From Deltaproteobacteria bacterium (GTDB lineage: Bacteria; Desulfobacterota; Binatia; UBA9968): a stretch of DNA of 64,000 nucleotides. Positions 1 to 64,000 of this stretch are shown piece after piece; positions within the stretch are counted from its first letter, which is position 1; each line of letters opens with the position of its first letter. Below the pieces are notes generated by a model. That model was not told the DNA's origin. It saw only the letters and a program-made list of their open reading frames with translations, and searched no databases. The DNA is taken from assembly GCA_016210115.1 (NCBI GenBank), contig JACQUW010000419.1:1-64000 (forward strand). The letters run 5' to 3'. The position numbers and the translations under genes were made by a program.

Positions 1-428
1 GCTCTCATATAGAGGACCACGGCTTCCACGACCGGGGATCCAATCCATACGAACTTGCGCACGTCGAACTGGACCTCCTTACGGCCTGCGAGCTGGTCCA
101 TGTGGAGGTTGTACTGGAACATACCAAGGGTCAGCCCGTCGGGCTTGGCAACATTATAGACGTAGTTGGCCGCCACCAAAGACCCGGCACCCGGCATATT
201 CTGGACGAGCATTTCCGGATTTCCAGGCAAGTACTTTGGCATGTGCCTGGCCAGAATACGCGCCCAGCGATCGTAAAACCCTCCGGGAGTAAATCCGACA
301 ACGATCCGGATGCTCTTGCCCTTATAAAAACTTTCAACTTGTGCCCGCGCTTCGGTGATGAGACACAAAGTTGTCGACACAATAACGGCGCAAAGAAAGA
401 TCAAAGATCTCACGCATAACTTTTTCAT
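1..428 (-). CDS. Tripartite tricarboxylate transporter-type substrate-binding protein (3' end beyond window)
   Basis: The frame is open from an ATG at 428 to the window edge, so only about the first 142 residues are seen. It begins with Met-Lys-Lys, a hydrophobic stretch and an Ala-Arg-Ala/Gln cleavage site, a secreted-protein signal. After it come FYKGKSIRIVVGFTPGG and later LPGNPEMLVQNMPGAGS and VYNVAKPDGLTLG, the conserved N-terminal motifs of the TctC/Bug family. These periplasmic proteins bind small carboxylates and either feed a TctAB membrane pair or act as orphan sensors; no TctAB genes are in the window. It is a paralogue of the protein at 30046-31077, with the same motif order. A sensor kinase gene lies 77 bases upstream on the same strand, so the two could be co-transcribed. 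The ligand is unknown. Confidence 0.88.
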   Translation of the reverse strand, partial: MKKLCVRSLIFLCAVIVSTTLCLITEARAQVESFYKGKSIRIVVGFTPGGFYDRWARILARHMPKYLPGNPEMLVQNMPGAGSLVAANYVYNVAKPDGLTLGMFQYNLHMDQLAGRKEVQFDVRKFVWIGSPVVEAVVLYMR

Positions 429-505
429 CGCAACCTCGCTTTTCCGGCTGATGGCGGAGCGCTTATTCTCCGCGGGTTTAAATTGATGCTTCCCACTATC
501 ATTGA

Positions 506-2893
506 TCAAATACTACTTTCATCCGCGTGCGGCAGCGTCAGGCGAAACGTGGTTCCCTTACCGGGCTCGCTCGTGTAGGTGAGATTTCCCCCATGGGCAG
601 CAACGATTTGTCTCACAACCACCAGTCCGAGTCCGCTACCCGAATTCTTGGTTGTTGTGAAAGGCTCAAAGATGTCGACGCCGGGCGGCACGCCAATCCC
701 CGTGTCTCCGATTTCCAATACGACACCGGTGCCCGACCTGCGGGCTCTAATCGTGAGTGTGCCCCCCTGGGGCATCGCCTCCACGGCGTTCTTGGATAGA
801 TTCCAGAGAGCTTGCTTTATTTTGTTCCGGTCGGCGCGGATCAAAGGCAGATCCCCCGGAAACTCTTGTTCCACGCGTACTCCTCTGACGGTGTAATTTT
901 CCTTCTCAATACTGAACACTTCTCCGGCCACGCCGGCGACGGTGGTCGGCTGAAAGTGATATTCTTCGCGGCGGGAAAGGGAGCGCAAATCTTGAAGCAG
1001 GTCACTGAGACGCCTGATTTCCTCCCTGAGACTCCGCAAGCTCGACTGAACTGCCTCCTCTGAACCGCTTTCCCCTCGGATAAGCTGGCGTTCCAGGCAT
1101 TGCGCGGTCAAAGACATGCCGTTCAGGGGATTGCCGATCTCATGCGCGATCTTTGCGGCGGTGACTCCGATCGCCGCCAGCCGGCTGTTTTCGATCAGTT
1201 GCTCCTGGAGCCTGGTTTTTTCAGACATATCCCGGATGAACGCGGCATACCGGACCTCTTCACTTTCATTACTCGCAACTTCTGTCAACGATAGCTCGGC
1301 GGGAAAAACCTCCCCGCTCTTGCGCCGCGCCTCCACTGTGCGGATGCGGCCGATGGCACGGGGTTCCCCTGTCCGCTCATACCGGCTAATATAGCCATCG
1401 TGCTCGCTCGCATAGGGCGCAAGCATCAGAATGTTGACCTTCCGCCCTTGCACTTCCGCGCTCCTATACCCGAACATTCTCTCGGCCGCCGGGTTAAAAA
1501 GAACGATGCGCCCTTGCCTGTCTATGGAGATGACCGCATCCTGGGTTGTATGAATCAGGCTCTCAAGCCAGCTTTCAGCCCTTTTGCGCTCCGTTACCTC
1601 CTGTTCCTCCATCCGCTTGCGTTCAGTGATGTCCTTAGAGATGCCGCAGACCGCGTACGGAATGCCGCCGGAATCAAGCAGGGCAAACCGGTTTGATAAG
1701 TAAATGTGAATGCCGTCGTCTTGGGCAACTACTTCCTCTAACTCTAGTGGAGTTTTAGCCTCAAGCACCTTCAGGTCATTCAATCGAAATGCGTCCGCCA
1801 TCTCCCCTGGAAAGAGATCGTAATCAGTCATGCCCTGGATTTGCTTTCTGGAAACATGGAATCGCGTCTCGTACTCCCGGTTCACCAGAATGTACCGGCC
1901 CTGCGTGTCCTTAAGGCAGATGACATTCGTGGAAGTATCCACGATAGCTTCAAGCCGCTCCTCAGTTTTCCGCAGGGCCTCCTCGGCCCGATTACGCTCG
2001 GTGATCTCCTGCTGTAAACCCTCGTTGGCTTCTCTAAGTTCGGCTGTCCGCTCTTGCACGACCTCTTCAAGGTGATCGCGGTGTTTCCTGAGTTCCTCTT
2101 CCGCCTTTTTACGGTTGTCTAGAGCGATTCGAAGACCACAAATCGTCTGCTGATGCTCGTGAATCACAAAACCGAGCGCCAACACAAAAGAAGTCAACCG
2201 CAGTAAGTGCCAAAACCACCACGTGTTGTCCCACAGCTCTGAGAACGGAAACATCAGGCCTGGCAGTCCGAACAATGTGGCCATACAGGCAAAGAGGTAA
2301 ATGTCCAGCATGCCGATCCGGCCATAATCGATCAGCAATCGTGTCGCAGCAGCCATGAAGAAGACACCGGACCAGACATTGAATACGACGGCGCCGGTGG
2401 TGAATGTCCGATCTTTCACCATTATCGGTAATGTCTCTCTCGCCTCGAACGTCCAAATCCCAAATAATATCGCCACAAAAACCAAAGCCCATGGAGTCCA
2501 ACTTTTCCAGGCTGCATCTCTCTCAGACGCACACCGGGGCACCCAGATCAATGCGAACCAGAACCCACCGATGAAACTCGCCGCAGTGTGCAGTAAGACG
2601 AATCCATGCCCTGGCAAGGCTACGGAATGGAGGATATCGAGCAGGCCCATAGCGATAAATCCCATCGCGAGCAGGAAAAATTTTCCGCCGTACTGCTCAT
2701 GTCTCTTTAACATCAGAAGAATCGCCATAACTATGGCAGCCAGCCCCCCCACGGCTTCCACAGTGGCGTGCAACGGCTCATTGACCAGGAGCCACTCGGT
2801 CCCAAAGGCCTTCAAGAGAAGAACCAACAAAACTGACCCAATGGCTATCCCTGCCAGGAGGAGAGACAGTCCTAAACGTTCAACTCTCATCAT
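506..2893 (-). CDS. Membrane-bound PAS-domain sensor histidine kinase
   Basis: The 795-residue protein starts with about 245 residues of hydrophobic segments (seven or eight predicted membrane spans) resembling MASE-type sensor regions. A charged coiled coil follows (about 250-310), then two PAS domains (about 315-435 and 445-560), a HisKA helix with the phospho-acceptor His584 in AKIAHEIGNPLNG, and an HATPase domain with the N box (WNLSKNAVEAM), G1 box (GDTGIGV) and G2 box (SGSGLGL). It should autophosphorylate in response to a membrane or PAS-detected signal and pass phosphate to a response regulator. No response regulator gene is adjacent. It lies just upstream of a periplasmic binding protein gene on the same strand, so the two may form a signalling pair, which is inference. 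Confidence 0.93.
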   Translation of the reverse strand: MMRVERLGLSLLLAGIAIGSVLLVLLLKAFGTEWLLVNEPLHATVEAVGGLAAIVMAILLMLKRHEQYGGKFFLLAMGFIAMGLLDILHSVALPGHGFVLLHTAASFIGGFWFALIWVPRCASERDAAWKSWTPWALVFVAILFGIWTFEARETLPIMVKDRTFTTGAVVFNVWSGVFFMAAATRLLIDYGRIGMLDIYLFACMATLFGLPGLMFPFSELWDNTWWFWHLLRLTSFVLALGFVIHEHQQTICGLRIALDNRKKAEEELRKHRDHLEEVVQERTAELREANEGLQQEITERNRAEEALRKTEERLEAIVDTSTNVICLKDTQGRYILVNREYETRFHVSRKQIQGMTDYDLFPGEMADAFRLNDLKVLEAKTPLELEEVVAQDDGIHIYLSNRFALLDSGGIPYAVCGISKDITERKRMEEQEVTERKRAESWLESLIHTTQDAVISIDRQGRIVLFNPAAERMFGYRSAEVQGRKVNILMLAPYASEHDGYISRYERTGEPRAIGRIRTVEARRKSGEVFPAELSLTEVASNESEEVRYAAFIRDMSEKTRLQEQLIENSRLAAIGVTAAKIAHEIGNPLNGMSLTAQCLERQLIRGESGSEEAVQSSLRSLREEIRRLSDLLQDLRSLSRREEYHFQPTTVAGVAGEVFSIEKENYTVRGVRVEQEFPGDLPLIRADRNKIKQALWNLSKNAVEAMPQGGTLTIRARRSGTGVVLEIGDTGIGVPPGVDIFEPFTTTKNSGSGLGLVVVRQIVAAHGGNLTYTSEPGKGTTFRLTLPHADESSI

Positions 2894-3334
2894 TTTGTGC
2901 TCCTGATGGGGAAACTAGCCTGTGCAGCACCGCTCAAGCGATCTCCGGACCTCTCCCGTTGCCTCGGTGCAAGCCATAATTTGTGCCGCTAAGAAAACTT
3001 AGGAAAAGAAACGATAAATGATGAGAAGTTCCTTTTGGCTCGTCAGCGCGAAGAACTTGCAATCTTCCCAAACCACAGGCGCTACCGGCAAACTTCACAC
3101 TTTTACCTGGCCAAAAACGGAGACGGGAATGACCTGGATCACTGCTTTGGGGGAGAAAGTAACCGATAAAGTGGTCTTATGTCAATTTCAGGAGGGTTCC
3201 AGGGGAGGGATGGGCCACTTGCGGCCATCTCCTCACCCAAGAAAGCTTGTCAGTGCATTTTCTGTGACATACAATCGGCAAAAAACAGGAATTAGCTGCG
3301 CGGTCCAAGCGCAAGAATTCTGATGGGAGTTTGT
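2894..3334. other. Divergent intergenic region between kinase and CoA-disulfide reductase genes
   Basis: About 440 bases without a convincing gene. A 101-codon frame (3018-3323) has no family motif, low-complexity Ser/Thr-rich composition and no ribosome site, and I treat it as non-coding. Promoters for both flanking genes must lie here but no clear -35/-10 pair stands out. A small hairpin (GATGGGCC/GGCCATC) sits near 3210-3230. Confidence 0.4.
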
Positions 3335-5044
3335 ATGAGCCACCAAGGTCGTCTGCAATCGAGTTCCTCGCCTCAGACCGGCGCCTCCCGCCGCGTCCTC
3401 ATTGTCGGCGGGGTGGCGGGCGGCGCGTCTTGCGCGGCGCGACTGCGGCGGCTTGACGAGTCTGTCGAGATCATCATGTTTGATCGGGGTCCCTACGTCT
3501 CGTTTGCGAACTGCGGGCTGCCGTACTACGTCGGCAACGTCATTTCCGACGAGCGCAGCCTTCTGGTCGCGTCACGGGAGATGTTCCGCGGGCGGTTTAA
3601 TATCGCGGTGCAGACGGAGACGGAAGTCACGAGTATCGACCGCGGCGCGCGCACGATCATTGCCCGCGACCTGCGCACCGGCAACACCCGCACGGAGACC
3701 TACGATGTCCTTGTGCTGTCGCCTGGCGCGGCGCCGATCCGACCGCCACTGCCCGGCGTGGACCTGCCCGGCGTCTTCGCGGTGCGAAATATTCCTGACT
3801 CGCGCCGCATCCGTTCATGGATTGCCGATCGCAGCGCCAGGACCGCCGTGGTCGTCGGTGGCGGATTCATCGGATTGGAGATGGTCGAGAATTTGATCCA
3901 CCGCGCGTTGTCCGTGGCGGTTTTAGAGAAGCTGCCGCAGGTGATGCCGCCGCTGGATCCTGAGATCGCGGTTGCGGTGATGGAACACCTTGCCGCAAAG
4001 GGCGTGCAACTCCACTTGGGCGATGGCCTTGCGCGCATTGACCAACGCGATGGCGGGGGCCTGGTCGTTGTCGCAGAGAGCGGCGCCCGATTGCCCGCCG
4101 ATCTCGTTATCCTGGCCATCGGGGTGAGGCCCGAAACTACGCTTGCCAAAGACAGCGGTCTACAAATCGGCCCGCGTGGCGGCATTGTTGTCGATTCACA
4201 GATGCGCACCTCCGACCCGAACGTCTGGGCCGTTGGCGACGTGGTCGAAGTGCAAGACGTGCTCACGGGTCAGGAAACGGTATTGCCACTTGCCGGACCG
4301 GCGAATCGCCAGGGACGGATTGCCGCCGAGTCTATCGCCGGACGCGCGACGAATTTCCGGGGTGTCCAGGCAACTGCGGTGGTTGGTGTGTTGGGCCTGA
4401 CCGTCGCCTCGACCGGCGCGAGCGAGAAAGGACTGCGGCGCGCCGGCGTCACGAGCTTCCAAAAGGTGTACCTGCACCCGGGTCACCACGCCGGCTACTA
4501 TCCCGGAGCGCGCCCGATTCATCTAAAACTCCTCTTCTCGGTGCCCGACGGTCGCGTCCTGGGCGCGCAAGCGGTCGGACTCGAAGGTGTCGAGAAGCGC
4601 ATTGACGTCATCGCGACCGCGATTCAATTCAATGGCACCGTGCACGATCTCGCTGAGGTCGAGCTGTGCTACGCGCCCCAGTTCGGCGCCGCGAAAGACC
4701 CGGTCAACCTCGCCGGCATGCTCGCCGAGAATGTCTTGAACGGCGACATGCCCGTGGCCGATTGGCTGGAGCTTGACCGGACCGACGCGTTCTTGCTCGA
4801 CGTGCGCGAACCCGACGAGTTCGCCAACGGTCACATTCCAAACGCGATTAATCTGCCGCTCTCACAGATGCGCGCACGTTATGACGAGCTGCCAAAGGAT
4901 CGGGAGATCTGGATCTGCTGCGAGGTGGGACAGCGGGCCTACTACGCCACGCGTTTCCTGACGCAGCGCGGCTATCGATCGCGCAACCTGTCCGGAGGCT
5001 ACACGACGTACAAGGCGCTCAAGGCGGCGAGCCTGGTACGGTAA
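3335..5044 (+). CDS. CoA-disulfide reductase-like flavoprotein fused to a rhodanese domain
   Basis: A pyridine nucleotide-disulfide oxidoreductase with an N-terminal FAD site (VLIVGGVAGGASCAARLRR), the single redox Cys of CoA-disulfide reductases in SFANCGLPYYVGN, an NAD(P)H site (AVVVGGGFIGLEMVENL) and the FAD-closing VWAVGDVVE. The last 95 residues are a rhodanese domain with LLDVREPDEFANGHIPNA and the active-site loop CCEVGQRAYYA. CoADR-rhodanese fusions are known to use CoA persulfide or polysulfide, so a role in keeping CoA reduced or in sulfur transfer is expected. An ATG at 3323 is also in frame, but GGGAG at 3325-3329 sits correctly before the ATG at 3335, so I start there (569 residues). 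It stands alone, divergent from the kinase gene. Confidence 0.93.
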   Translation: MSHQGRLQSSSSPQTGASRRVLIVGGVAGGASCAARLRRLDESVEIIMFDRGPYVSFANCGLPYYVGNVISDERSLLVASREMFRGRFNIAVQTETEVTSIDRGARTIIARDLRTGNTRTETYDVLVLSPGAAPIRPPLPGVDLPGVFAVRNIPDSRRIRSWIADRSARTAVVVGGGFIGLEMVENLIHRALSVAVLEKLPQVMPPLDPEIAVAVMEHLAAKGVQLHLGDGLARIDQRDGGGLVVVAESGARLPADLVILAIGVRPETTLAKDSGLQIGPRGGIVVDSQMRTSDPNVWAVGDVVEVQDVLTGQETVLPLAGPANRQGRIAAESIAGRATNFRGVQATAVVGVLGLTVASTGASEKGLRRAGVTSFQKVYLHPGHHAGYYPGARPIHLKLLFSVPDGRVLGAQAVGLEGVEKRIDVIATAIQFNGTVHDLAEVELCYAPQFGAAKDPVNLAGMLAENVLNGDMPVADWLELDRTDAFLLDVREPDEFANGHIPNAINLPLSQMRARYDELPKDREIWICCEVGQRAYYATRFLTQRGYRSRNLSGGYTTYKALKAASLVR

Positions 5045-5064
5045 CCGATAATACAACTCCAGCT

Positions 5065-5091
5065 CCGAAGGGCAGGCCTGCAGGTGCGCAG
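5065..5091. repeat. Half copy of a dispersed inverted-repeat element
   Basis: The 27 bases closely match the left arm of the inverted-repeat element at 37966-37992 (both read CCGAAGGG-CAGGCCTG-AGGT-CGCAG with small differences). No matching right arm follows here, so this is a single arm or a decayed copy just behind the stop of the CoA-disulfide reductase gene. Confidence 0.5.
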
Positions 5092-5126
5092 CGCGTAAGA
5101 AGTTAAGCGAAAAGTAATCGGAGCCC

Positions 5127-5153
5127 TTCACGTTTCACCTTTCACTTTTCACG
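5127..5153. repeat. Short-phrase repeat (TTCACRTTTCAC type)
   Basis: TTCACGTTTCACC followed by TTTCACTTTTCACG: four copies of a 6-8 base phrase. The reverse complement closely matches the GTGAAACGT repeat at 53877-53903. It lies between two converging genes. No terminator-like T-run is present. Confidence 0.55.
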
Positions 5154-5164
5154 ATTCGTTCGTT

Positions 5165-6267
5165 CTAGCCCAGGTGCTTTTTAAAGCGGACGGCGCTCAA
5201 GATCATAAAGAGCGCCCCAAAGACCAATAAAACCAGCGCCTCGTCCCATAGCTCCAACAAGCCCGCGCCTCGCAAGATGATGCCCCTTAGAATTTCGAGA
5301 TAATAGGTCGCCGGAATAAGGAAGCTCAGGATAAATATCAGTGCCGGCATCGACTCCCTGGGGAAAATAAAGCCGGACAATAGAATGGAAGGAAGCATGA
5401 ACAGGACCGACACCTGCAGGCTTCGCCTTGGTTGCGGGCAAAGGTAGAAATGACAATTCCCATCCCCAGAGCCGAAACGAGAAATACTCCGGATAAAGCC
5501 AGAAGCAGCGTGACTGAGCCATGGATCGGAACTCTGAAGAGCAGCACCATGAGCAGCAAAACCAGTATCGTCTGAATAAAGCCAATGGCGCAGTAGGGAA
5601 GAAGCTTCCCCAGGATGAGACCTCCTTTGGATACCGGGGTGACCAGGAGTTGCTCCATCGTGCCTCTCTCCCGCTCCCGAACGATAGAAAACGCCGTGAG
5701 AAAAACCGTCACCAGTTGTAAAATGACGCCGACCAACCCCGGGACAAAAAAATTGGCGCTCTCGAGATTCGGGTTAAAAAGGAGGCGGGGTCGCACATCT
5801 ACGGACATGAGCTCGTTTGTAAACCCCGCTGCTTTGAGCGACTTTAGCATGCCCAGAGACTGGCTCGCCTGGAGAAGACGCAATGCCGTGGTCGAATCCG
5901 AACCATCGATCAAAACTTGCACGGCCCCCTGCCGCCCATTGACCAAATCGCTGGAATAATCGGGGGGAATCTTGATGCCCACTTTGGCCCTGCCGCTGAC
6001 AATCGCTTCCTGCATCTCCCGATCTGAATAGACACGACCCCTCACCCGGAAATAGCGCGTGCTTTCGAAGTCTTTAATCAGCTCCCGGCTCTCTTTCTGC
6101 TGGTCCAGGTCGAACACGACGGTCGATATGTTCTTGACATCCATGTCTATCGCGTAGCCGAAAAGTAAAAGCTCGATAACCGGAATCGCGAAGATGAAAC
6201 GGGTAGCCGGGTCCCGCCGGATGTGAATCACCTCTTTTCGCAAAACCGCCCAGAGCCCGTTAAACAT
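5165..6267 (-). pseudogene. ABC-2 type transporter permease, interrupted by a frameshift
   Basis: The N-terminal frame (from ATG 6267) encodes about 280 residues of a YhhJ/YbhR-type ABC-2 exporter permease: first membrane span at residues 22-40, a large periplasmic loop, then ERERGTMEQLLVTPVSKGG, the family's conserved cytoplasmic motif, and further spans up to STFARNQGEA. There the frame breaks. The remaining C-terminal part (LQVSVLFMLPSILLSGFIFPRESMP and onward to RFKKHLG) continues perfectly in another frame and stops at 5165. One extra C in the GCCTGC run at about 5418-5422 would restore a 366-residue protein of normal family length. Either a real one-base deletion or a consensus error. 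No ATPase or membrane-fusion partner is adjacent, so the gene looks orphaned. Confidence 0.85.
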
Positions 6268-6299
6268 GGCGCCACCCGCGTAATTGACGCGTACCGGCC

Positions 6300-7460
6300 T
6301 CAGTAAGACTTCGGCATTCCCAACACATGCTGCCCGAGATAGGCGAGGACGAGATTATTGCTCACGGGCGCGACGGTAAGAAGCCGCGTTTCGCGAAACT
6401 TCCGCTCCACGTCATACTCAGCAGCAAAACCATAGCCTCCATGCGTCGTAAGACACGCATTGGCAGCTTCCCAGGAGGCCTCTGAAGCCAGGAACTTCGC
6501 CATGTTCGCCTCGGCGCCGCAACGCTCCTTGCGATCGAATTTGGTTGCCGCCTGAAAGCGGACGAGGTCCGCGGCTTCGATGCGAGCGTGAGCCTGCGCA
6601 ATCGGAAACTGGATTCCCTGGTTGGCGCCTATGGGGCGGCCAAAGACCACGCGCTCGCTCGCGTACTTGGCAGCCCGCTCGATAAACCACCGCCCGTCCC
6701 CGATCGCCTCGGCCGCAACCAGAATACGCTCCGCATTCCAGCCGTCGATGATGTAGCGAAAGCCCATCCCTTCCTCTCCGATCAGGTTTTCGGCGGGGAC
6801 TTCCAGGCCGTCAAAAAAGACTGAGTTGGTATGGTGGTTGATCATGATCTCGAGCGGCTTCACCTCGATTTTTTCCCGGGCCTCACGAAGATCCACGATG
6901 AATACCGAGAGCCCTCTGGTCTTATCCTCCACCTGGTCATAGGGTGTCGTGCGAGCCAGCAGCAGCATCAAATCCGACTCCAATACTCGCGAAATGAAGA
7001 TCTTCTCGCCGTTGATCACGTACTTGTCTCCCCGCCGGACTGCTGCCGTCTGAATCCGTGTGGATTCAGAGCCGGCGTTTGGCTCTGTGACGGCGAAGGC
7101 CTGGAGGCGAAGCTCTCCACGGGCGATCTTGGGAAGATAGCGCATTTTTTGGTCGGCGCTGCCGTGCCTCAGGAGCGTTCCCATCGTGTACATCTGCGCG
7201 TGACAAGCCGTGGCGCTTCCTCCCGAGCGGTTGATCTCCTCGAGAATAATGCTCGCCTCGGTAATCCCCAACCCGCTGCCCCCGTATTCCTCGGGAATCG
7301 GGGCCGCAAGCCAACCCAGCTCCGTGAGCTTGCGGACAAACGCATCGGGATAGTCCTTTTTACGGTCAACCTCGCGCCAGTAGCTGTCAGGAAATTCGCG
7401 GCATACTTTGCGGATTTCCTCCCGGATTTGAACTTGCTCCTGCGTCAGGTTGAAATCCAT
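6300..7460 (-). CDS. Acyl-CoA dehydrogenase
   Basis: A full-length (386 residues) flavin acyl-CoA dehydrogenase: FNLTQEQVQIREEIRKVC at the N-terminus, LQAFAVTEPNAGSES for FAD/substrate binding, the middle beta domain, and a C-terminal helical domain with GGYGFAAEYDVERKFRETR. It should oxidise an acyl-CoA to the 2-enoyl-CoA, passing electrons to an ETF. Where many family members have the catalytic GEGT glutamate loop, this one reads VAPVSNNLV, so the base may sit elsewhere and chain specificity cannot be predicted. The ATG at 7460 is preceded by GGAGG with 5-base spacing; a GTG two codons upstream is less likely. It is divergent from a MaoC/CoA-transferase operon that would act on its product. 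Confidence 0.93.
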   Translation of the reverse strand: MDFNLTQEQVQIREEIRKVCREFPDSYWREVDRKKDYPDAFVRKLTELGWLAAPIPEEYGGSGLGITEASIILEEINRSGGSATACHAQMYTMGTLLRHGSADQKMRYLPKIARGELRLQAFAVTEPNAGSESTRIQTAAVRRGDKYVINGEKIFISRVLESDLMLLLARTTPYDQVEDKTRGLSVFIVDLREAREKIEVKPLEIMINHHTNSVFFDGLEVPAENLIGEEGMGFRYIIDGWNAERILVAAEAIGDGRWFIERAAKYASERVVFGRPIGANQGIQFPIAQAHARIEAADLVRFQAATKFDRKERCGAEANMAKFLASEASWEAANACLTTHGGYGFAAEYDVERKFRETRLLTVAPVSNNLVLAYLGQHVLGMPKSY

Positions 7461-7476
7461 GGACACCTCCTATATT

Positions 7477-7503
7477 TAGCGCTTTATGTATAGCGCAAAG
7501 CGT
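7477..7503. promoter_or_regulatory. Candidate operator between divergent acyl-CoA genes
   Basis: In the 69-base gap between the divergent starts, TAGCGC occurs twice (7477-7482, 7491-7496) and CGCTTT (7480-7485) is mirrored by AAAGCG (7497-7502). This is a compact repeat/inverted-repeat arrangement suited to a dimeric repressor controlling both directions. No regulator gene is adjacent; the role is inferred. Confidence 0.3.
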
Positions 7504-7529
7504 CCGTTACAAAAAGGGGAGGAACTCTT

Positions 7530-8039
7530 ATGGCCGTCAAGCCCGGTTGGGAAGGTCGTTTCTTCGAGGATTTCGAGGTCGGGGATACCTATCGCTGCCG
7601 TTTGGGACGAACGATAACCGAAGCGGACAATATCTGGTTCACTCTGCTTACAAACAACACGAACCAGATCCATTTCAACAATGAATATGGGAAGCGCACC
7701 GAGTTCGGCAAGTGCCTTGTCAACAGCGCTCTGACCCTCGCCATTGTCGCGGGAATGGGCGTTGCGGACGTAAGCGAGAACGGCTTCGCGCTGGGTTGGG
7801 ACGAGATTAAGTTGCCGAATCCCGTATTCGCAGGCGACACGGTCTACTCTCAGTCTGAGGTCGTGGAAAAACGCGAGTCCAAGTCCAAGCCTCAATGGGG
7901 TATTGTCAAGGTGCGCACCCGCGGGATCAATCAAGACGGCAAGGTCGTGATCGACTATACCCGGAGCGTCATGGTCTGGAAGCGAGCCCACGCGCCAAAG
8001 CGAGATCTCTTTCCGGAGATAAAAGAGGACGCGAAATAG
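7530..8039 (+). CDS. MaoC-like hot-dog (R)-enoyl-CoA hydratase
   Basis: A 169-residue single hot-dog protein of the MaoC dehydratase family. FFEDFEVGDTYR and GRTITEADNIWFT open the fold; the catalytic-loop region is NNTNQIHFNNEYGKRTEFGK, and PVFAGDTVYSQSEVVEKRES is the conserved second strand pair. It would hydrate a 2-enoyl-CoA, here possibly the product of the divergent acyl-CoA dehydrogenase. GGGGAGG about 10 bases before the ATG is a good ribosome site. The family III CoA-transferase gene follows after 18 bases, clearly an operon. Length and motifs are typical of mesaconyl- or itaconyl-CoA hydratase-like members, but the substrate is not determined. Confidence 0.9.
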   Translation: MAVKPGWEGRFFEDFEVGDTYRCRLGRTITEADNIWFTLLTNNTNQIHFNNEYGKRTEFGKCLVNSALTLAIVAGMGVADVSENGFALGWDEIKLPNPVFAGDTVYSQSEVVEKRESKSKPQWGIVKVRTRGINQDGKVVIDYTRSVMVWKRAHAPKRDLFPEIKEDAK

Positions 8040-8057
8040 AAAAAACGAAGGGCACTC

Positions 8058-9257
8058 ATGGATCAAAATCAGAACCAGCGCCGCGCCCTGGACGGAATTC
8101 GGATCGTCGCCTTCGAGCAGGTGCTTTCGGGCCCGTTCGCCACGGAGCTTCTGGCTGACATGGGCGCGGAGGTTATCAAAGTCGAACGACCCGGTGTCGG
8201 CGACGTGATTCGACACTGGGATTCCGTGGTTCGCGGGCTCTCTTCCGGTTATGTCTGGCTCAATCGAAACAAGCGCAGCCTGACAATCGATGTAAAAAAA
8301 GAATCCGGCAAAGAGATCCTTTGTCGCCTGGCTGAAAAAGCAGACGTGTTTTTCGAGAACTACGCTCCCGGCGTCGTTGAACGGCTGGGCCTCGGCTACG
8401 GTCGATTCAAAGAGGTGAATCCTCGACTCATTTACTGTTCACTTTCGGGATACGGTCAGGACGGACCCTATCGCAGCGTCAAGGCTTATGATCTCCTGAT
8501 TCAAGGTGAAGCGGGAATCATTGCTACGACGGGCTATCCGGACAGGCCTGCGAAAGCGGGAATTCCTATTGCGGATATAGCGGCAGGAATGTATGCGGCT
8601 TTAGGAATTTCACTCGCTCTTTTCCAGCGCGCCCAAACCGGACAGGGGCAATTCATAGACATCTCGATGTTTGACTCTATACTTTCATGGCTGGGCTATT
8701 TTCCCCATCACTACTGGCATGCCGGGGAGGAGGCGGAGCGCGTCGGGATGCGCCACCACTACGTCACGCCTTACGGCCCTTACCTCGCGCGCAACGGTGA
8801 ATATGTGAACCTCGCCGTCGCGAGCGCCCGGGATTGGGAGGTGTTCTGCCGGGAAGTCATCGAACATCCGGAACTGCTCGAAGATCCTCGCTTCTCCACG
8901 GTAGAGGCAAGACGCAAAAACCGCGCTGTCCTGGAAGAGACCTTCGAGAAGATTTTTCTTGAGCGGGATCACACCGAGTGGTTGGAGCGTCTAAAAACGG
9001 CGGAGCTCCCTTACGGAGAAGTAAGAGGCATCGGTAAAGTCTTAGCCCATCCTCAAGCCCTTGCCCGCCGCATGATCCGCGAAGCCGACTCGCCGGTCGG
9101 CCGGGTGCCCGTTATCGCCACGGCGCTCCGGATGTCCGAAAGCCCCGCGCGCTATGATCGCATTCCCGCCTTGGGAGAGGACACGGAAGCGATTCTTCGC
9201 GAACTGGGTTATGATAACGACGCAATCGAAACTTTCCGGCGAGAAAAAGTGATCTGA
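8058..9257 (+). CDS. Family III CoA-transferase (CaiB/BaiF type)
   Basis: The 399-residue protein carries ILSG-type N-terminal motifs (VLSGPFATELLADMGAEVIK), WLNRNKRSLTID, DVFFENYAPGVVERLGLGY and YCSLSGYGQDGPY. The likely catalytic aspartate is Asp173 in IPIADIAAGMYAALGI, matching the position of formyl-CoA transferase Asp169. It would move CoA between carboxylic acids through an aspartyl-CoA anhydride. Second gene of an operon with the MaoC hydratase upstream. A paralogue lies at 36732-37928. The acid and CoA donor are unknown. The accessory island begins shortly after its stop. Confidence 0.93.
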   Translation: MDQNQNQRRALDGIRIVAFEQVLSGPFATELLADMGAEVIKVERPGVGDVIRHWDSVVRGLSSGYVWLNRNKRSLTIDVKKESGKEILCRLAEKADVFFENYAPGVVERLGLGYGRFKEVNPRLIYCSLSGYGQDGPYRSVKAYDLLIQGEAGIIATTGYPDRPAKAGIPIADIAAGMYAALGISLALFQRAQTGQGQFIDISMFDSILSWLGYFPHHYWHAGEEAERVGMRHHYVTPYGPYLARNGEYVNLAVASARDWEVFCREVIEHPELLEDPRFSTVEARRKNRAVLEETFEKIFLERDHTEWLERLKTAELPYGEVRGIGKVLAHPQALARRMIREADSPVGRVPVIATALRMSESPARYDRIPALGEDTEAILRELGYDNDAIETFRREKVI

Positions 9258-9324
9258 ATACGCCATCCTTTTTTGGCGCGAGACTGCGTCGCAACGATGC
9301 AATTGTAGCTGTAGTTGCAGGGAC

Positions 9325-9408
9325 AGCCAAAGAGAAGCAGCTTGTGCGGAGAGTTCGGCGGATTGAAGAAGCGTTGACAAGAAGCAAAAAGCGGACTCGA
9401 CCCCTTTT
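9325..9408 (+). pseudogene. Decayed C-terminal tail of a RAYT transposase
   Basis: Read on +, 9326-9398 encodes AKEKQLVRRVRRIEEALTR followed by SKKRT, closely matching the last residues of the intact RAYT at 14251-15222 (AKEKRLERKVRRVEDALTK, SKKRT). The terminal sequence AGCGGACTCGACCCCTTT (9390-9407) matches the element's 18-bp end with one substitution, which also removes the stop codon. Nothing upstream resembles the transposase body. This is therefore the scar of a second, oppositely oriented copy at the left edge of the cassette island. Confidence 0.8.
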
Positions 9409-9512
9409 GGCTGTTTCTCTGGTGTGGCCAAAATGCCAGCGGGTGCAAGGAGATCCCAGCCGCCGAACTCACACGGGCATTGGCCGCTGATCTCTAGCGG
9501 TATTCGAATGGG

Positions 9513-9574
9513 CGCTAACAATTGACTTGAGATTGACGCTCGCGGAATCGCGCAACCCAGCCTTGGCGTTAAGC
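9513..9574 (+). other. Probable attC-like site at the left edge of the cassette array
   Basis: CGCTAAC at 9513-9519 and GTTAAGC at 9568-9574 enclose 48 bases with an internal CGCG/CGCG arm. GTTAAGC fits the GTTRRRY right core; the left core is imperfect and the arms pair weakly. The next gene starts 32 bases after the right core, the usual cassette spacing. It may be a degenerate attC. Confidence 0.4.
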
Positions 9575-9605
9575 GGACCAAGACAGGGCGGACCCCATAA
9601 TAAAT

Positions 9606-10337
9606 ATGCAGCGTTTTTCAGTCGAGGTGCCACTTCAAGAAGGTGGCGTAACGGTGCAGCCGATGAAGGAGTGGCTCCGGCGCAATCCGGGCCACTTGCC
9701 CGCGGGAATGAGTCCTGCGTCAAGCACCTCACACCAGATCCGCGCCGCGCTCAAAAAGCGAGGCTGGCAAGTGCGAGAAACCTCAGACGAAGTTCGGCTC
9801 GTAATGCCACGGTCCGCCGCCAGTGGTAACGACGCGAGCGTCGAAATCCCAGCCGGACCGCGACCCATTCTCAGTCGTAGCGCGGATAAGCTTTGGTGCT
9901 GGGAAGGAAACGTCGTTTGCGCGGTTGCAACGTTCTTAACCGAAAACGGTTGGATCATCGAAAGCACAGCAGACACTGCGCGGAGCGAAGCCGGTGCCGA
10001 CATCCAAGCCAGACGCCATGATCAAATATTGATTGTGGAAGTGAAAGGATATCCGTCCGAGGTTTACGAGCGTGGCCCGAAAGCCGGGCAGCCAAAACGA
10101 ACAAACCCCGCAACCCAGGCGAGACATTGGGTCGGTGAAGCTCTTATGACTGCGGTTTTGCGCCAAGCCGATGGTAAGGCGCATCAAGTTGCCCTCGCAT
10201 TTCCAGAGTTCAGCGTTTATCACAAACTTTTGCGGCGTCTTGAAGACTGTCTCAAGAAGCTCGAAGTGCAACTGCTATTCGTAAATGAAGCTGGTAAGGT
10301 TCGTGTCGTGATCGATCGTGGTATCGGAAGAACGTAG
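9606..10337 (+). CDS. Cassette-borne protein with a PD-(D/E)XK nuclease-like C-terminal domain
   Basis: The first 80 or so residues show no family I know. From about residue 95 the pattern is that of a restriction-endonuclease-like fold: a helix after Glu100 (WEGNVVCAVATFL), GWIIESTAD, then GADI with Asp132, and ILIVEVKGYPS with Glu145-x-Lys147, followed by an amphipathic helix region and a strand (HQVALAFPE). This E...D...ExK spacing suits a Mg-dependent nuclease. A defence or DNA-repair role is inferred only. It is the first gene of the + array, with an attC beginning 13 bases after its stop. No ribosome site precedes ATG 9606; an in-frame ATG at 9663 is an alternative start. Confidence 0.7.
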   Translation: MQRFSVEVPLQEGGVTVQPMKEWLRRNPGHLPAGMSPASSTSHQIRAALKKRGWQVRETSDEVRLVMPRSAASGNDASVEIPAGPRPILSRSADKLWCWEGNVVCAVATFLTENGWIIESTADTARSEAGADIQARRHDQILIVEVKGYPSEVYERGPKAGQPKRTNPATQARHWVGEALMTAVLRQADGKAHQVALAFPEFSVYHKLLRRLEDCLKKLEVQLLFVNEAGKVRVVIDRGIGRT

Positions 10338-10349
10338 CAGAGGATCGCC

Positions 10350-10430
10350 GCTTAACAATCGGCTTGACAGAGATCTTCAGCCCGCTCGCTGGGCTCGCTG
10401 GCTTCGGCTGGTCAGCCTGATTCGTTAGCC
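10350..10430 (+). other. attC recombination site (81 bp)
   Basis: GCTTAAC (10350-10356) and GTTAGCC (10424-10430) are the outer cores; AATCGGCTTGA (10357-10367) pairs with TCAGCCTGATT (10412-10422) leaving unpaired bases, as in a folded attC bottom strand. The site starts 13 bases after the nuclease-like gene, closing that cassette. Confidence 0.85.
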
Positions 10431-10546
10431 CTCTGGCCAAGTCTGCCAGTAGCGCCGGACGTGTAAGCGTGGCATATTGGGCTTCTGAATGGGGAGTGGT
10501 CTAGGGAGCGCGCCGATGAATCGGAGGAATTCTGTCGGAGGGAATC

Positions 10547-10747
10547 ATGTCAAAGGTTGACGAACTTAAAACTGAAATCGAGCGACTTCCCGAGGATGAA
10601 TTTTCCGAGCTTGTCCGGTGGCTATCGGAGAAGGATTGGGAGAGATGGGACAAGGAGATCGAAGCCGACTCCGAGGCTGGGAAACTGGATTTCCTGGTAC
10701 GTGAGGCGCTCGACGCGAAAGCCAAGGGAACTCTCAAGGATCTGTGA
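10547..10747 (+). CDS. Putative antitoxin of a type II toxin-antitoxin pair
   Basis: A 66-residue acidic helical protein: MSKVDELKTEIERLPEDEF, then WLSEKDWERWDKEIEAD and DFLVREALDAKAKGTLKDL. The composition and length match small antitoxins that precede RelE/ParE-like toxins ('addiction module' family), which wrap and block the toxin with an extended C-terminal helix. No DNA-binding fold is obvious, so autoregulation is uncertain. GGAGG lies 5 bases before the ATG. Its stop overlaps the GTG of the next gene by four bases (GTGA), indicating translational coupling. Confidence 0.75.
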   Translation: MSKVDELKTEIERLPEDEFSELVRWLSEKDWERWDKEIEADSEAGKLDFLVREALDAKAKGTLKDL

Positions 10748-11007
10748 AACATCGCACAACCGCCCGTTTCTGGGCTTGCTTCGCGCTTCTGCCACAACCC
10801 GTTCAGAGAGCCGCTCGACGAAACTTCAATCTTCTGAAAGAAAACCCTTCACACCCTTCGCTGCACTTCAAAAAGGTCGGCAAGCTTTGGTCTGCGAGAG
10901 CCGGGCTTCATCACCGGGCACTTGCGGTCGAGGACCGGGAGGATTTCATCTGGGTTTGGATCGGTCCTCATGATGAGTATGAACGACTCATCAAGCAACA
11001 GGGCTAA
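10744..11007 (+). CDS. RelE/ParE-superfamily-like toxin
   Basis: An 87-residue basic protein whose second half, HFKKVGKLWSARAGLHHRAL, then a strand ending FIWVWIGPHDEYERLI, follows the strand pattern of RelE/HigB-type folds with the basic residues that contact RNA or ribosome. It starts with GTG overlapping the antitoxin stop. If active it would cut mRNA at the ribosome or act on gyrase like ParE; which one cannot be told. The pair fills one cassette: attC starts inside the last codons (11002). Such modules are known to stabilise integron cassette arrays. Confidence 0.75.
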   Translation: MKHRTTARFWACFALLPQPVQRAARRNFNLLKENPSHPSLHFKKVGKLWSARAGLHHRALAVEDREDFIWVWIGPHDEYERLIKQQG

Positions 11008-11062
11008 CCATTGGGTTGAGAAGGACGCTGAGAGACGCGCCTCTCACCCCTTACCGTTAGCC
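11002..11062 (+). other. attC recombination site (61 bp)
   Basis: GGCTAAC (11002-11008) and GTTAGCC (11056-11062) are complementary outer cores. GGGTTGAGAAGG pairs with CCTCTCACCCC with extrahelical bases, leaving a GACGCTGAGAGACGCG terminal loop. It is nearly the same as the site at 13074-13133. Confidence 0.92.
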
Positions 11063-11090
11063 AACATGGGGGGTCAGGAGGAGTACGGTC

Positions 11091-11594
11091 GTGGATGACA
11101 AAGAGTTCAAGACGCGCGCCAGTCGCCTGGAGCAGATTGCCAAGGTTCTTGAGAAGCTGCCGGCAGAGGTTCGTAGTGACGCGTTCGACCTTCTCAAGGG
11201 CTACGTGACTGAGCACTCTTCCCCGCCTCGAGCTAGAACGAAAGAGACCAAGGGCCAACGCGATGCCGCAGCGCAATCTGAAGAGGAGTTCTTCGGCGCT
11301 TTCGATCACGACAAGCCTGCGGACAACGCGAAGCTCGTCGCCGCATGGTTCTACCGCGAATATGGCGCGGAGCCTTTCTCACTGGATGAGGTTCGGGCGA
11401 AGGCGGATGCCGTGGGCATCACGGTTCCTGCCCGCGTAGACATGACCTTCGTGCAAGCGAAGGAAAAGGGGAAGAAGCTCTTTGCCCGAGCCGGCACAGG
11501 CAAGTTCAAGCCGACAGTGCACGGAGAGGCCAACCTGAAGTCGATCTACTCCGTCAAGAAGGGGACGAAAAAGCGCGAGGGGGATGCTGAGTGA
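11091..11594 (+). CDS. Unknown cassette protein with a C-terminal winged-helix-like domain
   Basis: A 167-residue protein started by GTG behind a strong AGGAGGAG. Residues 1-40 form a charged helix pair; 41-75 is a Ser/Arg/Gln-rich linker; 79-153 (KLVAAWFYREYGAEPFSLDE onward to HGEANLKSIY) reads as a winged-helix unit. That unit aligns with residues 18-93 of the next protein (VLAVLYYRERYEQKTALTVDE, then a long helix, a KGKK/QGKK turn and a terminal wing), so the two are related by domain duplication. The stop overlaps the next start by four bases. It ends a cassette leader with no promoter of its own. I do not recognise a named family; a regulator or partner of the HEPN protein is the natural inference. 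Confidence 0.7.
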   Translation: MDDKEFKTRASRLEQIAKVLEKLPAEVRSDAFDLLKGYVTEHSSPPRARTKETKGQRDAAAQSEEEFFGAFDHDKPADNAKLVAAWFYREYGAEPFSLDEVRAKADAVGITVPARVDMTFVQAKEKGKKLFARAGTGKFKPTVHGEANLKSIYSVKKGTKKREGDAE

Positions 11595-12334
11595 CCCTCG
11601 TCGAGTTTCTTGCGCCGCTTGCCAAGCAGACGCATCAGGAGCGGGTCCTTGCTGTTCTGTACTACCGAGAGCGCTACGAGCAGAAGACGGCTCTTACGGT
11701 CGACGAGGTTCGTCAGGCTCTGAAGAGTGCACGGGCAAAGGGATGGGCCAAGGTCAACGTCGCAGACGTTTTGAGCAAGAGCGGACCCCTTGTGGACACG
11801 AGCGGGCTGCAGGGCAAGAAACGCCTCTGGAATCTTACGGACTCCGGCCGCGAGCACGTGCGCATCCTGCTTGGGCTGCCCAAGGCCGACGTGGAAGTGG
11901 AACATGATGTCGGCACCCTCGAAGATGTCGTTGCCAAAGTCACGGACGCCGATGTACGCGACTATCTTGAGGAGGCTGTAAAGTGCCTCCAAGTTGGGTC
12001 GCTGAGGGCCTGCACAGTTTTCGTGTGGGTTGCGGCTATTCGCACGATCCAGTCGAACATGATGGCTAAGGCGCCGGCAGCGGTCACCGCTGCCCTTCAG
12101 AGACACGACCCAAAGGCACGTCCCATAAAAAGCCTCGACGACTTTGCGCACGTCAAGGACGCAACGGCTCTATTGGCAGCGAAGGACCTCGGCATCCTGG
12201 ACAAGAACCAGAAGGATACGCTCACCGAGGCCCTCAACCTCCGAAATCGATGTGGCCATCCGGGAAAGTACCGCCCGGGCATCAAGAAGGTATCGGTTTT
12301 CGTTGAAGACATCACGTCGATTGTCTTTGCGTAG
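11591..12334 (+). CDS. Winged-helix plus HEPN-domain cassette protein
   Basis: A 247-residue protein starting at GTG 11591. Residues 18-95 form the winged-helix-like unit shared with the upstream gene (LTVDEVRQALKSARAKG, RLWNLTDSGREHVRILLG). Residues 105-245 are all-helical and end with LNLRNRCGHPGKYRPG: Arg218-Asn-x3-His223 matches the RX4-6H signature (polar residue after Arg) of HEPN ribonucleases. HEPN proteins act as RNases in toxin-antitoxin, abortive-infection and CRISPR systems; some are only RNA-binding. The arrangement, a coupled wHTH partner plus wHTH-HEPN effector in one cassette, suggests a two-component toxin or defence unit. The exact function is not known. Confidence 0.75.
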   Translation: MTLVEFLAPLAKQTHQERVLAVLYYRERYEQKTALTVDEVRQALKSARAKGWAKVNVADVLSKSGPLVDTSGLQGKKRLWNLTDSGREHVRILLGLPKADVEVEHDVGTLEDVVAKVTDADVRDYLEEAVKCLQVGSLRACTVFVWVAAIRTIQSNMMAKAPAAVTAALQRHDPKARPIKSLDDFAHVKDATALLAAKDLGILDKNQKDTLTEALNLRNRCGHPGKYRPGIKKVSVFVEDITSIVFA

Positions 12335-12343
12335 AGGCATGTT

Positions 12344-12403
12344 GGCTAACAACAGCATGCAGCGGACGGCGTTGCGCGCCGCCGCTAATGCTGAACGTTA
12401 GCC
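12344..12403 (+). other. attC recombination site (60 bp)
   Basis: GGCTAAC (12344-12350) and GTTAGCC (12397-12403) are perfectly complementary; AACAGCATG pairs with the distal AATGCTG, and GCGGACGGCG with CGCCGCCGC. It begins ten bases after the HEPN gene stop. Confidence 0.92.
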
Positions 12404-12428
12404 GTGCAGGCGCTGAGACTTTTACTGG

Positions 12429-12463
12429 TTGCCAATCTCGTTTGTGTGTGATTACAATGTAAT
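12429..12463 (+). promoter_or_regulatory. Promoter with overlapping palindromic operator for mazEF
   Basis: TTGCCA (12429-12434), an 18-base spacer and TACAAT (12453-12458) make a good sigma-70 promoter, each box one base from consensus. The 13-base perfect palindrome ATTACAATGTAAT (12451-12463) covers the -10 box, exactly where an autoregulating MazE-MazF complex would bind. The ribosome site GGAGG follows. A cassette with its own promoter is typical for toxin-antitoxin cassettes. Confidence 0.6.
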
Positions 12464-12477
12464 GCCGGAGGATCCAA

Positions 12478-12729
12478 ATGAAGAGTCGCATTGTTCAGAT
12501 TGGCAATTCGCGGGGTATCCGCCTGCCGAAGGTGCTTCTAGAGCAAGCCCAGCTCACCGACGAAGTTGAACTTGACGCCGAGCCAGGTCGGATTGTGATT
12601 CGCAGAGAGAGCCGACCGCGCGCCGGGTGGGCAGCTGCAGCTCGAAAAATGCGTGAGCGAGGTGAAGACCGCCTCATTGATCCCACGACTCCGACGCAGT
12701 TTGATGAGAAAGACTGGAGGTGGCGATAG
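12478..12729 (+). CDS. mazE: MazE-type antitoxin (AbrB/SpoVT fold)
   Basis: An 83-residue protein opening with the AbrB swapped-hairpin signature RIVQIGNSRGIRLPKVLLEQA and VELDAEPGRIVIRRE. The C-terminal half (RAGWAAAARKMRERGEDRLI, then a DEKDWRW end) is the flexible toxin-neutralising tail. It binds its own operator and inactivates MazF. GGAGG stands correctly before ATG 12478. The toxin gene overlaps its last ten bases. Confidence 0.88.
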   Translation: MKSRIVQIGNSRGIRLPKVLLEQAQLTDEVELDAEPGRIVIRRESRPRAGWAAAARKMRERGEDRLIDPTTPTQFDEKDWRWR

Positions 12730-13058
12730 GACCGGCGGTGCCATCACGAGGTGACGTTTACCTGGTCCAGCTTGATCCGACGCGGGGTAGTGAGATTCGA
12801 AAAACACGGCCGTGTCTTGTGGTGTCACCGGACGAGTTAAACGATCACCTGCGCACGGTTATCGTCGCACCAATGACCACCGGCGGGCACGCTTACCCAT
12901 GGCGGGTTTCGTGCCGTTTCCAGGGCCGAACCGGATTTGTCGCGACGGACCAACTTCGCACTGTGGATGTTGAGCGGCTAGCGAGGCGACTTGGACGATT
13001 ATCTCCCAACTCCCTGGCGGCCGTCTTGTCCATCTTATCGGAGATGTTTGCGCCTTAA
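12720..13058 (+). CDS. mazF: MazF-type endoribonuclease toxin
   Basis: A 112-residue PemK/MazF protein: RGDVYLVQLDPTRGSEIRKT, RPCLVVSPDELN, VIVAPMTTGGHAYPWRV and GFVATDQLRTVDVERL are the ordered family motifs, including the conserved Arg and Thr/Ser of the RNA-cleavage site (Arg in IRKTRP). It would cleave specific mRNA sequences when free of MazE. Start is GTG 12720 with the GGAGG of the mazE end as ribosome site. Together with mazE it makes a complete cassette. Confidence 0.92.
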   Translation: MAIGPAVPSRGDVYLVQLDPTRGSEIRKTRPCLVVSPDELNDHLRTVIVAPMTTGGHAYPWRVSCRFQGRTGFVATDQLRTVDVERLARRLGRLSPNSLAAVLSILSEMFAP

Positions 13059-13073
13059 ACAAAACAGTACTTG

Positions 13074-13133
13074 GGCTAACCATCGGGTTGAGAAGGCCGC
13101 GGAGAAACGCGCCTCTCACCCAAAACGTTAGGT
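13074..13133 (+). other. attC recombination site (60 bp)
   Basis: GGCTAAC (13074-13080) and GTTAGGT (13127-13133, full GTTRRRY consensus). The arms GGGTTGAGAAGG / CCTCTCACCC and the loop are almost identical to the site at 11002-11062, showing a homogeneous family of sites as expected from one parent integron. Confidence 0.92.
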
Positions 13134-13143
13134 TGGTTAAGCC

Positions 13144-13431
13144 ATGTGGTCAGTTTTGCGAGCTGGCTCCACGATTTTGAAATGCTCGTTTTGCGGCAAG
13201 ACGCAGGACGAGGTTCGAAAGCTTATAGCGGGACCGAAAGCTCATATTTGTGAGGAATGTGTGGACCGTTGTATTGATGTCCTGGCAGAGGAACTTGCGA
13301 AGAAATCTCAGGGCTGCCTACTTTGCGGATCGACAAAAGAACTGCACGAAATGAGGCGTATTCCGGGGCGAGGTCCCGTGTGCGGGGAGTGTCTCGACGC
13401 CGTCAGAGCAGTGATTGAGAAAACAACCTAA
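13144..13431 (+). CDS. Free-standing ClpX-type zinc finger protein with a second zinc site
   Basis: A 95-residue protein. Residues 12-50 match the ClpX N-terminal zinc-binding domain: Cys14-SF-Cys17[14 protein letters not shown] and Cys36-EE-Cys39[11 protein letters not shown]. There is no AAA+ ATPase part. A second pair of CxxC motifs (Cys58-LL-Cys61 and Cys80-GE-Cys83) forms another zinc site with [18 protein letters not shown]. In ClpX the domain dimerises and captures adaptor proteins and substrates; a free copy could compete with or redirect ClpXP, which is inference. It occupies a whole cassette, with the stop inside the following attC. No ribosome site; ATG lies 10 bases after the attC. 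Confidence 0.85.
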
Positions 13432-13511
13432 CCCGCCGCTTGAGCCGACGGCGAGATTTTGGTGATAATGACGCCGCCGTTTCTTAGCGGCTCAGCGGCA
13501 TCGCGTTAGCC
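13426..13511 (+). other. attC recombination site (86 bp)
   Basis: ACCTAAC (13426-13432, full RYYYAAC consensus) and GTTAGCC (13505-13511). CCGCCGCTTGAGCCG pairs with CGGCTCAGCGGCA, leaving an extended loop containing GACGGCGAG and GACGCCGCCGT. Confidence 0.9.
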
Positions 13512-13529
13512 AAGGCCAGTGATGGTCCG

Positions 13530-14150
13530 ATGTCAGCTCCAAATATTCTGAGATTCGATCCGACGTTCGGCTGGAAAGAAATCATTGCAACGGCCGCAGC
13601 GGCGTTCTCCCTCGGGGCCGCCGTTATCGCGCTGCTAAACTACATACTTTCAAAGAGGTCCGCCAGTTCAAAGATTGAGGTCCAACGAAATTACGTCGCC
13701 TACGATTCCAGAGGTACCGCCGGAGGGGTTGGGCGATTCGTTTACTACTGGACCGTTGACATGACGAACCATGGCGGGCGCCCAGCCACTTTGCTCGGCT
13801 TTCGCCACGGCTCCCTGCCACGCTTCGCGGTGGCCATCCGCGACGGGAAACTACTCGAGCAGCCGATGAAGACATCCATCTACGTCTTCGACAAGCCCCA
13901 GTTTTACGCGATGGCGGAGAGCCCCGGTCTGTTGCAGGGGCTGCAGCCGCGCACGCATGAGGAGCTCGGTACACTAAACATCAATATCCCTGCCGGAGAG
14001 ACAAGGTCGCTTTCATTTGCTCTCGTTGTGGATAATCCGCAGACGCAGCTGGACGGCTACGTTCTCTCCCTCAAGATGGCTTTCAACAGTGGATACAAGT
14101 ATGATCTTTCGACGGCGGTTCGCTTCGCCAAGGACGCGAGCAATGCCTAA
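13530..14150 (+). CDS. Unknown cassette protein with one N-terminal membrane helix
   Basis: A 206-residue protein. Residues 16-39 (EIIATAAAAFSLGAAVIALL and on) form one membrane helix; the rest is a soluble mostly beta region with YYWTVDMTNHGGRPATLLGF, YVFDKPQFYAMAESPG and SLSFALVVDNPQTQLDGYVL, resembling an Ig-like or DUF-type sandwich facing the periplasm or cytoplasm. I do not recognise the family. The TAA stop lies inside the GCCTAAC core of the following attC, as is common for cassette genes. The last intact + cassette before the RAYT element. Confidence 0.7.
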   Translation: MSAPNILRFDPTFGWKEIIATAAAAFSLGAAVIALLNYILSKRSASSKIEVQRNYVAYDSRGTAGGVGRFVYYWTVDMTNHGGRPATLLGFRHGSLPRFAVAIRDGKLLEQPMKTSIYVFDKPQFYAMAESPGLLQGLQPRTHEELGTLNINIPAGETRSLSFALVVDNPQTQLDGYVLSLKMAFNSGYKYDLSTAVRFAKDASNA

Positions 14151-14210
14151 CGTTGTGTTCGACCGGACCGCAGCCTCGCGTAAACTCGCCGGTCCGCGCG
14201 TGCGTTAGCC
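14145..14210 (+). other. attC recombination site (66 bp)
   Basis: GCCTAAC (14145-14151, consensus) and GTTAGCC (14204-14210). GACCGGACCGC pairs with CGCCGGTCCGCG. The RAYT element begins only 33 bases further on, so it interrupted the next cassette near its start. Confidence 0.9.
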
Positions 14211-14243
14211 TTGCGGAAAATGCCTTGGTTGGACGTAGGGGTC

Positions 14244-15283
14244 AAAGGGGTCAAGTCCGCTTTTTGCTTTTTGTTAGCGCGTCCTCAACCCTACGAACCT
14301 TCCGCTCAAGCCGCTTCTCTTTGGCCACTCGCTCCTTCATCAGTAAATAGGCCGAGCTCACCGATGACGTTTTCTCTAGTCCCACCGTTTTCCCGATCTC
14401 CTCCTGCCTGTGCCCACCCAATCGCCGGCCGAGATAGATCGCTACCATCCGCGCCTCGTTCTCCCCGCCGCGCTTTCGCCGCTTTAACTCCTCCACCTCC
14501 TTGCCGTACTCCCGTGCCGTTGCCTCCACGATCTCTTCGAGATCTACGCCAAAAATCCGCCGCGATTGCGGCTTCTCTTGTTCCACTCGGGCTTTGTTCC
14601 CGAGCCTCTCTCTGACCCTTCCTATGAATTCCTTGCTCCCCAACACGGGCTTATGGTACGGGCCGTGGTAAAATTCCTCAATCTGTTCTTCGATCTCCTC
14701 ATGCATGAATCTCTGGTATTCTTTGAGTCCACCGAACCGAGACATGACCGAGTGCGTATCAAGCCACTCCGGGCATTGCTTCTTGTTCAAATACCCCCAA
14801 TGGCTGCTCCAACGGTACTGGTCTATGTCCGATATCACTCCGGCGCCCAAGGGGTTTTGATGAATATAGCGGACCACTGATAGAAAATACTCTTCCGCAT
14901 CGATGAGGATCGCTTTATACCGACCGCGAAACAGCGGTCCGTCACAATGGTGGACCCGGTTAAACTTCTGGGTGTAGATCCCATCGAGATGGCGCATCGC
15001 CCGCGACAGCCCTCCCGTCGGGGTAGACAGCAGGAGATGGTAGTGGTTGTCCATCAAGCAATAGGCATAGATCTCCACCTTCCAGAGCCGGCCAATGTCG
15101 GCGAGCAGGTCGAGAAAGCTCTGCCGCCCTTTGTCTTCCATGAAAATACTACGGCGGGATTGGCCTCGGTTCATGACGTGGTAGAACGCCCCGGGGTATT
15201 CGATTCGTAGCGGTCTGGCCATGCCGATCGTTTATTTCATCCCAATTCTCCTGTCAATAGCTATCAGCGGACTTGACCCCTTT
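14244..15283 (-). mobile_element. RAYT-type transposable element with perfect 18-bp inverted ends
   Basis: AAAGGGGTCAAGTCCGCT (14244-14261) and AGCGGACTTGACCCCTTT (15266-15283) are perfect inverted repeats bounding one transposase gene; the gene's TGA stop lies inside the left repeat. The element is about 1.04 kb. The same end with one change occurs at 9390-9407, showing a second insertion in this locus. Confidence 0.85.
14251..15222 (-). CDS. REP-associated tyrosine (Y1) transposase
   Basis: A 323-residue HUH single-strand transposase: RIEYPGAFYHVMNRGQSRR, the metal-binding CLMDNHYHLLLSTP (HYH of the HUH class), FRGRYKAILID, and the nucleophile helix LSVVRYIHQNPLGAG with its Tyr. The last 110 residues form a DnaA-domain-IV-like helix-turn-helix (RLGGHRQEEIGKTVGLEKTS) and a basic tail (AKEKRLERKVRRVEDALTK). 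RAYT proteins are usually single-copy domesticated enzymes tied to REP sequences; this one still has clean inverted ends and a sister scar, so it has moved at least locally. All catalytic residues seem intact. Confidence 0.93.
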   Translation of the reverse strand: MARPLRIEYPGAFYHVMNRGQSRRSIFMEDKGRQSFLDLLADIGRLWKVEIYAYCLMDNHYHLLLSTPTGGLSRAMRHLDGIYTQKFNRVHHCDGPLFRGRYKAILIDAEEYFLSVVRYIHQNPLGAGVISDIDQYRWSSHWGYLNKKQCPEWLDTHSVMSRFGGLKEYQRFMHEEIEEQIEEFYHGPYHKPVLGSKEFIGRVRERLGNKARVEQEKPQSRRIFGVDLEEIVEATAREYGKEVEELKRRKRGGENEARMVAIYLGRRLGGHRQEEIGKTVGLEKTSSVSSAYLLMKERVAKEKRLERKVRRVEDALTKSKKRT

Positions 15284-15889
15284 TTCCTGTCGCTTTTTCC
15301 TGTCCATGCTGCAAAGACAGAAGGCCTTTGACATGAAGAAGTTTTTCAGTTCCTGAGTTGGGAGAGGGCGGCCAAGCCCGACGCCTAACTGGAGCCTCTA
15401 AATGGGAAAGCCTGAACAAGACCGCTTATCTTTGTGTGGCATTGACCACGGCCGCGGTCATAGGATGATCCCAGGCAGCCCCAGCGATTGATTGGATGGC
15501 CGTCCTGCTCCCTTTACAGATATCCCGAGGTCGCAGATCGGAGTATGGGCTCTGCCCCTTACCCGAACCCGGAGTCTAACTGGACAGCACCTCACGGTGC
15601 TGAGCCCCCCTTTTGATTGGGACGGTATAAGGGCACCAATGTATTTCTAGGTCGCGAGGGAACTCTGATTTCCTTCGCTGTCGCCATCCAAGCCGCCTCG
15701 TAAGGGTGGCCGATCTGCCTGTGCGTTGCACGCAGAAAGGTGGCTATTGGTGCAGGGCCTTTGGCTTAGCACCTGAAATTGGGAAACGAAGTCAGAGCGG
15801 AACTACTTCCGAGTGCGATATCAGTGCTAAGGCGAAGCTTTTTTCGTCAACGGAGTTTTGTGCCCTTGACAACCGGGGGCCTCATAGGA
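15284..15889. other. Non-coding remnant region inside the cassette island
   Basis: Six hundred bases without a credible gene. It opens with a direct repeat (TTTTCCTGTCGC/TTTTTCCTGTCC). CCCGACGCCTAACTGGAGCC (15378-15397) and the related CCCGGAGTCTAACTGGACAG (15568-15587) carry RYYYAAC-type cores. A 7-bp perfect hairpin CAGCACC/GGTGCTG (15585-15602) is followed by CCCCCCTTTT. A near-palindrome TGACCACGGCCGCGGTCA sits at 15443-15460. These look like broken cassette or attC debris, but none makes a complete site. Confidence 0.4.
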
Positions 15890-15900
15890 GTTAGGTGTCA
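15890..15900 (-). other. Left core of an inverted attC (partner of 16581-16591)
   Basis: GTTAGGTGTCA here is the exact inverse of TGACACCTAAC at 16581-16591. Read on minus, ACCTAAC comes 14 bases after the stop of the 202-residue gene, which is where the next attC should begin; no right half can be paired downstream, so the site seems broken. Confidence 0.5.
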
Positions 15901-15910
15901 TTGGTTTCAC

Positions 15911-16519
15911 TCAGGGCCTTCGGGAACGCAAAGATTTCATTGCCCATCCAGCCCAATCAGGACAATGACTTTGCAGGAACGCCATCATGCGCGGAAAGGG
16001 TAGTCGTCCTGTAAAAAGCTTCTTCCAATCATCTAGAACTACGCCGAAATACTCACTTGGCGCGTCAACCGCCCACTGCTTGTACTCCGTAGACGACTCC
16101 TTATGGAAATCGTAAATGCCTTTCAATATGCCCCGGCAGGCTAAGTCTGCTTCTTGCAGCATCGAGAGCTGCTTGTACTTGTCGACCTCGTCTTGAAAAG
16201 GCTTCAACGCCTCTTCGAACATTTCCCATGCCGCGTCGCCTGGGTCTACATATCCATCGCGCTTTCTGCCCGCTCTATCCCATATATCCTCGACGTGTAG
16301 GGATTCCAGTTCCATCTGCACGTTTGCCGCCATTTCGTCTATCTCGACGTGACTGAAGAGTTCTTTGGCGACAGCATCAATTTCTTGCGCCAGATTCTCG
16401 TTGCGGGCAGCCAGAACTTTGAGAATCGCGAGTGCGTCGGCACCGGTAATAGATTCAAGGGTGTTCGCCCTACGAGCGCTGGTTTGCTTTGGAGCTGCCT
16501 TTTTCGCTTGCTTTGCCAT
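15911..16519 (-). CDS. Unknown cassette protein, mostly helical
   Basis: A 202-residue protein with a Lys/Ala-rich start (MAKQAKKAAPKQTSARRANT) and otherwise helical, acidic sequence: ADALAILKVLAARNENLAQE, VEDIWDRAGRKRDGYVDPG, AWEMFEEALKPFQDEVDKY and a Trp-rich end (LDDWKKLFTGRLPFPRMMAF). The GDAAWEMFEEAL/ACRGILKGIYDF arrangement suggests helical-repeat packing, but I recognise no family. AGGA stands before the ATG. It lies within a minus-oriented cassette: an attC precedes it at 16585-16650 and an attC core follows its stop. Confidence 0.65.
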   Translation of the reverse strand: MAKQAKKAAPKQTSARRANTLESITGADALAILKVLAARNENLAQEIDAVAKELFSHVEIDEMAANVQMELESLHVEDIWDRAGRKRDGYVDPGDAAWEMFEEALKPFQDEVDKYKQLSMLQEADLACRGILKGIYDFHKESSTEYKQWAVDAPSEYFGVVLDDWKKLFTGRLPFPRMMAFLQSHCPDWAGWAMKSLRSRRP

Positions 16520-16584
16520 TTCCTGATTGGCCGGTCCAACTCAGATATCCGAAAACAACCTTCAACGCCAAGCGCGCCTTTGAC

Positions 16585-16650
16585 ACCTAACGTGGAGCCA
16601 ACCGGCGCGCGCCGCTCTCGCGCGCGTCCGGGTTCAGCGCCGAGTTATGC
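16585..16650 (-). other. attC recombination site in inverted orientation (66 bp)
   Basis: On minus, GCATAAC (16650-16644) and GTTAGGT (16591-16585, full GTTRRRY) are the cores; GGCGCTGAACCCGG pairs loosely with CCGGTTGGCTCC, and GACGCGCGCG with CGCGCGCC. Orientation is opposite to the six + sites, in agreement with the direction of the two genes around it. Confidence 0.7.
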
Positions 16651-16749
16651 GTCATACGTGATCATTAACGTGAGCCCGCATTGCAAGTGGCTCTTTGGAA
16701 GCGATCTATGCCCAAAGCCACGGCACCGAATGAGCGTCGTCATCCGTGG

Positions 16750-17001
16750 CTAGCACATACTCCACACCTGGCAGAGGCTGCCGTGCCAACCGCTTTCCTT
16801 CCTACTGAAAAGGACCTTGCCATGAAGTGTCTTGGTTTCTCCGGAATCGAGAATTCGGACGACCCCTTCAAATTCCAGCGTGTAAAGTTTCATGCCAAAG
16901 GTCTCCCAAGATCGGCCGTCTGTCTTCCTGAACCCGGTGATTTCGACCCTTCCTTTACCGAGTTCATAGATATATCTGTCCCTAAAATCCCTTTCAAACA
17001 C
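16750..17001 (-). CDS. Small unknown protein, probably 5'-truncated by a MITE-like insertion
   Basis: An 83-residue frame starting at GTG 17001: FERDFRDRYIYELGKGRVEI, then ETFGMKLYTLEFEGVVRILD and a basic/Gly end. The reading frame with similar codon use continues upstream through SEHDARIV to a stop near 17034, next to the end of the inverted-repeat element at 17037. So the original start was probably removed when the element arrived. The beta-rich pattern suggests a small barrel, but no family is recognised. An inverted attC follows 100 bases after its stop. Confidence 0.5.
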   Translation of the reverse strand: MFERDFRDRYIYELGKGRVEITGFRKTDGRSWETFGMKLYTLEFEGVVRILDSGETKTLHGKVLFSRKESGWHGSLCQVWSMC

Positions 17002-17036
17002 GATCCGCGCATCATGTTCTGATGGTGTTCCCGCTC

Positions 17037-17165
17037 AGGTCGTGAGAAAAAATCCGTTCATGGTTCGACAGGCTCACCACGAACGGGACGGCGCAATGTA
17101 AATTCAAGTACTTAGCGGTTCGTCCAGCGCGTCGAAGGGCGATCGGCTATTTTTTCTCACGACCT
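17037..17165. mobile_element. MITE-like element with 17-bp perfect inverted repeats
   Basis: AGGTCGTGAGAAAAAAT (17037-17053) and ATTTTTTCTCACGACCT (17149-17165) are perfect inverted ends of a 129-bp element without coding capacity. Inside is CCGTTCATGGTTCGACAGG followed by CTCACCACGAACGGG, itself an imperfect hairpin of a type common in bacterial intergenic repeats. It sits exactly between the last cassette gene and the stop codon of the amidohydrolase gene, marking the right edge of the island. Confidence 0.7.
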
Positions 17166-18164
17166 TCACAGCTTAAACAGCTCCGCCGATGTACTCCCCA
17201 GCATTGCATCCCGCTCTTCGGGCGAGCGCGCCGCGTCGCGGACCATGTCCAGAGACTCGATCAGGTTAGCGGCGCTCTTGCACTCGAGCGGGTAGTCGCT
17301 TCCGAACATGATGCGGTCCGCAGAGGTGATGTTAAAGGCGGCCTCAAGCGCCGGCCGCCAGGCGCCGGTGCCCGCGGTGTCAAAGTAAAGCGCCCGGAAG
17401 AGTTTTTCGTAGCGTTCCGTAAGGCCCAGTCGTTTCTGCTCTGATTGAGTCTTCAGATATCCCTTCAGCTCGCCGGGAACGTCCGCGTCTTCGGGCTCGA
17501 AAAAGGCCATCATCCTTCCCTTGAGTGACGAGGCCCCGCCACCCAGGTGAGGCATTACGAAGCGCAGTTCCGGAAAGCGCGGCAGCACCCTGCACATCAC
17601 CCGCACAATTGCCTGAGTTGTCTCGAACGGCCGGAAGACGCAGCGATCCAGGTTGTAAATTGTATCCGAGCCTAAGGGCTTGGATTGAGGGTGAATGATA
17701 ATGGGCAAACCCTGCCGCTGGATGCTCTCGTAGAGCGGGTCCATGACAGGATCATCGATCTGGACGTGAAGATGGCTTGCGAGCAGGGCGACCGCTCGAA
17801 GCCCCAGTTCATCGGTTCCGCGCGCCAGCTCCCGCTTCGCGGCCTCAGGCTCATGCACGGGCAGGTGGATAGCGCCGAGAAATCGTTTCGGATGCTTCCG
17901 CTCCACCTCAGCAATCCCGTCGTTGAGCATTCGTGCAACTTCCGGCCCCATCACCTGCACCTGGTCAGTCAGCACCGAAAGAGTGATTCCCGCCTCGTCC
18001 ATTACTTTTAGATGCTGCTCCAGGTCGCGCCGGGCCGGGTTTAGCGTCAGACTGATTTCGTTAGTGACGATTCTTCGCCCTCCCGCCTGAGCGGCAAGGC
18101 GTTCGAACAACGCGCCAGGCATATAATGGTGGTGAACGTCGACAATCCGCTCGGTAGATGCCAT
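17166..18164 (-). CDS. Amidohydrolase-family protein (ACMSD-like decarboxylase/hydrolase)
   Basis: A 332-residue TIM-barrel metal enzyme. IVDVHHHYMPGALFERL gives the HxH metal motif; other ligands are in LPIIIHPQSKP, RFVMPHLGGGASSLKGR and DRIMFGSDYPLE. The order matches the aminocarboxymuconate-semialdehyde decarboxylase subgroup (amidohydrolase 2), which includes decarboxylases and hydrolases of aromatic ring-cleavage products. The start at 18164 has AAGGAGC with proper spacing; an upstream extension of the frame lacks family similarity. An MFS transporter follows upstream on the same strand, suggesting uptake plus degradation. Confidence 0.88.
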   Translation of the reverse strand: MASTERIVDVHHHYMPGALFERLAAQAGGRRIVTNEISLTLNPARRDLEQHLKVMDEAGITLSVLTDQVQVMGPEVARMLNDGIAEVERKHPKRFLGAIHLPVHEPEAAKRELARGTDELGLRAVALLASHLHVQIDDPVMDPLYESIQRQGLPIIIHPQSKPLGSDTIYNLDRCVFRPFETTQAIVRVMCRVLPRFPELRFVMPHLGGGASSLKGRMMAFFEPEDADVPGELKGYLKTQSEQKRLGLTERYEKLFRALYFDTAGTGAWRPALEAAFNITSADRIMFGSDYPLECKSAANLIESLDMVRDAARSPEERDAMLGSTSAELFKL

Positions 18165-18332
18165 TTTTCTACAGCTCCTTATCAAAGAGAGTGGAGATAA
18201 ACCCAACCGAAATTCTTTCTGGGGCGGAGGATCTAGCGAGGCCCGCTGAACCAAGGCGCAAAGGTCTACGGAAAAGCGCCTCCATATATCGGTCCTTTTC
18301 TCGGTTCGGGGTAAACCGTACGCCAGTGAACG

Positions 18333-19586
18333 TTATCCTGCAAGAGCTCTCGCTCTAGTGACTTTCTTCCACGGCTTCATCAGACTTCCGTAAAAAACAG
18401 CCGCCACCACAAAGAGGAGAATCAAAGTCCAGAGCAAAGCTTCGTAGCTTTTCGACCGGTCGTAAACCGCGCCGGCAAACACCGGCCCCACCACACTTCC
18501 CCACATATAGAAGAAGCTCATGTTGCCGCGGATCTTTCCGAAATGCTTCCGACCGAAAAAGTCACCCACGATAGCCCAACTGACGGGATAAGTGGGCTCG
18601 ACGAAGGTAAAAAGAATCGTAAAGAGCCAAAGAGACCACACGCTCTGCCCGAAAATCAAAACAAGCATACTCGCGGAGGAAAGAAGCATGATCGCAGATA
18701 CGAGTTGAGGCTTGTTGATCCTGTCGGCTACCCAGCCGAACAAGAAAATCGACACCATGCTGAGAAAAGCGAAGATTCCGAGAAGAAAGGCGGCCTGCTG
18801 CTCCGGAAGCCCCTTCCAAACCATCATGGGAATAAAATGCGCCATAAGCGCGCTGTAAGAAGCTCCCCGGACGCTTGTCCCAATGACAATCGACCAGAAG
18901 ATAAATGACCGCATCGCCTGACCCGCGGTCCAATCGTTCTCGCGAGCAACGGCGCGATCGCCAACGCTGTGTGGCTTAGGGGAGCCGGCAATCGGATCTC
19001 CGTCAGGCAAAAGCCCCATGCTTTCAGGAGACGGCCGGATCAGCCAGCAAAGCGGCGCGCCGATAAGCAAAAACAGAATCCCTGCGCTCAGAGCGCCGCT
19101 GCGCCAGCCCCAGGCATGCACGACGAGCCCCAGCAGCGGAGCAATAAGCGCGCCTCCAAGGCTGAAGGCTGCGCTGATCAAAGTCATCGCCTGCGCGCGC
19201 CGTCGTATGAACCAACTGTTGGCCAGGACCATAGGCGCGTGCATGAAGCCGCCGGAGAAGGCGAGCGAAACGATCCCGAGGTACACAAGAAGAAACGTCG
19301 CGTAACTGTCCACCGAAGAAAGCAAGACATATCCGATCCCCGTCAGAATGACCGCGATCAGCATAACCGGAGGCGCCCCGAAACGGTCAAGCAGATAGCC
19401 CACAGCGGGTCCTTCGATGGCTCCCTCCGCGCGCGCCAGCGAAAATGCGAGAGAAGTGGCCGCGCGGCTAAGCCCGAGATCATGGCTGAGAGGGAGAAAA
19501 AAGACGGTAAAACCGTAACTATGAAGACCCCCTCCGAGAAGCCGCAGAACCGCAGCGGCCGCCATCATTCGCCAGCCGTAAAACAT
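18333..19586 (-). CDS. MFS transporter (monocarboxylate/oxalate-formate porter type)
   Basis: A 417-residue protein with 12 predicted membrane helices. It begins FYGWRMMAAAAVLRLLGGG and continues with GFTVFFLPLSHDLGLSRAA and YLLDRFGAPP, the loop motif after helix 2. WFIRRRAQAMTLISAAFSLG is the loop 4-5 motif; the second half has FGWVADRINKPQ and GDFFGRKHFGKIRG. This pattern is that of the oxalate/formate and monocarboxylate porters. It lies 168 bases upstream of the amidohydrolase gene in the same direction and probably imports its substrate or a precursor. Confidence 0.88.
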   Translation of the reverse strand: MFYGWRMMAAAAVLRLLGGGLHSYGFTVFFLPLSHDLGLSRAATSLAFSLARAEGAIEGPAVGYLLDRFGAPPVMLIAVILTGIGYVLLSSVDSYATFLLVYLGIVSLAFSGGFMHAPMVLANSWFIRRRAQAMTLISAAFSLGGALIAPLLGLVVHAWGWRSGALSAGILFLLIGAPLCWLIRPSPESMGLLPDGDPIAGSPKPHSVGDRAVARENDWTAGQAMRSFIFWSIVIGTSVRGASYSALMAHFIPMMVWKGLPEQQAAFLLGIFAFLSMVSIFLFGWVADRINKPQLVSAIMLLSSASMLVLIFGQSVWSLWLFTILFTFVEPTYPVSWAIVGDFFGRKHFGKIRGNMSFFYMWGSVVGPVFAGAVYDRSKSYEALLWTLILLFVVAAVFYGSLMKPWKKVTRARALAG

Positions 19587-19683
19587 CTTTTTTCCATTTG
19601 TCCTAAAACGTCAAAGTCACGAGCAGAACGGGCCAGAGAAGGGCGGCTGGCTTCGCTGAATCCACTCAGAGGTTAGATGCGGC

Positions 19684-20147
19684 TCATTTGTTTTCCAGAG
19701 TGTGCCGGGTCCGCACGAACAACACCGATTTCAAGCTCATCACGATTTCACGGTCTTGATTTAATACCTCAACGAAGACCGAACGATCCCGCGATCCGAT
19801 TTGGATCTCGAAACTCTCGTTTCTAAGACGGTTACCCGGATGGACAGAACATCGCCGGGACGCACCGGTTTGTCCCAGCGCACCTCATCGACTCCCGGGG
19901 AGCCCAGGTTAGCGATCTTTGAGAGGTAATGGTCCGTGTAGAGCCGCATCATCAGAGCGGCTGTGTGCCAACCGCTCGCGATCAAACCGCGGTAAATGCT
20001 TTCTTTCGCAAGCTCCGCATCCGTGTGGTACGTTAACGGGACAAAACGCTTCCCGAAGCTGACAACCTCTTCCTTCTCGACCTGAATCGAGCCGAACTCG
20101 TGCACCGATCCTGCCACGTAGTCTTAGAAATAACGGTTATCGACCGG
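19684..20147 (-). pseudogene. MaoC-like hydratase gene with a nonsense codon and a frameshift
   Basis: The central frame (19761-20117) encodes AGSVHEFGSIQVEKEEVVSF, YRGLIASGWHTAALMMRLY and VRPGDVLSIRVTVLETR, clear MaoC hot-dog motifs. Upstream the same frame reads RYF-stop-DYVAGS: a TAA at 20124-20126 stands where family members have the Glu of RYFED. Near 19775 the frame runs into RSSLRY-stop, whereas another frame carries the normal family end (VFVEVLNQDREIVMSLKSVL to TRHTLENK, stop at 19684). One added base near GTTCGG restores it. With two independent lesions the gene is most likely dead. Confidence 0.8.
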
Positions 20148-20374
20148 GACTGTGAAGCTAGAACTGCGCAAAACCGTCGCCTTTCTCAATTTTTGGGCGA
20201 TCCCTCAAATTTCCTTTCCCCTTTCGCAGAGCTATGTATTCGCGAGCAAATTTTTGGCGCTCAGCGCCACTGAGACCGATCCGCTCGGCTTCCTCAGTGC
20301 CCTGTTCTCGCTCCAGCGGTGTTCCAGCAGCCGGTACATCATAAACGCCCCCATCTCCTTATGGTACTTATTCC

Positions 20375-21634
20375 TCAACTGACCCGGGCATGCAACTCGT
20401 GCCAGGCGAAGCTCTCTCGGACTGTGACGTAGGAGATCGCAAACGAGAAGAGCACGAAGACAAAAGCCCAATAGTAGGAGCCGCTCAGGTCGTAAATGGC
20501 GCCTCCCAGCCACGCGCCGAGGGCCATTCCCAGGCCAAAGCTGACTTCGACCAAACCATAAATCGTTCCCACCTGCGGGCCGCTGAACAGGTCTGCAATC
20601 ACCGCTCCGTAAGTCGGAGTGCCCGCGCTGTGGCCGATGCCGTAAAGGATGCCAATGGCATATATGATCCATAACGGTGACCGCGGGCTTACGGCCAGAA
20701 AACAGGCGACACCTGCGAGAGTTATAAGGATCGAAATCCAGTAGGTCTTGATACGCCCCAGCCGGTCGGAAACCATTCCCCAAAAAAGAGTTCCGCCGAT
20801 TCTCATGAAACCGATCAGGCCAAGGACAAACGCGCCGGCAAGCGTCTCGAACCCCTTATGCGCGAGATAGGCTACCAGGTGAGTGTAAATCACGTAGATT
20901 CCCGCGCCGAGGCAGAAATGGCCGGCGGTGAGAATCCAGAAAGGATAAGACCTCAGGACAGAACGGACCGTCCAGGCGCGCGCGGAGGCTCTCACCCCAT
21001 GAGATTGCGGCCGCTCGCCTGGATCCAATGGGTCTCCGTCGGCGAATTCTCCGATGTCTTTTGGATCGCGCCGGAGCAAAACCGCATTGGGAATCACGAT
21101 AACGATGAGCACCAGGCCGCCTAAAAGCATAAAAGCAGAGCGCCAGCCCACGCCTGTAATCAGGACCTGGGTCAGAGGGACAATGATCAACGTGCCGACT
21201 CCCTGGCCCATATTGGCCAGACCAATGGCGGTGGCCCGCCGCTTTAGAAACCAATGCGAGATGAGCGCGCTGTGGCTAACAAAACCGAGCGCTCCATGAC
21301 CCAACGCAGCCAGGATGCCGTAGCAAATATAGAGCTCCCACAGAGAATGGCTCAGGCCCGATAGAAAAAGACCAGTTCCAAAAGCAAGACCGCCCAGAGG
21401 AATGAGATAGCGCGGGCCGAAGGCATCGAACGTCCATCCCACCAGCGGCGAAGCCAATGCGTACACGAGCGAATTGATCGATACGATGCTGGCGCCGGTT
21501 GCATGCGACCAACCAAACTCCTCCAGAAGCGCGATGTAAAAGACGCTGAAGGATGCGACGGCTCCGCGCACGCAGAGAAGATTGACAAAGCACAACGCCA
21601 GAATCACGTAGCCGTAAAAGAATCGCGCGCGCAT
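20375..21634 (-). CDS. MFS transporter (monocarboxylate/oxalate-formate porter type)
   Basis: A 419-residue, 12-helix transporter: RARFFYGYVILALCFVNLLC, FSVFYIALLEEFGWSHATGA, WTFDAFGPRYLIPLGG (loop 2-3 motif) and WFLKRRATAIGLANMGQGVG (loop 4-5). The C-terminal half has FWGMVSDRLGRIKTYW and SGSYYWAFVFVLFSF. It is similar in pattern to the transporter at 18333-19586 and probably carries a carboxylate. I use ATG 21634; a TTG at 21643 is possible. It is divergent from the EamA transporter gene. Confidence 0.88.
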   Translation of the reverse strand: MRARFFYGYVILALCFVNLLCVRGAVASFSVFYIALLEEFGWSHATGASIVSINSLVYALASPLVGWTFDAFGPRYLIPLGGLAFGTGLFLSGLSHSLWELYICYGILAALGHGALGFVSHSALISHWFLKRRATAIGLANMGQGVGTLIIVPLTQVLITGVGWRSAFMLLGGLVLIVIVIPNAVLLRRDPKDIGEFADGDPLDPGERPQSHGVRASARAWTVRSVLRSYPFWILTAGHFCLGAGIYVIYTHLVAYLAHKGFETLAGAFVLGLIGFMRIGGTLFWGMVSDRLGRIKTYWISILITLAGVACFLAVSPRSPLWIIYAIGILYGIGHSAGTPTYGAVIADLFSGPQVGTIYGLVEVSFGLGMALGAWLGGAIYDLSGSYYWAFVFVLFSFAISYVTVRESFAWHELHARVS

Positions 21635-21736
21635 AGCGTACAACTTCAGAATCGATTCGGACGTCCGCGGCCCTCTCCCTTACGCCGTTCGGCCAAGGTG
21701 AAAGCTGCCTGCCCGTTTGGAGAGCCCGCGCATCCG

Positions 21737-21758
21737 ACCTGCCTGCCGGCAGGCAGGT
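21737..21758. repeat. 22-bp perfect palindrome between divergent transporter genes
   Basis: ACCTGCCTGCC followed directly by its reverse complement, with no loop. It stands in the 290-base spacer between the MFS and EamA genes and could be a REP-type element or a regulator site; there is no T-run to make a terminator. Confidence 0.6.
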
Positions 21759-21925
21759 AAGCGTCGGTGAGAATGACCACTGACCTATTGCGCGGGCTCG
21801 GAGAGCGGGCGGCGGGTTTCAGGCTCAAGGGTGATTCGAAGCGGTTCATGGGGATTCCCGCGTGGCAAACAAACCGAAATATGCTATCACAAACGAACCT
21901 CTACCAAAGGACAACAGATCCATTG

Positions 21926-22786
21926 ATGGGCGCGGAACTCTTTGGCATCGTGGCGGCGATGGGCTGGGCGGTGGACGCTATCCTGGTCAGAATAGGATCG
22001 CGCTATTCCACCCCCGCATCCGCGGCGCTGGTGAGTTTTATAATCGCGAGCTGCATTTTCTGGACGATTCTTCTGTCGAGCTTTTCTCTCGACCTTCTTT
22101 CCTCGCCGGCGAATTTCTATTTTTCCCTGAGCGGCTTTCTTCAGCCGGCGATGGTAAGATTACTGTACTACACAGGCATCGTTCGCCTCGGTGTATCACG
22201 CGCCGGTCCGGTGCGCGCCACCACCCCACTTTTTGCGATCGTTCTCGCCTATTTTTTTCTCAAAGAGCGGCCTGGTTTTTCCGTTTACGCGGGCGTCATT
22301 CTGACCGTGGCCGGTGTGTGGCTCATCTCTTACCGGAGAGAAGGAGAGGCGCATTGGCGGACATTTGATCTTATCTTTCCCTTGGGCGCCGCTTTGCTGG
22401 CGGCGATTTCACAAAACATCCGGAAAACAGGTCTGCTGATCCTTCCCAACCCGCTGGTGGCCGTAACGGTCAATACGACGACCTCGCTCATCCTTTTCGT
22501 GGCGACCCTGCTGGCAACCGGAAAAATCCGCACGATACGGATCAACCGGGAATCTTTCCCCTATTATGGTGGGGCTGCGATCGCTGCCTCCGCCGCGCAA
22601 CTCCTCACCTTCACCGCGCTCAGCGGCGGACAAGTCTCCGTTGTTGTCGCTCTTCTCAACACCACTCCTCTTTTCATCCTCCTCTTTACGTTCGTTTTTC
22701 TTAGAAAAGTAGAAAGCCTCACCCGAGCGGTCGTGATCGGTGTCTGCGTCCTCGTTGGCGGCATTGTGCTGATCACGCTCCGGTGA
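21926..22786 (+). CDS. EamA/DMT-family transporter
   Basis: About 286 residues with ten predicted membrane helices in two EamA repeats. The first begins MGAELFGIVAAMGWAVDAIL and includes RLGVSRAGPVRATTPLFAIV and FFLKERPGF; the second ends FLRKVESLTRAVVIGVCVLV. These RATTPLF and (F/L)LRE/K-type motifs are the drug/metabolite transporter signature. The frame is open further upstream, but the family begins at ATG 21926, with AAGGA weakly spaced before it. Substrate unknown. Confidence 0.85.
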   Translation: MGAELFGIVAAMGWAVDAILVRIGSRYSTPASAALVSFIIASCIFWTILLSSFSLDLLSSPANFYFSLSGFLQPAMVRLLYYTGIVRLGVSRAGPVRATTPLFAIVLAYFFLKERPGFSVYAGVILTVAGVWLISYRREGEAHWRTFDLIFPLGAALLAAISQNIRKTGLLILPNPLVAVTVNTTTSLILFVATLLATGKIRTIRINRESFPYYGGAAIAASAAQLLTFTALSGGQVSVVVALLNTTPLFILLFTFVFLRKVESLTRAVVIGVCVLVGGIVLITLR

Positions 22787-22837
22787 CGAGGTCAGAAAAA
22801 ATAAGGCGCGGCGCAACGCTCGGCCGTTTTCTGATCT

Positions 22838-23290
22838 TTACTCGGGATGGCTTCCGGAGAGCGGTCTGAACTTGGGAAGGAAAACCCCCTGCCTCGCCTC
22901 TTCGAAAACAACCTCCACGTCCATGCCGATCGCGACCTGGTCCGCGGAACATTCCACCACGTTGCTGCAAAATCGCGGCCCCTCATCAAGATCGATCCAT
23001 GCTGTGACGTAAGGGATGTCTCGCGCGAATCCCCGCAGAGCCCGGCCCACGACCTCGCGGATCACCGTGAAGGCGAAAACTTTTCCGTGGCCGCTCAGCG
23101 GAGTCCATCGAAGATTTTCGCTGCCGCATTCTACGCATGCGGGGCGGGGGCACCAGATCCAAGAGCGGCAGGCGCTGCAGCGCTGCATGACGAGCTTGCC
23201 TTTAGCCGCAGCTTCCCAGAAAGGTTGAGTGACGGGAGTGATCTCGGGCAATGGTTTTCTTATTTCTCTCTCGGGTGTTGCCATAGTCAT
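22838..23290 (-). CDS. DUF35-type zinc ribbon/OB-fold acyl-CoA-associated protein
   Basis: A 150-residue protein: PVTQPFWEAAAKGKLVMQR leads to the rubredoxin-like zinc ribbon (CSACRSWIWCPRPACVECG), followed by an OB-fold (GKVFAFTVIREVVGR, YVTAWIDLDEGPRFCSNVVE, MDVEVVFEE). Such proteins partner with thiolase-like proteins and are thought to present acyl-CoA or acyl intermediates. It overlaps the stop of the upstream thiolase-like gene by four bases (ATGA), so the two are translationally coupled and probably form a complex. Confidence 0.92.
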   Translation of the reverse strand: MTMATPEREIRKPLPEITPVTQPFWEAAAKGKLVMQRCSACRSWIWCPRPACVECGSENLRWTPLSGHGKVFAFTVIREVVGRALRGFARDIPYVTAWIDLDEGPRFCSNVVECSADQVAIGMDVEVVFEEARQGVFLPKFRPLSGSHPE

Positions 23291-24480
23291 ATCTCTTTTC
23301 CCAAAATTGCGGCAGCCGTACAGCCGAAATTTTTTCCATAATTCACCGCCCCGAGACCGGTCACGAGGCCGATCTTGGCGTCTGGCACCTGGCGCGCTCC
23401 GCCTTCTCCTCTGAGCTGGCGCACCGCTTCAATAACGTGGAGCATGCCGCCTGTGGTCGAAGGCTGCCCGCAGTTAATCATTCCCCCGCCGGTCTGGATC
23501 GGAAGATCCCCTTTGATCGTAAAATCGGTTTTCTCGAAAAAGGCGCGGTCGTTCTTTCCGCAGAAGCCCAGGTCTTCAATCTGCAGCATAATGACCGGGA
23601 CATAATCGTCATAGAGACCAAGAAAATCGATGTCGGTTCGGGAAACGCGGGCCATGGCAAAGGCAATGTTACCGGATTCTCTTATGCCCGTGATCAGGGG
23701 ATTCGCGTGAGATTGAGGCCCGGCGCTCGCATTGTGGCGCTCACCCCAACCGAGCAGATAGACGGGTGGTTTGCGGAAGCTTTTTGCGCGCTCAGCCGAG
23801 GCGACGATATAGGCCTTGCCACCGTTCGCCGGCATAACGCAGTCGTAGAGCCGGATCGGATCCGAAATCAGGCGCGCGCTTTTGTATTCTTCGAGCGTCA
23901 AGGGCTTTCTCAAATAGGCATCGCGATTTAGCGTCGCATGATACCGCGCCGTAACCGCAACTTTTCCAAAGTGATCAGTGGTCATCCCGGACTCGTGCAT
24001 GTAGCGGCTCATGACAAGCGAGATCTTGCAGTTGGGCCCCATAACGCCAAAAGGCATCTCAAAGTCACGGGTATCCGCCGGCTCGGCCCTGCTCCGGCCA
24101 TGCTCGCTGAAAGGCGCCGCGGCAGCCACGCAGAGAACAAGATCGGCAATTCCGGAACTCACCACGGCCGCGGCGTGCCCCAACAGGGAGACCGCGCTTG
24201 CTCCTCCGTTTCCTCCGGCGAGCGCCACGCCCGGCGAGATTCCCAAAATAGCGGCCACCTCCTCCGGCCAGAACGGCTGTGAGTGATTGGTCGTGTAAAT
24301 AGCCGCAAGCCCCTGCCCGTTAAGGTCCTTTTTCGTGAGGCCCGCGTCTTCGAGGGCAAGGCGGACGGCCCAGACAAGATACTCGGACGTGATCTTTCGC
24401 GACTCACCCGGTTTTCTGCCGAGCCGGTCTACCGGCGTTTCTCCGATGCCGATAATCGCTGCTTTTCCTCTAAGGCTCAT
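23287..24480 (-). CDS. Thiolase-like (SCP-x/lipid-transfer type) protein
   Basis: A 397-residue thiolase-fold protein: AAIIGIGETPVDRLGRKPGE, LVWAVRLALEDAGLTKKDLN, and a C-terminal half with GGMINCGQPSTTGGMLHVIE and LGAVNYGKNFGCTAAAIL. At the place of the usual nucleophilic Cys it reads ALAGGNGGASAVSLLG, so ordinary thiolysis may be replaced by a retro-aldol type or scaffolding role, as in thiolase-like partners of DUF35 proteins. GGAG precedes the ATG. It forms an operon with the DUF35 gene. Confidence 0.9.
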   Translation of the reverse strand: MSLRGKAAIIGIGETPVDRLGRKPGESRKITSEYLVWAVRLALEDAGLTKKDLNGQGLAAIYTTNHSQPFWPEEVAAILGISPGVALAGGNGGASAVSLLGHAAAVVSSGIADLVLCVAAAAPFSEHGRSRAEPADTRDFEMPFGVMGPNCKISLVMSRYMHESGMTTDHFGKVAVTARYHATLNRDAYLRKPLTLEEYKSARLISDPIRLYDCVMPANGGKAYIVASAERAKSFRKPPVYLLGWGERHNASAGPQSHANPLITGIRESGNIAFAMARVSRTDIDFLGLYDDYVPVIMLQIEDLGFCGKNDRAFFEKTDFTIKGDLPIQTGGGMINCGQPSTTGGMLHVIEAVRQLRGEGGARQVPDAKIGLVTGLGAVNYGKNFGCTAAAILGKEI

Positions 24481-24606
24481 GAAGAACTCCCTTTCCGCGC
24501 CAAGCGATGATCAGCGCACCATTCACAGCTCAACAACGCCTTCGGCCAACACCGGTGGGGAAGCGCTAACCCGTAAGTTCAGCGTCATGCTCTTTGCCCT
24601 TCGCTT

Positions 24607-26847
24607 TTAGCTTGTTGACGGAACTTTGATCCTTGTGTCCCAGAGAATCCCTTCGCCGCCGAGACTCGGCGCGAAGAGATCTACCTGCACCTGCGTGGCG
24701 CATCCAGGACAGAAGTAGACGTGGTACTCGCCGATATAAGGCTCGCCGGACGGCAGGGGATTAGGCATAAAGTCGTTTAGATCCACGACGCGGTGCAGCG
24801 CGTAGAGCTTGTAATTTTCGTCCGCGCTGCAGAACAGATGCCCGCAGCGGTTGCACCGGATCACGGATCGCTTTCCTCCCTTAACGATTTCGAGCGTCGC
24901 ATTGAACCGCACTGCCGTTTGCCACTCGCCGTTTCCTTCTCCATCCAGCGAGCTCGTCCTCCCTGAAGGAGGCGCTCCCTGGCTCCGGCGCGTCTCGCGG
25001 ATCTCTTGCCTTCGCTCCGCAGTCGCCTGTTCCTCAACGCCGTCCTCTGTTTCATTGAAAATCACGCCATAGATCCGCTCAGCGGTCTCACGGCTTAACC
25101 ACCCTCTGCGGTAATCACCGAGCACCGCCTCCGGCTCCCGGTCTATAGGATCGCCGAAGCCGCCTCCACCCGCGACATAGTCGACAAGCAGACTTCCTTC
25201 AGGCAACGCGATCCTCTCGGGAACGCCCTGGGGATGGTACATCTTACCCCATTCTCCAGAGCGGATTGCGGACACTTCCGGGTATTCTCCCCTCCTGACG
25301 CGTTCGAGCATTTCGAGACCCGTCTGTGCCATCAGCCGCATCGAGCCGATTCCCGTCGGATAGCCACCGGAAAGGCCGAACCCGCCCTGCGCCAGACCGC
25401 CATACGGTTTGTAGTCGACGCTGCAGTCTTTAGAGCCGTAAACAAGGTAGATCCGATAACTTCCCAGACCTCCCCGGAATTTCCCAAAGCCGCTGCCGTC
25501 GCGATTGTGTCCCCGGGTAAAGTAAAGAAACGGGTATTGCATCTCAATCCATTCGATGTCGGTGATGCCGGCCGAGGGGATGTTCATGTGCCCCCCTGAA
25601 TTGACCCCATCGCGGTAAGGCGCCGCGCCCATGCCCGCGCCGTGGATGTCGTAAAGACCCTGCGCGACTCTTATTCCCTCGCGCGTGTGCCCCCCGTAAA
25701 AGTATCCCGGACCGCCGACGAATTCGAGATTGCCGGTCGTGGAACCGTTAACATCCTCGTCACGGCCCGCGGCGTAAAGCATCTTCGCCACGCACTCGCA
25801 CACGGTAGAGACGAGCACGTTGCCGATCCGAGGACCGGCGCCGCAGGCCGCCGGAAACCGGCAATTTAAGATCGTTCCCTCGGGAACTGAGATCTCTACC
25901 GGGCGCATTTTGCCATCGCTCCAGGGAACGTTCCAAAAAAGCGTATTGGTCAGGGCCAGAGCAATGTGAGCAATCGTGCTCGGCAGGGTCGAATTGTGAT
26001 CGGTGTCGGTCTGGGGACTGGTGCCGGAGAAATCGAAATGAAGCCTGTCTTTCTCTTTCACCATCGTGCAAAAGAGCTGCTGGGCCACTCCCTTACGGGT
26101 CTTGCGGTCCAGAGTGGTCACGTACTGGCGCGCAACCCACGTCCCGTCGGGCATAGAGCGCAGCTTTGCCCGCGCCTTGTTCTCCGAGTCCTCGATCATC
26201 TTTTCGCCCGCGGCACGCACAAAACTCAGGCCGAACTTCTCGACCAGACCGAGATAACGCTTGGCGCACACATTGTTTCCGGCGATCATCGCCTTGAGAT
26301 CGAGCCCGACATATTGCGGGTCCCGGCACTGGCCGGTCAGCGTTTTAAAGACATCCTCGCGGAATTCTCCCCGCTCGACCACCTTGAGCCCTGGAATGCA
26401 GATTCCCTCATGGTAGATTTCGTAGGCTTCGCCGCGCAGGAGGCCGCCCGTATCGGCGGTATGCGTGCTGGTGGCGGTCCAGGCGATAAGCTCGTTCCGG
26501 TAAAAGATGGGTTTGACCACCATCATGTCGTACGTGTGGGAGCCCGCGATGTACGGGTCATTGAAGAAGATCTGATCCCCGTCGTAAAAACCGGGCGATT
26601 TGCCGAACCACTGGATCAAGCTGTGGATGGCGTCGGATGTAGCCGCCGCGAACCTGAGATGTCCGGAGCAGGCAAGCACCATGGTTCCCTTTTCATTATA
26701 AAACGAGCTCATGCATTCCCCGCCCTGCGAAACAATCGGGGAAGCCGTAACCCGCTGCAGGGTCATTCGCCCTTCCTCGCCAATGGCCCAAAGGCGGTGA
26801 AAAAACATTTCATAACGGACTGGATCTACAGCCGCGACTTTTTTCAT
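24607..26847 (-). CDS. HyuB-type carboxylase/hydrolase subunit fused to an acetone carboxylase gamma-like zinc domain
   Basis: Residues 1 to about 560 are hydantoinase B/oxoprolinase-like (acetone carboxylase alpha family): VRYEMFFHRLWAIGEEGRMT, YDGDQIFFNDPYIAGSHTYD and GFGKFRGGLGSYRIYLVYGS are conserved stretches, and VDYVAGGGGFGDPIDREPE is the family's end motif. After a low-complexity linker, the last 100 residues form a separate zinc domain with C-NR-C-GHLF-C (Cys665, 668, 673) and FCPGC (Cys713, 716), matching the gamma subunit of acetone/acetophenone carboxylases. Such fusions make ATP-dependent carboxylases plausible. GGGAG precedes ATG 26847. The HyuA-type partner lies just upstream. 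Confidence 0.88.
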   Translation of the reverse strand: MKKVAAVDPVRYEMFFHRLWAIGEEGRMTLQRVTASPIVSQGGECMSSFYNEKGTMVLACSGHLRFAAATSDAIHSLIQWFGKSPGFYDGDQIFFNDPYIAGSHTYDMMVVKPIFYRNELIAWTATSTHTADTGGLLRGEAYEIYHEGICIPGLKVVERGEFREDVFKTLTGQCRDPQYVGLDLKAMIAGNNVCAKRYLGLVEKFGLSFVRAAGEKMIEDSENKARAKLRSMPDGTWVARQYVTTLDRKTRKGVAQQLFCTMVKEKDRLHFDFSGTSPQTDTDHNSTLPSTIAHIALALTNTLFWNVPWSDGKMRPVEISVPEGTILNCRFPAACGAGPRIGNVLVSTVCECVAKMLYAAGRDEDVNGSTTGNLEFVGGPGYFYGGHTREGIRVAQGLYDIHGAGMGAAPYRDGVNSGGHMNIPSAGITDIEWIEMQYPFLYFTRGHNRDGSGFGKFRGGLGSYRIYLVYGSKDCSVDYKPYGGLAQGGFGLSGGYPTGIGSMRLMAQTGLEMLERVRRGEYPEVSAIRSGEWGKMYHPQGVPERIALPEGSLLVDYVAGGGGFGDPIDREPEAVLGDYRRGWLSRETAERIYGVIFNETEDGVEEQATAERRQEIRETRRSQGAPPSGRTSSLDGEGNGEWQTAVRFNATLEIVKGGKRSVIRCNRCGHLFCSADENYKLYALHRVVDLNDFMPNPLPSGEPYIGEYHVYFCPGCATQVQVDLFAPSLGGEGILWDTRIKVPSTS

Positions 26848-26890
26848 CACTTTCTCCCTAACCCTCATGTTTCGGTCTCGTTGAGCTTTC

Positions 26891-29002
26891 TCAACCCACC
26901 TCCATTACAAGATTCATATAATGATCCACGGTGACCTTGAATCCCGGCGGCACAAGAGTCGTCGTGAAGGGCAGCTCGATCACCGCCGGTCCCGTGACCC
27001 GCGCTTCCGGCCCCAGGAGAGCATAGTCGTAAACCTTCGTCTCAATGAGTTCCCGCATGGGACGGGTAAAAAAGACCTTGCGCTTTCCCTTGACGGCGGA
27101 GGCCGCCCTGGAATTTTTGGCCCTGCGCGCCTTCAGCTGAGGCTTGGCAACCAACCCTACGGCATCTACCCTGAGAGCGCTGATTTCTATTCCGGCTTTG
27201 GTGTAACCCGCGCCCACCCCGTAAAGCTCCTCGTATTTTTTCTCAAAGCTCGCCTGAAGCTCAGCCATGCGCTTGTTCGAGAGGCGATCCCATATAACGG
27301 GGAGCTCGACGCCCGCGGTCTGGCGCCGGTAGCGCATGGTAAAAAAGCACCTGAACTCGATCTGACCGCGCTTGAATCCTTCTCCCACCATCGTTTCCAT
27401 CAATTCTTTTTCGATCGATTCGAGTCTCTGGTTGACGACTTCAGGATCAGTCGGAAGAACGTACTGGCAACTCATCACCCGCGTGTGGATGACGTCCGCG
27501 GCGGCGACTCCGAAAGCGGAGAAGACCGGAGAGGTCGAAAAGATGTAGATCCTTTTCACGCCCAACTCCGCGGCGAAGCCGGCGGCGTGAACCGGACCGG
27601 CGCCGCCGAACGCGTAGATCACGAACTCCTCAGGCAAGTATCCAGTCCGCACCACCTGCCGGCGAATCAGGTCCGACATTTTGGCGTTGACAATGTCGTA
27701 AACACCGGCGGCGGCCTCGACGGCGTTCATTTTTAGCGGGCGAGCGATGTTGGCTTCGATCGCTTTACGCGCCTTCTCCAGGTTGAGGACCTTTTTTCCA
27801 CCGAGAAAATAATTCGGGTCGATGATGCCCAGCACCAGGTCGGCATCGGTTACGGTCACCTCTTCGCCGCCGGAGTCATAGCAGACCGGCCCCGGGCTTG
27901 CGCCGGCGCTTTTGGGTCCGACCAGGAGACGTCCGGTCTCAGAGTCAACCCGAGCAATCGTGCCGCCGCCGGCGCCGATGGACTCGATATCGATAATCGG
28001 CTGCAGTATTCGAAAACGCTCGACGATCGGTTCCTGCGCGTATCTCCAATAGTTCTCCGTGATCAGACCCACGTCGAAACTCGTTCCTCCCATGTCGGTG
28101 GTGATCACGTTCTTGTGGCGGAGCAAACCGGCAACATAGGCTGACGCGATCATCCCTCCCGCCGGACCCGATTGGAGATTGGCAATAGCGCTGACATGAT
28201 CTTTGTGCGCTACGCCCCCGTTTCCCTGCATGATCAGCAGCGGCCCTTGAAGGTTCGCGGTTTGCAGGCTCTTTTGCAGGTCACCGAGATAGCGCTCGAC
28301 CGTGGGACCAAGATAACTATTGATGATGGCCGTATTGGCGCGGGCGTATTCTCCTGCAACCTGCGATAACGCGCTTCCAAAAGTCCAGTAGACTCTCTTT
28401 GACGGGTCGGCTTCCAGAGCAAGACTCCGGATCTGTTCCTCGTGGGCGGGGTTGGCCCAGGCGTGAAGGAGGCTCACGGCAATGGCGTGAACGCTTTCCT
28501 CCTCGATCAGACGGCGGATCGCTTCCATGACGTCCGCCCGGTTCAGGGGAGTGATCTCCTCGCCCCAATAAGTCATCCGCTCGCGGACGCCGATGACGCG
28601 TTCGCGTGGAACAATCGGCTCCGGCTTGGTTACATAAGTGACGTGCCGTATCTCTTCTTCTGAAAGTCCGTCCACGCGGCCGATGGCGCGCATGATCTCG
28701 GTGGTGTCTTCAAATCCCTTGGTCGTGATAAAGCCAACCTTAACGCCACTGTGCGTAATAAGGGCGTTGGTGGCCACCGTGCTGCCATGCTTGAAAAGAG
28801 ACGTGCGGCCGAGAAGTTGCGACCTCTCAATGCCGACCACCCGCGCCGCCTCTGAAAGAGCGTCCATCACGCCCCGGGAGAAATCATCAGGAGTCGTGGG
28901 GGCTTTCGCGGTCCACACCTCGCCGGCTCCGCTCATCACAACCACATCGGTGAAAGTCCCACCGGTGTCCACGCCGACTATGTACTGCTGCTGTGCTGCC
29001 AT
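26891..29002 (-). CDS. HyuA-type subunit (acetone carboxylase beta/hydantoinase A family)
   Basis: A 703-residue ASKHA-fold ATPase subunit. VGVDTGGTFTDVVVMSG is the phosphate-1 loop, VITTDMGGTSFDVGLI the phosphate-2 loop, and VIYAFGGAGPVHAAGFA the adenosine motif. KHGSTVATNALITHSGVKVG and QGNGGVAHKDHVSAIANL are family landmarks. It should supply ATP-driven phosphorylation of a carbonyl substrate or bicarbonate for the partner subunit. The gene runs into the HyuB-gamma fusion with a 43-base gap, one operon. With an adjacent thiolase/DUF35 pair, a ketone-carboxylating pathway is reasonable but not proven. Confidence 0.93.
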   Translation of the reverse strand: MAAQQQYIVGVDTGGTFTDVVVMSGAGEVWTAKAPTTPDDFSRGVMDALSEAARVVGIERSQLLGRTSLFKHGSTVATNALITHSGVKVGFITTKGFEDTTEIMRAIGRVDGLSEEEIRHVTYVTKPEPIVPRERVIGVRERMTYWGEEITPLNRADVMEAIRRLIEEESVHAIAVSLLHAWANPAHEEQIRSLALEADPSKRVYWTFGSALSQVAGEYARANTAIINSYLGPTVERYLGDLQKSLQTANLQGPLLIMQGNGGVAHKDHVSAIANLQSGPAGGMIASAYVAGLLRHKNVITTDMGGTSFDVGLITENYWRYAQEPIVERFRILQPIIDIESIGAGGGTIARVDSETGRLLVGPKSAGASPGPVCYDSGGEEVTVTDADLVLGIIDPNYFLGGKKVLNLEKARKAIEANIARPLKMNAVEAAAGVYDIVNAKMSDLIRRQVVRTGYLPEEFVIYAFGGAGPVHAAGFAAELGVKRIYIFSTSPVFSAFGVAAADVIHTRVMSCQYVLPTDPEVVNQRLESIEKELMETMVGEGFKRGQIEFRCFFTMRYRRQTAGVELPVIWDRLSNKRMAELQASFEKKYEELYGVGAGYTKAGIEISALRVDAVGLVAKPQLKARRAKNSRAASAVKGKRKVFFTRPMRELIETKVYDYALLGPEARVTGPAVIELPFTTTLVPPGFKVTVDHYMNLVMEVG

Positions 29003-29139
29003 TAATGCTTCCTTTCTCGGTATCGTCTTCAGCAGACATATGAGAAAGGGCCTCTGGTTGTCAAGGCAGAGGAAAGCGAGAGACGAGGGGTTCAGAAGAA
29101 ACGAGCACTGATGTGAAAAATTGGAAGCTACGAACCGTA

Positions 29140-29211
29140 GTTCAAGACGTTCAAGCCGTTTAAGCCGTTCAAAACGTTTTGAACGGTTGGAACTGTTTGA
29201 ACGAATGGAAC
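29140..29211. repeat. Palindromic array of eight 9-bp units
   Basis: Four units of GTTCAAGCC type (GTTCAAGAC, GTTCAAGCC, GTTTAAGCC, GTTCAAAAC) run to 29175, followed by four of the reversed type (GTTTTGAAC, GGTTGGAAC, TGTTTGAAC, GAATGGAAC) to 29211. The centre at 29165-29186 is a perfect 22-bp palindrome. The array lies in the 230-base gap between the HyuA and aldolase genes; it could fold into a long hairpin at the 3' end of the aldolase-side leader or bind a dimeric protein cooperatively. Confidence 0.8.
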
Positions 29212-29232
29212 GCTATTTCTGAATAGCGCAAG

Positions 29233-29937
29233 CTAGAGCACTCCGACCGTCCGCCCCTTGTGAATGTAGTGCTGCCAGAGCTTGCCGGCGCGGTAATCGG
29301 AGCGGCCATAACTTGCGCGCAACGCAGATACCTCCTCTGGATTTAGCGGCAGCAAAGCACCCAGCGCGGTGGCGTAGAGCAGGCTTCGGGCATTCTCCTC
29401 AAAGTCGAGACAGTCCATGAACAGCTCCTGCATACTGCGAGAGACGACCACCGTACCATGCGCGCGCAACAGGCAGACTCCGTGAGTCCCGAGCGTTTGC
29501 ATCATCGCGCGCCCCTGTTCGTCCGTCCGAATATGCGTCGTGTCCGGATGGATAGGAACCTCATCCGCGAAACGATACGCGAAGTTGCGCACAGCGAGCA
29601 GAGGCCGGTCCACCACCGAGAATAGAGTCGAGATCGTGGGATGACCATGGCAAACCGTCAGCGCATCGGGACGGGCGCGATACACGCAGGTATGCAGCGC
29701 CGTCTCAGCCGGCGCCGGTCCTTTGCCTTCCAGAACCTTCCCATCGATATCGACCACCAGGATATCGTCTGCCGTAATGGCCGCGCGGCTCGTGTCCCTC
29801 GGCTGGATCAGAACGCGGTCGGTCCCGGGTATACGGGCGCTGACGTGGCCGCTAAAATCCATAATGCCCTGCATCACAAGCAGGCGCGTGCAAGTGGCAA
29901 TCTCTTCTCGCAGGCGGGTAATTTGTGCGTCAGACAT
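29233..29937 (-). CDS. Class II aldolase/adducin-family protein
   Basis: About 234 residues of the class II (zinc) aldolase fold: MSDAQITRLREEIATCTRLL, MDFSGHVSARIPGTDRVLIQ, TVCHGHPTISTLF and VCLLRAHGTVVVSRSMQE carry the histidine metal ligands, with a Glu in the PAETALHTCVYRARPD motif. Members are fuculose-phosphate aldolases, ribulose-phosphate epimerases or decarboxylases of 3-keto acids. Here it probably cleaves or decarboxylates a hydroxy- or keto-acid of the nearby pathway. I start at ATG 29937, after an AGG-containing site; an upstream in-frame start at 29985 adds only a Lys-rich, non-conserved leader. Confidence 0.88.
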   Translation of the reverse strand: MSDAQITRLREEIATCTRLLVMQGIMDFSGHVSARIPGTDRVLIQPRDTSRAAITADDILVVDIDGKVLEGKGPAPAETALHTCVYRARPDALTVCHGHPTISTLFSVVDRPLLAVRNFAYRFADEVPIHPDTTHIRTDEQGRAMMQTLGTHGVCLLRAHGTVVVSRSMQELFMDCLDFEENARSLLYATALGALLPLNPEEVSALRASYGRSDYRAGKLWQHYIHKGRTVGVL

Positions 29938-30045
29938 GAAGACCTCGCTTTCTTTTGAGGCTGGAGTTTTTTTCTTTTCGCGCAAGGCTATCCAATACGC
30001 TCTCGCCTGTCAATGCGCCGTTGTCCCCGTCTCTGCGAGACTCCT

Positions 30046-31077
30046 TCAATTGCTCAAAAGCTTTTTCATCCTTTCGATCACCTCAGGCGGCTGATCGATG
30101 ACTTCTTTTGCAAGCTGTTCGAGCTCTGCCCCGTCGATCGGGTCGATCTCCAGCTTTCTCTTCTTTGCCTCCTCCAAAAATTTGGCATCTTGGACCGATT
30201 TGCTGAAAGCTTCACGCAGTAACTTTTGTCTTTCCGTGGGCAAACCGGGAGGCGCCACGATCGGTCTCCCAATATCTCCACCCGCCAACACGACGGTCGC
30301 CAAACGGCGGCCTGCCTCGGGTGTCTTGAACCTGTCCATGAGCTCGTAAATCGTCGGCACGTCAGGCAGCCGGCCGTCTTTTTTCTTCCCCGTTTGGAGC
30401 AGCACGCGGACAAACCCTTTCTTCCGCCAGGTCGTGAACGGCTCACGGGCAAAGAAGGCTGTAATGGAGAAAGACCGGCACTGGATCTCCCCTCTTTCAA
30501 CGGCCAAATCGATTTCCCCACCGCCCTGGTAACCCAAAACAACGTTGAACTTCATTCCAAAAATCTCTTCTAGCAGTTTGGGCAAATAGTACGCGGCGAC
30601 TCCGGTCCCGGTTGATCCGCACTTGGGCGGCTCCGCGGCGGCGCGAATGTCGTCCATGGATCTGTAGGCAGTATCGGCCCTCATATAAAGCAAGTAGTTC
30701 GAGGTAACCGTGTTCCCGATCCAGGAGAATTTTTTCCAATCGTATTGAACCACGGTCCGACCGACCAGTTGGTCAAAATAGAGAGCGGGAAAAATCGCCC
30801 CCAGAGTCAAGCCGTCAGGCTTCGCCACACTGTAGACGAAGTTTGCCGCGATCATGGAACCCCCACCGCTCATATTCTGGACGATGACGTTCGGGTTCCC
30901 AGGAATGTATTTAGGCAGGAACTGGGCGAGAAGCCGCGCATAAAGATCGTAAGCGTCCCCTGCTTTTGTGCCCACGACGACCGTCATGGTTTTGCCATGA
31001 AAAAATGATGTCTGAGCTTCAACGCCCGAACTCCAGGTGAGGAGAAGCATCAAGCAGACGAAGATAAGGTTTTGCAT
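30046..31077 (-). CDS. Tripartite tricarboxylate transporter-type substrate-binding protein
   Basis: A 343-residue secreted binding protein: signal peptide MQNLIFVCLMLLLTWSSG with cleavage near VEA/Q, then FHGKTMTVVVGTKAGDAYDL, LPKYIPGNPNVIVQNMSGGG, NFVYSVAKPDGLTLGAI and the C-terminal APPGLPTERQKLLREAF region. This is the TctC/Bug fold that binds carboxylates in the periplasm. GGAGG precedes the ATG. No membrane components lie nearby, as for most members of this expanded family. It is a paralogue of the gene at 1-428, with which it shares the VQNM-GxGS and KPDGLTLG motifs. Confidence 0.92.
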   Translation of the reverse strand: MQNLIFVCLMLLLTWSSGVEAQTSFFHGKTMTVVVGTKAGDAYDLYARLLAQFLPKYIPGNPNVIVQNMSGGGSMIAANFVYSVAKPDGLTLGAIFPALYFDQLVGRTVVQYDWKKFSWIGNTVTSNYLLYMRADTAYRSMDDIRAAAEPPKCGSTGTGVAAYYLPKLLEEIFGMKFNVVLGYQGGGEIDLAVERGEIQCRSFSITAFFAREPFTTWRKKGFVRVLLQTGKKKDGRLPDVPTIYELMDRFKTPEAGRRLATVVLAGGDIGRPIVAPPGLPTERQKLLREAFSKSVQDAKFLEEAKKRKLEIDPIDGAELEQLAKEVIDQPPEVIERMKKLLSN

Positions 31078-31121
31078 AAAGCGGCCTCCGGGTATTGTGA
31101 GGGTTAAAAAGCAGTTTACAC

Positions 31122-31166
31122 ACCCCTCACCCTGGCCCTTATATTATCTCCCGCAAGAGAGAGGGA
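31122..31166. repeat. REP-like element (CCCCTCACCCTGGCCCT family)
   Basis: ACCCCTCACCCTGGCCCTT is followed by TCTCCCGCAAGAGAGAGGGA, a short hairpin. A related sequence in the other direction occurs at 47603-47639. The rest of the 290-base gap (31167-31367) contains a CTCCCCTCCCTTGACGGTAG segment of similar nature and no gene. Confidence 0.5.
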
Positions 31167-31367
31167 ATCTAACAAATCTCCCCTCCCTTGACGGTAGGGA
31201 TGAAGAGGTGGGTGATTTATGTCAACACGTTTGTGCTTTCGCTATAGAATCTAAGTCTGCGAAATCTACTGCTGGCTGCGCCGAATGTAAAGGGAAAACT
31301 TCGGGGAGATACCGATTACCGCGGCTATTTTCCCCGCGGCAGCTCTTAAAGCTGTCCCGGAAACAGC

Positions 31368-32900
31368 TTAAGGCGTCGGGTCAGGAAGAGGCGTACTGAG
31401 TACCTCGCGAACTTTGCGTGCCAGGAGCGTCGATGTGAACGGCTTCTCAAGGAAGGGCACGTTTGGATCGAGCACGCCGTGTTGAAGAACTGTGTTAATC
31501 GCATAACCGGACATATAAAGCACTTTCATCTCGGGACGGAATGCCCCCAGCTCTCCGGCGAGCCGCCGGCCATCCATTTGCGGCATGACGAGATCCGTGA
31601 TCATTAAGTGTATCGGCCCTGGATATTGCTCACAGCTCCGGATGGCTTCGTCGGCGCTGGATGCGACAAGCACCCGGTAGCCTTTTTGCTCGAGCGACAC
31701 GCGAACCAGATCCCGCAACGGCTCCTCATGTTCCACCACCAGGATGGTCTCGCCGCCGCCTGGAGAGGTCAGGTGTTCCCGGTCTTTTCGTCGTATTTCA
31801 ACCTCTTCTTCAACGCGTGGCAGGTAAATTTTGAATACTGTACCCTTCCCCGGTTCGCTGTACACCAAGATACTACCCCGGCCTTGCTTGACGGCTCCGT
31901 AGACTGCCGCGAGTCCGAGTCCCGTTCCCTTCCCATGCTCCTTCGTAGTAAAAAAAGGGTCAAAGATCCGGGAACGTGTTTCAGCGTCCATCCCCAATCC
32001 CGTGTCGCTGAACGAAAGCATCACGTAGGGACCAGGCTCGACTTCAATATGCGCCCGCGCGTAATTCTCATCCAGCTCCACGTTAGCCGTTTCAATCATA
32101 AGCTTGCCGCCGTTGGGCATCGCGTCCCGAGCGTTGACGGCTAAGTTCAGAATAACCTGCTCAATTTGCCCCTGTTCGGCCCTTACGCGGCCCAATTGCG
32201 GATCGAGCGCTATCGTTACATCGATGTGCTGTCCAAGGAGACGCTTAACTATTTTTTCCAGAGTGATGATAATGGCATTGAGATCCAAGACTTTCGGCTG
32301 CAAGACCTTCTTTTGACTGAACGTCAAGAGCTGGCGCGTGAGCGAAGCGGCCAGTTTCCCGGCTTTCTTGATTTCCTCAGCATCTTTGCGCCGGGGGTCG
32401 TCCGGGCCAAGATCATTCAACAGAAGATCGGAGTAACCGATAATCGTCGTCAGAAGGTTGTTAAAATCGTGCGCGATGCCTCCTGCGAGTAGACCCAGGG
32501 CCTCCATTTTCTGCGATTGACGAAGTTGTTCCTCCAGGTTTTTTCGTTCGGTGATGTCGCGGACCGTCGCGATAACGAGATGCCCTTCTTCTGTTTCTAT
32601 AGGGCTCAGGCTGATATCCGCGGAAAACTCAGTGCCATCCTTTCGCAGGCCGATTAGCCCTTGAGCTCCACCCATGGGCCGGTTGCGGGGAGCCAGGGCA
32701 TAGCTCTCACGATAAGCAAGGTGACTGTCGCGAAGGCGCGCCGGCATGAGAGTCTCAATCCGCGTACCGGCAAGTTCTTCCCGGCTGTAACCGAAGAGCT
32801 TCTGAGCCTGTGTGTTCGAAATAAGTATTTTTCCGGCGGAATCGACGACCAAAACGCCGTCAGGAGCCGATTCGATGATCTTATAGAACTCGCTCTCCAT
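31368..32900 (-). CDS. Hybrid sensor histidine kinase (PAS-HisKA-HATPase-receiver)
   Basis: A soluble 510-residue protein. Residues 5-118 are a PAS domain (ESAPDGVLVVDSAGKILISN); a HisKA helix has His144 in LLAGGIAHDFNNLLT; the HATPase domain spans about 245-362 (NLAVNARDAMPNGG, SDTGLGMD, KGTGLGLAAVYGAVKQ); residues 385-505 are a receiver domain with phospho-acceptor Asp436 (ITDLVMPQMDG) and Lys487 (EKPF). The receiver's acidic pocket reads VVEHEEP rather than VVEDEEP, so the second metal-binding acid is His391. That could weaken Mg binding and phosphotransfer. No response regulator or output gene is adjacent. Confidence 0.93.
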   Translation of the reverse strand: MESEFYKIIESAPDGVLVVDSAGKILISNTQAQKLFGYSREELAGTRIETLMPARLRDSHLAYRESYALAPRNRPMGGAQGLIGLRKDGTEFSADISLSPIETEEGHLVIATVRDITERKNLEEQLRQSQKMEALGLLAGGIAHDFNNLLTTIIGYSDLLLNDLGPDDPRRKDAEEIKKAGKLAASLTRQLLTFSQKKVLQPKVLDLNAIIITLEKIVKRLLGQHIDVTIALDPQLGRVRAEQGQIEQVILNLAVNARDAMPNGGKLMIETANVELDENYARAHIEVEPGPYVMLSFSDTGLGMDAETRSRIFDPFFTTKEHGKGTGLGLAAVYGAVKQGRGSILVYSEPGKGTVFKIYLPRVEEEVEIRRKDREHLTSPGGGETILVVEHEEPLRDLVRVSLEQKGYRVLVASSADEAIRSCEQYPGPIHLMITDLVMPQMDGRRLAGELGAFRPEMKVLYMSGYAINTVLQHGVLDPNVPFLEKPFTSTLLARKVREVLSTPLPDPTP

Positions 32901-33258
32901 CTGCGCTTATTTGCCGGGGTATGTTTCAGTGACCGAAAAATAATTGTGGCTTATCATCTTGTATCCCGCAATTGAAACCGCCTCTATTTTTAGGAAGACG
33001 CAATTGCTGTACCTGGATTGCTCAAGAGGTAAAAAAACAGCAATTATAGGACGGCAATGATCTCTTTATGACAAAACGGCGCACTTCGCGCCCGCAGTGA
33101 CGATTTTTTCCGGGATTCTTTCGGTTCGTGGTAGCTCCAGCGCTTTGTTTGCCTCTTGGATAGGCAAGTTCTTCCGTTTAGCAGCCGCCCGTGAGGCGCT
33201 ACGCCCGCTCTCTCAGGCGTTCGCTCCCGTTAATTTTTCCGATTAGTGTAGATTTGAA
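32901..33258. other. Intergenic region between kinase and binding-protein genes
   Basis: The 358-base gap holds no supported gene. An AT-rich stretch (32925-33070) next to the kinase start probably contains its promoter; CAATTGAAACC and CAATTATAGG lie within it. The rest is a GC-rich part with GCCGCCCGTGAGGCGC (33183-33198), a short stem. Nothing further is recognised. Confidence 0.35.
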
Positions 33259-34260
33259 TTACCGTTTATACAAACGGTCGAAAAACTTTTCTTCTTCCAA
33301 TTTTTTGATGAAACTCACATCGACGAAATCCTCAGGACGGGACGCTTTGGCCTTGGGATTTTTTGTGGCGAGTTCCTCCAGGATCGTCTGGATTCCTGGC
33401 AAGGTCGGATAAGGCTTTTCGGGGACGGTTTTAATAGCAATCTCCCGGTAGGTCTCCTCCAACGCCTCACGATCCGTGGTCTGAAGATATTTGCTCATGA
33501 TCTTGATACTCGCTTCTCTCTCCTTTTTATAGAAAGAGATCCCTTCCACGAGAGATCTCACCACCGACATGACCGTGTCGCGATGAGATCTGATGTACGT
33601 CCTCGTGCCGACCAGAGCCGTGAGCTGAAATGGGATGTTGAGCTGCGCCATGTCAATGAGGGTATTAAAACCCGCTTTCCGCGCGGTGAGAGTGAAAGGC
33701 GGGGTAATAATGGTGGCCTGAACGTTTTTCGACTGCAGGGCCACGAAACGGGCCGTTTGAGCCCCAATCTGCAGCAGGGCTACGTCTTTCTCCGCGTTAA
33801 GACCTACTTTGGCCAGAGCCATCCGCACTCCGAGATCGGTGGCGCTGCCAAAACGGCTTACGGCAATCTTTCCTCCTTTAAGTTGCTCCACTCTCTTGAT
33901 CTCCGGCAGCGAGATCAGACTATAAGGGAAGGTATTCAAAAAGCTCGCAACGATCATGACATCCGAGCCCGCCAGATTGCTGGCCACCGCCGTCGAGCCG
34001 TCGGCCACAACCATGGCCACGTCCCCTCCTAACATAGCCTGAATCCCGAGAGAACCACCGGCGGTGAAAATCAGAGAAACATCGAGCTGGTTCTTCCTGA
34101 AAAAGCCGGCTTCCTTGGCAACGATCAACACCGCCTGGTAGGGGCTGGTGGCAGTATAGGCGAGGTTTAGCTTACTGAGCTGGGCTTCCGCCTGCGCGGC
34201 CAATAGAAGAAAAAGCCATAAGCAAGTTCCAGCTGCGACCAAGTTTCTCTTCCTGCTCAT
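33259..34260 (-). CDS. ABC transporter substrate-binding protein (NMT1/SsuA type)
   Basis: A 333-residue lipid-free periplasmic binding protein: signal MSRKRNLVAAGTCLWLFLLL with cleavage near AEA/Q, then KLNLAYTATSPYQAVLIVAK, GFFRKNQLDVSLIFTAGG, MLGGDVAMVVADGSTAV and LKGGKIAVSRFGSATDLGVR, the typical order for NMT1/THI5-like and sulfonate/nitrate-type binding proteins. Ligands in this family are small aromatic, pyrimidine or sulfonate compounds. No permease or ATPase lies nearby. GGAGG precedes ATG 34260; the upstream 39-codon extension of the frame is not conserved and overlaps the citryl-CoA lyase-like gene end. Confidence 0.92.
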   Translation of the reverse strand: MSRKRNLVAAGTCLWLFLLLAAQAEAQLSKLNLAYTATSPYQAVLIVAKEAGFFRKNQLDVSLIFTAGGSLGIQAMLGGDVAMVVADGSTAVASNLAGSDVMIVASFLNTFPYSLISLPEIKRVEQLKGGKIAVSRFGSATDLGVRMALAKVGLNAEKDVALLQIGAQTARFVALQSKNVQATIITPPFTLTARKAGFNTLIDMAQLNIPFQLTALVGTRTYIRSHRDTVMSVVRSLVEGISFYKKEREASIKIMSKYLQTTDREALEETYREIAIKTVPEKPYPTLPGIQTILEELATKNPKAKASRPEDFVDVSFIKKLEEEKFFDRLYKR

Positions 34261-34279
34261 TTCAGCCTCCGCAACATAG

Positions 34280-35071
34280 TCAAGGCTTCCTTTCGGTCCT
34301 ATACGGTTCGTAAACCAGATTGGGCTTGATCGCGGCGTCGATATTGCGCGCCATCGGATTGCGCATCTCCTCGGCAATGTGAGCCAGAGCCCCTAGTGTT
34401 CTGCCGATTAGAGCGAAAGCTTTCGTTATTTGCCAGGGAAGCCCCATGTCCAGGGCGGTGGCCGCAATGGCTCCCGTGACGTTGATAGGCAACCGGCGAC
34501 CGTGTTTTTGCTCGGCGGCTTTGGAAATATGCTCCAGCAGCTGGCAATAACGCCCGTAAACTTCACTATCACGCGCGATCTGGAACAGACGATTCGCCCG
34601 CGGGTCGCCTTCAGCGTGCGTCCGATGGCCGATGCCGGGAAGCCGCTGCTTTCTTTCGTCATAGCGATTGACCACTGAAGCGGCGAGGGCGTCGAAATCG
34701 ACCTCTTTTGTTTCCCGGGGCAGCGCCTCCTGGAGCATTTTTGCCGACCACTCCGATGACCCCAGATGCACGCTTCCCGCCCCTAATATGGCAGCGGCGA
34801 CGGCGCCCTGGATCGCCTCCGGAGCCGTGTGATAGGTAAGCCGCGCTGTGACGGCGCTGGAAACCATCCCGTGCTCTACCAAAATGGTCAGCAGAGCGTC
34901 AGTCATACGGACTTCACCGGGACCTGGAAGCCGGCCCAGCAACAGCAAGAAAGCCATTTGGCTGAAAGTAATTTTTCCGACCAGCTCTTCATTCAGATCG
35001 TAGCCGCAGACCAGGATCCTGTGAAGCTCTGCCTTGCCCAGGCCGGTCACAATTCTGGGTTGTTTGCTCAT
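34280..35071 (-). CDS. Citryl-CoA lyase-like protein (citrate synthase fold)
   Basis: A 263-residue short member of the citrate synthase superfamily. The C-terminal active-site motif LPGIGHRTHAEGDPRANRLF parallels citrate synthase GxGHxxY...DPR, and INVTGAIAATALDMGLPWQI matches the CoA-binding/dimer region; an N-terminal part of the large domain (GKITFSQMAFLLLLGRLPGP) is also present. This size and set are found in citryl-CoA lyases and related C-C lyases that split a hydroxyacyl-CoA into acetyl-CoA and a keto acid. AGGAGG stands before ATG 35071. A binding-protein gene follows 19 bases after its stop, so both form an operon. Confidence 0.85.
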   Translation of the reverse strand: MSKQPRIVTGLGKAELHRILVCGYDLNEELVGKITFSQMAFLLLLGRLPGPGEVRMTDALLTILVEHGMVSSAVTARLTYHTAPEAIQGAVAAAILGAGSVHLGSSEWSAKMLQEALPRETKEVDFDALAASVVNRYDERKQRLPGIGHRTHAEGDPRANRLFQIARDSEVYGRYCQLLEHISKAAEQKHGRRLPINVTGAIAATALDMGLPWQITKAFALIGRTLGALAHIAEEMRNPMARNIDAAIKPNLVYEPYRTERKP

Positions 35072-35418
35072 TGCAATCCTCCTATCTCTTTCCAAAATAG
35101 CCTTGGAGAGGAAATATTACAGCCATCGCATTTTGCACCTGCGGTCGTCACTCCTAACCGCCGTCTGCGTCCCAATTGGTTGCCCGTTTCGCTACTCCAA
35201 AGGAAGAGTATTGTCAAGATTGTTTTTCCAGCAACGCTCCGGCCAACCGCCTGGAGCCGGCCCTCAAAGCTGTTGCAGAAGCAAGGTGATTCAAGCTAAA
35301 TTGACCGCCAAAAGAGTCGGGTTATTTCGCCGCAAAACCGGCGCGACATCCGTCAAAATTTCTTGCCTCGCGGCACCCCCAAGAGGCCGCAGGCCAATGA
35401 CTGCAAAGGAGACTTCCC
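35072..35418. promoter_or_regulatory. Divergent promoter region
   Basis: The 347 bases separate the lyase (minus) and M24 (plus) genes. On minus, TTGACA (35217-35212) is followed after 17 bases by TAGCGA, a moderate sigma-70 candidate for the lyase operon. No clear promoter stands out for the plus gene, and no gene is seen. Confidence 0.35.
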
Positions 35419-36675
35419 ATGGTGAGATTCGCACCCAAGCTTACTTTTGGTTCTGCCGCCGCGGACTGGCAGGATCGATTAAACGTGGAACGTATGCGGC
35501 AATATCGGATGGAACGCGCAAGGAAGATCATGCAAAAAAATGGCATTCCGGTAATCCTGGAGGCTAGTCAGACCAACATTCGCTACCTCACGGGACTGCG
35601 AGGATTCGCTTATCCCATGTGTCGTTTCGTTCTCTTTTTTGCCGAGCATGATCCGGTGATGTACGAGCACAACGGCTATTATCATATGATGCCCGATCAG
35701 GCGACCTGGATCAAAGAGTGGCGTCCCGCCCGATCCTGGCTTACCGGCGCGTGCGGTTTGGAGGCGTCTCAGGATGAGGCGAAACAGTTTGCAGCGGATA
35801 TCAAGCAAGAGCTTCAGTCTCGCGGCTTGCTCGGCGAAAAACTCGGACTGGGAGGGTTCGATGGCATCGCCCGCGAGGCGCTCGCCGCGGTGGGAATCAA
35901 GAACGTTGTGGATACCCGAGCGATCCTGCTCGAGGCCAGATCCATAAAGAACGAAGACGAAATCAATTGCCTTAAGACGGCCGCCGCGATTGTCGATGGC
36001 GTATGGTTCCGAGTATGGGAAAACCTAAAGCCGGGAATCAAAGACACCGACCTGGCGACCGTTGCTTCCGCCGCAGGATATGAATACGGCGCAGAATCGG
36101 CAGTGCCCGGAGGCTGGCGCACGGGGCCAAACACCTTTGACCGCGCTTTTCATCAGTCCAGCCGGATCATTCAGGTTGGCGATTTAGTCTACGGGTCACT
36201 TTGCGGCCTTACCTATATGGGCTACGGCACCTGTACCTACCGAAGTTTCATCGTGGGAACAAAACCCACTGACAAGGAGAAAGACTGGTATAAAAAGGTG
36301 GTGGATCGGATAACCGCGATGATCGAAGAGATCAAACCCGGAAAGACAACGGCGGACGCTGCCAAGCATTTTCCTCCGGCCTCGAGTTGGGGCTACAAAG
36401 AAGAAGTCGAAGTCCTCGCGAGCGAGATCGGTCACGGGATTGGACTGGGAGGAGGAGGCAGCAGCGGTTACGATATACCAATCATTAATCGGCAGTGGTC
36501 CTTCAAGTATCCGCAGGTCTTTGAAGAAGGAATGACGATTGCGGTGGAGTCCCGTGAGGGCGAAACTCGCGTGGGCGGGGTGAGGCTGGAGAACATGTTG
36601 GTTGTGACAAAGGACGGCGCTGAGATCATGGACCGGTTCCCCCGGGATGAGATCCTGATCGCCCCCCGTGTTTAG
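35419..36675 (+). CDS. M24 (creatinase/aminopeptidase P fold) protein lacking two metal ligands
   Basis: A 418-residue two-domain 'pita-bread' protein. The N-terminal domain (residues 25-175) includes NIRYLTGLRGFAYPMCRFVL; the C-terminal domain has RSIKNEDEINCLKTAAAIVD, EIGHGIGLGGGG (His339), TIAVESREGE (Glu377) and GGVRLENMLVV (Glu391). The two aspartates normally found in VxxDxG...GYxxDxTR are replaced: VGDLVYGSLCGLTYMGYGTC puts Ser260 and Cys/Thr at these sites. So a dinuclear peptidase centre is unlikely; metal-free creatinase or a DddP-like lyase use is more plausible. GGAG precedes the ATG. Confidence 0.88.
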   Translation: MVRFAPKLTFGSAAADWQDRLNVERMRQYRMERARKIMQKNGIPVILEASQTNIRYLTGLRGFAYPMCRFVLFFAEHDPVMYEHNGYYHMMPDQATWIKEWRPARSWLTGACGLEASQDEAKQFAADIKQELQSRGLLGEKLGLGGFDGIAREALAAVGIKNVVDTRAILLEARSIKNEDEINCLKTAAAIVDGVWFRVWENLKPGIKDTDLATVASAAGYEYGAESAVPGGWRTGPNTFDRAFHQSSRIIQVGDLVYGSLCGLTYMGYGTCTYRSFIVGTKPTDKEKDWYKKVVDRITAMIEEIKPGKTTADAAKHFPPASSWGYKEEVEVLASEIGHGIGLGGGGSSGYDIPIINRQWSFKYPQVFEEGMTIAVESREGETRVGGVRLENMLVVTKDGAEIMDRFPRDEILIAPRV

Positions 36676-36731
36676 CCCACGACTTGATTCCATGAACTGT
36701 CAACACCTGGGATAGAGGCGAGGAACGCTGG

Positions 36732-37928
36732 ATGCGCGTCGCCGCACTCACGGACATAACCGTCGTTGAATGCTCCACCTATGTCACCGGCCCCTACGCG
36801 ACGGCGTTGCTGGCCGATTTGGGAGCGCGAGTAATTAAGATCGAATCCCCTCCCGAAGGTGATCCCTATCGATACTTCGCGCCCGGTCCATATTTCAGTT
36901 CTAATTTCGCGCATCTGAACCGCAACAAAGAGAGTCTGGCGCTGGATCTCAAATCGGCTCAAGGCAAGAAGATCTGCGTCGATTTGGTACGAAACGCCGA
37001 CGTCTTTGTGGAGAATTTTCGCCCTGGCACGGCCGAGCGTCTTGGTTTGGGTTACGAGACCCTGCGGTCATTGAACCCGCGTCTGGTGTATTGCTCTATT
37101 TCCGCCTTTGGCCGGTCCGGTCCCTATGCGGAGAAACCCGGCTTCGATACCCTCGGGCAGGCCATGAGCGGCCTTTTGAGCGTACTCACCGATCCCGAGG
37201 AACCGAAGGTGATGGGGGTGGCGTTGTCCGACTACGTGACGGGATTTTCAGCGGGATACGGGATTCTTGGCGGATTGCTGGCGCGGCAGAAATCCGGGCA
37301 GGGTTCGAAGGTGGAAACCTCGTTGCTACAGGCGACTTTATCGTTCATTGGAGAGACCGCCGCCGGTTATCTTCGGACCGGCGCGATTCCCAATCGCATT
37401 GACCGCGTCAAAAACGCACACGCGTTCGCTTTTCTGACCAGGGACAAACTGCCGCTGGCGATACATTGCTCAGTGCCGGAAAAATTCTGGCTGGCGCTTT
37501 TGAAAGCCGCGGATCGAGTGGATCTCGCGGAAGATCCGAGATTCAAGACCAGAGATGACCGGCGGAAGAATTACGAAGAGCTGGAAAAAGAGCTGTCCCC
37601 GGTTTTCGCTGCCAGGACCAGGAAAGAATGGTTGCAAGTGCTGGAAGCCAACGATGTGCCTGCAGGTCCTTTGTATAACCTGGGGGAAGTCCTGGAAGAT
37701 CCCCAGGTAAGGCACCTCGGGCTTACCGAAGAAGTGGAGCATCCGGAAGCGGGGAGATTGAGGTTCGTCGGCGCTCCCGTTTGCTACCACGGTTTGCCCG
37801 AAGAAAAATCCGGACCGCCGCCTCTTGTGGGTGAGCACACGGCGGCCATTCTGGTCGAGTTCGGCTACAGCCCGGCCGCTATCGAAGAGCTTTCGCAGCA
37901 AGGAATCGTTCAATTGGGTCCTAAGTAG
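36732..37928 (+). CDS. Family III CoA-transferase (CaiB/BaiF type)
   Basis: A 398-residue paralogue of the protein at 8058-9257. DITVVECSTYVTGPYATALL, HLNRNKESLALDLKS, VFVENFRPGTAERLGLGYET and YCSISAFGRSGPYAEKPGFD are family motifs. The likely catalytic Asp167 stands in MGVALSDYVTGFSAGYGIL. It would activate a carboxylic acid with CoA taken from another acyl-CoA. It lies 56 bases after the M24 gene, co-directional with the flavin oxidoreductase and DUF6282 genes, which suggests a shared pathway. Confidence 0.93.
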   Translation: MRVAALTDITVVECSTYVTGPYATALLADLGARVIKIESPPEGDPYRYFAPGPYFSSNFAHLNRNKESLALDLKSAQGKKICVDLVRNADVFVENFRPGTAERLGLGYETLRSLNPRLVYCSISAFGRSGPYAEKPGFDTLGQAMSGLLSVLTDPEEPKVMGVALSDYVTGFSAGYGILGGLLARQKSGQGSKVETSLLQATLSFIGETAAGYLRTGAIPNRIDRVKNAHAFAFLTRDKLPLAIHCSVPEKFWLALLKAADRVDLAEDPRFKTRDDRRKNYEELEKELSPVFAARTRKEWLQVLEANDVPAGPLYNLGEVLEDPQVRHLGLTEEVEHPEAGRLRFVGAPVCYHGLPEEKSGPPPLVGEHTAAILVEFGYSPAAIEELSQQGIVQLGPK

Positions 37929-37969
37929 TTTGCTGTCCGAAAGTTCAGTAACATGAAAGCGGTGACCGA

Positions 37970-38093
37970 AGGGGCAGGCCTGTAGGTCGCAGATGTAGGA
38001 CCGTGCAGGTTCTGGAAGGCAGAGACCAGGAAATAACCACCCTTGGAGCCTCGAGGTACTGGCCCATCGGCTGCGACCGAAAGGCGTGCCCCT
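37970..38093. repeat. 124-bp element with 23-bp imperfect inverted repeats (possible structured RNA)
   Basis: AGGGGCAGGCCTGTAGGTCGC and two further bases (37970-37992) are mirrored by the sequence 38071-38093 with 20 of 23 positions matching. The outer AGGGGCA/TGCCCCT and inner GGTCGCAG/CTGCGACC segments pair perfectly. Between them are a CTGG/CCAG stem (38012-38029) and a CCTTG/CGAGG hairpin (38041-38056). The left arm recurs at 5065-5091. It ends 45 bases before the flavin oxidoreductase start. It could be a mobile palindromic element or a leader RNA; no known riboswitch class fits. Confidence 0.6.
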
Positions 38094-38138
38094 GAGGGAA
38101 CCGTTTTCGGACGAATCACAAAACGAAAGGGAGAGCAC

Positions 38139-39143
38139 ATGATTTATGACCTGGAAATAAACTCGGCAGCCCATTATCCCGCCGCCGGGGTGATCGATCT
38201 GATCGAGTTGGCCGAGGGCGTCGGCTTCGGCGCGTTTTGGAAGGGGGAGTCGAACAGCACCGACCCAATGGTGCTTATTTCGGCCGCCGCGAGCCGGACA
38301 AAATCGATCAAACTCGGGACTGCTATTTACCACGTTTACGGGCGCAGTCCCGTGACGCTGGGAATTCAAAGCGCCACTTTGCAGGACCTCTCCAACGGCC
38401 GGCTTCTTCTCGGCCTCGGCGTGGCGAATAAGAGCATTGCCGCCTGGCATGGCGGCGTCTTTGACCGTCCGCTCCGGCGCGCCCGCGAATATATCGAGAT
38501 TGTTCGCAAAGTCGCCGCAGGCGAGCGGGTCGAATACGACGGCGAGATTTACCGGACCGGCAAGCGCTTTCAGCTTTCTTGGAAACCGAGCCATCCCGTT
38601 TTTCCAATTTACCTCGCGGGACTCGGGCCGCAGATGACACGGCTCGTGGGACAAATTTCAGACGGTGTCTTCATCAATATGGCGACGCCATCGAAAGTAA
38701 AAGAAATCGCCGCACGGGTCCGCCAGGCCGCGACTGAAGCGGGACGCGACCCGAGCAAAATTGAGATTATTGCCAAATCGCGGGTTACACTGAATCCCGA
38801 CAAGAAGGCGGCTCGCGAAAAACTGCGCCAGGTGCTTACCTTTTATAATATCGCCGATCACTACAGCGACATGCTGCGAGGCATGGGGTTTGAGAAAGAA
38901 GTCAACGCGATTCAGGAAGCGTTTCAAAAGGGCGGCTTCAAAGCGGCGATGTCCGCGCTGACCGATGAATACATGGACAAGCTCCCGGTTGTGCCCGCAA
39001 CCGATGTTCAAGAGATCAAAGAAAGAATGAAGGCATTCGAGGAAGCAGGCGTGACGCGAATGGTAATTCCCTACGTGCCGGTCACTGAGCCGGTGGTGGA
39101 AGACGCAAAGCGGTTTTTGAAGGCGTGGGGCGAAAAGCGATAG
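38139..39143 (+). CDS. LLM-class flavin-dependent oxidoreductase
   Basis: A 334-residue bacterial-luciferase-like TIM barrel. MIYDLEINSAAHYPAAGVID, GAFWKGESNSTDPMVLISAA, IKLGTAIYHVYGRSPVTLGI and GRLLLGLGVANKSIAAWHGG follow the order of F420- or FMN-dependent family members, including the nonprolyl cis-peptide region (TAIYHV). Such enzymes oxidise or reduce small hydride acceptors using F420H2 or FMNH2; the cofactor cannot be decided here. GGGAGAG precedes ATG 38139; the upstream extension of the frame crosses the inverted-repeat element and is not real. Confidence 0.88.
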   Translation: MIYDLEINSAAHYPAAGVIDLIELAEGVGFGAFWKGESNSTDPMVLISAAASRTKSIKLGTAIYHVYGRSPVTLGIQSATLQDLSNGRLLLGLGVANKSIAAWHGGVFDRPLRRAREYIEIVRKVAAGERVEYDGEIYRTGKRFQLSWKPSHPVFPIYLAGLGPQMTRLVGQISDGVFINMATPSKVKEIAARVRQAATEAGRDPSKIEIIAKSRVTLNPDKKAAREKLRQVLTFYNIADHYSDMLRGMGFEKEVNAIQEAFQKGGFKAAMSALTDEYMDKLPVVPATDVQEIKERMKAFEEAGVTRMVIPYVPVTEPVVEDAKRFLKAWGEKR

Positions 39144-39146
39144 ACT

Positions 39147-39250
39147 CAATAGTCAATCGTTAATGGTCAATAGTCAATGGTATCGTTACAGAGGTAACCA
39201 AAAACCCATTGACCAAAAAGCATTGCCCATGACCAATAACTATTGACCAA
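39147..39250. repeat. Palindromic cluster of GTCAATAG-type phrases
   Basis: CAATAGTCAAT, GGTCAATAGTCAATGG (39165-39180) are followed after 25 bases by CCATTGACC (39206-39214), GCCCATGACCAATAAC and TATTGACC: the same short phrase first direct, then inverted. It lies between the flavin oxidoreductase and DUF6282 genes and has the same direct-then-inverted layout as the array at 29140-29211. Confidence 0.65.
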
Positions 39251-39263
39251 TACAGGAGGAAGC

Positions 39264-40322
39264 ATGTGTGATTTTGCGGCGGAGGCAGAGGCTGCGGCGA
39301 AGTTGATGGTCGGCCGAACTTTAAGCGTGGAGCGGGTGCGCCAGCTCAATGCCAAAGACTATTTTTACCAGATGCTCAAAGACAACCCGGAGATGCTCAA
39401 GATCTATCCGGGGATTGAGAACGAACTGCTGAATGGGGCCATCGATTGCCACATTCACGCATACCCCGATTTCGTCCATCGCTCCCAAGACATGATTGAA
39501 ATTGCGATCGAGGCGTCCAGGTGTGGCATGCGGGCCATCGCTTTCAAAGACCACTGGAATCTGAGCGCGACATCGGCCTACCTGACGCAGAAGCATATCG
39601 ACTGCCTGATTGAGAAAGGCGAACTGAGCCACCGCGTTGAGGTTTATGGCGGCGCCGGTACCTGCCTTGGCATGAGACCCGAGTACATCCGCGTGGGACT
39701 TCAATATCCTAACTTCAAGATGATTTGGTTCCCGACTTTCACCTCGTATGGTTTCTGGCGCGGCGCCGGCCATCCGGAAAAAGAAGGCGTGCGCCTGTGC
39801 AGCGAGGATGGCAGGGTGTTGCCGGAAGTGAAAGAGATTATGGAAATGGCGGCGGAAAGGAAGGTTGGCATCGGTTTCGGACACACCGATTTCCAGGAGC
39901 TGCTGCCGTTGGCAAAGCTCGCCAAAGATATCGGTTGTAGAGCGACCCTGGACCATCCGCTGTTGGAGCTGAACAAGCTTCTGCTCGACGAGATGAAACA
40001 GCTGCGCGATTTGGGCGTTTACGTTGGAACGTACTGCCAGCCCATGATTCCAAGTCTCTATCAGCCCGTGGCGGATCCGATGGAGACCATACGCACGATC
40101 AAAGAAATTGGTCCCGAGCGCTGCATTATCGGCAGCGACTTCGGCCAGGTGCTCCATATGGACGCCATCGACGGAATGCGCGTCTTCATTCGCGCGCTGC
40201 TCGGATTCGGCATCAAGCCGGAGGAAATCAAGCTGATGCTGCAGGACAATCCGGCGAAGCTGATGTGGCTGGATGAGGCGACCGAAACGAGTGTTCCTCA
40301 GGGAAGCTATTCGCGCAAATAA
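39264..40322 (+). CDS. DUF6282-type amidohydrolase-like protein
   Basis: A 352-residue TIM-barrel hydrolase-like protein. AIDCHIHAYPDFVHRSQDMI and AIAFKDHWNLSATSAYL carry candidate His ligands, further ones are in GIGFGHTDFQELLPLAK, ATLDHPLLELNKLL and IIGSDFGQVLHMDAIDG. The pattern (HxH, a later His, and a final Asp in GSD) matches metal-dependent amidohydrolases; the WFPTFTSYGFWRGAGHPEKE loop is characteristic of the DUF6282 group. AGGAGG precedes ATG 39264. The reaction is unknown. Confidence 0.85.
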   Translation: MCDFAAEAEAAAKLMVGRTLSVERVRQLNAKDYFYQMLKDNPEMLKIYPGIENELLNGAIDCHIHAYPDFVHRSQDMIEIAIEASRCGMRAIAFKDHWNLSATSAYLTQKHIDCLIEKGELSHRVEVYGGAGTCLGMRPEYIRVGLQYPNFKMIWFPTFTSYGFWRGAGHPEKEGVRLCSEDGRVLPEVKEIMEMAAERKVGIGFGHTDFQELLPLAKLAKDIGCRATLDHPLLELNKLLLDEMKQLRDLGVYVGTYCQPMIPSLYQPVADPMETIRTIKEIGPERCIIGSDFGQVLHMDAIDGMRVFIRALLGFGIKPEEIKLMLQDNPAKLMWLDEATETSVPQGSYSRK

Positions 40323-40414
40323 TGTCTCCTTAGGTTGACTCACGCTCGAGCGGCAATGAGCCGATCATTGAGGCTCAGAGCGTCTATTCGGCCGAGAGGC
40401 CGCCACCACAGACC

Positions 40415-41881
40415 ATGAATATTGACGGTGAGATGAAACAACCGCAGAACCCTGCCGGCGAGAGGACCCGGCGCATTGACTGGCTGCTTCTCACGGGCGC
40501 CATGCTGGGGAGGTTCCTCTCCGGACTCTCTTCGCGGATCTTCATGATCTCTCTTCCCACAATGGCGGCCGGACTGGGAACGGATCTCTTGGGAATCTCG
40601 TGGGCTCTTATTTCATTTCAGCTTGCCAGCATCAGCTTCTCCATAATTTTTGGAAGGGTGGGGGACGTTTACGGCCGGCAAAAAATTTACGGACTGGGCT
40701 TCATCGTTTTTACCATAAGCACATTTCTCTGCGGGATATCGCAGACTATCCTCCAGCTGATCCTGTTGCGCTTCGTGCAAGGGCTGGGCTCCGCCATGAT
40801 CGAGTCCGCGACGCGGGTTTTGGCGATGGACGCCATGCCCGAGGGCTATGAGGGAAAGGCGCAGGGAATCATGAGCTCAACTTTTCACTTCGGCTTTTTC
40901 ATCGGTCCTCCGGTGGGCGGGCTCATTATCGATTATCTTCACTGGCGTGGAGTTTTCTTCGTGCTGATTCCCATCGCTCTGGCAGGCGCCGCTCTTACCT
41001 TTGTACGGCTCGGCTCCAGAGGTGAAAAGCCAATGGCGGCTCGCACCTCGATTGATTATCTCGGGGCGGCTCTTCTCGTCATCCTGGTGGTCATGTTGAC
41101 ATTTCTTATGGACCGGAAGGCTGCGGAAGCGGTGGGTCTGGCAGAAAAAGCTTGGTTGACGCTCGCCTTCGCCGGGGTTCTCGGCGGATTTCTCGCCCAG
41201 GAGGTGAAAAATCCCAGCCCGATCATGAATCTCTCCCTATTCAGGATCCGGATGTTCACGTTTAGCATCATAAGCCTGGTAGTGGTCTCGATCGCGCGCG
41301 GTTTGGCTGGTTTTTTGATGCCGTTTTATCTGCAGCAAATCCTGAACCTCTCGCCGACTTTCATCGGGCTCATGTTTCTGGCTACTCCGATCTTCAGCGT
41401 CACATTGGCCCCCCTGGGAGGCCATCTGGCGGACAAAGTGGGTCCAAGACTTCCCGCGACGCTGGGGGTGTTGGCGTTGTTGATTGCCCTCATCATCGGA
41501 ATAACTCTGAAAGTCGATTCGAGCTGGCTCCTGCCTCTAGTCGCGCTGGGGCTCACCGGCGTCGGCACCGGGTTTTTTAATGCCGCAAATGGCGCGGCGA
41601 TCATCGGATCGGTTCCTCGACAGCACCGGGGCTTTGCCACGGGAATGGTGCACACAGGATTTGATCTCGGTCACATGCTGGGGGTCTCGACCAGCGGCCT
41701 TCTTATGGCCCTGGCCTTCGAACACTATTCCGGTGTGGCGGGTTCAGTTCCCGGCGCAGATAATCCAGGAGTCTTTGTCGCCTCTATGAATGTGACTTAC
41801 ATGGTTGCCGCGCTTCTCTGCTTGCTTCCCTTCGCGACTTCTTTGATGCGGGGCAGCGGCAGAATCCAAGCAGCGGGTTAG
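40415..41881 (+). CDS. MFS transporter (DHA2/EmrB-like, 14-helix type)
   Basis: A 488-residue protein with about 14 membrane helices: DWLLLTGAMLGRFLSGLSSR, FSIIFGRVGDVYGRQKIYGL (the loop 2-3 motif), LRFVQGLGSAMIESATRVLA, STFHFGFFIGPPVGGLIIDY and HLADKVGPRLPATLGV. The length and the extra central helix pair agree with DHA2 multidrug or metabolite exporters. It follows the DUF6282 gene by 92 bases and may export or import its compound. No ATPase partner is required. Confidence 0.88.
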   Translation: MNIDGEMKQPQNPAGERTRRIDWLLLTGAMLGRFLSGLSSRIFMISLPTMAAGLGTDLLGISWALISFQLASISFSIIFGRVGDVYGRQKIYGLGFIVFTISTFLCGISQTILQLILLRFVQGLGSAMIESATRVLAMDAMPEGYEGKAQGIMSSTFHFGFFIGPPVGGLIIDYLHWRGVFFVLIPIALAGAALTFVRLGSRGEKPMAARTSIDYLGAALLVILVVMLTFLMDRKAAEAVGLAEKAWLTLAFAGVLGGFLAQEVKNPSPIMNLSLFRIRMFTFSIISLVVVSIARGLAGFLMPFYLQQILNLSPTFIGLMFLATPIFSVTLAPLGGHLADKVGPRLPATLGVLALLIALIIGITLKVDSSWLLPLVALGLTGVGTGFFNAANGAAIIGSVPRQHRGFATGMVHTGFDLGHMLGVSTSGLLMALAFEHYSGVAGSVPGADNPGVFVASMNVTYMVAALLCLLPFATSLMRGSGRIQAAG

Positions 41882-41940
41882 TGTAGGGCGGTTTGTGTGG
41901 CGCTTTTGTCAAAGGGGCGATCAGAGACTACATTATGCAG

Positions 41941-42843
41941 TCAAACCAGTTTCTGGCCGAGCTCAAAACGAGCCATTTGCTCGATCAGTGTCACCAGGCC
42001 TGAATGATCGAGGTCTCCGCTTCCCATGGATCTCATAGCGCTCATCATCTGAGCCACAAGCCCTGTGACCATCAAAGGGACTCCGTATTCTCCGCCGGCG
42101 CCGAGAGCGATCTTCAGGTCTTTCTCGTGCAGCCGGATGCGGAAGCCGGGCTTGAAGTTCCGTTCCAACATTTTTTGGCCATGAGCATCGAGAATTTTAG
42201 ACTGCGCAAAACCGCCGAGGAGGACTTCGCGTACTTTGGCAGGATCCACTCCCGCCTTTGCAGCGAGCACCAGGGCCTCGCTCACGGCGGCAATGGTGAC
42301 ACCGACCACAACCTGATTCGCCGCCTTTGCCACCTGCCCCGCGCCCGTGCCGCCCACGTGGACGATGTTTTTGCCGAGAACTTGAAAGATCGGCATTGCG
42401 CGCTCCACAGCGGAGGCTTCTCCCCCGATCATAATCGAAAGTGTGGCGCTGATCGCTCCCGCTTCGCCGCCGCTTACCGGCGCGTCAAGCATCTCTAAAC
42501 CAAGCGTTTCGGCCTCAGCGGCCAGTTTTCGAGTCACCACCGGCGATATGCTCGACATGTCGATCAAAAGGGTTCCCGGTTTGCCCGCGGTAAAAATCCC
42601 TCGCTCGCCGGCGTAGACCTGTTCCACGTCAGGCGAGTCCGGAAGCATTGTGATAAGGATGTGCGCTCGTAACATAACCTCTTCAGGACTCGCAGCCGTC
42701 TGCGCTCCTTCTTTGCCCAGTTCCTCGACGGAGGGGCGACTGCGGTTATGGACCACGAGAGGATAACCTGACTTCATGAGATTGCGCGCCATCGGTTTCC
42801 CCATAATACCCAGGCCAATAAAACCAATCACAGGCATGCTCAT
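41941..42843 (-). CDS. Beta-hydroxyacid dehydrogenase (3-hydroxyisobutyrate/tartronate-semialdehyde type)
   Basis: A 300-residue NAD(P)-dependent dehydrogenase: VIGFIGLGIMGKPMARNLMK (Rossmann GxGxxG with the family's MGKPMA), LITMLPDSPDVEQVYAGERG, LEMLDAPVSGGEAGAISATL (substrate-binding DAPVSGG) and the catalytic Lys in GQVAKAANQVVVG. It reversibly oxidises a 3-hydroxy acid such as 3-hydroxyisobutyrate, glycerate or a related compound. AAGGAG precedes ATG 42843. Downstream in the same direction as the molybdenum hydroxylase operon, 38 bases after its large subunit, so likely its last gene. Confidence 0.92.
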   Translation of the reverse strand: MSMPVIGFIGLGIMGKPMARNLMKSGYPLVVHNRSRPSVEELGKEGAQTAASPEEVMLRAHILITMLPDSPDVEQVYAGERGIFTAGKPGTLLIDMSSISPVVTRKLAAEAETLGLEMLDAPVSGGEAGAISATLSIMIGGEASAVERAMPIFQVLGKNIVHVGGTGAGQVAKAANQVVVGVTIAAVSEALVLAAKAGVDPAKVREVLLGGFAQSKILDAHGQKMLERNFKPGFRIRLHEKDLKIALGAGGEYGVPLMVTGLVAQMMSAMRSMGSGDLDHSGLVTLIEQMARFELGQKLV

Positions 42844-42881
42844 GGTTTTCTCCTTAAGTAATACCAAGGCAGCTTAAAAAG

Positions 42882-45218
42882 TTAGAATGGTTGCTTCTCC
42901 CGCAGCGCCATTATCACCTTTTCCGGTGTAATCGGCAGCGCTTTGATCCTGACTCCCACGGCGTTGTAAACGGCATTCGCTATGGCTGGTTCCATCCCGG
43001 TCACAACACCTTCAGCAAAACCTTTGGCCCCAAAAGGGCCATCTTTATGCGGCGCCGATTCTACAAAAATCGACTTCATCTCATCATTCGCCGGCATCTG
43101 AGCTGCGAGAGGAATTCTGTAGTCCATCAAGTTGGGATTCAGGACGCGCCCGTTCTCCATCAACGTTTCTTCATAGAGGGCACTGCCAATTCCCATCGCC
43201 ATACCACCTTCCGACTGCTGCTCACAAATTTTCGGGTTTATCGCTTTCCCGAGGTCGATAGCGCTATGACACCGAAGAACTTTGACCTCCCCTGTTTCTA
43301 TATTGACCCCAACCTCAACGGCTTTGGCAGCATAGGCGTAAAAAGCCATGAACCGCTTTCCCTCCCTCGCAAGGCTGGGGTCGAGTTGACCCGTATTGGG
43401 ATCATCGGGAATGCAATCTGCTCTGTAATCGGCAGCCCCGACAATCTCGCCGCTTTCCTGGCAAGAGAACAGGTCCCGCACCTTGATTTTTCTGTTTGGA
43501 TGGCTCTTGACATAGACTTCCATGTTTCTGACAGCCAGAATCTCAGGCGGCGCCTCCAAGCGCGACGCCGCCCTTTCAATGATTTGCTTTTTAGCGTCAT
43601 CGCAGGCCCGGCGCAGGGCGTTACCCAAATTGAAGGTCGTTCTACTCGAAGTCGATCCGTGCCCAAAGTAGGGCGCAGTGGCGGTGTCTGAAAATATGAT
43701 ATCCACTTTGTCCGGCAAAATCCCGAACTCCTCGGCAGCCACCTGTGCCATTACGGTATTGACGCCCTGACCTATGGCGTCAGCGCCGTGGTAGAGGGTG
43801 ATTCGTTCGTTCTCGGTCACCTGAATTTTAGCCCCATAGTGGCTGCCAGGGGAGCTGTACTTGTTTCCCAGCGCCAACCCCTTTCCTTTTCTCCACTGCC
43901 CCAGTGGAGCGCTTTTTTCGTTGAGGTCGATTGATTCACAGACACGGTCGAGGCACTCCGCCACGCCGATGCTGTGAATGATCTCGCCGTTCAACATCGG
44001 CTCACCTTCCCGCAACAAGTTCTTACGCCTCAGTTCCACAGGGTCAATGCCCAGCTTTTCCGCTGCAATGTCCATATTCGACTCTATTGCGAAAGTCACT
44101 TCATTCACCCCGTAACCGCGCATGCCGCGCCGCTTGGGGGTATTGGTGTAAACGGCGTACCCGTCCCATTTGAGGTGCGGTATCCGGTACATGCATATCG
44201 CTGCGGCGCTGCAATTTTGAGTTACGCCGGCCGATGCTTCGGCATAGGCGCCACCGTCCACGAATACTTCCATTTTCCTCGCCACCAGCGTTCCATCCTG
44301 CTTAAATCCGTCCTTGATAATTAGAAGCATTCCCTGTCGCGGTCCTCCCAGCACAAACGCCTCTTCCCTGGTCATCACCCATTTCACCGGGCGACCGGTC
44401 TTGAGCGCCAACAACGTGGGGATGTGCTCGTAAATGGTAGCCTTGCCGCCAAAAGCGCCTCCCACATATTGCTGCTTGACCCTGATCTTATCGGCCTCCA
44501 TTCCGAAGACCGCGGCGATGTCCTCTTTCACGCGGCTTATTCCCTGTTTCCCCGTAAACACGGTCACGCCACCATCGGGCTCGGGACGCACAACAGCGGC
44601 ATGAAGCTCGAGGGCGCAATGCTGAACTGACGGCGCGACGAACCTGTTCTCCACAATCAAGTCCGATTCTTTGAATCCCCGATCGACGTTGCCTTTATAA
44701 ACCTTGATATGCGTGAACACATTCGGCCTATCGGAGCAGAGCCTCTCGGGAGGAGTGGTTTTTCTATAGGCGGAAAAATCCGGGTGAATGATTATCCGGG
44801 GATCTGTCCCAGCCGCCTGTTCTACGTCAAATATGGCGGGCAGCTCTTCATACCCGACCCTGATCAGCTCTACGGCTTCCTCTGCCGCGTCGAGCGTTGT
44901 TGCGGCGACTGCCGCGACCGGCTCGCCCACATAGCGAACCACGCCTCTTGCCAGTATCGGCATATCCCTGACCGTTCCGGTTCCCGTTAACCTCTTCGGC
45001 GCATGCTCGTCGGTAAGGACACAACAGACACCCGGCACCTTCTCGGCATCCGAAGTATCGATGCTCAGAATTCTGGCATGGGGATAGGGGCTCCCTAACA
45101 CCTTGGCATGGACCATGCCGGGTAGCTTGATGTCGGTGCAGTATTCATTTTTGCCGAGCACCTTGGTTCTCGCATCCACCCTGAGAACGCTTTTTCCAAC
45201 GACCGCGAGGTCCTTCAT
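42882..45218 (-). CDS. Molybdenum hydroxylase large subunit (xanthine oxidase family)
   Basis: A 778-residue molybdopterin-binding subunit: VLRVDARTKVLGKNEYCTDI, GSPYPHARILSIDTSDAEKV, VQHCALELHAAVVRPEPDG, GGAFGGKATIYEHIPTLLAL and RRGMRGYGVNEVTFAIESNM. The last replaces the AYRCSFR or AYRGAGR loops of CO dehydrogenases, so CO oxidation is unlikely; GHGSTSSRTTFNLGNALRRA and GAKGFAEGVVTGMEPAIANA provide the cofactor and catalytic Glu region. It hydroxylates an aldehyde, N-heterocycle or aromatic acyl-CoA. The gene is coupled to small and FAD subunits upstream. Start chosen at ATG 45218, which leaves 14 bases after the previous stop. Confidence 0.92.
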   Translation of the reverse strand: MKDLAVVGKSVLRVDARTKVLGKNEYCTDIKLPGMVHAKVLGSPYPHARILSIDTSDAEKVPGVCCVLTDEHAPKRLTGTGTVRDMPILARGVVRYVGEPVAAVAATTLDAAEEAVELIRVGYEELPAIFDVEQAAGTDPRIIIHPDFSAYRKTTPPERLCSDRPNVFTHIKVYKGNVDRGFKESDLIVENRFVAPSVQHCALELHAAVVRPEPDGGVTVFTGKQGISRVKEDIAAVFGMEADKIRVKQQYVGGAFGGKATIYEHIPTLLALKTGRPVKWVMTREEAFVLGGPRQGMLLIIKDGFKQDGTLVARKMEVFVDGGAYAEASAGVTQNCSAAAICMYRIPHLKWDGYAVYTNTPKRRGMRGYGVNEVTFAIESNMDIAAEKLGIDPVELRRKNLLREGEPMLNGEIIHSIGVAECLDRVCESIDLNEKSAPLGQWRKGKGLALGNKYSSPGSHYGAKIQVTENERITLYHGADAIGQGVNTVMAQVAAEEFGILPDKVDIIFSDTATAPYFGHGSTSSRTTFNLGNALRRACDDAKKQIIERAASRLEAPPEILAVRNMEVYVKSHPNRKIKVRDLFSCQESGEIVGAADYRADCIPDDPNTGQLDPSLAREGKRFMAFYAYAAKAVEVGVNIETGEVKVLRCHSAIDLGKAINPKICEQQSEGGMAMGIGSALYEETLMENGRVLNPNLMDYRIPLAAQMPANDEMKSIFVESAPHKDGPFGAKGFAEGVVTGMEPAIANAVYNAVGVRIKALPITPEKVIMALREKQPF

Positions 45219-45232
45219 CTCGAATGCCCTCT

Positions 45233-45727
45233 TCAAATTTCCTTGCTCGGCGACTTCACATTTCTTTCCTCGGCACAAGACAAAATCGCCTCAATGATTT
45301 TTACATAGCCCGTGCAGCGGCACACGTTGCCGTTCAATCCCTCTCTGATCTCTTCTTCTGTCGGGCTGGGATTATCATCCAGCAGGGCCTTGGCGGTCAT
45401 GATCATTCCCGGAATACAGTAACCGCATTGAACTGCAAAGCGCTCGACAAAGGCCTCCTGCAAAGGATGCAGCGCGCCATTTTCGCCTTTAAGGCCCTCG
45501 ATGGTCAGAATGTCTTTGCCCCTCGCCTTGATGGCAAGATAAAGGCAGCTCATCACGGGCTTGCTGTCGATGAGCACCGTACATGCTCCGCAGTGACCAC
45601 CCCCGCAGCCCTCTTTGGTACCGACAAGGTTCAGCTCTTCACGAAGGACACGCGACAAAGTCCACCCCGGCTCCACAGACAATGCTTCGTCGATGCCATT
45701 GACCCTGAGTGTGATGAGTCGCTTCAT
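45233..45727 (-). CDS. Molybdenum hydroxylase [2Fe-2S] subunit
   Basis: A 164-residue protein with the plant-type ferredoxin cluster site (GCGGGHCGACTVLIDSKPVM, four Cys) and the second cluster domain (VQCGYCIPGMIMTAKALLDD and NVCRCTGYVKIIEAIL). It carries electrons from the molybdenum centre to FAD. The normal subunit order FAD, FeS, Mo is kept. A ribosome site GAGG precedes the ATG. Confidence 0.96.
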   Translation of the reverse strand: MKRLITLRVNGIDEALSVEPGWTLSRVLREELNLVGTKEGCGGGHCGACTVLIDSKPVMSCLYLAIKARGKDILTIEGLKGENGALHPLQEAFVERFAVQCGYCIPGMIMTAKALLDDNPSPTEEEIREGLNGNVCRCTGYVKIIEAILSCAEERNVKSPSKEI

Positions 45728-45765
45728 TTCTCGCCTCTGGTAACGCAGTTATTCTGTCGCCATCG

Positions 45766-46617
45766 CTAACCGAAGATCTCTCTTATGGCCGATCGGGTGA
45801 AGACCTTCACCATTTCCTTTCTGTAACCAGCGGAAGCCCTCAGGTCCGTAATAGGTCGTGACTGGTCTGAGGCTGCTCGAGCGGCAGTTTCGATCAGGCG
45901 CCCATCAATCTGTTTTCCCTCAAGAGCCTCTTCCGCATTCCGCGCCCTTATGGGAGTTGGCGCCACCGCACCGAGTGCGATCCTGACTTCCTCGCACCGT
46001 TCGGGATCGCAGGTAGCGACAGCCGCTACTCCGACAATGGCAAGATCAGCAGGCCCTCTGATCGAATGCTTGAGATAGACGCCTTTGGTATGTGGCTGCA
46101 TGGCCGGCACCTGGATCTCTACCATCATTTCTCCCCTTCGGAGGACCGTTTGGCCCGGACCGATAAAAAAATCTTCCAGAGCGAGGGTCCTTTCTTCCAT
46201 GGGGCCGACGATCTTTACCCTTGCTCCGAGAGCTATCAGCGATGGGGCAGTTTCAGCGGCGGGAGAGGCATGGCAAAGATTCCCTCCGATGGTGCCTACG
46301 TTGCGGATCGCGACAGATCCCAGCCGCCGGGCGGCCTGCGCGATGACAGGGTGACGCTTTTTCACCTCAGCCGACACTTCAAGCGTCCTGATGGTCGTCA
46401 ACACTCCGATAAAGAGGTCCCCCTTGCCGTCATATTTTACGTAATCAAGTCCGGGTATACACGCAATGTCAACGACATAATCTGGTCTTATCGACTTGCT
46501 CTGGATCAGATTGATGAGGTCCGTTCCGCCGGCGATTATTTTGGCCTTGCCGTCATAAGCCGAGAGGAATGATACCGCCTCTCCAACCGTCCGCGGCTCT
46601 ACGTACTCAAAGCGCAT
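45766..46617 (-). CDS. Molybdenum hydroxylase FAD-binding subunit
   Basis: A 283-residue CoxM/XdhB-like flavoprotein: MRFEYVEPRTVGEAVSFLSA, KIIAGGTDLINLIQSKSIRP (FAD pyrophosphate loop) and VGTIGGNLCHASPAAETAPS (second FAD loop), then a CO dehydrogenase flavoprotein C-terminal domain (EEVRIALGAVAPTPIRARNA). It passes electrons from the iron-sulfur subunit to the final acceptor. It overlaps the preceding cupin gene by eleven bases, so translation is coupled. Confidence 0.96.
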   Translation of the reverse strand: MRFEYVEPRTVGEAVSFLSAYDGKAKIIAGGTDLINLIQSKSIRPDYVVDIACIPGLDYVKYDGKGDLFIGVLTTIRTLEVSAEVKKRHPVIAQAARRLGSVAIRNVGTIGGNLCHASPAAETAPSLIALGARVKIVGPMEERTLALEDFFIGPGQTVLRRGEMMVEIQVPAMQPHTKGVYLKHSIRGPADLAIVGVAAVATCDPERCEEVRIALGAVAPTPIRARNAEEALEGKQIDGRLIETAARAASDQSRPITDLRASAGYRKEMVKVFTRSAIREIFG

Positions 46618-46966
46618 TCTTCCCCTCCTTCCTTACGATGAGGTGAAAAAGCATCACCGGCGCGATACCGGCCTGCGCTATACCGGCGGTCTCGGAAGGT
46701 CCGAGATAGATCCCTGAGCCCTTGGAGACCGGGTATTTCTTATTCTCGAGAGTCAGAACGCCGTCGCCTTCCATGAAGTAGATCAGCTGGTGTCTATCCC
46801 CGAGGGATTCTGTCTCGAAGCGCTCGCCCTCACCAAGCCAGCGCAGCATCCCGACGACGTTCTCCGCCCCGCAGAGATTCTTATCAACGATTTCTGCAAC
46901 TTCGCCCTGTCGTCCCGGCAGCTCGCGCCGCGGGCACTGAGTCGTGTCAATATAGGTCGTAACCAT
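46607..46966 (-). CDS. Cupin-domain protein
   Basis: A 119-residue single cupin: GMLRWLGEGERFETESLGDR, HQLIYFMEGDGVLTLENKKY and SGIYLGPSETAGIAQAG. The metal-binding pattern is reduced: only the His of DRHQLIYF and a Glu remain visible, so it may be a ligand sensor rather than an enzyme. It overlaps the FAD subunit gene by eleven bases and follows another cupin gene by 23 bases, giving a two-cupin leader of the molybdenum hydroxylase operon. Confidence 0.82.
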   Translation of the reverse strand: MVTTYIDTTQCPRRELPGRQGEVAEIVDKNLCGAENVVGMLRWLGEGERFETESLGDRHQLIYFMEGDGVLTLENKKYPVSKGSGIYLGPSETAGIAQAGIAPVMLFHLIVRKEGKNAL

Positions 46967-46989
46967 AAGTCAGATCCCAATCACTTTTG

Positions 46990-47403
46990 TTAACTCTGCA
47001 CCCAAACCCTGCCGTCCACCCGCTCCCACTTAAGATCATCCTCAGTTCCCTCGAGAATAACCGTCTTGAATCGATTCGGCGCCTGGAATTCGAAATAGAA
47101 TAAGGCCTCCTTCGCCCGCAGGCGGTGTTCGTTTTCCGCTGGAATGAAAATAAGGTCTCCCGATTTGACTTCTCTAACGCCATCCGGTGTTTCCACTGTC
47201 CCAATGCCCTCGATAATAAAGTAGAAATGCTCGCAGTTCTCGTGGAGGTGGTACGGAGAGGCGGCGCCCTTGTGATAACGCATGATCCCGGCAAGCATGT
47301 CATCCATGCCGGCCAATTCCTTATTAACGAAAAACACGCGCTCCCGGCCGGGCACAGCGGATATCAATTTCGGAAGCTCATCTTGATGGAAGATATAGGC
47401 CAT
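46990..47403 (-). CDS. Cupin-domain protein
   Basis: A 137-residue cupin with a full first motif GAASPYHLHENCEHFYFIIE (H-x-H and Glu/His) and a second GDLIFIPAENEHRLRAKEA with His, so it can bind a metal. AGGAG precedes the ATG. It starts the operon cupin-cupin-FAD-FeS-Mo. Similar cupins near molybdenum hydroxylases may sense or handle the substrate; function not proven. Confidence 0.85.
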   Translation of the reverse strand: MAYIFHQDELPKLISAVPGRERVFFVNKELAGMDDMLAGIMRYHKGAASPYHLHENCEHFYFIIEGIGTVETPDGVREVKSGDLIFIPAENEHRLRAKEALFYFEFQAPNRFKTVILEGTEDDLKWERVDGRVWVQS

Positions 47404-47602
47404 CGGTTTTTCTCCTGGAAGGCTCGGCGGTAAAGCCTTTCGCTACCTCAGGTGCCTTCCGTCGCTATGGGACAGAGGCTTCTGATACTGCGTTTTGGGA
47501 CTACGAAGGTTTCTGTGTTGTCGAAGAGTTGTAGTTCGAAACGGTTCTTTGGGTCAAGCCCAATAGCTGCGGCGAACGAGCCGTTTCGGGATGCGGCTGC
47601 GC

Positions 47603-47639
47603 TGCCCCCGCCCGCTTGGGGAGGGCAAGGGTGAGGGTT
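47603..47639. repeat. REP-like element (reverse of the 31122 family)
   Basis: TGCCCCCGCCCGCTTGGGGA and GGGCAAGGGTGAGGGTT: read on minus it opens AACCCTCACCCTTGCCCTCC, the same phrase as at 31122. It lies immediately behind the stop of the 47645-48253 gene, in the spacer before the cupin operon. The CCC-rich and GGG-rich halves can pair. Confidence 0.5.
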
Positions 47640-47644
47640 CCGTC

Positions 47645-48253
47645 CTATTGCACTACGACCGCTTCTCCCCTGTTAATTACCAGCTCGTGGATTTTCGCAG
47701 GGAGATCGAACGGCGCGTCGAGATCGAACCCTCTGGGATTCTCCGGCGTGCGCGAGAAAAAAGTTACCAGTTCTTGCACAAGAACCTTTGGCAGGCGGAC
47801 TTTGTGGATCTCCGCGGAGTCAAGTTGGAACCGTCCCTTGCCCTCCTGAGTACGAAGAACACCACGCGCGGTCAGCGGAACCTGGCCGGAAACGTAGTTG
47901 AACGGATCCATGACCCCGCGCGAGGCTCGGGCACGCTTGAATTCATCCAGGTCCAGCAGAACGCGCCCGGCCAGCCAACCGTCTCCGAGAATAGTGATCT
48001 GTGGGTTTGCTAAACCCTGGGGGATCTTATCCACCCCATTGAAAGCAAGATAGGAGTTCACTTCGTTTTCGGAAATGACGGTTTTTCTCGATTTGACCGG
48101 ACGAGCCGAGCCGTTTTTCGTGATCTCCTCTATCTTGCGCTGGAACCGGTCGCCTTCTTGCCTGGAGAGCTGGACCGCAAGCGCGCCCGAACCCAAGAAG
48201 CTCGCCACCAGGGATATTAAAAGGACGTTCCCGCCCGTTTTCCGAATCAGCAT
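47645..48253 (-). CDS. Unknown secreted or membrane-anchored protein
   Basis: A 202-residue protein with an N-terminal membrane/signal stretch (GGNVLLISLVASFLGSGALA, then VQ) and a beta-rich body: VISENEVNSYLAFNGVDKIP, ITILGDGWLAGRVLLDLDEF, VPLTARGVLRTQEGKGRFQL and FDLPAKIHELVINRGEAVVV. The 'strand-EVNSYL...ITILGDG...LDLDEF...V' order is like lipid-binding or LmeA-like tubular folds, but I do not recognise a family with confidence. It stands alone, divergent from the cyclase gene. Confidence 0.7.
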   Translation of the reverse strand: MLIRKTGGNVLLISLVASFLGSGALAVQLSRQEGDRFQRKIEEITKNGSARPVKSRKTVISENEVNSYLAFNGVDKIPQGLANPQITILGDGWLAGRVLLDLDEFKRARASRGVMDPFNYVSGQVPLTARGVLRTQEGKGRFQLDSAEIHKVRLPKVLVQELVTFFSRTPENPRGFDLDAPFDLPAKIHELVINRGEAVVVQ

Positions 48254-48339
48254 GTCTACAGGATAAAAACTGCGGTCAGATTTTCAAGGGTCTGTGTCAT
48301 GATCGATAGCTGCCGGACATTTCTGTTGCAGAGGGTTTG

Positions 48340-48345
48340 TATAAT
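48340..48345 (+). promoter_or_regulatory. Candidate -10 box for the cyclase gene
   Basis: A perfect TATAAT lies 115 bases before the ATG at 48460 in the 206-base divergent spacer. The -35 region is weak (GGACAT or ACATTT with 19 or 17 bases), so this is a low-confidence call. Confidence 0.3.
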
Positions 48346-48459
48346 TTTCTGTCTTGGCGTATTGTTTGCTGCTAATGACGCCTCGAGTCATTACTTACTG
48401 GGCCTTTCCTTCGCTTTCCGCAGTATGGTTATCCGAGTCCGCTAGATGACTGAGAAGCC

Positions 48460-49455
48460 ATGACAGATCAGATGATCCGCGCCCTGCGGGCTATCGTGAA
48501 GTTAGTCGCTTTTCCTGCCTGTCTATTGTTCGTTGCCGGGTTCGTTGCTCAATTTCTTAGTCCGGCGGAGTATCCGTGGGCGGCGACCGTGCAGAGTTAT
48601 ACCGGGCCGGTCGCGCGAGCAATCCAAGGATTTCTTCCCACCGTTTATACCGGCGTGGATTTTTCTCTGCTGCTTGCGCTCGTGTTTGTCTGGATAATCT
48701 ACTCCCGGATCGATCAGGTCCTCTGGAGAGTCGAAGATAACCGCATGCGGCGTTTGGCTGAAGCCAAGATTGCGGCCGCGAGGGGAAAACCCGTGCCGCA
48801 CGTAGAGCCGGTGAGCCCGTCACCCTCGACTCCGCCTTCTTTGTATCCAAACGCGCCGTCGCCGCCTCCTGCGGCAGCGCCCGCTGTGACCGCTCCGGTA
48901 TATCGTTCGGAGGCCATTGCCGTTATTGACCTGGTCAGTTCCACCGATATTGTGACGCGGTTCGGCAATACACTACTGCTTACGCTGAAGCACCGCCTTG
49001 AACATCACGCAGGTCCAATCGCCAGCCGACACGAAGCGGGCTATGCAGAAAGCACCGGCGACGGTTTCCTCATCTTCTTTCCCTCAATGGCGAAGGCCGT
49101 TGCTGCCGTCCATGAGATCTTTCAAAAAATCCCGAGTCTGAACGTCGACCTGCCTGAGGGCGTAGAGGTGGCCCTTCGGGCCGCGCTTAATTTCGGAGAA
49201 ATTCTTGTCGATCGGGATGGCCATCGCACCGGGAGCGCCATTCACAAGACATTTCGGCTTGAGGGTTTGTCCGGGGCAACGCTGATCGAAGCTCAGGGAG
49301 GAATCCGGCCCGAGGAATTTCCGGACAAAAACTATATCCTCGCCAGTGAGGAGGCTGCTTCGATCCTGCAGAAGGTTCAAGGATTGCAGTGCCGTTTTCT
49401 CGGCAACTGTGAGCTGAAGGGCTTCCCCGGCATCCACCGGGTCTATAAAATCTAA
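48460..49455 (+). CDS. Membrane-anchored class III nucleotidyl cyclase-like protein
   Basis: A 331-residue protein: two N-terminal membrane spans (residues 13-33 and 66-82), a charged stretch, a Pro/Ala/Ser-rich linker (residues 112-148), and a C-terminal cyclase homology domain. Asp157 in AVIDLVSSTDIVTRFG and Asp201 in ESTGDGFLIFF are the two metal-binding acids. The transition-state Asn of GxxxNxxxR is His262 (GSAIHKTFRLEG), while Arg266 remains. It may make a cyclic nucleotide at low rate or act as a sensor only. A divergent neighbour encodes an unrelated secreted protein. Confidence 0.85.
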   Translation: MTDQMIRALRAIVKLVAFPACLLFVAGFVAQFLSPAEYPWAATVQSYTGPVARAIQGFLPTVYTGVDFSLLLALVFVWIIYSRIDQVLWRVEDNRMRRLAEAKIAAARGKPVPHVEPVSPSPSTPPSLYPNAPSPPPAAAPAVTAPVYRSEAIAVIDLVSSTDIVTRFGNTLLLTLKHRLEHHAGPIASRHEAGYAESTGDGFLIFFPSMAKAVAAVHEIFQKIPSLNVDLPEGVEVALRAALNFGEILVDRDGHRTGSAIHKTFRLEGLSGATLIEAQGGIRPEEFPDKNYILASEEAASILQKVQGLQCRFLGNCELKGFPGIHRVYKI

Positions 49456-49669
49456 CCAAACACGTTTGAAATTTTGAATTCGGCGGTACACGAAAAAAGA
49501 AGGATCACTCGCGCGAAGACGCAAAGCACGCCAAGTTCGGATAAATAAAAATGGTTTTTTTGCGCTCTTGGCGCCCCTTCGATTTTCACTCAGGACATGC
49601 TTGGCGCGAAAAACTCTGTTGAGCTCGTCTTCTTCAAGATTACGGTAAGAATCTAAGCCTTCGAATAAG

Positions 49670-50485
49670 CTACTTCCCTCGAATTCTTTTCGCCCGCGCT
49701 CTCAGTTGCTCTGCATCTCCGGTTCTACGGGTCTTCTCGTAAAGACCGGCCAGTTTCTCTAACGTGCTGGCTATTTCGGGATGATCGCCGCCTAGAGAGA
49801 GTTCCTGAAGCAGAAGGGCTCGCTTGTAGGCCGACTCCGCCTGTGAAAGCCGGCCCTGGGCCTGATAAACTTCGGCCAATGTGACCGTGCTGCTCGCGCT
49901 CTCCACGCGATTAGCGCCGAAGAGTTTTTCGTTTAGGTGGATGGCTTGCTGCGCCAACTCCTCCGCTTCCTTCAAACGTCCCATCGCGAGCGCGCTAGTC
50001 GCCAAGATGTTCAGGCTGGCCGCGGCTTGAGGGCTTTCACCGCCCCACGGTTTTTCTTGTAACTCCAGCGCCTGACGGGCCAGTGACGCGGAATCAACAT
50101 GTTTTCCTTGCGCTCGATAAACCTCAGCCAGGTTATTGAGGCTCGCCGAGACTTCCGGGTGATTCCGCTCCAGAGATCGCCCCTGAATCTCCAAAGCTCG
50201 CCGCGCTGCCTCCTCCGCTTCAGCCAATCGCCCTTGCGCTCGATAAACCTGAGATAAGTAATTGAGGCTCACGGCCACATTCGGATGGTCGGGGCGGTTT
50301 TTTTCCACAACCTCTAGCGCCTCTTTGAGAACCGCCTCGGCTTCATCGTAGCGGCCCTGGTTGAACAATTGCATCCCTTTCTGGACCATGGTGGGCCAAT
50401 GGATATAAGGGATGTCCGCGGCGTACGCCGAGCAGAGAATGGTTACGCATATTAGAAAGCTGATCAAACCTCTGATTCTTTGCAT
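49670..50485 (-). CDS. Secreted tetratricopeptide-repeat protein
   Basis: A 271-residue protein with a signal peptide (MQRIRGLISFLICVTILCSA, cleaved near AYAA) and six kinesin-light-chain-type TPR units, each with an AEAL/AEE helix pair: GRYDEAEAVLKEALEVVEKN, GRLAEAEEAARRALEIQGRS, GKHVDSASLARQALELQEKP, GRLKEAEELAQQAIHLNEKL, GRLSQAESAYKRALLLQELS and a final one. It would bind protein partners in the periplasm. Its ATG (50485) lies four bases after the stop of the larger gene at 50490, so the two are coupled. Confidence 0.88.
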   Translation of the reverse strand: MQRIRGLISFLICVTILCSAYAADIPYIHWPTMVQKGMQLFNQGRYDEAEAVLKEALEVVEKNRPDHPNVAVSLNYLSQVYRAQGRLAEAEEAARRALEIQGRSLERNHPEVSASLNNLAEVYRAQGKHVDSASLARQALELQEKPWGGESPQAAASLNILATSALAMGRLKEAEELAQQAIHLNEKLFGANRVESASSTVTLAEVYQAQGRLSQAESAYKRALLLQELSLGGDHPEIASTLEKLAGLYEKTRRTGDAEQLRARAKRIRGK

Positions 50486-50489
50486 GATA

Positions 50490-53400
50490 TCATTTTCGGC
50501 GATCACCTTGAGTCTTCAAGCGCTGAATTGCGGGATGAAAAGAATCAAGAGATAAAGCACGCCCGAGCGCCTCTTCCGCTTTGCGGGCTTCTCCTGCGCC
50601 AATATAGGCAGTGGCAAGATCAACCAAAACCTCAATGGATAGAGGCGAATATCGGGCAGCCAGAAGGAGCTCTTGCACCGCCTCGTTAAAGCGCTTTGCA
50701 TGGAGATAGGCCCGTCCGAGATCGTGGTAGTAAAGTCGCCGATGTATCGAGTCCATCGCAAGGGCTTTTTTGAAGGCTTCAACCGCCAGCTCCGCCCACC
50801 CTTGCTGAAGGTAAGTCTTGCCGAATCCCTCCAAGATGGTCGGGTCCTCGGGGTTTAATTTGTGGGCAGCCTGATACTGAGTTATGGCCTCGTCAAACCA
50901 CCCGAGCTCATTTAAAAGCGCTGCAAGGCGAGTCCGATAAGTCGTGTTCTCGGGTTGTAAGGCGACGGATTTCGAGAGATACTCCACGGCTCTCTGCGGC
51001 ATCTGCTGTGCCCTATACGCGTATCCGAGCTGGTGAGCGGCTTCAGGGTGCTGGGGATTCTCCCTGAGAACAGCCTCGAAATTTGCGACAGCCTTGACCG
51101 GAAGGTTAACCAGAAGCTGAGTTTTTCCCAATTCCAGGCGCGCCGGAATAAAAGCCGGATCGGCCGCAAGGGCCTTTTCAAACTGGCCGATCGCCTCCAG
51201 GGACAAACCCTTCGCGGCGTATGCCATGCCAAGCTCAAACCGGAGCTGTGGATGGTCAAAATTAGCCGCACCATTTTGGGTCAGCGCGGGTAATTCCTTC
51301 GTCCTGTAATCCTTCATGACCCGGAAATTCACCGGCGCCGTGTCGAGGTAAAGACTGAGCGGGGCGGAGAATTCCAGTGGGAGACGATCATCGGTATTGA
51401 CGGAAGCGCCGGTTGAGTAGCGCTCGGCGTCGTTTTCATCGAGCATGAAGTCGGCCAGAATCGCAGCGCCGGAGCGAAACCCTAGCCGGGCCAAATCCTC
51501 CTGGACACCGGGCAGGGAAGCCACTTTGCTGCCGAGCCTGTCAACGTCAATCTTGAGAAGCCGCTCCTGACCCAAGAGCAGAAAATCGCCACTGACGGTG
51601 TTCCATATGGTTGTAGCGGGGAAGGCCGTCCGGAAGGTATTCACCACCATCCTGAGATCGGCGGGAGCAAGGCCATAGCCGTGCACCCACTGGAGCATTG
51701 CGCCTCCTGGTTTGAGTCTCTGCCGCGCCAATGCGAAGAACTCGCGAGTAAAGAGTGTAGAAAGCCCTCTGATCCAGGGGTTCGAGGGCTCGGAGATAAT
51801 CACGTCATAGCGCTCGGCACCGCTCAGAAAAAAATTCCGCGCGTCGGCGATCACAATGCGCACGCGGGGATCGGTCGCGATGTTTCGATTCACTTTTTGA
51901 AAGAAGCGAGAAGCTCTTATGACTGCGGGCTCGATTTCAATCACGTCGATGCGCTCCACCGGATGTCGCGAAACAGCCGCAGCGGTTACACCGCTCCCCA
52001 GGCCGACAATGGCAATAGATTTAGGTTCGGGATGGAGTAGCAGAGCAAGATGCCCCAACATGGTTTGGGTGTGCATGTCGACTGCGGTGCTGGCATCTGT
52101 TTTACCATTGATCCGTAGGAAGGTATGGTCTTCAGCCTGGTGGACCGTGACCGTGGCGCTGATGCCGTCTTCGTAAAACAAAAGGCGCGAGTCAGGTGTC
52201 GCCTGGGCCAGCCCAACCCTCGCGGCAGTTTGGCTCAGGCGCGGCCCATAGATCGCCACTCCGCTTGACATTGCGACTTTGTCCCATGGCGGCATCCAGT
52301 AGGTTGCTCCCACCGCCGCCAGCGACACCGCAGTCCACGGAACCCACACGCGCGCCGCCAAATCTTTTAGGGCGATGAAGGTGAACAAAAGACCGACACT
52401 GAGGTTGGCGAAGATCGCGACCTTTAGGGTCTCATGGGCGCCAAGTGTGGGGATGAGCAGAAAACCGGCTGAAAAGGCGCCGAAGACCGCGCCCAGCGTA
52501 TTGGCCGCGTAAATCCTTCCGACCTCAGCGCCGACGCATCTCAGCCCTCGCACAATGACCATCACCGCGCAAGGGAAGGTCGCGCCAATGAGAAGAGTCG
52601 GCAGGATCATTGCTGCAAAGCTCGTAACGAATTGGGCGGTCAGAATCAGTCCGGGCGCAGTTGATATTCGAAACACTTTGAGAAAGAGCTCGGGCATGAT
52701 TCCAAAAATCGGCAGGATCAGGAGGGCGGAAAGGCCGATCGCCGTCTGGAGCGCGCCGAACGTAAAAAGACGGACGGGGCTATGGCCCAGAAACCTCGTG
52801 AATAGCGCGCTACCGAGCGCAATCCCTGTAAGAAAAACGACCAGCATGGAAGTAAAAGCGTAGGTGGAGCTTCCGATCGTCAGGGAGAGCGCACGGGTCC
52901 AGGCAACTTCATAGATCATGGAGGCAGCCCCTGAAATTCCAAGCGCAAGAGCAGTTAGAGAAGCCACGGCTCGGGGTCGTTTTCGGTCCTGGCCAGAGAG
53001 GGGCGCGTTTTTAGTTTTCTTCTCTTGCTGCAAAAAAGATGGCGATACGGCGGTCCCTTCACCACCGGACGGGGAGAGGGCAAGAGCCCGAGAGCGGCTC
53101 CAATAGATCGCCAGCAGGGCAATCCACAAGTTTAAGATGGCGGTGAGGCGAAGCATACCCCACATCCCAAAGATGGGGAGAAGAATGTAGCCGCTGCCGG
53201 CGGTCCCCACGACCGCGCCAAAGGTATTGAGGGCGTAGAGAGAGCCCACTCGCGATCCCAGCGTCGCTTCGTCCTCTGCGAGCCAACGGCTCAGGACCGG
53301 AAGAGTGGCCCCCATTAATGTCGTGGGGGGAAGAAGGAGGAAAAAGACAAGTCCAAACTGAGCCAGGTTAAGAGCGTAGTGCGAGAGACTTAGGACCTGG

Positions 53401-53735
53401 TAAAGTGCCAGGTACCCTCGTTCAATAAGCACGACAAGAAGCGGGATGGCGAGGCAGTAGAGCCCGATTCCTCCTTCCAGGAATCCATAGAGGAGTAGCG
53501 GGTTACGAGAGCGGTCGGCAATCTTGCCTAAGAGATAGCTCCCCAGGGCCAGCCCGGCCATAAAGGCAGTCAGGACAGTCGTGACGGCGAGAACTGTGTG
53601 CCCAAAAATCAGGCCCAATATCTTCATCAAGACAACTTCATAGACTAACCCTGTTGCGCCGGAGAAAACAAAACAGATCAAAACCTTCAGCCTGATCCCA
53701 CGGAGCAGGTAACTTTGTTTGTAACGTGTCGTCAT
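50490..53735 (-). CDS. Multi-span membrane protein with spermidine synthase-like and TPR domains
   Basis: A 1081-residue fusion. Residues 10-215 and about 260-465 are two related membrane halves (KVLICFVFSGATGLVYEVVL / ALALGISGAASMIYEVAWTR, each with GA-type motifs), giving roughly 14 spans. Residues about 510-770 resemble spermidine synthase/methyltransferase: SIAIVGLGSGVTAAAVSRHP, VERIDVIEIEPAVIRASRFF, DARNFF and YDVIISEPSNPWIRGLSTLF. The last 240 residues are six TPRs (QLRFELGMAYAAKGLSLEAI and so on). The usual polyamine Asp is replaced by Glu in SEP, so spermidine formation is not certain. A TPR gene follows directly. Confidence 0.9.
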   Translation of the reverse strand: MTTRYKQSYLLRGIRLKVLICFVFSGATGLVYEVVLMKILGLIFGHTVLAVTTVLTAFMAGLALGSYLLGKIADRSRNPLLLYGFLEGGIGLYCLAIPLLVVLIERGYLALYQVLSLSHYALNLAQFGLVFFLLLPPTTLMGATLPVLSRWLAEDEATLGSRVGSLYALNTFGAVVGTAGSGYILLPIFGMWGMLRLTAILNLWIALLAIYWSRSRALALSPSGGEGTAVSPSFLQQEKKTKNAPLSGQDRKRPRAVASLTALALGISGAASMIYEVAWTRALSLTIGSSTYAFTSMLVVFLTGIALGSALFTRFLGHSPVRLFTFGALQTAIGLSALLILPIFGIMPELFLKVFRISTAPGLILTAQFVTSFAAMILPTLLIGATFPCAVMVIVRGLRCVGAEVGRIYAANTLGAVFGAFSAGFLLIPTLGAHETLKVAIFANLSVGLLFTFIALKDLAARVWVPWTAVSLAAVGATYWMPPWDKVAMSSGVAIYGPRLSQTAARVGLAQATPDSRLLFYEDGISATVTVHQAEDHTFLRINGKTDASTAVDMHTQTMLGHLALLLHPEPKSIAIVGLGSGVTAAAVSRHPVERIDVIEIEPAVIRASRFFQKVNRNIATDPRVRIVIADARNFFLSGAERYDVIISEPSNPWIRGLSTLFTREFFALARQRLKPGGAMLQWVHGYGLAPADLRMVVNTFRTAFPATTIWNTVSGDFLLLGQERLLKIDVDRLGSKVASLPGVQEDLARLGFRSGAAILADFMLDENDAERYSTGASVNTDDRLPLEFSAPLSLYLDTAPVNFRVMKDYRTKELPALTQNGAANFDHPQLRFELGMAYAAKGLSLEAIGQFEKALAADPAFIPARLELGKTQLLVNLPVKAVANFEAVLRENPQHPEAAHQLGYAYRAQQMPQRAVEYLSKSVALQPENTTYRTRLAALLNELGWFDEAITQYQAAHKLNPEDPTILEGFGKTYLQQGWAELAVEAFKKALAMDSIHRRLYYHDLGRAYLHAKRFNEAVQELLLAARYSPLSIEVLVDLATAYIGAGEARKAEEALGRALSLDSFHPAIQRLKTQGDRRK

Positions 53736-53876
53736 TGTAGGTAGTTATCGGGAGGGGACCCTTCGCGAGGCCGTCTAACGAACTTCTCGATTGATAAGGG
53801 CAGAACGGCTCTACGCTCTCTGGTAAACTCCAATCCGAAATTCGTTCGAACCCGAGGCCTTACCGAAAAATAGAGC

Positions 53877-53903
53877 CGTGAAACGTAAAAGGTGAAACGT
53901 GAA
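53877..53903. repeat. Short-phrase repeat GTGAAACGT
   Basis: CGTGAAACGTAAAAGGTGAAACGTGAA repeats GTGAAACGT at 53878-53886 and 53892-53900 and is closely similar in reverse complement to 5127-5153. It lies in the 392-base gap (53736-54127) between the fusion gene and the pilin gene; that gap otherwise holds the pilin terminator and no gene. Confidence 0.55.
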
Positions 53904-54045
53904 TGGGAGCTCCGATTCATCTTTCCCGTTGAACTTTTTTCCCTTCTTAAAATCCGAGAGAAAATACATCCTCTGTCGCAGTTCCTTTTTTCGGATCGGG
54001 GTAAACTGTCGCAGTGAAATCCGGCGGAAAAGAAAAAAGACGCTT

Positions 54046-54076
54046 CAGGGCAGGCGGACACCCTCCGCCTGCCCTG
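54046..54076 (-). terminator. Intrinsic terminator of the pilus operon
   Basis: A perfect 12-bp stem CAGGGCAGGCGG/CCGCCTGCCCTG with a 7-base loop is followed on minus by AAGCGTCTTTTTTCTTTT. It stands 52 bases after the pilin stop. Confidence 0.85.
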
Positions 54077-54127
54077 CGAAGATCAGTTATTATAGGAACA
54101 GGAAATCTGCGCTCTCTGGATTGCTTC

Positions 54128-54592
54128 CTAGCACGCGGTTGTCGTGCCGGAAATCTTGCACGTGAAGGAGCCCGGCGGAGACTTGGCGTTATCATACCCC
54201 ATTTCCACTTCGATGTTAGCGGCATCTTCCGCTCCCACCGCTTTCAGGTTCGCGCTCAAGCTATAGACGTTCGTCGTCGCATCTATACTGGCAATGCCTC
54301 CGGTGACAGTCCAGCGCCCGTCAGGCGTAACTCCGCCCGTACTGACTCCTATTCTGCCGAACTGGCTGGTGGTCGTACAGGAAGTTGTATCCCCGGGTTT
54401 GAGTTGGGCACAAGCCTGAAGCGATGTCCATAAGGAGCCGAGAAGCGACTTGGCTTCGGCCGTCTTGGCATCCTTCACATAACCGATATATCCCGTAGCG
54501 GCCATGGCAGCCAGGATCCCCAGAATCAGGACCGTTACGAGCCTCTCGATCAGCGTGAACCCTGCCTGGTTGTTTTTTTTCACCTTCTGCAT
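54128..54592 (-). CDS. pilA: Type IV major pilin-like protein
   Basis: A 154-residue prepilin: a short basic leader ends in NQAG and is followed by FTLIERLVTVLILGILAAMA, with cleavage between Gly and Phe1, Glu5 as required for assembly, and the hydrophobic helix. The third position after Glu5 is Arg instead of the more common Leu. The C-terminal part is small and rich in Gly/Thr/Ser, with Cys pairs (QACAQ, TTSCTT, FTCKISGTTTAC) that may form the disulfide-bounded D-loop. GGAG precedes the ATG. It is the last gene of the pilus operon, followed by a terminator. Confidence 0.93.
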   Translation of the reverse strand: MQKVKKNNQAGFTLIERLVTVLILGILAAMAATGYIGYVKDAKTAEAKSLLGSLWTSLQACAQLKPGDTTSCTTTSQFGRIGVSTGGVTPDGRWTVTGGIASIDATTNVYSLSANLKAVGAEDAANIEVEMGYDNAKSPPGSFTCKISGTTTAC

Positions 54593-54695
54593 AGAGATCT
54601 CCTTTCTTGTTCTTGGTTTGCAGTTAAACTATCCCCTCGTTTCTCACAACGTTTTCCTCCACACGCGCCGGATGTCTTCTCCTAGTATCACCTCC

Positions 54696-55970
54696 TTACC
54701 TGGCAATGCCGCGAATCGCGCCGCCCAAATTGAAGATAGGCAGATAAAGCGCGATGAAAATAAGGCCCGCCATAACTCCCACCACAACGATCAGGATCGG
54801 CTCAATAAGGGTAGAGAGGGCATCGGTTGTGGCATCAACTTGCTGCTCGTAGTAAGTCGCGGCCTTTGCCAGCATGGGCGCAAGTTGCCCGCTCTCCTCC
54901 CCCGTGCCGACCATCTGAGTCACGAGCGACGGAAACTCACCGCTTTCACGCAACGCATCTGCAACCGTGCCGCCCTCTCTCACCCTGGCGATGCTCCGAT
55001 AGATTGCATTCTCGATGATTCGGTTCCCGGCGGCCTCGGCGCTCATATCCAGGGCTTCCAACAAAGGCACACCGCTCTGAATCAATGTGGAGAGCGTGCG
55101 GCAGACCTTGGCCAGGATTGCCTTGCGGATCAACCGGCCGAACATGGGCAGGCGGAGCTTGAAACGATCAAACCGATAGCGCCATCTTTCAGCCGGGACG
55201 CCGAAGTAAAACGCCACGGCTACCAGCGCGATGATCAGAAGAGTTACCCACAGGCTCGATCGGATAGCCTGGCTCACCGCGAGGAGCATGCGGGTGGGAA
55301 CAGGGAGAGGCGAGTTGAGCCGGTTATAGACACCTTCGAAAATAGGAACGATCTTGATGACCACGATCAAGAAGACAACACAGGTAACCGAGAATATGAG
55401 GAGCGGATAGGACAAAGCGCCGATAATCTTTCTTCTGAGGTCGGCGCTCTTTTCGAGGTAAACGGTGAGCTGGTTGAGGGTTGCCGGCAATTGGCTGGCC
55501 GCCTCACCGACGCGGGTAAGGCTCACAAAAATATTGCTGAAGGCCCAGGGGTGCTTCCCCAGCGCGTCGGCGAACGTCGAGCCGGCTTCGACGTCCGACG
55601 CCACCTGATCAATCACCCTGCTGAAGCGGCGGTTTGGCGTCTCGGCCGCGAGCGCCTTCAGGCTTCTCACCAACTGAAGGCCGCCCTCGGTCATCGCGGC
55701 AAGCTGTCCGCTGAACAAAACCAAATCCGTGATCCTGATCCGCTGGATGAGACGCCTCAGTAGCGGTGCTCTCGCTGCGCGGGTGGCATGTCTCTCACGC
55801 ATCCCCGAGAAGGACTCTACGGAGATTCCTGAACCGGACCTTCGAATATTGACAACGAAGAACCCCTGCTGTGTCAGATCTCTTTGCAGGAGAGCCTCTT
55901 CGAGGGCCTCTGCCTGTCCGCTTCTCAATTTTCCTTCTCGATCAATGGCCTCGTAAATGAAGTTAGGCAT
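54696..55970 (-). CDS. pilC: Type IV pilus inner-membrane platform protein PilC
   Basis: A 424-residue PilC/GspF homologue: PNFIYEAIDREGKLRSGQAE, FSGQLAAMTEGGLQLVRSLK, AFSNIFVSLTRVGEAASQLP (first GspF domain), three membrane spans (LLIFSVTCVVFLIVVIKIVP; WVTLLIIALVAVAFYFG; ILIVVVGVMAGLIFIALYLP) and LSTLIQSGVPLLEALDMSAE with MVGTGEESGQLAPMLAKAAT in the second. It anchors the PilB motor in the membrane. Its ATG overlaps the pilB stop by 8 bases. Confidence 0.96.
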   Translation of the reverse strand: MPNFIYEAIDREGKLRSGQAEALEEALLQRDLTQQGFFVVNIRRSGSGISVESFSGMRERHATRAARAPLLRRLIQRIRITDLVLFSGQLAAMTEGGLQLVRSLKALAAETPNRRFSRVIDQVASDVEAGSTFADALGKHPWAFSNIFVSLTRVGEAASQLPATLNQLTVYLEKSADLRRKIIGALSYPLLIFSVTCVVFLIVVIKIVPIFEGVYNRLNSPLPVPTRMLLAVSQAIRSSLWVTLLIIALVAVAFYFGVPAERWRYRFDRFKLRLPMFGRLIRKAILAKVCRTLSTLIQSGVPLLEALDMSAEAAGNRIIENAIYRSIARVREGGTVADALRESGEFPSLVTQMVGTGEESGQLAPMLAKAATYYEQQVDATTDALSTLIEPILIVVVGVMAGLIFIALYLPIFNLGGAIRGIAR

Positions 55971-57693
55971 CCTGGTCTTCCTCGATGCATGTAGCCAGGA
56001 CCTCCTCAACGGTGGTCACGCCCGCGGCGGCCTTATTGAGGCCGCTTCGGCGCAAAGAATCCATGCCCTGCTCCAATTTACACGCGCGTAGTGTATCGAG
56101 ATTGGTCTCCTCGGTGATCATCTGCCGCACCTTGGTCGTAATCGGGAAAACCTCGAAAACAGCGATGCGGCCCGCATAGCCCGTATTCCGACAGGAGACA
56201 CATCCCCGCCCGCGATAGAGAGTAGAGGGCGGCGCGGGCAAAAAGTCGAACAGATGCTGTTCCGACGGCGGGCAGTCGTAAGGCTCCTTACACTTGAGGC
56301 AAATCTTGCGCACCAGCCTTTGAGCTGCAGCCAGCCTCAAGGCTGCCGCTACCAGATGAGCTTCTATGCCAATATCGATAAGCCGGACGATCGTAGAAAC
56401 GGCATCGCTGGTATGGAGCGTGGAAAAGATCAGGTGGCCGGTCAAAGCGGCACGAAGCGCCATCTGAGCAGTCTCGAGATCCCGAATCTCTCCCACCATG
56501 ATGATGTCCGGGTCCTGCCGCAGAATAGAGCGGAGGGCGGCCGCAAAGTCGAGCCCGATGGACGGCTTCACCTGGACCTGCTGGATCCCGGGTTGATGAT
56601 ATTCGACCGGATCCTCAACCGTGACGATATTGTTCCTCGGCGACCGGATGATCTTCAGCGCGGTATGAAGCGTGGTGGATTTGCCGCTCCCGGTCGGACC
56701 GGTTATCAGGATCATTCCCCATGGACGATGGATAGCCTGCTTGAAAATCTTGAGCTGTTCCGGTTCAAAGCCCAGCGATTCCAAAGTATACTGGGTGGTG
56801 ACAGCCTCCTTTGCCAAAAGGCGAATCTCCACGTTTTCTCCATAAATAGCGGGGAGGGTGGAGACGCGGAAATCATACTCCTGGCCGCCGGAATTCACTT
56901 TAAAACCGCCGTCCTGAGGGAGACGTCGCTCCGCAATATCCATATTCGCAACGATTTTGATCCGCGATACGACGGCAAGATGGAGCTGGCGTGGCACTTG
57001 CGTAAAATCGTAAAGCACGCCGTCAATCCGAAAACGCACTTTCGTATTTTCTTCATAGGGCTCTATGTGAATGTCCGAGGCGCGCTCCGTGACGGCCTGG
57101 TAAAGCAGATGATTGATCAGCTTGACGACCGGGGGAAGGTCGGCCTGCTGTTTCAGCTCAGCCAGGTCCACCGCTTCTTCGGAGAAATTACTCGAACTGA
57201 TGCTGATTGAGACGTCCTTTTGCGCGATCTCTTCCAGGTTCTGGTGCATCGAAACCTGAGAGTAATAGCGGTCGATCGCCTTTTTAATCGTGATCAAGGA
57301 GGCAAGCTTGAAATGGATTCTGAGCCCGGTCGCATGAGCCAGGTCGTCAAGGGCGACAACATTGACGGGATCAGCCGTGGCCACGTCCAAGGTTCGATCG
57401 TGCAGTCCCACTGCGATCACAGAGTAATTTCTGGCCAGGGTCTCCGGAATCAATTTCACGGTCTCTGGGGAAAGCATTTCAAAAATGTCGGCGGGAAGAA
57501 CCTCAAGGGCAAATTGTTTCGACAGCACCTCGAGCAGCCGCTCCTCGATGAGCAGCCCCATCTCGATCAATAACTGACCGATGCGCTTCTTCGTTGTGCG
57601 CTGCGCGACCAGGACGCCCTGGAGCTGTTCCTGACTGATGAGTCCTTGATCGATCAAAAGATTGCCGAGACGAACGTGTTGTTGCTTTGCCAT
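55963..57693 (-). CDS. pilB: Type IV pilus extension ATPase PilB
   Basis: A 576-residue GspE/PilB ATPase: an N-terminal MshEN-like c-di-GMP-binding region (RLGNLLIDQGLISQEQLQGV and RIGQLLIEMGLL), the N2 domain (ELKQQADLPPVVKLINHLLY, ASDIHIEPYEENTKVRFRID), Walker A GPTGSGKSTTLHTALK, Walker B DPDIIMVGEIRD and the zinc-binding tetracysteine (CLKCKEP, CVSCRNTGYAGRIAVFEV). It powers pilus extension. A dedicated retraction ATPase (PilT) is not in the window. GAGG precedes the ATG. Confidence 0.97.
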   Translation of the reverse strand: MAKQQHVRLGNLLIDQGLISQEQLQGVLVAQRTTKKRIGQLLIEMGLLIEERLLEVLSKQFALEVLPADIFEMLSPETVKLIPETLARNYSVIAVGLHDRTLDVATADPVNVVALDDLAHATGLRIHFKLASLITIKKAIDRYYSQVSMHQNLEEIAQKDVSISISSSNFSEEAVDLAELKQQADLPPVVKLINHLLYQAVTERASDIHIEPYEENTKVRFRIDGVLYDFTQVPRQLHLAVVSRIKIVANMDIAERRLPQDGGFKVNSGGQEYDFRVSTLPAIYGENVEIRLLAKEAVTTQYTLESLGFEPEQLKIFKQAIHRPWGMILITGPTGSGKSTTLHTALKIIRSPRNNIVTVEDPVEYHQPGIQQVQVKPSIGLDFAAALRSILRQDPDIIMVGEIRDLETAQMALRAALTGHLIFSTLHTSDAVSTIVRLIDIGIEAHLVAAALRLAAAQRLVRKICLKCKEPYDCPPSEQHLFDFLPAPPSTLYRGRGCVSCRNTGYAGRIAVFEVFPITTKVRQMITEETNLDTLRACKLEQGMDSLRRSGLNKAAAGVTTVEEVLATCIEEDQDA

Positions 57694-57711
57694 TGATCCT
57701 CTTATCTGGTC

Positions 57712-59376
57712 CTATTCCGCGACCTCGTCTTCATTATAAAGGCGCGGGATCCCCTCCCCGCCAGTCACCCGCACGAGCGCCATGGCGGTTCGCGGTCCAA
57801 GGACCCCGTCTGCGGAAAGCCTGGTCTTGCGCTGAAACTGACTGATGGCGGTCTTTAGCCGTTCGTCGTATTTTGCCGGAAGCGGATACGATAGATAGCC
57901 CAGTGCATTGAGCCGGGCGGCAAAAAGAGTGATTAAACGTCCCGTCCATTCCGCCGTCGGAAGAGAGGTCCAGCCGTCACCGTTGAGCCAGAGAAGCCAA
58001 CCGGAGCGTAGCTTCTCCCGCTGGACCTGCTCAAGCGGGCGTCTCTCCTCCCTCCCGCCCGCTGCGAGGAACATTACGGAATCATCGCTCACACGAATCA
58101 AAAGATGGGGCTGGTTTTCTCCTTCCCACTCCACAACGGCGGGAAGCCCTACCGCCTCGATCTCAGACCAGGAAGGCTTGTCAAGGCGAAGCGCCTCGAG
58201 TCCATGCCGGGCCGCAATCAGACGCACATCCAAAGATCCATCCGGACTCATTGGCCAGGCTTCTTTGTCCTGGATGACTTTTATGCCCCAGAGATCCAGG
58301 AGCTTTTTAAGGAGAAACGCCGGGTCAGGATTGTCAACCGCTTGCGATCCCGTTGACGGTTTCAGCTCAGGAGTTTGCGAATCTGCCGACGCATCTTTTG
58401 CCGCAGCCGGAATCTCAACCGCAGCTCGATGGAAGAGGTTCAGCTGCTTCACCGATTCCACTCCGTCTCGCTGCCAGAAGGAAATACCTCCGCCCAGCAA
58501 TCCTACAACGAGGCCTGCGAGCGCCAGTGAAGGTCTCACAGAGAAATGAGAAGGACGAGGTGGGCGGCCCAGGCTTTCTGTGGCTTTAGCGACGAGACTG
58601 GCCCCTATGGTGCGCGAGCCAACCATGCAGCCTGCTGTCAGCGCGCGGTCACATAGCAGGTTAATGATCCGCGGGATGCCCTTTGAATGGGCCCAGATCC
58701 TCCTTAAGGCGGGTCGAGTAAAAGGGTTCGCCCGCGATAGCCCCGCAAGCCGGAGCCGATGCTCGATATACGTAAACGTTTCCCGGCGCGAAAGGGGATC
58801 CAGATAGCAGCGCACGGCGATGCGCTGGTTGAGTTGACGCAGGTCCTGGCGCAAAAGCCTCTCTTCCAATTCCGTCTGTCCCACAAGGACGATCTGGAGA
58901 AGCTTGCCGGTGGCGGTCTCAAGGTTCGATAAGATGCGAATCTGTTCGAGGACGGATCTGGAAAGACGCTGGGCCTCGTCCAGAATGATGACCGGGGACT
59001 CTCCCCTCTCTGCGGCTTGTATCAGGAAGTTCTGCAGGGCGCTCATGAGGGAAAAATATACAGGCCTCTCAGCCGAGACCCCCAGACCTTCGACGATCGT
59101 CCGAAGCAGCCCCGTCACGGATAAATGGGGGTCGAGCGAGAGCACGCGCTTGAATTTCTCCGGCAAAAGACGCAATAGCGAGCGGCAGAGGGTGGTCTTT
59201 CCCGTGCCCACCTCGCCGATAATCGCAATGATGCCCTTGCCCGTTTCAAGACCGTAAAGCACCGCCTGGAGGACGTCGTGGTGCCCTTTGCTGCGGAACA
59301 AAAAACGCGGATCGGGGGTAAGAGAAAAGGGATTCTCCGCCAGCTCATAGAAAGATTCATAGCGCTCGGGTCTCAT
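57712..59376 (-). CDS. ExeA-like AAA ATPase with a peptidoglycan-binding domain
   Basis: A 554-residue protein: an AAA+ domain at residues 1-265 with Walker A GEVGTGKTTLCRSLLRLL and Walker B PVIILDEAQRLS, a single membrane span near 275-295 (LALAGLVVGLLGGGISFW), a periplasmic region, and a C-terminal PG_binding_1 domain (LNALGYLSYPLPAKYDERLK, FQRKTRLSADGVLGPRTAMA). This is the ExeA/GspA arrangement that assists secretin insertion through the cell wall. It sits between pilQ and pilB. GAGGA precedes ATG 59376. Confidence 0.93.
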   Translation of the reverse strand: MRPERYESFYELAENPFSLTPDPRFLFRSKGHHDVLQAVLYGLETGKGIIAIIGEVGTGKTTLCRSLLRLLPEKFKRVLSLDPHLSVTGLLRTIVEGLGVSAERPVYFSLMSALQNFLIQAAERGESPVIILDEAQRLSRSVLEQIRILSNLETATGKLLQIVLVGQTELEERLLRQDLRQLNQRIAVRCYLDPLSRRETFTYIEHRLRLAGLSRANPFTRPALRRIWAHSKGIPRIINLLCDRALTAGCMVGSRTIGASLVAKATESLGRPPRPSHFSVRPSLALAGLVVGLLGGGISFWQRDGVESVKQLNLFHRAAVEIPAAAKDASADSQTPELKPSTGSQAVDNPDPAFLLKKLLDLWGIKVIQDKEAWPMSPDGSLDVRLIAARHGLEALRLDKPSWSEIEAVGLPAVVEWEGENQPHLLIRVSDDSVMFLAAGGREERRPLEQVQREKLRSGWLLWLNGDGWTSLPTAEWTGRLITLFAARLNALGYLSYPLPAKYDERLKTAISQFQRKTRLSADGVLGPRTAMALVRVTGGEGIPRLYNEDEVAE

Positions 59377-59397
59377 CGAGATCCTCGAAGTCCCCAA

Positions 59398-60918
59398 TCA
59401 AGGGGCGGGTGCTGGTATCGTATCTGCTGTGGACAAAGGACTCGGCAAGACAATCGGGGTTAAAAAAACCATGAGCTGACTCTTATCCTCCTTCTTCTCC
59501 GTGCGTTTGAAAAACCATCCCAGAACAGGAATATCCGAAAGCACCGGAATCTTATCAACGTTATTTGTGGTGTCTTCCCGCATGAGCCCGCCGACTACGG
59601 CGGTCTCCCCTTCTTCAACAAGAGCCCGGGTATAGATGGTGCGACTGATGAGCGGAGGATTTCCCTCAATGGCGTGCGCAAAATCAGCTTCCTTCCGCCC
59701 TACCACCACATCCAGGGCTATAGCCTGTGAAGGCCCGTTTTTGATCACATGAGGCGTCACCTCGAGCTCGATGGAGGCTTGTTTGAATTGGATTGTAAAA
59801 GTGGAAATCCCCGTGGCGCTGACAGAGATGTTACGAAAGGGAATCTCCTGGCCGCTCTCGATCCAGGCCCGCTCGTGATTCATCGTGGTGAGCCGGGGAG
59901 CGGCAAGAAGCCTGAGCTTGCCCTGTTGTTCCAGCGCCGAGATTTGGACGTCCAGAACTCTACTCGCCGTCCTCCCGAGTGTAAAGCCGAAAGAGCCGCC
60001 GGGTCCCGTAAGAGGAATATCGGCTGGTAGGTTCACGATAAAATTGTTGCCGCTGAGTCCGACCGCTCCGCTCTGGGGAGCGGTGGGAGGAGTGCCGCTG
60101 GTGGATCCCAAACCGCCGCCCTGGAAGGCCGCGTCGCCGAATCTAATTCTCCCGCCCCATTGCACTCCCAAATCCTTCAGCGCCTGAGTGGTCACTTCGA
60201 CGATCCTTGCCTCTATTCCAACGGTCTCGTTCGGCACATCGATCGTCTGGATAACCGCCACGATCTCTTCGACCTTTTGCGGGACGTCGGTAATGACCAA
60301 AGCATTGAGACGGCTGATCGCGCTGACGTCGGAGCCGGGCCGGCCGCTGAGTCGCTTTCTCAGCAGGTCAGCCAGCTCCGTGAGATCCTTGATTTGCCTC
60401 CCGCTGACGTTCACCTCACGGCCAACGGCTGAAATCGAATCTCGAGGGTTGAAGGCATACCTGATCTCAACCTTCTGCGTAACTAGCGGAGGAGGAACTT
60501 CCACTGTCGGCGCGGGAGCGATAGCGGCAAATTGCTGCAACCGCGCCTGATAAGACTGAAGAGGAAGGATCTCGATGATATCCCCCGGTCCCGGAATCAG
60601 GAGGAGCCCATTGGCTCTTGCAATCCCCTGGAGCGCCTCTCGCAGCGGGACATTTCGGAGCGTCAGGGTGATTTGTCCCTTTACGTCTTCGTGCACCAGC
60701 AAGTTGAGCTTGGATTGCTCTCCTAAGGCACGGAGCAAAGGTTTGATGTCTGCATCGCGAAGGTCCAGCGAGATTGGAGTATCGGGTACGCGGGCGATTG
60801 CGGATTCTTCGAGGCTCTGTGCCGGCTGCCGCGTCAGGTCGGCCGCCCACGTTGGAGTGAAAGAGGCAACAAAGAAAGCACAGATGCTGGTTTGTATGAG
60901 CTTAGTTTTAAAGGCCAT
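59398..60918 (-). CDS. pilQ: Type IV pilus secretin PilQ
   Basis: A 506-residue secretin: signal peptide (KLIQTSICAFFVASFTPTWA/AD), an STN/N0 domain (SLDLRDADIKPLLRALGEQS, LTLRNVPLREALQGIARANG), an N1-type domain (NALVITDVPQKVEEIVAVIQ) and the secretin core (LRLLAAPRLTTMNHERAWIE, VGGLMREDTTNNVDKIPVLS, GWFFKRTEKKEDKSQLMVF). It forms the outer-membrane pore for the pilus. AGGAG precedes the ATG. It lacks AMIN domains usual in Proteobacterial PilQ, so it is closer to short MshL/GspD-type secretins. Confidence 0.96.
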   Translation of the reverse strand: MAFKTKLIQTSICAFFVASFTPTWAADLTRQPAQSLEESAIARVPDTPISLDLRDADIKPLLRALGEQSKLNLLVHEDVKGQITLTLRNVPLREALQGIARANGLLLIPGPGDIIEILPLQSYQARLQQFAAIAPAPTVEVPPPLVTQKVEIRYAFNPRDSISAVGREVNVSGRQIKDLTELADLLRKRLSGRPGSDVSAISRLNALVITDVPQKVEEIVAVIQTIDVPNETVGIEARIVEVTTQALKDLGVQWGGRIRFGDAAFQGGGLGSTSGTPPTAPQSGAVGLSGNNFIVNLPADIPLTGPGGSFGFTLGRTASRVLDVQISALEQQGKLRLLAAPRLTTMNHERAWIESGQEIPFRNISVSATGISTFTIQFKQASIELEVTPHVIKNGPSQAIALDVVVGRKEADFAHAIEGNPPLISRTIYTRALVEEGETAVVGGLMREDTTNNVDKIPVLSDIPVLGWFFKRTEKKEDKSQLMVFLTPIVLPSPLSTADTIPAPAP

Positions 60919-60926
60919 TCGCGTTT

Positions 60927-61904
60927 CTACTCCTTTCCGGGAATTGTAGACGCAAAGACCGGTATCTTGATCCTTTTTGTCTCTGAGCCGAACTTTAGCA
61001 CGACCTCTTGCTCGGTAATCCGGTCCACCAAAATTCCTCCCACACGATTTCCGGGCTGCACCGTTTGGTTATTGATAATCGCCATCTTCTTGTCGGGGAG
61101 GCTGATGATCCCTGAGAACCTAACTTCCGGAAAGCTCGGCGCCTCGGAAATTACTCCCGGAACCTGTTTCCCGTGGGTCGCGGGACCAGCGACCGCCGTA
61201 AAGGGATCTCGCGCTTGCGCGCGCTGAGTTCGCTTTGTTTCTCCCATAGCGGGAGCGGGCGAAGAGCGGGCAGCCTCCCCCGCTTTTCCCCGCGGGAATG
61301 CCGGCGCGGAGGCGAGAAGCGAACGCAGCTTCTGTCTCGCATCGGGGCTGAGCTCGATAGTGGCCATACTGAACTGGGCCTCCAAGCCGCCAAGAGCCTT
61401 GGCCCGGGCCTGGGGAGTCTCTATCTTTTCAATCTTGAGCGCCTCGATCAGTCCTTGATTCTGTTCGATGTTTCCGACCAGCGATACAATATCCGAAAAA
61501 GAGCTGAGAAGCTTGACTCTTCGCGCGACTCTCTCAACCTGGCCCAGTCTGTTTCGCTCCAGAGGACCAACTCCGAAAATTCCAAGCTGCTGACCGGCAA
61601 CCACCTCGCTAAGACGCGTCAGAAATGGTGTTCCACCGGCACCGTCAACGATCCACGGGAGCCGGTTAAGAATCTCGATATACTGCTCCTGATCGCGCTT
61701 GATCTGCTCCTCAATTTGCTGGAGCTGATTTTGGAGGCTCCGGCGCTCATCCTGGGCAGCTCGACCGGTGCGGGTAGTCCTTGGAAGCCAGACCAAAACC
61801 ATAACCGCCATAACCAGAACAATGGCGAACAGGCCGATCCAGCCAAGCCAAAGCATGCGTGGATCCAAGAGCATCCTCCGGTCCCAAAAATTGAGCAGGT
61901 TCAC
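60927..61904 (-). CDS. Fused PilO-PilP pilus alignment protein
   Basis: A 325-residue protein. Residues 1-190 are PilO-like: a cytoplasmic tip, a membrane span (LWLGWIGLFAIVLVMAVMVL), a coiled coil, and TPFLTRLSEVVAGQQLGI. A Pro/Ala linker (RGKAGEAARSSPAPAMG) leads to a PilP-like end with DPFTAVAGP and RFSGIISLPDKKMAIINNQT, and TEQEVVLKFGSETKRIKIPV. These are normally two genes, linking the PilM-PilN platform to the secretin. The GTG start overlaps the pilN stop by four bases. Confidence 0.9.
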   Translation of the reverse strand: MNLLNFWDRRMLLDPRMLWLGWIGLFAIVLVMAVMVLVWLPRTTRTGRAAQDERRSLQNQLQQIEEQIKRDQEQYIEILNRLPWIVDGAGGTPFLTRLSEVVAGQQLGIFGVGPLERNRLGQVERVARRVKLLSSFSDIVSLVGNIEQNQGLIEALKIEKIETPQARAKALGGLEAQFSMATIELSPDARQKLRSLLASAPAFPRGKAGEAARSSPAPAMGETKRTQRAQARDPFTAVAGPATHGKQVPGVISEAPSFPEVRFSGIISLPDKKMAIINNQTVQPGNRVGGILVDRITEQEVVLKFGSETKRIKIPVFASTIPGKE

Positions 61905-62473
61905 GGCAAAACGTCAAAAGTTACGGTTGTTACGAGCTGTTGCGCTTCTCTTTCGCTTCCGGAAAGAGCCACTTCCCAATCTTGGAGCTTAAAGCGGCTC
62001 AACCTTGGATCCTGCTCAAAGCGATTGAGAAGTTTATCCAGCTCCACAAGGTTTCCGCTCCCCGGTCTTAGTGTGGTGACCACCACCAGACGAAGGAGCT
62101 GCTTCGAGCCTGGAAGCAACTCAATTTTCTGCAGCGAGAGATTCGCTGGCATGGCGTCACCGAGGGCCTGAAGCGCGTCGGACCACACGGCTCTATACTT
62201 GCCCAGATCAAGAATCCATCTGTAAAGGGCCTGTTGGTCCTTGAAGTCTTTCTGGCGCAGGGCGATTCTTTGTTTGAGCCTTTTTATGGTCTCGCGCTCT
62301 TCCTCGATGGTAAACCTCTGCGGAATCACTACTCCCAAAACCAGCAATATAACCAGGGCGCAGCCGGCATAGGAATACAGCAGCCTTTTTCCAGCCTGCG
62401 GCCCCGAGAACCAGTCGCGCCGGCTTTTGGCAAATGTTCCCGGGTGCAATAGATCGATATGAAAAACAGTCAC
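61901..62473 (-). CDS. pilN: Type IV pilus assembly protein PilN
   Basis: A 190-residue bitopic membrane protein starting with GTG 62473, which overlaps the pilM stop (GTGA). The N-terminus TVFHIDLLHPGTFAKSRRDW carries the PilM-binding INLL-type motif in slightly changed form (IDLL), then one span (LLYSYAGCALVILLVLGVVI), a coiled coil (EEERETIKRLKQRIALRQKD) and a ferredoxin-like domain. The frame is open upstream but that part overlaps pilM and is not conserved. Confidence 0.93.
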   Translation of the reverse strand: MTVFHIDLLHPGTFAKSRRDWFSGPQAGKRLLYSYAGCALVILLVLGVVIPQRFTIEEERETIKRLKQRIALRQKDFKDQQALYRWILDLGKYRAVWSDALQALGDAMPANLSLQKIELLPGSKQLLRLVVVTTLRPGSGNLVELDKLLNRFEQDPRLSRFKLQDWEVALSGSEREAQQLVTTVTFDVLP

Positions 62474-63417
62474 AGCGCCCTCAACGCCAGCCCCACCGCC
62501 TGGGCAAGCTCCGTCCCCTGAATGAGTTTTCCAGCAGGCAAGATGCTCCGCTCCCACTCTAATATTGCGAGCGGATCAAAAGCAGCCGCCTGCTCCCTCA
62601 GGTTCCAAAGGTTGAGAAGGCTCGCCATCTGGTCCTTGAGCCCGGCGAAACGCTCCTGGTTCCCGCAGTAAAGGCAGCGAAGGCTTGTGCCGGGAGCCGC
62701 AAGCTCAGCCTGGAAATAGGTCACCGAGGTCCTTATTTCCTCGACGATAGAAGCCGGATTTTCCAGGCCTTCGGAGAAATACCGGATAAGAGGAAATTGG
62801 CTCTGGCGGTTGTAGAGGCAAAGAAAGGGCAATGGCTCACTCAAGCTAACAAGCACAATCGTCTCATCCAAAGCCACGCTTTGCAGGCTCAAAAAGGCGT
62901 TCAGAGTCGCCAACGGTTCGACATCGATATGGAGCGGCACGATTCCAGCCGTTTCCACCAACTTTAGTTTTTTATCTAGAAGACCTCTTGGCGCGCAGAC
63001 GGCAAGGATGTTCAGCTCGCCGCCGGGAGTGGTCTGAAGAACCTGGGCATCAAAGACCAGATCGCCTTCCGGCAGCAAACCGGTTTCGCGGAACTGCCAC
63101 CTGATCGCTTCCACGATCCTCTGGAGCGGTATCGCCGGCAGCTTAACCAGCCTGATGATCACCTGAGGACCTCCAATGGAACAGACCACCGGGTCTCGCT
63201 TTTTCGCGCCGGCGCCTTTAAGCGCCTCTGCCAAAGCCTGGCCTGCCTCTCGCCAATCATCCGTGAGTGGAATCTCGCTTACTCCGACCCCCGCCGCGAT
63301 AAACTGCTGGCCGCGCTTCTTTAGCACAACCGCGCGCACGACATCGTCGCCGATATCGACTCCTACAGCTCTCGGCACAAAACCAAACACCGGCCAATTC
63401 AAGGGTTTGGTCAACAT
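62470..63417 (-). CDS. pilM: Type IV pilus assembly protein PilM
   Basis: A 315-residue actin-like protein: AVGVDIGDDVVRAVVLKKRG (phosphate 1), GPQVIIRLVKLPAIPLQRIV, EAIRWQFRETGLLPEGDLVF, and LVSLSEPLPFLCLYNRQSQF in place of the usual DIG loop 2. It recruits PilN's N-terminus at the inner membrane. Typical PilM length is about 350; this one is slightly shorter. The ATG at 63417 follows a weak ribosome site. It is the first classical gene of the visible operon. Confidence 0.93.
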   Translation of the reverse strand: MLTKPLNWPVFGFVPRAVGVDIGDDVVRAVVLKKRGQQFIAAGVGVSEIPLTDDWREAGQALAEALKGAGAKKRDPVVCSIGGPQVIIRLVKLPAIPLQRIVEAIRWQFRETGLLPEGDLVFDAQVLQTTPGGELNILAVCAPRGLLDKKLKLVETAGIVPLHIDVEPLATLNAFLSLQSVALDETIVLVSLSEPLPFLCLYNRQSQFPLIRYFSEGLENPASIVEEIRTSVTYFQAELAAPGTSLRCLYCGNQERFAGLKDQMASLLNLWNLREQAAAFDPLAILEWERSILPAGKLIQGTELAQAVGLALRAL

Positions 63418-63447
63418 AGGATGTTGAAAGCACCCGTATATTTGCGC

Positions 63448-64000
63448 TCAGTTACTGACCAGGGCCCACGAATTACGCTTTAAGGTCACGATCCCTCCCT
63501 GTAAGCCGGGCGCATTACTAAGGGCCTCATCGAGGTGAATGCGGGCGCCACCGTGAATTTCGACCTCCTTCCCCACGATCGCGCCGAAAAGTTCGCCGCC
63601 TCCGCTAACCTTGACTTCTCCCGCTGGAGCGTAAATGGTCATATACGCCAGGCTGCCACCGGTCAACTTTATCGTCCCTTCACCTTTCTCACCTGTGGCG
63701 CTGGAGAGGAACTGAAGGTTGGCCGCTTTTTGAGTTGTATTGACGATCGAACCTCCGGCCATGTCGCTCCTCTCGGTTAAGAAAACGACCACCGGCCCGT
63801 TGACCATCAGCGTGCCGCCGCCGGTGATGGTAATCCTTGCAAAACAGTAGGTTCCATCCGCAAGCATAGCGGTGCCACCGCCGGCTATTCTTAGCTCCCC
63901 GTCCTTGTATGTGAAGCTCCCTGTGATTCCGCTCCCGCTGTAAAACGGCGGGCCGCACGGTGCTACCGGATCTGGAAGTAGAGAGACTGGCGGCGTGGCG
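63448..64000 (-). CDS. DUF7305/PilX-like pilus-associated protein (N-terminal part beyond window)
   Basis: The frame is open from the window edge to the stop at 63448; 183 residues are visible. They are Gly-rich and beta-helical: GSGITGSFTYKDGELRIAGG, YCFARITITGGGTLMVNGPV, GTIKLTGGSLAYMTIYAPAG and GELFGAIVGKEVEIHGGARI, then HLDEAL. That 'GG-strand, YAP, GAIVGK, H(Y/L)DEAL' order matches the DUF7305 repeat fold found at the C-terminus of PilX-like pilus and surface proteins. The short gap to pilM suggests it belongs to the pilus operon. The N-terminal prepilin signal cannot be seen. Confidence 0.78.
   Translation of the reverse strand, partial: ATPPVSLLPDPVAPCGPPFYSGSGITGSFTYKDGELRIAGGGTAMLADGTYCFARITITGGGTLMVNGPVVVFLTERSDMAGGSIVNTTQKAANLQFLSSATGEKGEGTIKLTGGSLAYMTIYAPAGEVKVSGGGELFGAIVGKEVEIHGGARIHLDEALSNAPGLQGGIVTLKRNSWALVSN

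Follow-up and report, generated by a model that had tools for sequence, protein, structure and literature searches.

Organization of the cassette and its integron setting

Two open reading frames, here termed gene A and gene B, lie in tandem on the forward strand of the window, by which is meant the whole 64 000-nucleotide stretch of deltaproteobacterial DNA that was analysed. The end of gene A and the start of gene B share four bases (GTGA, 11591-11594), and both the positions of the two frames and their overlap agree with the original prediction, which had been made from the sequence alone. The features of the cassette are listed below; labels beginning with L denote loci that carry relatives.

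11002-11062, forward strand: upstream attC-type site, GGCTAAC...GTTAGCC, with the cassette junction at 11056
11076-11081, forward strand: AGGAGG ribosome-binding site of gene A, from the sequence
11091-11594, forward strand: gene A, 167 aa, GTG start (ORF call)
11121-11213, forward strand: helical segment of A, residues 11-41, with a weak likeness to the partners encoded upstream of the L004 and L005 HEPN genes
11322-11543, forward strand: winged helix of A, residues 78-151, of the family of the B N-terminus (ten-member profile)
11591-12334, forward strand: gene B, 247 aa, GTG start (ORF call)
11591-11872, forward strand: winged helix of B, residues 1-94, in the order H-H-H-H-E-E-H (AlphaFold2, Foldseek)
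11912-12328, forward strand: HEPN domain of B, residues 108-246 (profile matches, all-helical AlphaFold2 model)
12242-12259, forward strand: R-X4-H motif RNRCGH, R218-H223 of B, the predicted RNase active site (sequence)
12344-12403, forward strand: the A-B cassette's own attC-type site, GGCTAAC...GTTAGCC, with a homologous attC in L002

Two matches to GGCTAAC...GTTAGCC occur in the window, against 0.01 expected by chance, and more GTTAGCC sites are found on the same strand at 10424, 13505 and 14204. Together with the ParE-like and MazE/MazF genes that flank A and B, these same-strand sites point to an array of cassettes. The genome assembly also encodes an integron integrase on another contig (C303; TIGR02249, 461.5 bits, above the curated cut-off). 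Upstream of gene A lies an overlapping gene pair (10547-11007), the second member of which encodes a ParE-like toxin (Pfam PF24732, E=0.0013); it is probably a separate toxin–antitoxin cassette. A MazE/PemK(MazF) toxin–antitoxin cassette (12478-13058) adjoins the A-B cassette, followed at 13144-13431 by a small cassette protein that has a ClpX-type C4 zinc finger (4.3e-19) without the ClpX ATPase and is possibly an adaptor or anti-ClpX protein. At 9606-10337, a 243-aa protein with weak Pfam matches only contains a VEVKGY stretch that looks, by eye, like a PD-(D/E)XK-type nuclease core.

Toxin–antitoxin cassettes are abundant in integron arrays and usually bring their own promoter. The leader of gene A is about 34 bases long, and a scan of it gave no match to a sigma-70-like promoter, a consensus that may not be that of the host; unlike the A-B cassette, the MazEF cassette next door has a promoter-like site (12429-12458).

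Both genes are present a second time in L002, a contig of a metagenome-assembled genome (JAJVIK010000008.1), where the homologue of gene A (L002:4501-5004) has 78% protein identity and that of gene B (L002:5001-5744) 85%. The DNA of L002 and the window is 81% identical over 1349 bases (window 11056-12404) and shows no similarity beyond. Since this similarity runs from GTTAGCC to GTTAGC and stops at the cassette ends, the pair constitutes one cassette, bearing out the proposal that it fills a single integron cassette. The host of L002 and that of the window belong to different phyla, as indicated by the 14 genomes of the former phylum against at least 395 of the latter in the collection searched. 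Comparison of the two copies gives a dN of 0.122 and a dS of 0.770 for gene A (dN/dS about 0.16), and a dN of 0.081 and a dS of 0.697 for gene B (dN/dS about 0.12); both proteins are under purifying selection and are thus being kept. The second copy lies right beside recA (L002:2432-5744), in a genome with no clear integron integrase by the TIGR02249 cut-off. L002 is the only close homologue in the collections searched. Direct searches of viral contigs, phages and plasmids with A or B gave no close relative, and the HEPN pair of L004 and L005, run against viral contigs, found none either.

Domain composition of the two proteins

The AlphaFold2 model of B, built from seven sequences, has a mean pLDDT of 87.9 and a pTM of 0.57, a value so low that the arrangement of the domains is not fixed. 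It contains an N-terminal winged helix (residues 1-94) and a helical domain with the motif (residues 108-246), the two parts that the original prediction expected a structure to contain. Residues 1-94 form helices at 3-10, 15-30, 37-46 and 57-63, strands at 68-74 and 77-82, and a helix at 84-94. Foldseek matches this part to AF1382 (prob 0.99), to hsRosR and to winged helices of the VanR/PadR type.

The second part of B had been described as an all-helical domain ending in the motif. Its helical nature is borne out, but not its end: the long helix 205-222 ends in R218-N219-R220-C221-G222-H223 and a further helix (231-246) comes after it, as expected of HEPN, with pLDDT mostly above 85. A profile of five members of the domain matches Dandelion-hepn (PDB 9wx2), a recognised HEPN domain, at E=4.8e-4 over most of its length, including the R-X4-H, and the domain is also matched by phrog_27609 (E=9e-6). 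Proteins of about 450 aa from plasmids of Paracoccus, Methylobacterium, Rhizobium and Streptomyces score 54-64 bits against the HEPN profile and in turn match the PD-T7-3 phage-defence model, the Streptomyces one at 2.5e-32. By fold, Foldseek returned a weak match of the helical part to HEPN AF_0298 (2hsb; prob 0.85, E=0.36). The assignment of B to HEPN is better argued from sequence relationship than from the fold match. Arginine and histidine, whose loss in homologues would have spoken against the assignment, are kept in every homologue aligned, the distant L019 having R-X6-H.

In active HEPN RNases the motif stands at the end of helix 3 and a polar residue follows the arginine, and HEPN families without Rx4-6H exist (Anantharaman et al., PMC3710099). 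In B the motif closes a long helix within a helical bundle, and N219 supplies the polar residue. B is therefore predicted to be an active RNase by these criteria, and the earlier claim of a full HEPN RX4H motif stands.

The product of gene A comprises an N-terminal two-helix segment, a charged linker, a C-terminal winged helix and a basic tail. Its AlphaFold2 model, from two sequences, is unusable (pLDDT 45), and the two N-terminal helices are a low-confidence prediction. The original prediction aligned the C-terminus of A with the N-terminus of B as one duplicated winged-helix unit. Compared directly with each other, the two score at chance level (hhalign 19.2, where the highest of 100 shuffles reached 18.9), and a family profile with intermediates was used in place of this comparison. 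In hmmsearch, the resulting ten-member winged-helix profile gives 16.3 bits for A and 20.3 bits for its homologue, whereas no score above 8.5 was obtained from 5000 shuffles, and hhalign aligns it with the A C-terminus over 70 columns (probability 93%, E=3e-7). On the strength of these scores, the C-terminus of A belongs to the winged-helix family of B; the claim of duplication stands by way of the family, and not by direct alignment. Residues 11-41 score 21.9 in hhalign against the N-termini of the L004 and L005 HEPN partners (best of 200 shuffles, 19.0), a weak lead to a possible relationship that is slightly above shuffled sequence. No nucleotidyltransferase match was found for A in Pfam, NCBIfam or PADLOC.

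Loci of distant relatives and comparison with known systems

HEPN domains of the B type recur in several gene contexts. In L004 and L005 two-gene pairs are found whose second protein ends in such a domain, and the neighbourhood of L004 contains a Shedu-like gene (1e-30), a TIR/Pycsar-like gene and a PDC-S11 gene. In L007/L038 the HEPN gene is preceded by a DUF5343 gene (Pfam 9e-35; PADLOC candidate PDC-M34A, E=5e-42), and this pair sits inside a BREX operon (L038:589-14146; BrxC, PglX, BrxHI, PglZ); in BREX loci, a role as auxiliary effectors has been described for HEPN RNases (PMC12839542). A ParB-domain protein has a B-type HEPN domain as its C-terminal end (L017:562-2004), a ParB-HEPN fusion type known since 2013. 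The match in L018, where a radical-SAM-like gene dominates the locus, covers 66 positions only and was left out.

Relatives of the winged helix of B occur in other genomes of the phylum of the window (L006, L029-L035). In L006:15-1265/L041 a homologous domain is fused to AbiEii (9e-30), and type I restriction genes and a gene for a PDC-S09 protein adjoin. At L029:673-1893 the winged-helix gene is followed directly by one for a PDC-S05 protein (2.7e-12), which has an IHDRYII stretch and is possibly PLD-like. At L030:632-1986 a winged-helix gene is followed after 14 bases by one for a 281-aa protein without a family match, the C-terminal half of which reads, by eye, like a TIR or deoxyribosyltransferase-type domain. 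The relatives in L031-L035 are solitary and stand among ordinary or housekeeping genes. The proposed link to conflict systems is supported by the BREX, Shedu/TIR/Pycsar-like and type I restriction–modification contexts.

Neither A nor B reached a family in Pfam, NCBIfam or PADLOC. In PADLOC, A had no match and the best match of B (E=0.028) covers 41 residues only of the 432-position PD-T7-3 profile, which falls short of full-length membership; weak Pfam matches to Bestrophin-like, PIN_6 and wHTH-PRTase_assc (E of at least 0.15) were set aside as noise. The PD-T7-3/Dandelion HEPN proteins (PDB 9wx2, 9wxf) share with B an alignable HEPN domain including the R-X4-H, but they are about 450 aa long, with the HEPN domain N-terminal, another C-terminal region and no winged helix seen, and the plasmid examples viewed have no A-like partner. 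The literature searched contained no paper that mentions both Dandelion and HEPN. The DUF5343 (PDC-M34A) pair of L007/L038 resembles A-B in that a HEPN gene of the same profile follows another gene in a defence context, but the partner is DUF5343 and the HEPN gene has no winged helix. The winged helix-HEPN-REase protein of the EC042_2821 type (PMC3710099), likened to B by description, also fuses a winged helix to HEPN; it is a single protein with an additional REase domain, found in restriction–modification operons.

Two published families come closest to the A-B pair in organization and setting. HEPN/MNT (HepT/MntA) is likewise a two-gene HEPN RNase module, but its antitoxin is a nucleotidyltransferase and A is not, so that membership of this type VII family was rejected. 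The integron cassette HEPN (3jrt; Anantharaman et al. 2013, PMC3710099) is cassette-borne like B and is a proposed stress or toxin RNase. PMC3710099 mentions no winged-helix fusion or partner for this family, no sequence match is detectable, and the PDB matches that B gives up to E=10 do not include 3jrt; this membership was rejected too. The individual parts are of known kinds, namely HEPN RNases, winged helices, integron-borne HEPN and winged helix-HEPN fusions, and no description of a pair with a winged helix common to partner and effector was found in the papers searched.

A candidate two-protein conflict module

The reading that we favour, and that we consider somewhat better than an even chance, is that the A-B cassette is a two-protein conflict module in which the winged-helix partner restrains a HEPN RNase toxin or mediates its triggering. 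The pair would then probably be an undescribed toxin or phage-defence pair. The HEPN domain of B would act as a metal-independent endoribonuclease, halting growth or aborting phage infection. A would most likely keep B inactive, or signal to it, by direct contact between the two winged helices, and the HEPN domain would be set free once A is lost or a trigger from the phage arrives. We infer the RNase activity, the toxicity, the contact between A and B and the direction of control, the part of the original toxin-or-defence proposal that goes beyond the data; the domain calls, and the link to conflict systems drawn from the loci of relatives, are supported.

Several lines of evidence support a conflict module. 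The pair is translationally coupled and has been kept together, under purifying selection, in two phyla. The HEPN domain matches both a solved domain and PD-T7-3-like proteins, and has its R-X4-H where a long helix ends. Its relatives occur in two-gene pairs (L004, L005) or after DUF5343 inside a BREX operon; defence genes surround L004, relatives of the winged helix are found with AbiEii and type I restriction–modification genes or with PDC-S05, and the neighbouring cassettes are ParE-like and MazE/MazF. Against it stand the single close homologue and the unusable model of A, the resemblance of the distant partners to A at a short N-terminal stretch only, the solitary winged-helix relatives among housekeeping genes, and a leader with little room for a promoter, in which none was found, in contrast to the MazEF cassette.

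Within this module, a toxin–antitoxin reading is favoured by a gene order as in type II toxin–antitoxin systems (two small overlapping genes, with the possible antitoxin in front), by the coupling and by the cassette setting. An antitoxin-like role for A is a reasonable candidate, though we would not bet on it. The defence neighbourhoods of the relatives and the missing promoter favour a defence reading, and a sensor or adaptor role for A in phage defence is the less probable of the two. The toxin–antitoxin and defence readings are not exclusive, and in practice the two roles overlap.

Taken as an explanation of the whole cassette, a phage-defence sensor module, to which we give about one chance in four, would have A and the winged helix of B switch on the HEPN domain after recognizing a phage protein or foreign nucleic acid; A would be an activator or adaptor and not an antitoxin, and B alone may be harmless. 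The BREX, Shedu/TIR and type I restriction–modification neighbourhoods suit this, as does the recurrence of the winged helix beside different effectors (the AbiEii fusion, the PDC-S05 protein, the 281-aa protein), and no promoter of its own was detected, unlike in an addiction cassette. A trigger or ligand-binding domain is, however, not visible, and the cassette sits between two toxin–antitoxin cassettes in the kind of array where these abound. The best fold matches of the B N-terminus are DNA-binding regulators, some winged-helix relatives are solitary in housekeeping regions, and HEPN families lacking Rx4-6H are known (PMC3710099), all of which would fit a pair of DNA-binding transcription regulators in which the helical domain of B serves dimerization or nucleotide binding and has no RNase function. 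Yet inactive HEPN families lose the motif, while B has it in full and the aligned homologues keep it invariant, and we regard such a pair as improbable. An ordinary toxin–antitoxin module from a family already known, be it HEPN/MNT or the integron HEPN described earlier, would account for the HEPN domain, the overlapping genes and the integron setting; it is contradicted by the sequence, given the missing nucleotidyltransferase and 3jrt matches and the family searches, and we judge it very improbable indeed.

Beyond the conflict module itself, a bolder extension, which we put forward as speculative and rather unlikely, would make the winged helix the portable adaptor of an unrecognized class of defence modules, in which sensing or docking falls to one winged-helix protein and effectors are interchangeable. 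Effectors such as the HEPN RNase, the AbiEii nucleotidyltransferase, the PDC-S05 protein and others would be exchanged by fusion or operon exchange. With the winged helix duplicated in the A-B cassette, sensor and effector would recognize each other via paralogous copies.

If the conflict-module reading is correct, A and B would form a compact, mobile two-gene HEPN module, cassette-borne between phyla and missed by current profile libraries. It would bring together two families, one winged-helix and one HEPN, each found repeatedly in phage-defence loci, and would offer a small, directly testable case of an RNase controlled by a partner with which it has a duplicated domain in common.

Follow-up and report, generated by a model that had tools for sequence, protein, structure and literature searches.

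Genes and features at the locus

The analysed window comprises 64,000 nucleotides (positions 1 to 64,000 of contig JACQUW010000419.1) from a Deltaproteobacteria bacterium of the Binatia. On its minus strand, a gene for a HyuA protein and a gene for a HyuB protein fused to a gamma domain are followed by a thiolase-like and a DUF35 gene, transcribed in the order HyuA, HyuB-gamma, thiolase-like, DUF35. HyuA and HyuB-gamma are separated by 22 bp and HyuB-gamma and the thiolase-like gene by 126 bp, while the thiolase-like and DUF35 genes overlap by 4 bp. The preliminary description of this region had placed the latter pair beside the fusion, and both genes are indeed present. Subunits are named as in Weidenweber et al. 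2017 (PMC5214803), where alpha is the HyuA-like kinase, beta the HyuB-like subunit and gamma the small zinc subunit; Mus et al. 2017 (PMC5543143) name the HyuB-like subunit alpha instead. The features are as follows.

26891-29002, minus strand: HyuA, the alpha (ASKHA kinase) subunit, 703 aa, with the Pfam domains Hydant_A_N, Hydantoinase_A and Hydant_A_C
24607-26868, minus strand: HyuB-gamma fusion, 753 aa, assigned by Pfam and trees
25147-26826, minus strand: Hydantoinase_B (beta) domain of HyuB-gamma, residues 15-574
26716-26718, minus strand: E51 of HyuB-gamma, aligned with AcxA Glu89, the metal gate
26536-26538, minus strand: H111 of HyuB-gamma, aligned with the metal ligand His150 of AcxA
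26527-26529, minus strand: D114 of HyuB-gamma, aligned with the metal ligand Asp153 of AcxA
26461-26463, minus strand: H136 of HyuB-gamma, aligned with the metal ligand His175 of AcxA
24964-25146, minus strand: C-terminal arm of beta, residues 575-635, aligning with ApcD to residue 648 and with AcxA to residue 695
24667-24894, minus strand: gamma zinc domain (Acetone_carb_G), residues 659-734 of HyuB-gamma
24844-24855, minus strand: first zinc pair of gamma, C672-x-x-C675, a conserved CxxC
24700-24711, minus strand: second zinc pair of gamma, C720-P-x-C723, a conserved CPxC
23287-24480, minus strand: thiolase-like protein of the SCP2/Ltp2 type, 397 aa, in which the catalytic Cys, His and His are replaced
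22838-23290, minus strand: DUF35/ChsH2-type zinc-ribbon OB protein, 150 aa, from a profile search and PDB relatives
20375-21643, minus strand: MFS transporter, kept downstream of HyuA, beta-gamma, thiolase-like and DUF35 genes in several relatives
34280-35095, minus strand: citryl-CoA lyase family protein (NF004868), 271 aa, counted with the group on account of its neighbourhood

The N-termini of orthologues and a GGAG-like site suggest that translation of HyuB-gamma starts at Met8, at about position 26847. A scan of the locus for promoters and terminators returned no more signals than were obtained with shuffled sequences.

The gamma domain is fused to HyuB in a whole group of relatives

The Pfam profile Hydantoinase_B matched HyuB-gamma with 347.7 bits (cut-off 26.8), and Acetone_carb_G gave a weak match of 30.8 bits (cut-off 21). 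The gamma chain of a PDB acetone carboxylase was aligned by phmmer with residues 663-731 (E 2.5e-4), and a short low-complexity linker was located at approximately residues 636-655. These matches confirm the architecture proposed in the preliminary description, a gamma zinc domain joined to the C-terminus of HyuB by a low-complexity linker. The same fused frame is carried by relatives with up to 81-84% identity. Within the HyuB clade formed by this HyuB-gamma and its relatives, referred to as the focal clade, the CxxC...CPxC pattern of gamma was found in 41 of 42 fusions, the exception (L111) being apparently frameshifted at its end. Because the fused frame recurs in relatives and the cysteine pattern is kept, the fusion is not a product of chance. 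An AlphaFold model of the fusion calculated from five sequences reached a mean pLDDT of 41 and was too poor to use.

Acetone_carb_G was detected in 38 of 58 related genomes, many times in frames of more than 700 aa, and in 17 of 297 genomes sampled from the phylum, mostly in short separate frames. In and around the group most loci exhibit the C-terminal fusion. At L141 gamma is fused to the N-terminus, at L120, L129 and L130 it is encoded separately after HyuB, and at L131 separately before HyuA. More distant fusions are located on plasmids: gamma scored 29.2 bits in Mycobacterium branderi and 21.5 bits in Rhodococcus opacus, the latter barely above the Pfam cut-off and with most zinc cysteines lost, and was recognised by eye at the C-terminus of the Niveispirillum protein. 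On a haloarchaeal plasmid gamma is a gene of its own. A unique invention in this lineage was discarded as an explanation, as the fusion is found in several HyuB clades, has the reversed order in L141 and is also plasmid-borne in cultured bacteria. The R. opacus HyuB-gamma is 40% identical to the HyuB of one relative, and its operon has the order SDR, HyuA, HyuB-gamma, SDR, acyl-CoA ligase. This order would fit a route from an alcohol via a ketone and a 3-oxo acid to a CoA ester, resembling the logic of acetophenone degradation.

HyuB-gamma groups with ketone carboxylases

Duplicate loci were excluded, as were HyuB sequences in which fewer than 480 residues aligned, and careful trees were calculated from 32 and 35 chosen sequences. 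In the 32-sequence tree, all nine focal sequences grouped together (100/100) as sister to the Acx and Apc sequences (99/98), apart from caprolactamase and methylhydantoinase. The same sister node received 100/99 after four plasmid relatives had been added. Forcing the focal clade together with hydrolase-type HyuBs cost 50 log-likelihood units (AU p 0.0004), and forcing it together with Acx to the exclusion of Apc cost 9.5 units (p 0.024). The trees and AU results thus assign the focal HyuB to the carboxylases, as neither Acx nor Apc proper. The preliminary description had called for a phylogeny and regarded a position among hydantoinases or oxoprolinases as evidence against a carboxylase; for HyuB a position among hydrolases is rejected, a result that concerns placement and not activity. 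HyuA formed a clade of its own, and its position relative to AcxB, ApcC and the hydrolases was not firmly resolved in a quick tree of 67 sequences. The closest PDB chains of both proteins belong to acetophenone carboxylase, 5l9w_A for HyuB-gamma (E 6.8e-58) and 5l9w_B for HyuA (E 4.6e-124).

Residues at the metal and ATP sites

The metal of acetone carboxylase is coordinated by His150, Asp153 and His175, with Glu89 moving into the site when nucleotide binds (PMC5543143, PMC10865871). HyuB-gamma has E51, H111, D114 and H136 at the columns of Glu89, His150, Asp153 and His175. Of 91 HyuB sequences scored at the Glu89 column, 88 had a letter and three a gap. Glutamate was present in 48 of the 88, namely in all 43 focal sequences, in four of five Acx-clade sequences and in L120, which lies outside the focal clade and has a separate gamma gene adjoining. 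The remaining 40 had aspartate, among them ApcD, CapB, methylhydantoinase and the Acx-clade sequence L124. The equivalents of His150, Asp153 and His175 were intact in 43 of 43 focal HyuBs, including the fusions without an adjacent HyuA. Since this His/Asp/His set is also found in hydrolases such as CapB, only the glutamate and the gamma module discriminate. Four tryptophans near the metal of AcxA (401, 408, 438 and 479) are replaced by R, V, G and N in HyuB-gamma, which indicates that the pocket differs from that of AcxA. The C-terminal arm of beta, which embraces gamma in Apc (PMC5214803), is conserved in HyuB-gamma when aligned with ApcD and AcxA.

The ATP motifs of HyuA are intact, with DTGGTFTD from residue 12, DMGGT from residue 303 and GASPGP from residue 367. 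The xxPGP element was kept in 64 of 67 HyuA sequences; it was absent from AcxB and from the Acx-type relatives L125 and L126, and a third Acx-type sequence, L127, retained it. GASPGP, which is shared with Apc and not with Xanthobacter AcxB, might hint at ADP- rather than AMP-forming chemistry.

Comparison with characterized systems

The locus shares with AcxABC (PDB 5m45/5svb/5svc) the set of one kinase subunit, one HyuB and one gamma, the Glu/His/Asp/His metal residues and the zinc cysteines of gamma. It differs in that the Acx gamma is a separate protein encoded by its own gene (acxA, acxB, acxC), HyuB identity is low, the tryptophan cluster is absent here, the adenosine motif of AcxB is divergent (GYRVG instead of GASPGP) and Acx belongs to a separate clade that joins Apc in the sister group. 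ApcABCDE (PDB 5l9w) is the closest PDB match for both proteins and resembles them in the length of the HyuB part, the C-terminal arm and the GxxPGP motif. In contrast to Apc, only one HyuA lies beside HyuB-gamma, with no alpha prime and no epsilon adjoining, the metal residue is Glu and not Asp, and gamma is fused. On contig C294 the same genome also has apcABCD-like genes in an operon of their own. CapAB and N-methylhydantoinase (PDB 6yra, 7hk5) belong to the same HyuA and HyuB fold family and have the ATP motifs; CapB also has the His/Asp/His set, whereas in N-methylhydantoinase Gln replaces its last His. Unlike the pair described here, both have no gamma, a shorter HyuB C-terminus and Asp at the gate, apart from their rejected placement with it.

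Neighbouring genes

Neighbours were tabulated by gene-neighbour clustering with codon scoring, with L027 left out. A thiolase-like gene adjoins the fusion or lies close to it in the window and at L025, L027, L081, L083, L086, L096, L097 and, in another family, L140. We take the catalytic residues of thiolases to be a Cys, the His of HDAF/NEAF and the His of GHP. The Cys was present in none of nine distinct members, and the His of HDAF or GHP in none of seven readable ones, so the protein is not a normal thiolase. Thiolysis of the product by this protein is thus unlikely, and the earlier suggestion that the thiolase-like/DUF35 pair handles the resulting keto acid or acyl-CoA finds no support in that form. 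PDB relatives of the two proteins include lipid-transfer-type proteins paired with DUF35, which are presumably aldolases. Of Tyr294 and Tyr344, which we assume to be catalytic in Ltp2, the first position is kept and the second is not, as counted on the alignment; an Ltp2-type aldolase identity is therefore half supported.

The citryl-CoA lyase of the window scored 293.7 bits with NF004868 (cut-off 193). Above this cut-off there were 34 copies in the 58 genomes, 24 in genomes with a focal fusion and 10 in genomes without one. Eleven of the 24 are no more than about 8 kb from a fusion, either upstream, right after a HyuA-linked fusion or right after a solo fusion, and the other 13 are on other contigs. 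At L091 and L103 a CoA-transferase III gene begins 3-4 bp after a solo fusion. Taken together, the neighbours point to a pathway in which the carboxylated product is turned into a CoA ester and then cleaved or joined. A luciferase-like monooxygenase gene was observed near the fusions at L026, L083, L086, L088, L091 and L103.

One HyuA and several fusions per genome

The preliminary description had envisaged a complete three-part carboxylase in two genes. Alpha, beta and gamma are all present at this locus, but many fusions have no adjacent HyuA. As G000 is a contaminated draft (8.9% estimated contamination), the following comparison is built on G028, which consists of one contig and is 98% complete, and on G033, which consists of four contigs and is 99% complete with 7% contamination listed. 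G028 has 20 HyuB and 15 HyuA matches. All 15 non-focal HyuBs had a HyuA no more than 4.5 kb away, measured between gene starts, in contrast to one of five focal HyuB-gammas, the other four being 7.4 to 122 kb away from any HyuA. In G033 (17 HyuB, 12 HyuA) the non-focal HyuBs were paired in 12 of 12 cases and the focal ones in one of five, with distances of 8.4 to 370 kb for the remaining four.

The clade HyuA, scored as present at an identity of at least 62%, occurred once per genome in 25 of the 58 genomes. All 25 carry a focal HyuB-gamma, and no genome has this HyuA alone. Focal HyuB-gammas were found in 28 genomes and neither protein in 30; the three fusion-bearing genomes that lack the clade HyuA (G001, G009, G031) are draft assemblies split into 200-880 contigs, with a listed completeness of 76-93%. 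With relatedness ignored, Fisher's test gave p 1.9e-13 for this co-occurrence in the 58 genomes and p 1.8e-5 in the 35 genomes of the order. G026 and G030, which belong to the genus of G028 and are 97% complete, have neither the clade HyuA nor any focal fusion.

Gene order adds to this picture. In G013 (L026) two fusions flank HyuA, which follows one of them by 20 bp and is separated from the other by one gene. The same fusion-HyuA-fusion order, with one fusion split, occurs in G011 (L028), and in G006 (L088) a fusion of the second type precedes HyuA shortly before the end of the contig. In G091, from another family, the loci L140 and L141 each have their own HyuA, which makes the sharing look derived.

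Discussion

Domains, motifs, phylogeny, conservation and operon structure are direct observations, from which we infer the reaction, the metal and the product. We consider it reasonably probable that HyuA and HyuB-gamma form an ATP-dependent, biotin-free carboxylase of the Acx/Apc class acting on a ketone or a similar enolisable carbonyl compound. The possible ketone carboxylase of the preliminary description is thereby partly supported, by domain content, phylogeny and the metal glutamate, but the sequence does not indicate the substrate. By analogy with Acx and Apc, HyuA would phosphorylate both bicarbonate and the enol form of the substrate, and the activated species would travel through the interior to a divalent metal at E51/H111/D114/H136 of the HyuB part. 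There, as in Acx, C-C bond formation would yield a 3-oxo acid. Nucleotide on HyuA may be signalled to the metal by a mobile Glu, like Glu89 in Acx. The gamma zinc domain would be tethered behind the C-terminal arm of beta and probably plays a structural role.

Several observations speak against this assignment. Apc is thought to require a second kinase subunit and epsilon, both absent at this locus; HyuA, taken by itself, joins neither AcxB nor ApcC; and the Acx tryptophans are replaced while the gamma match is weak. Nor is the metal signature exclusive, given Glu in L120, Asp in L124 and His/Asp/His in hydrolases. The pair could instead be an ATP-dependent amidohydrolase of the hydantoinase, lactamase or oxoprolinase type that acquired gamma as a structural brace only, which we regard as unlikely. 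Such an enzyme would fit the metal ligands common to CapB and a genome rich in these proteins (30 HyuB and 21 HyuA matches), and NCBIfam caprolactamase alpha gave the top score for HyuA, 527.9 bits, although its cut-off is 1000. The rejected grouping of HyuB with hydrolases and the Glu in place of Asp argue against it, as does the composition of hydantoinase-type complexes, which are described as being without gamma, in contrast to acetone and acetophenone carboxylases (PMC5214803). The same carboxylase chemistry might also be directed at a 2-oxo acid, a steroid or terpenoid ketone or a CoA thioester, with the aldolase-type thiolase-like/DUF35 pair (as Ltp2/ChsH2), citryl-CoA lyase and CoA-transferase III processing the product by aldol or retro-aldol reactions. 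The citryl-CoA lyase genes near beta-gamma in three arrangements, the adjoining CoA-transferase genes of L091 and L103, the resemblance to the Ltp2 lipid-transfer protein/aldolase group and the missing Acx tryptophan pocket make this substrate range a possibility to which we give some, though less than balanced, credence. However, CoA-transferases, MFS transporters and substrate-binding proteins are frequent in the window and in relatives, so that some adjacency is expected, ten lyase copies occur in genomes without the carboxylase, and Tyr344 of Ltp2 is not conserved.

Judged from genome content only, several HyuB-gamma proteins probably share one HyuA as their kinase subunit. A more specific arrangement is put forward tentatively: one HyuA per genome would act as a hub for several interchangeable HyuB-gammas, each setting the substrate and many located at a distance beside their own pathway genes, which would include luciferase-type monooxygenase, CoA-transferase III, citryl-CoA lyase and TctC/TctA transport genes. 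With gamma and beta joined in one protein, HyuA would be the sole partner to exchange. Alternatively, the unlinked fusions may function independently of HyuA or together with unrelated HyuA proteins, and the mismatch in numbers may be incidental paralogy. We find this conceivable but somewhat doubtful. A hydantoinase-type HyuAB pair is found 4-6 kb from the solo loci L084 and L090, and some non-focal HyuAs are also flanked by two HyuBs. Yet the clade HyuA accompanies the fusion in 25 of 28 genomes and never occurs without it, it is flanked on both sides by a beta-gamma gene in G013 and G011 and adjoins one of the second type in G006, and the metal residues are intact in solo copies. For the Acx/Apc/Hyd family, no comparable shared-kinase system was found in the open-licence papers covered by the search. 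The mycobacterial acyl-CoA carboxylases, in which AccA3 operates with several AccD proteins (PMC4347857), resemble the proposed hub by analogy only, as one ATP-using subunit for several specificity subunits; they are biotin-dependent and unrelated, and the sharing proposed here is deduced from genome content.

To our knowledge, only a small number of ketone carboxylases that use ATP but no biotin have been investigated, and in each of them the alpha and beta genes are matched. The apparent novelty lies in the sharing of HyuA among fusions rather than in the fusion itself. If this reading is true, a fused beta-gamma protein and a shared kinase subunit would constitute a natural mix-and-match carboxylation platform and would make it possible to test directly whether beta-gamma by itself determines which substrate is used, for which the distant fused homologues on the Rhodococcus opacus and Niveispirillum plasmids would provide cultured entry points.

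Gene neighbourhood of the fusion and related carboxylase-like genes

A citryl-CoA lyase family gene repeatedly adjoins beta-gamma fusions in several arrangements and is also present in the window. The window encodes a secretin as well. UbiD-family decarboxylase genes were located close to two of the beta-gamma loci.

Window, 34280-35095: citryl-CoA lyase family gene
Window, 59398-60918: secretin gene (type II/III secretion)
L102, 1-1311: UbiD-family decarboxylase gene
L098, 1-1563: UbiD-family decarboxylase gene

The 8.3 Mb draft genome, with the window on its contig C378, possesses, separate from the window locus, an apcABCD-like operon of conventional layout comprising alpha prime, gamma, alpha and beta genes, the gamma subunit being recognized with 124.9 bits.

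L122 (contig C294), 9638-16278: apcABCD-like operon

The HyuA/HyuB set of this single genome is very large, with 30 HyuB and 21 HyuA matches, fragments included.

Variant and interrupted fusions

Four fusion genes in other genomes or plasmids displayed deviating structures.

L141, 6088-8412: reversed fusion with the gamma domain N-terminal on HyuB, HyuA adjoining
L028, 2379-4637: beta-gamma gene in two frames (345 + 402 aa)
L111, 5790-8099: beta-gamma gene, C-terminus probably frameshifted
L144, 3493-5802: fusion on a Rhodococcus opacus plasmid

The host of the reversed fusion belongs to a different family of the same phylum. Either assembly error or decay may account for the split L028 gene and the probable frameshift in L111. 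Most zinc cysteines are gone from the gamma domain of the Rhodococcus opacus fusion, and their loss suggests that this protein does not need zinc for catalysis.
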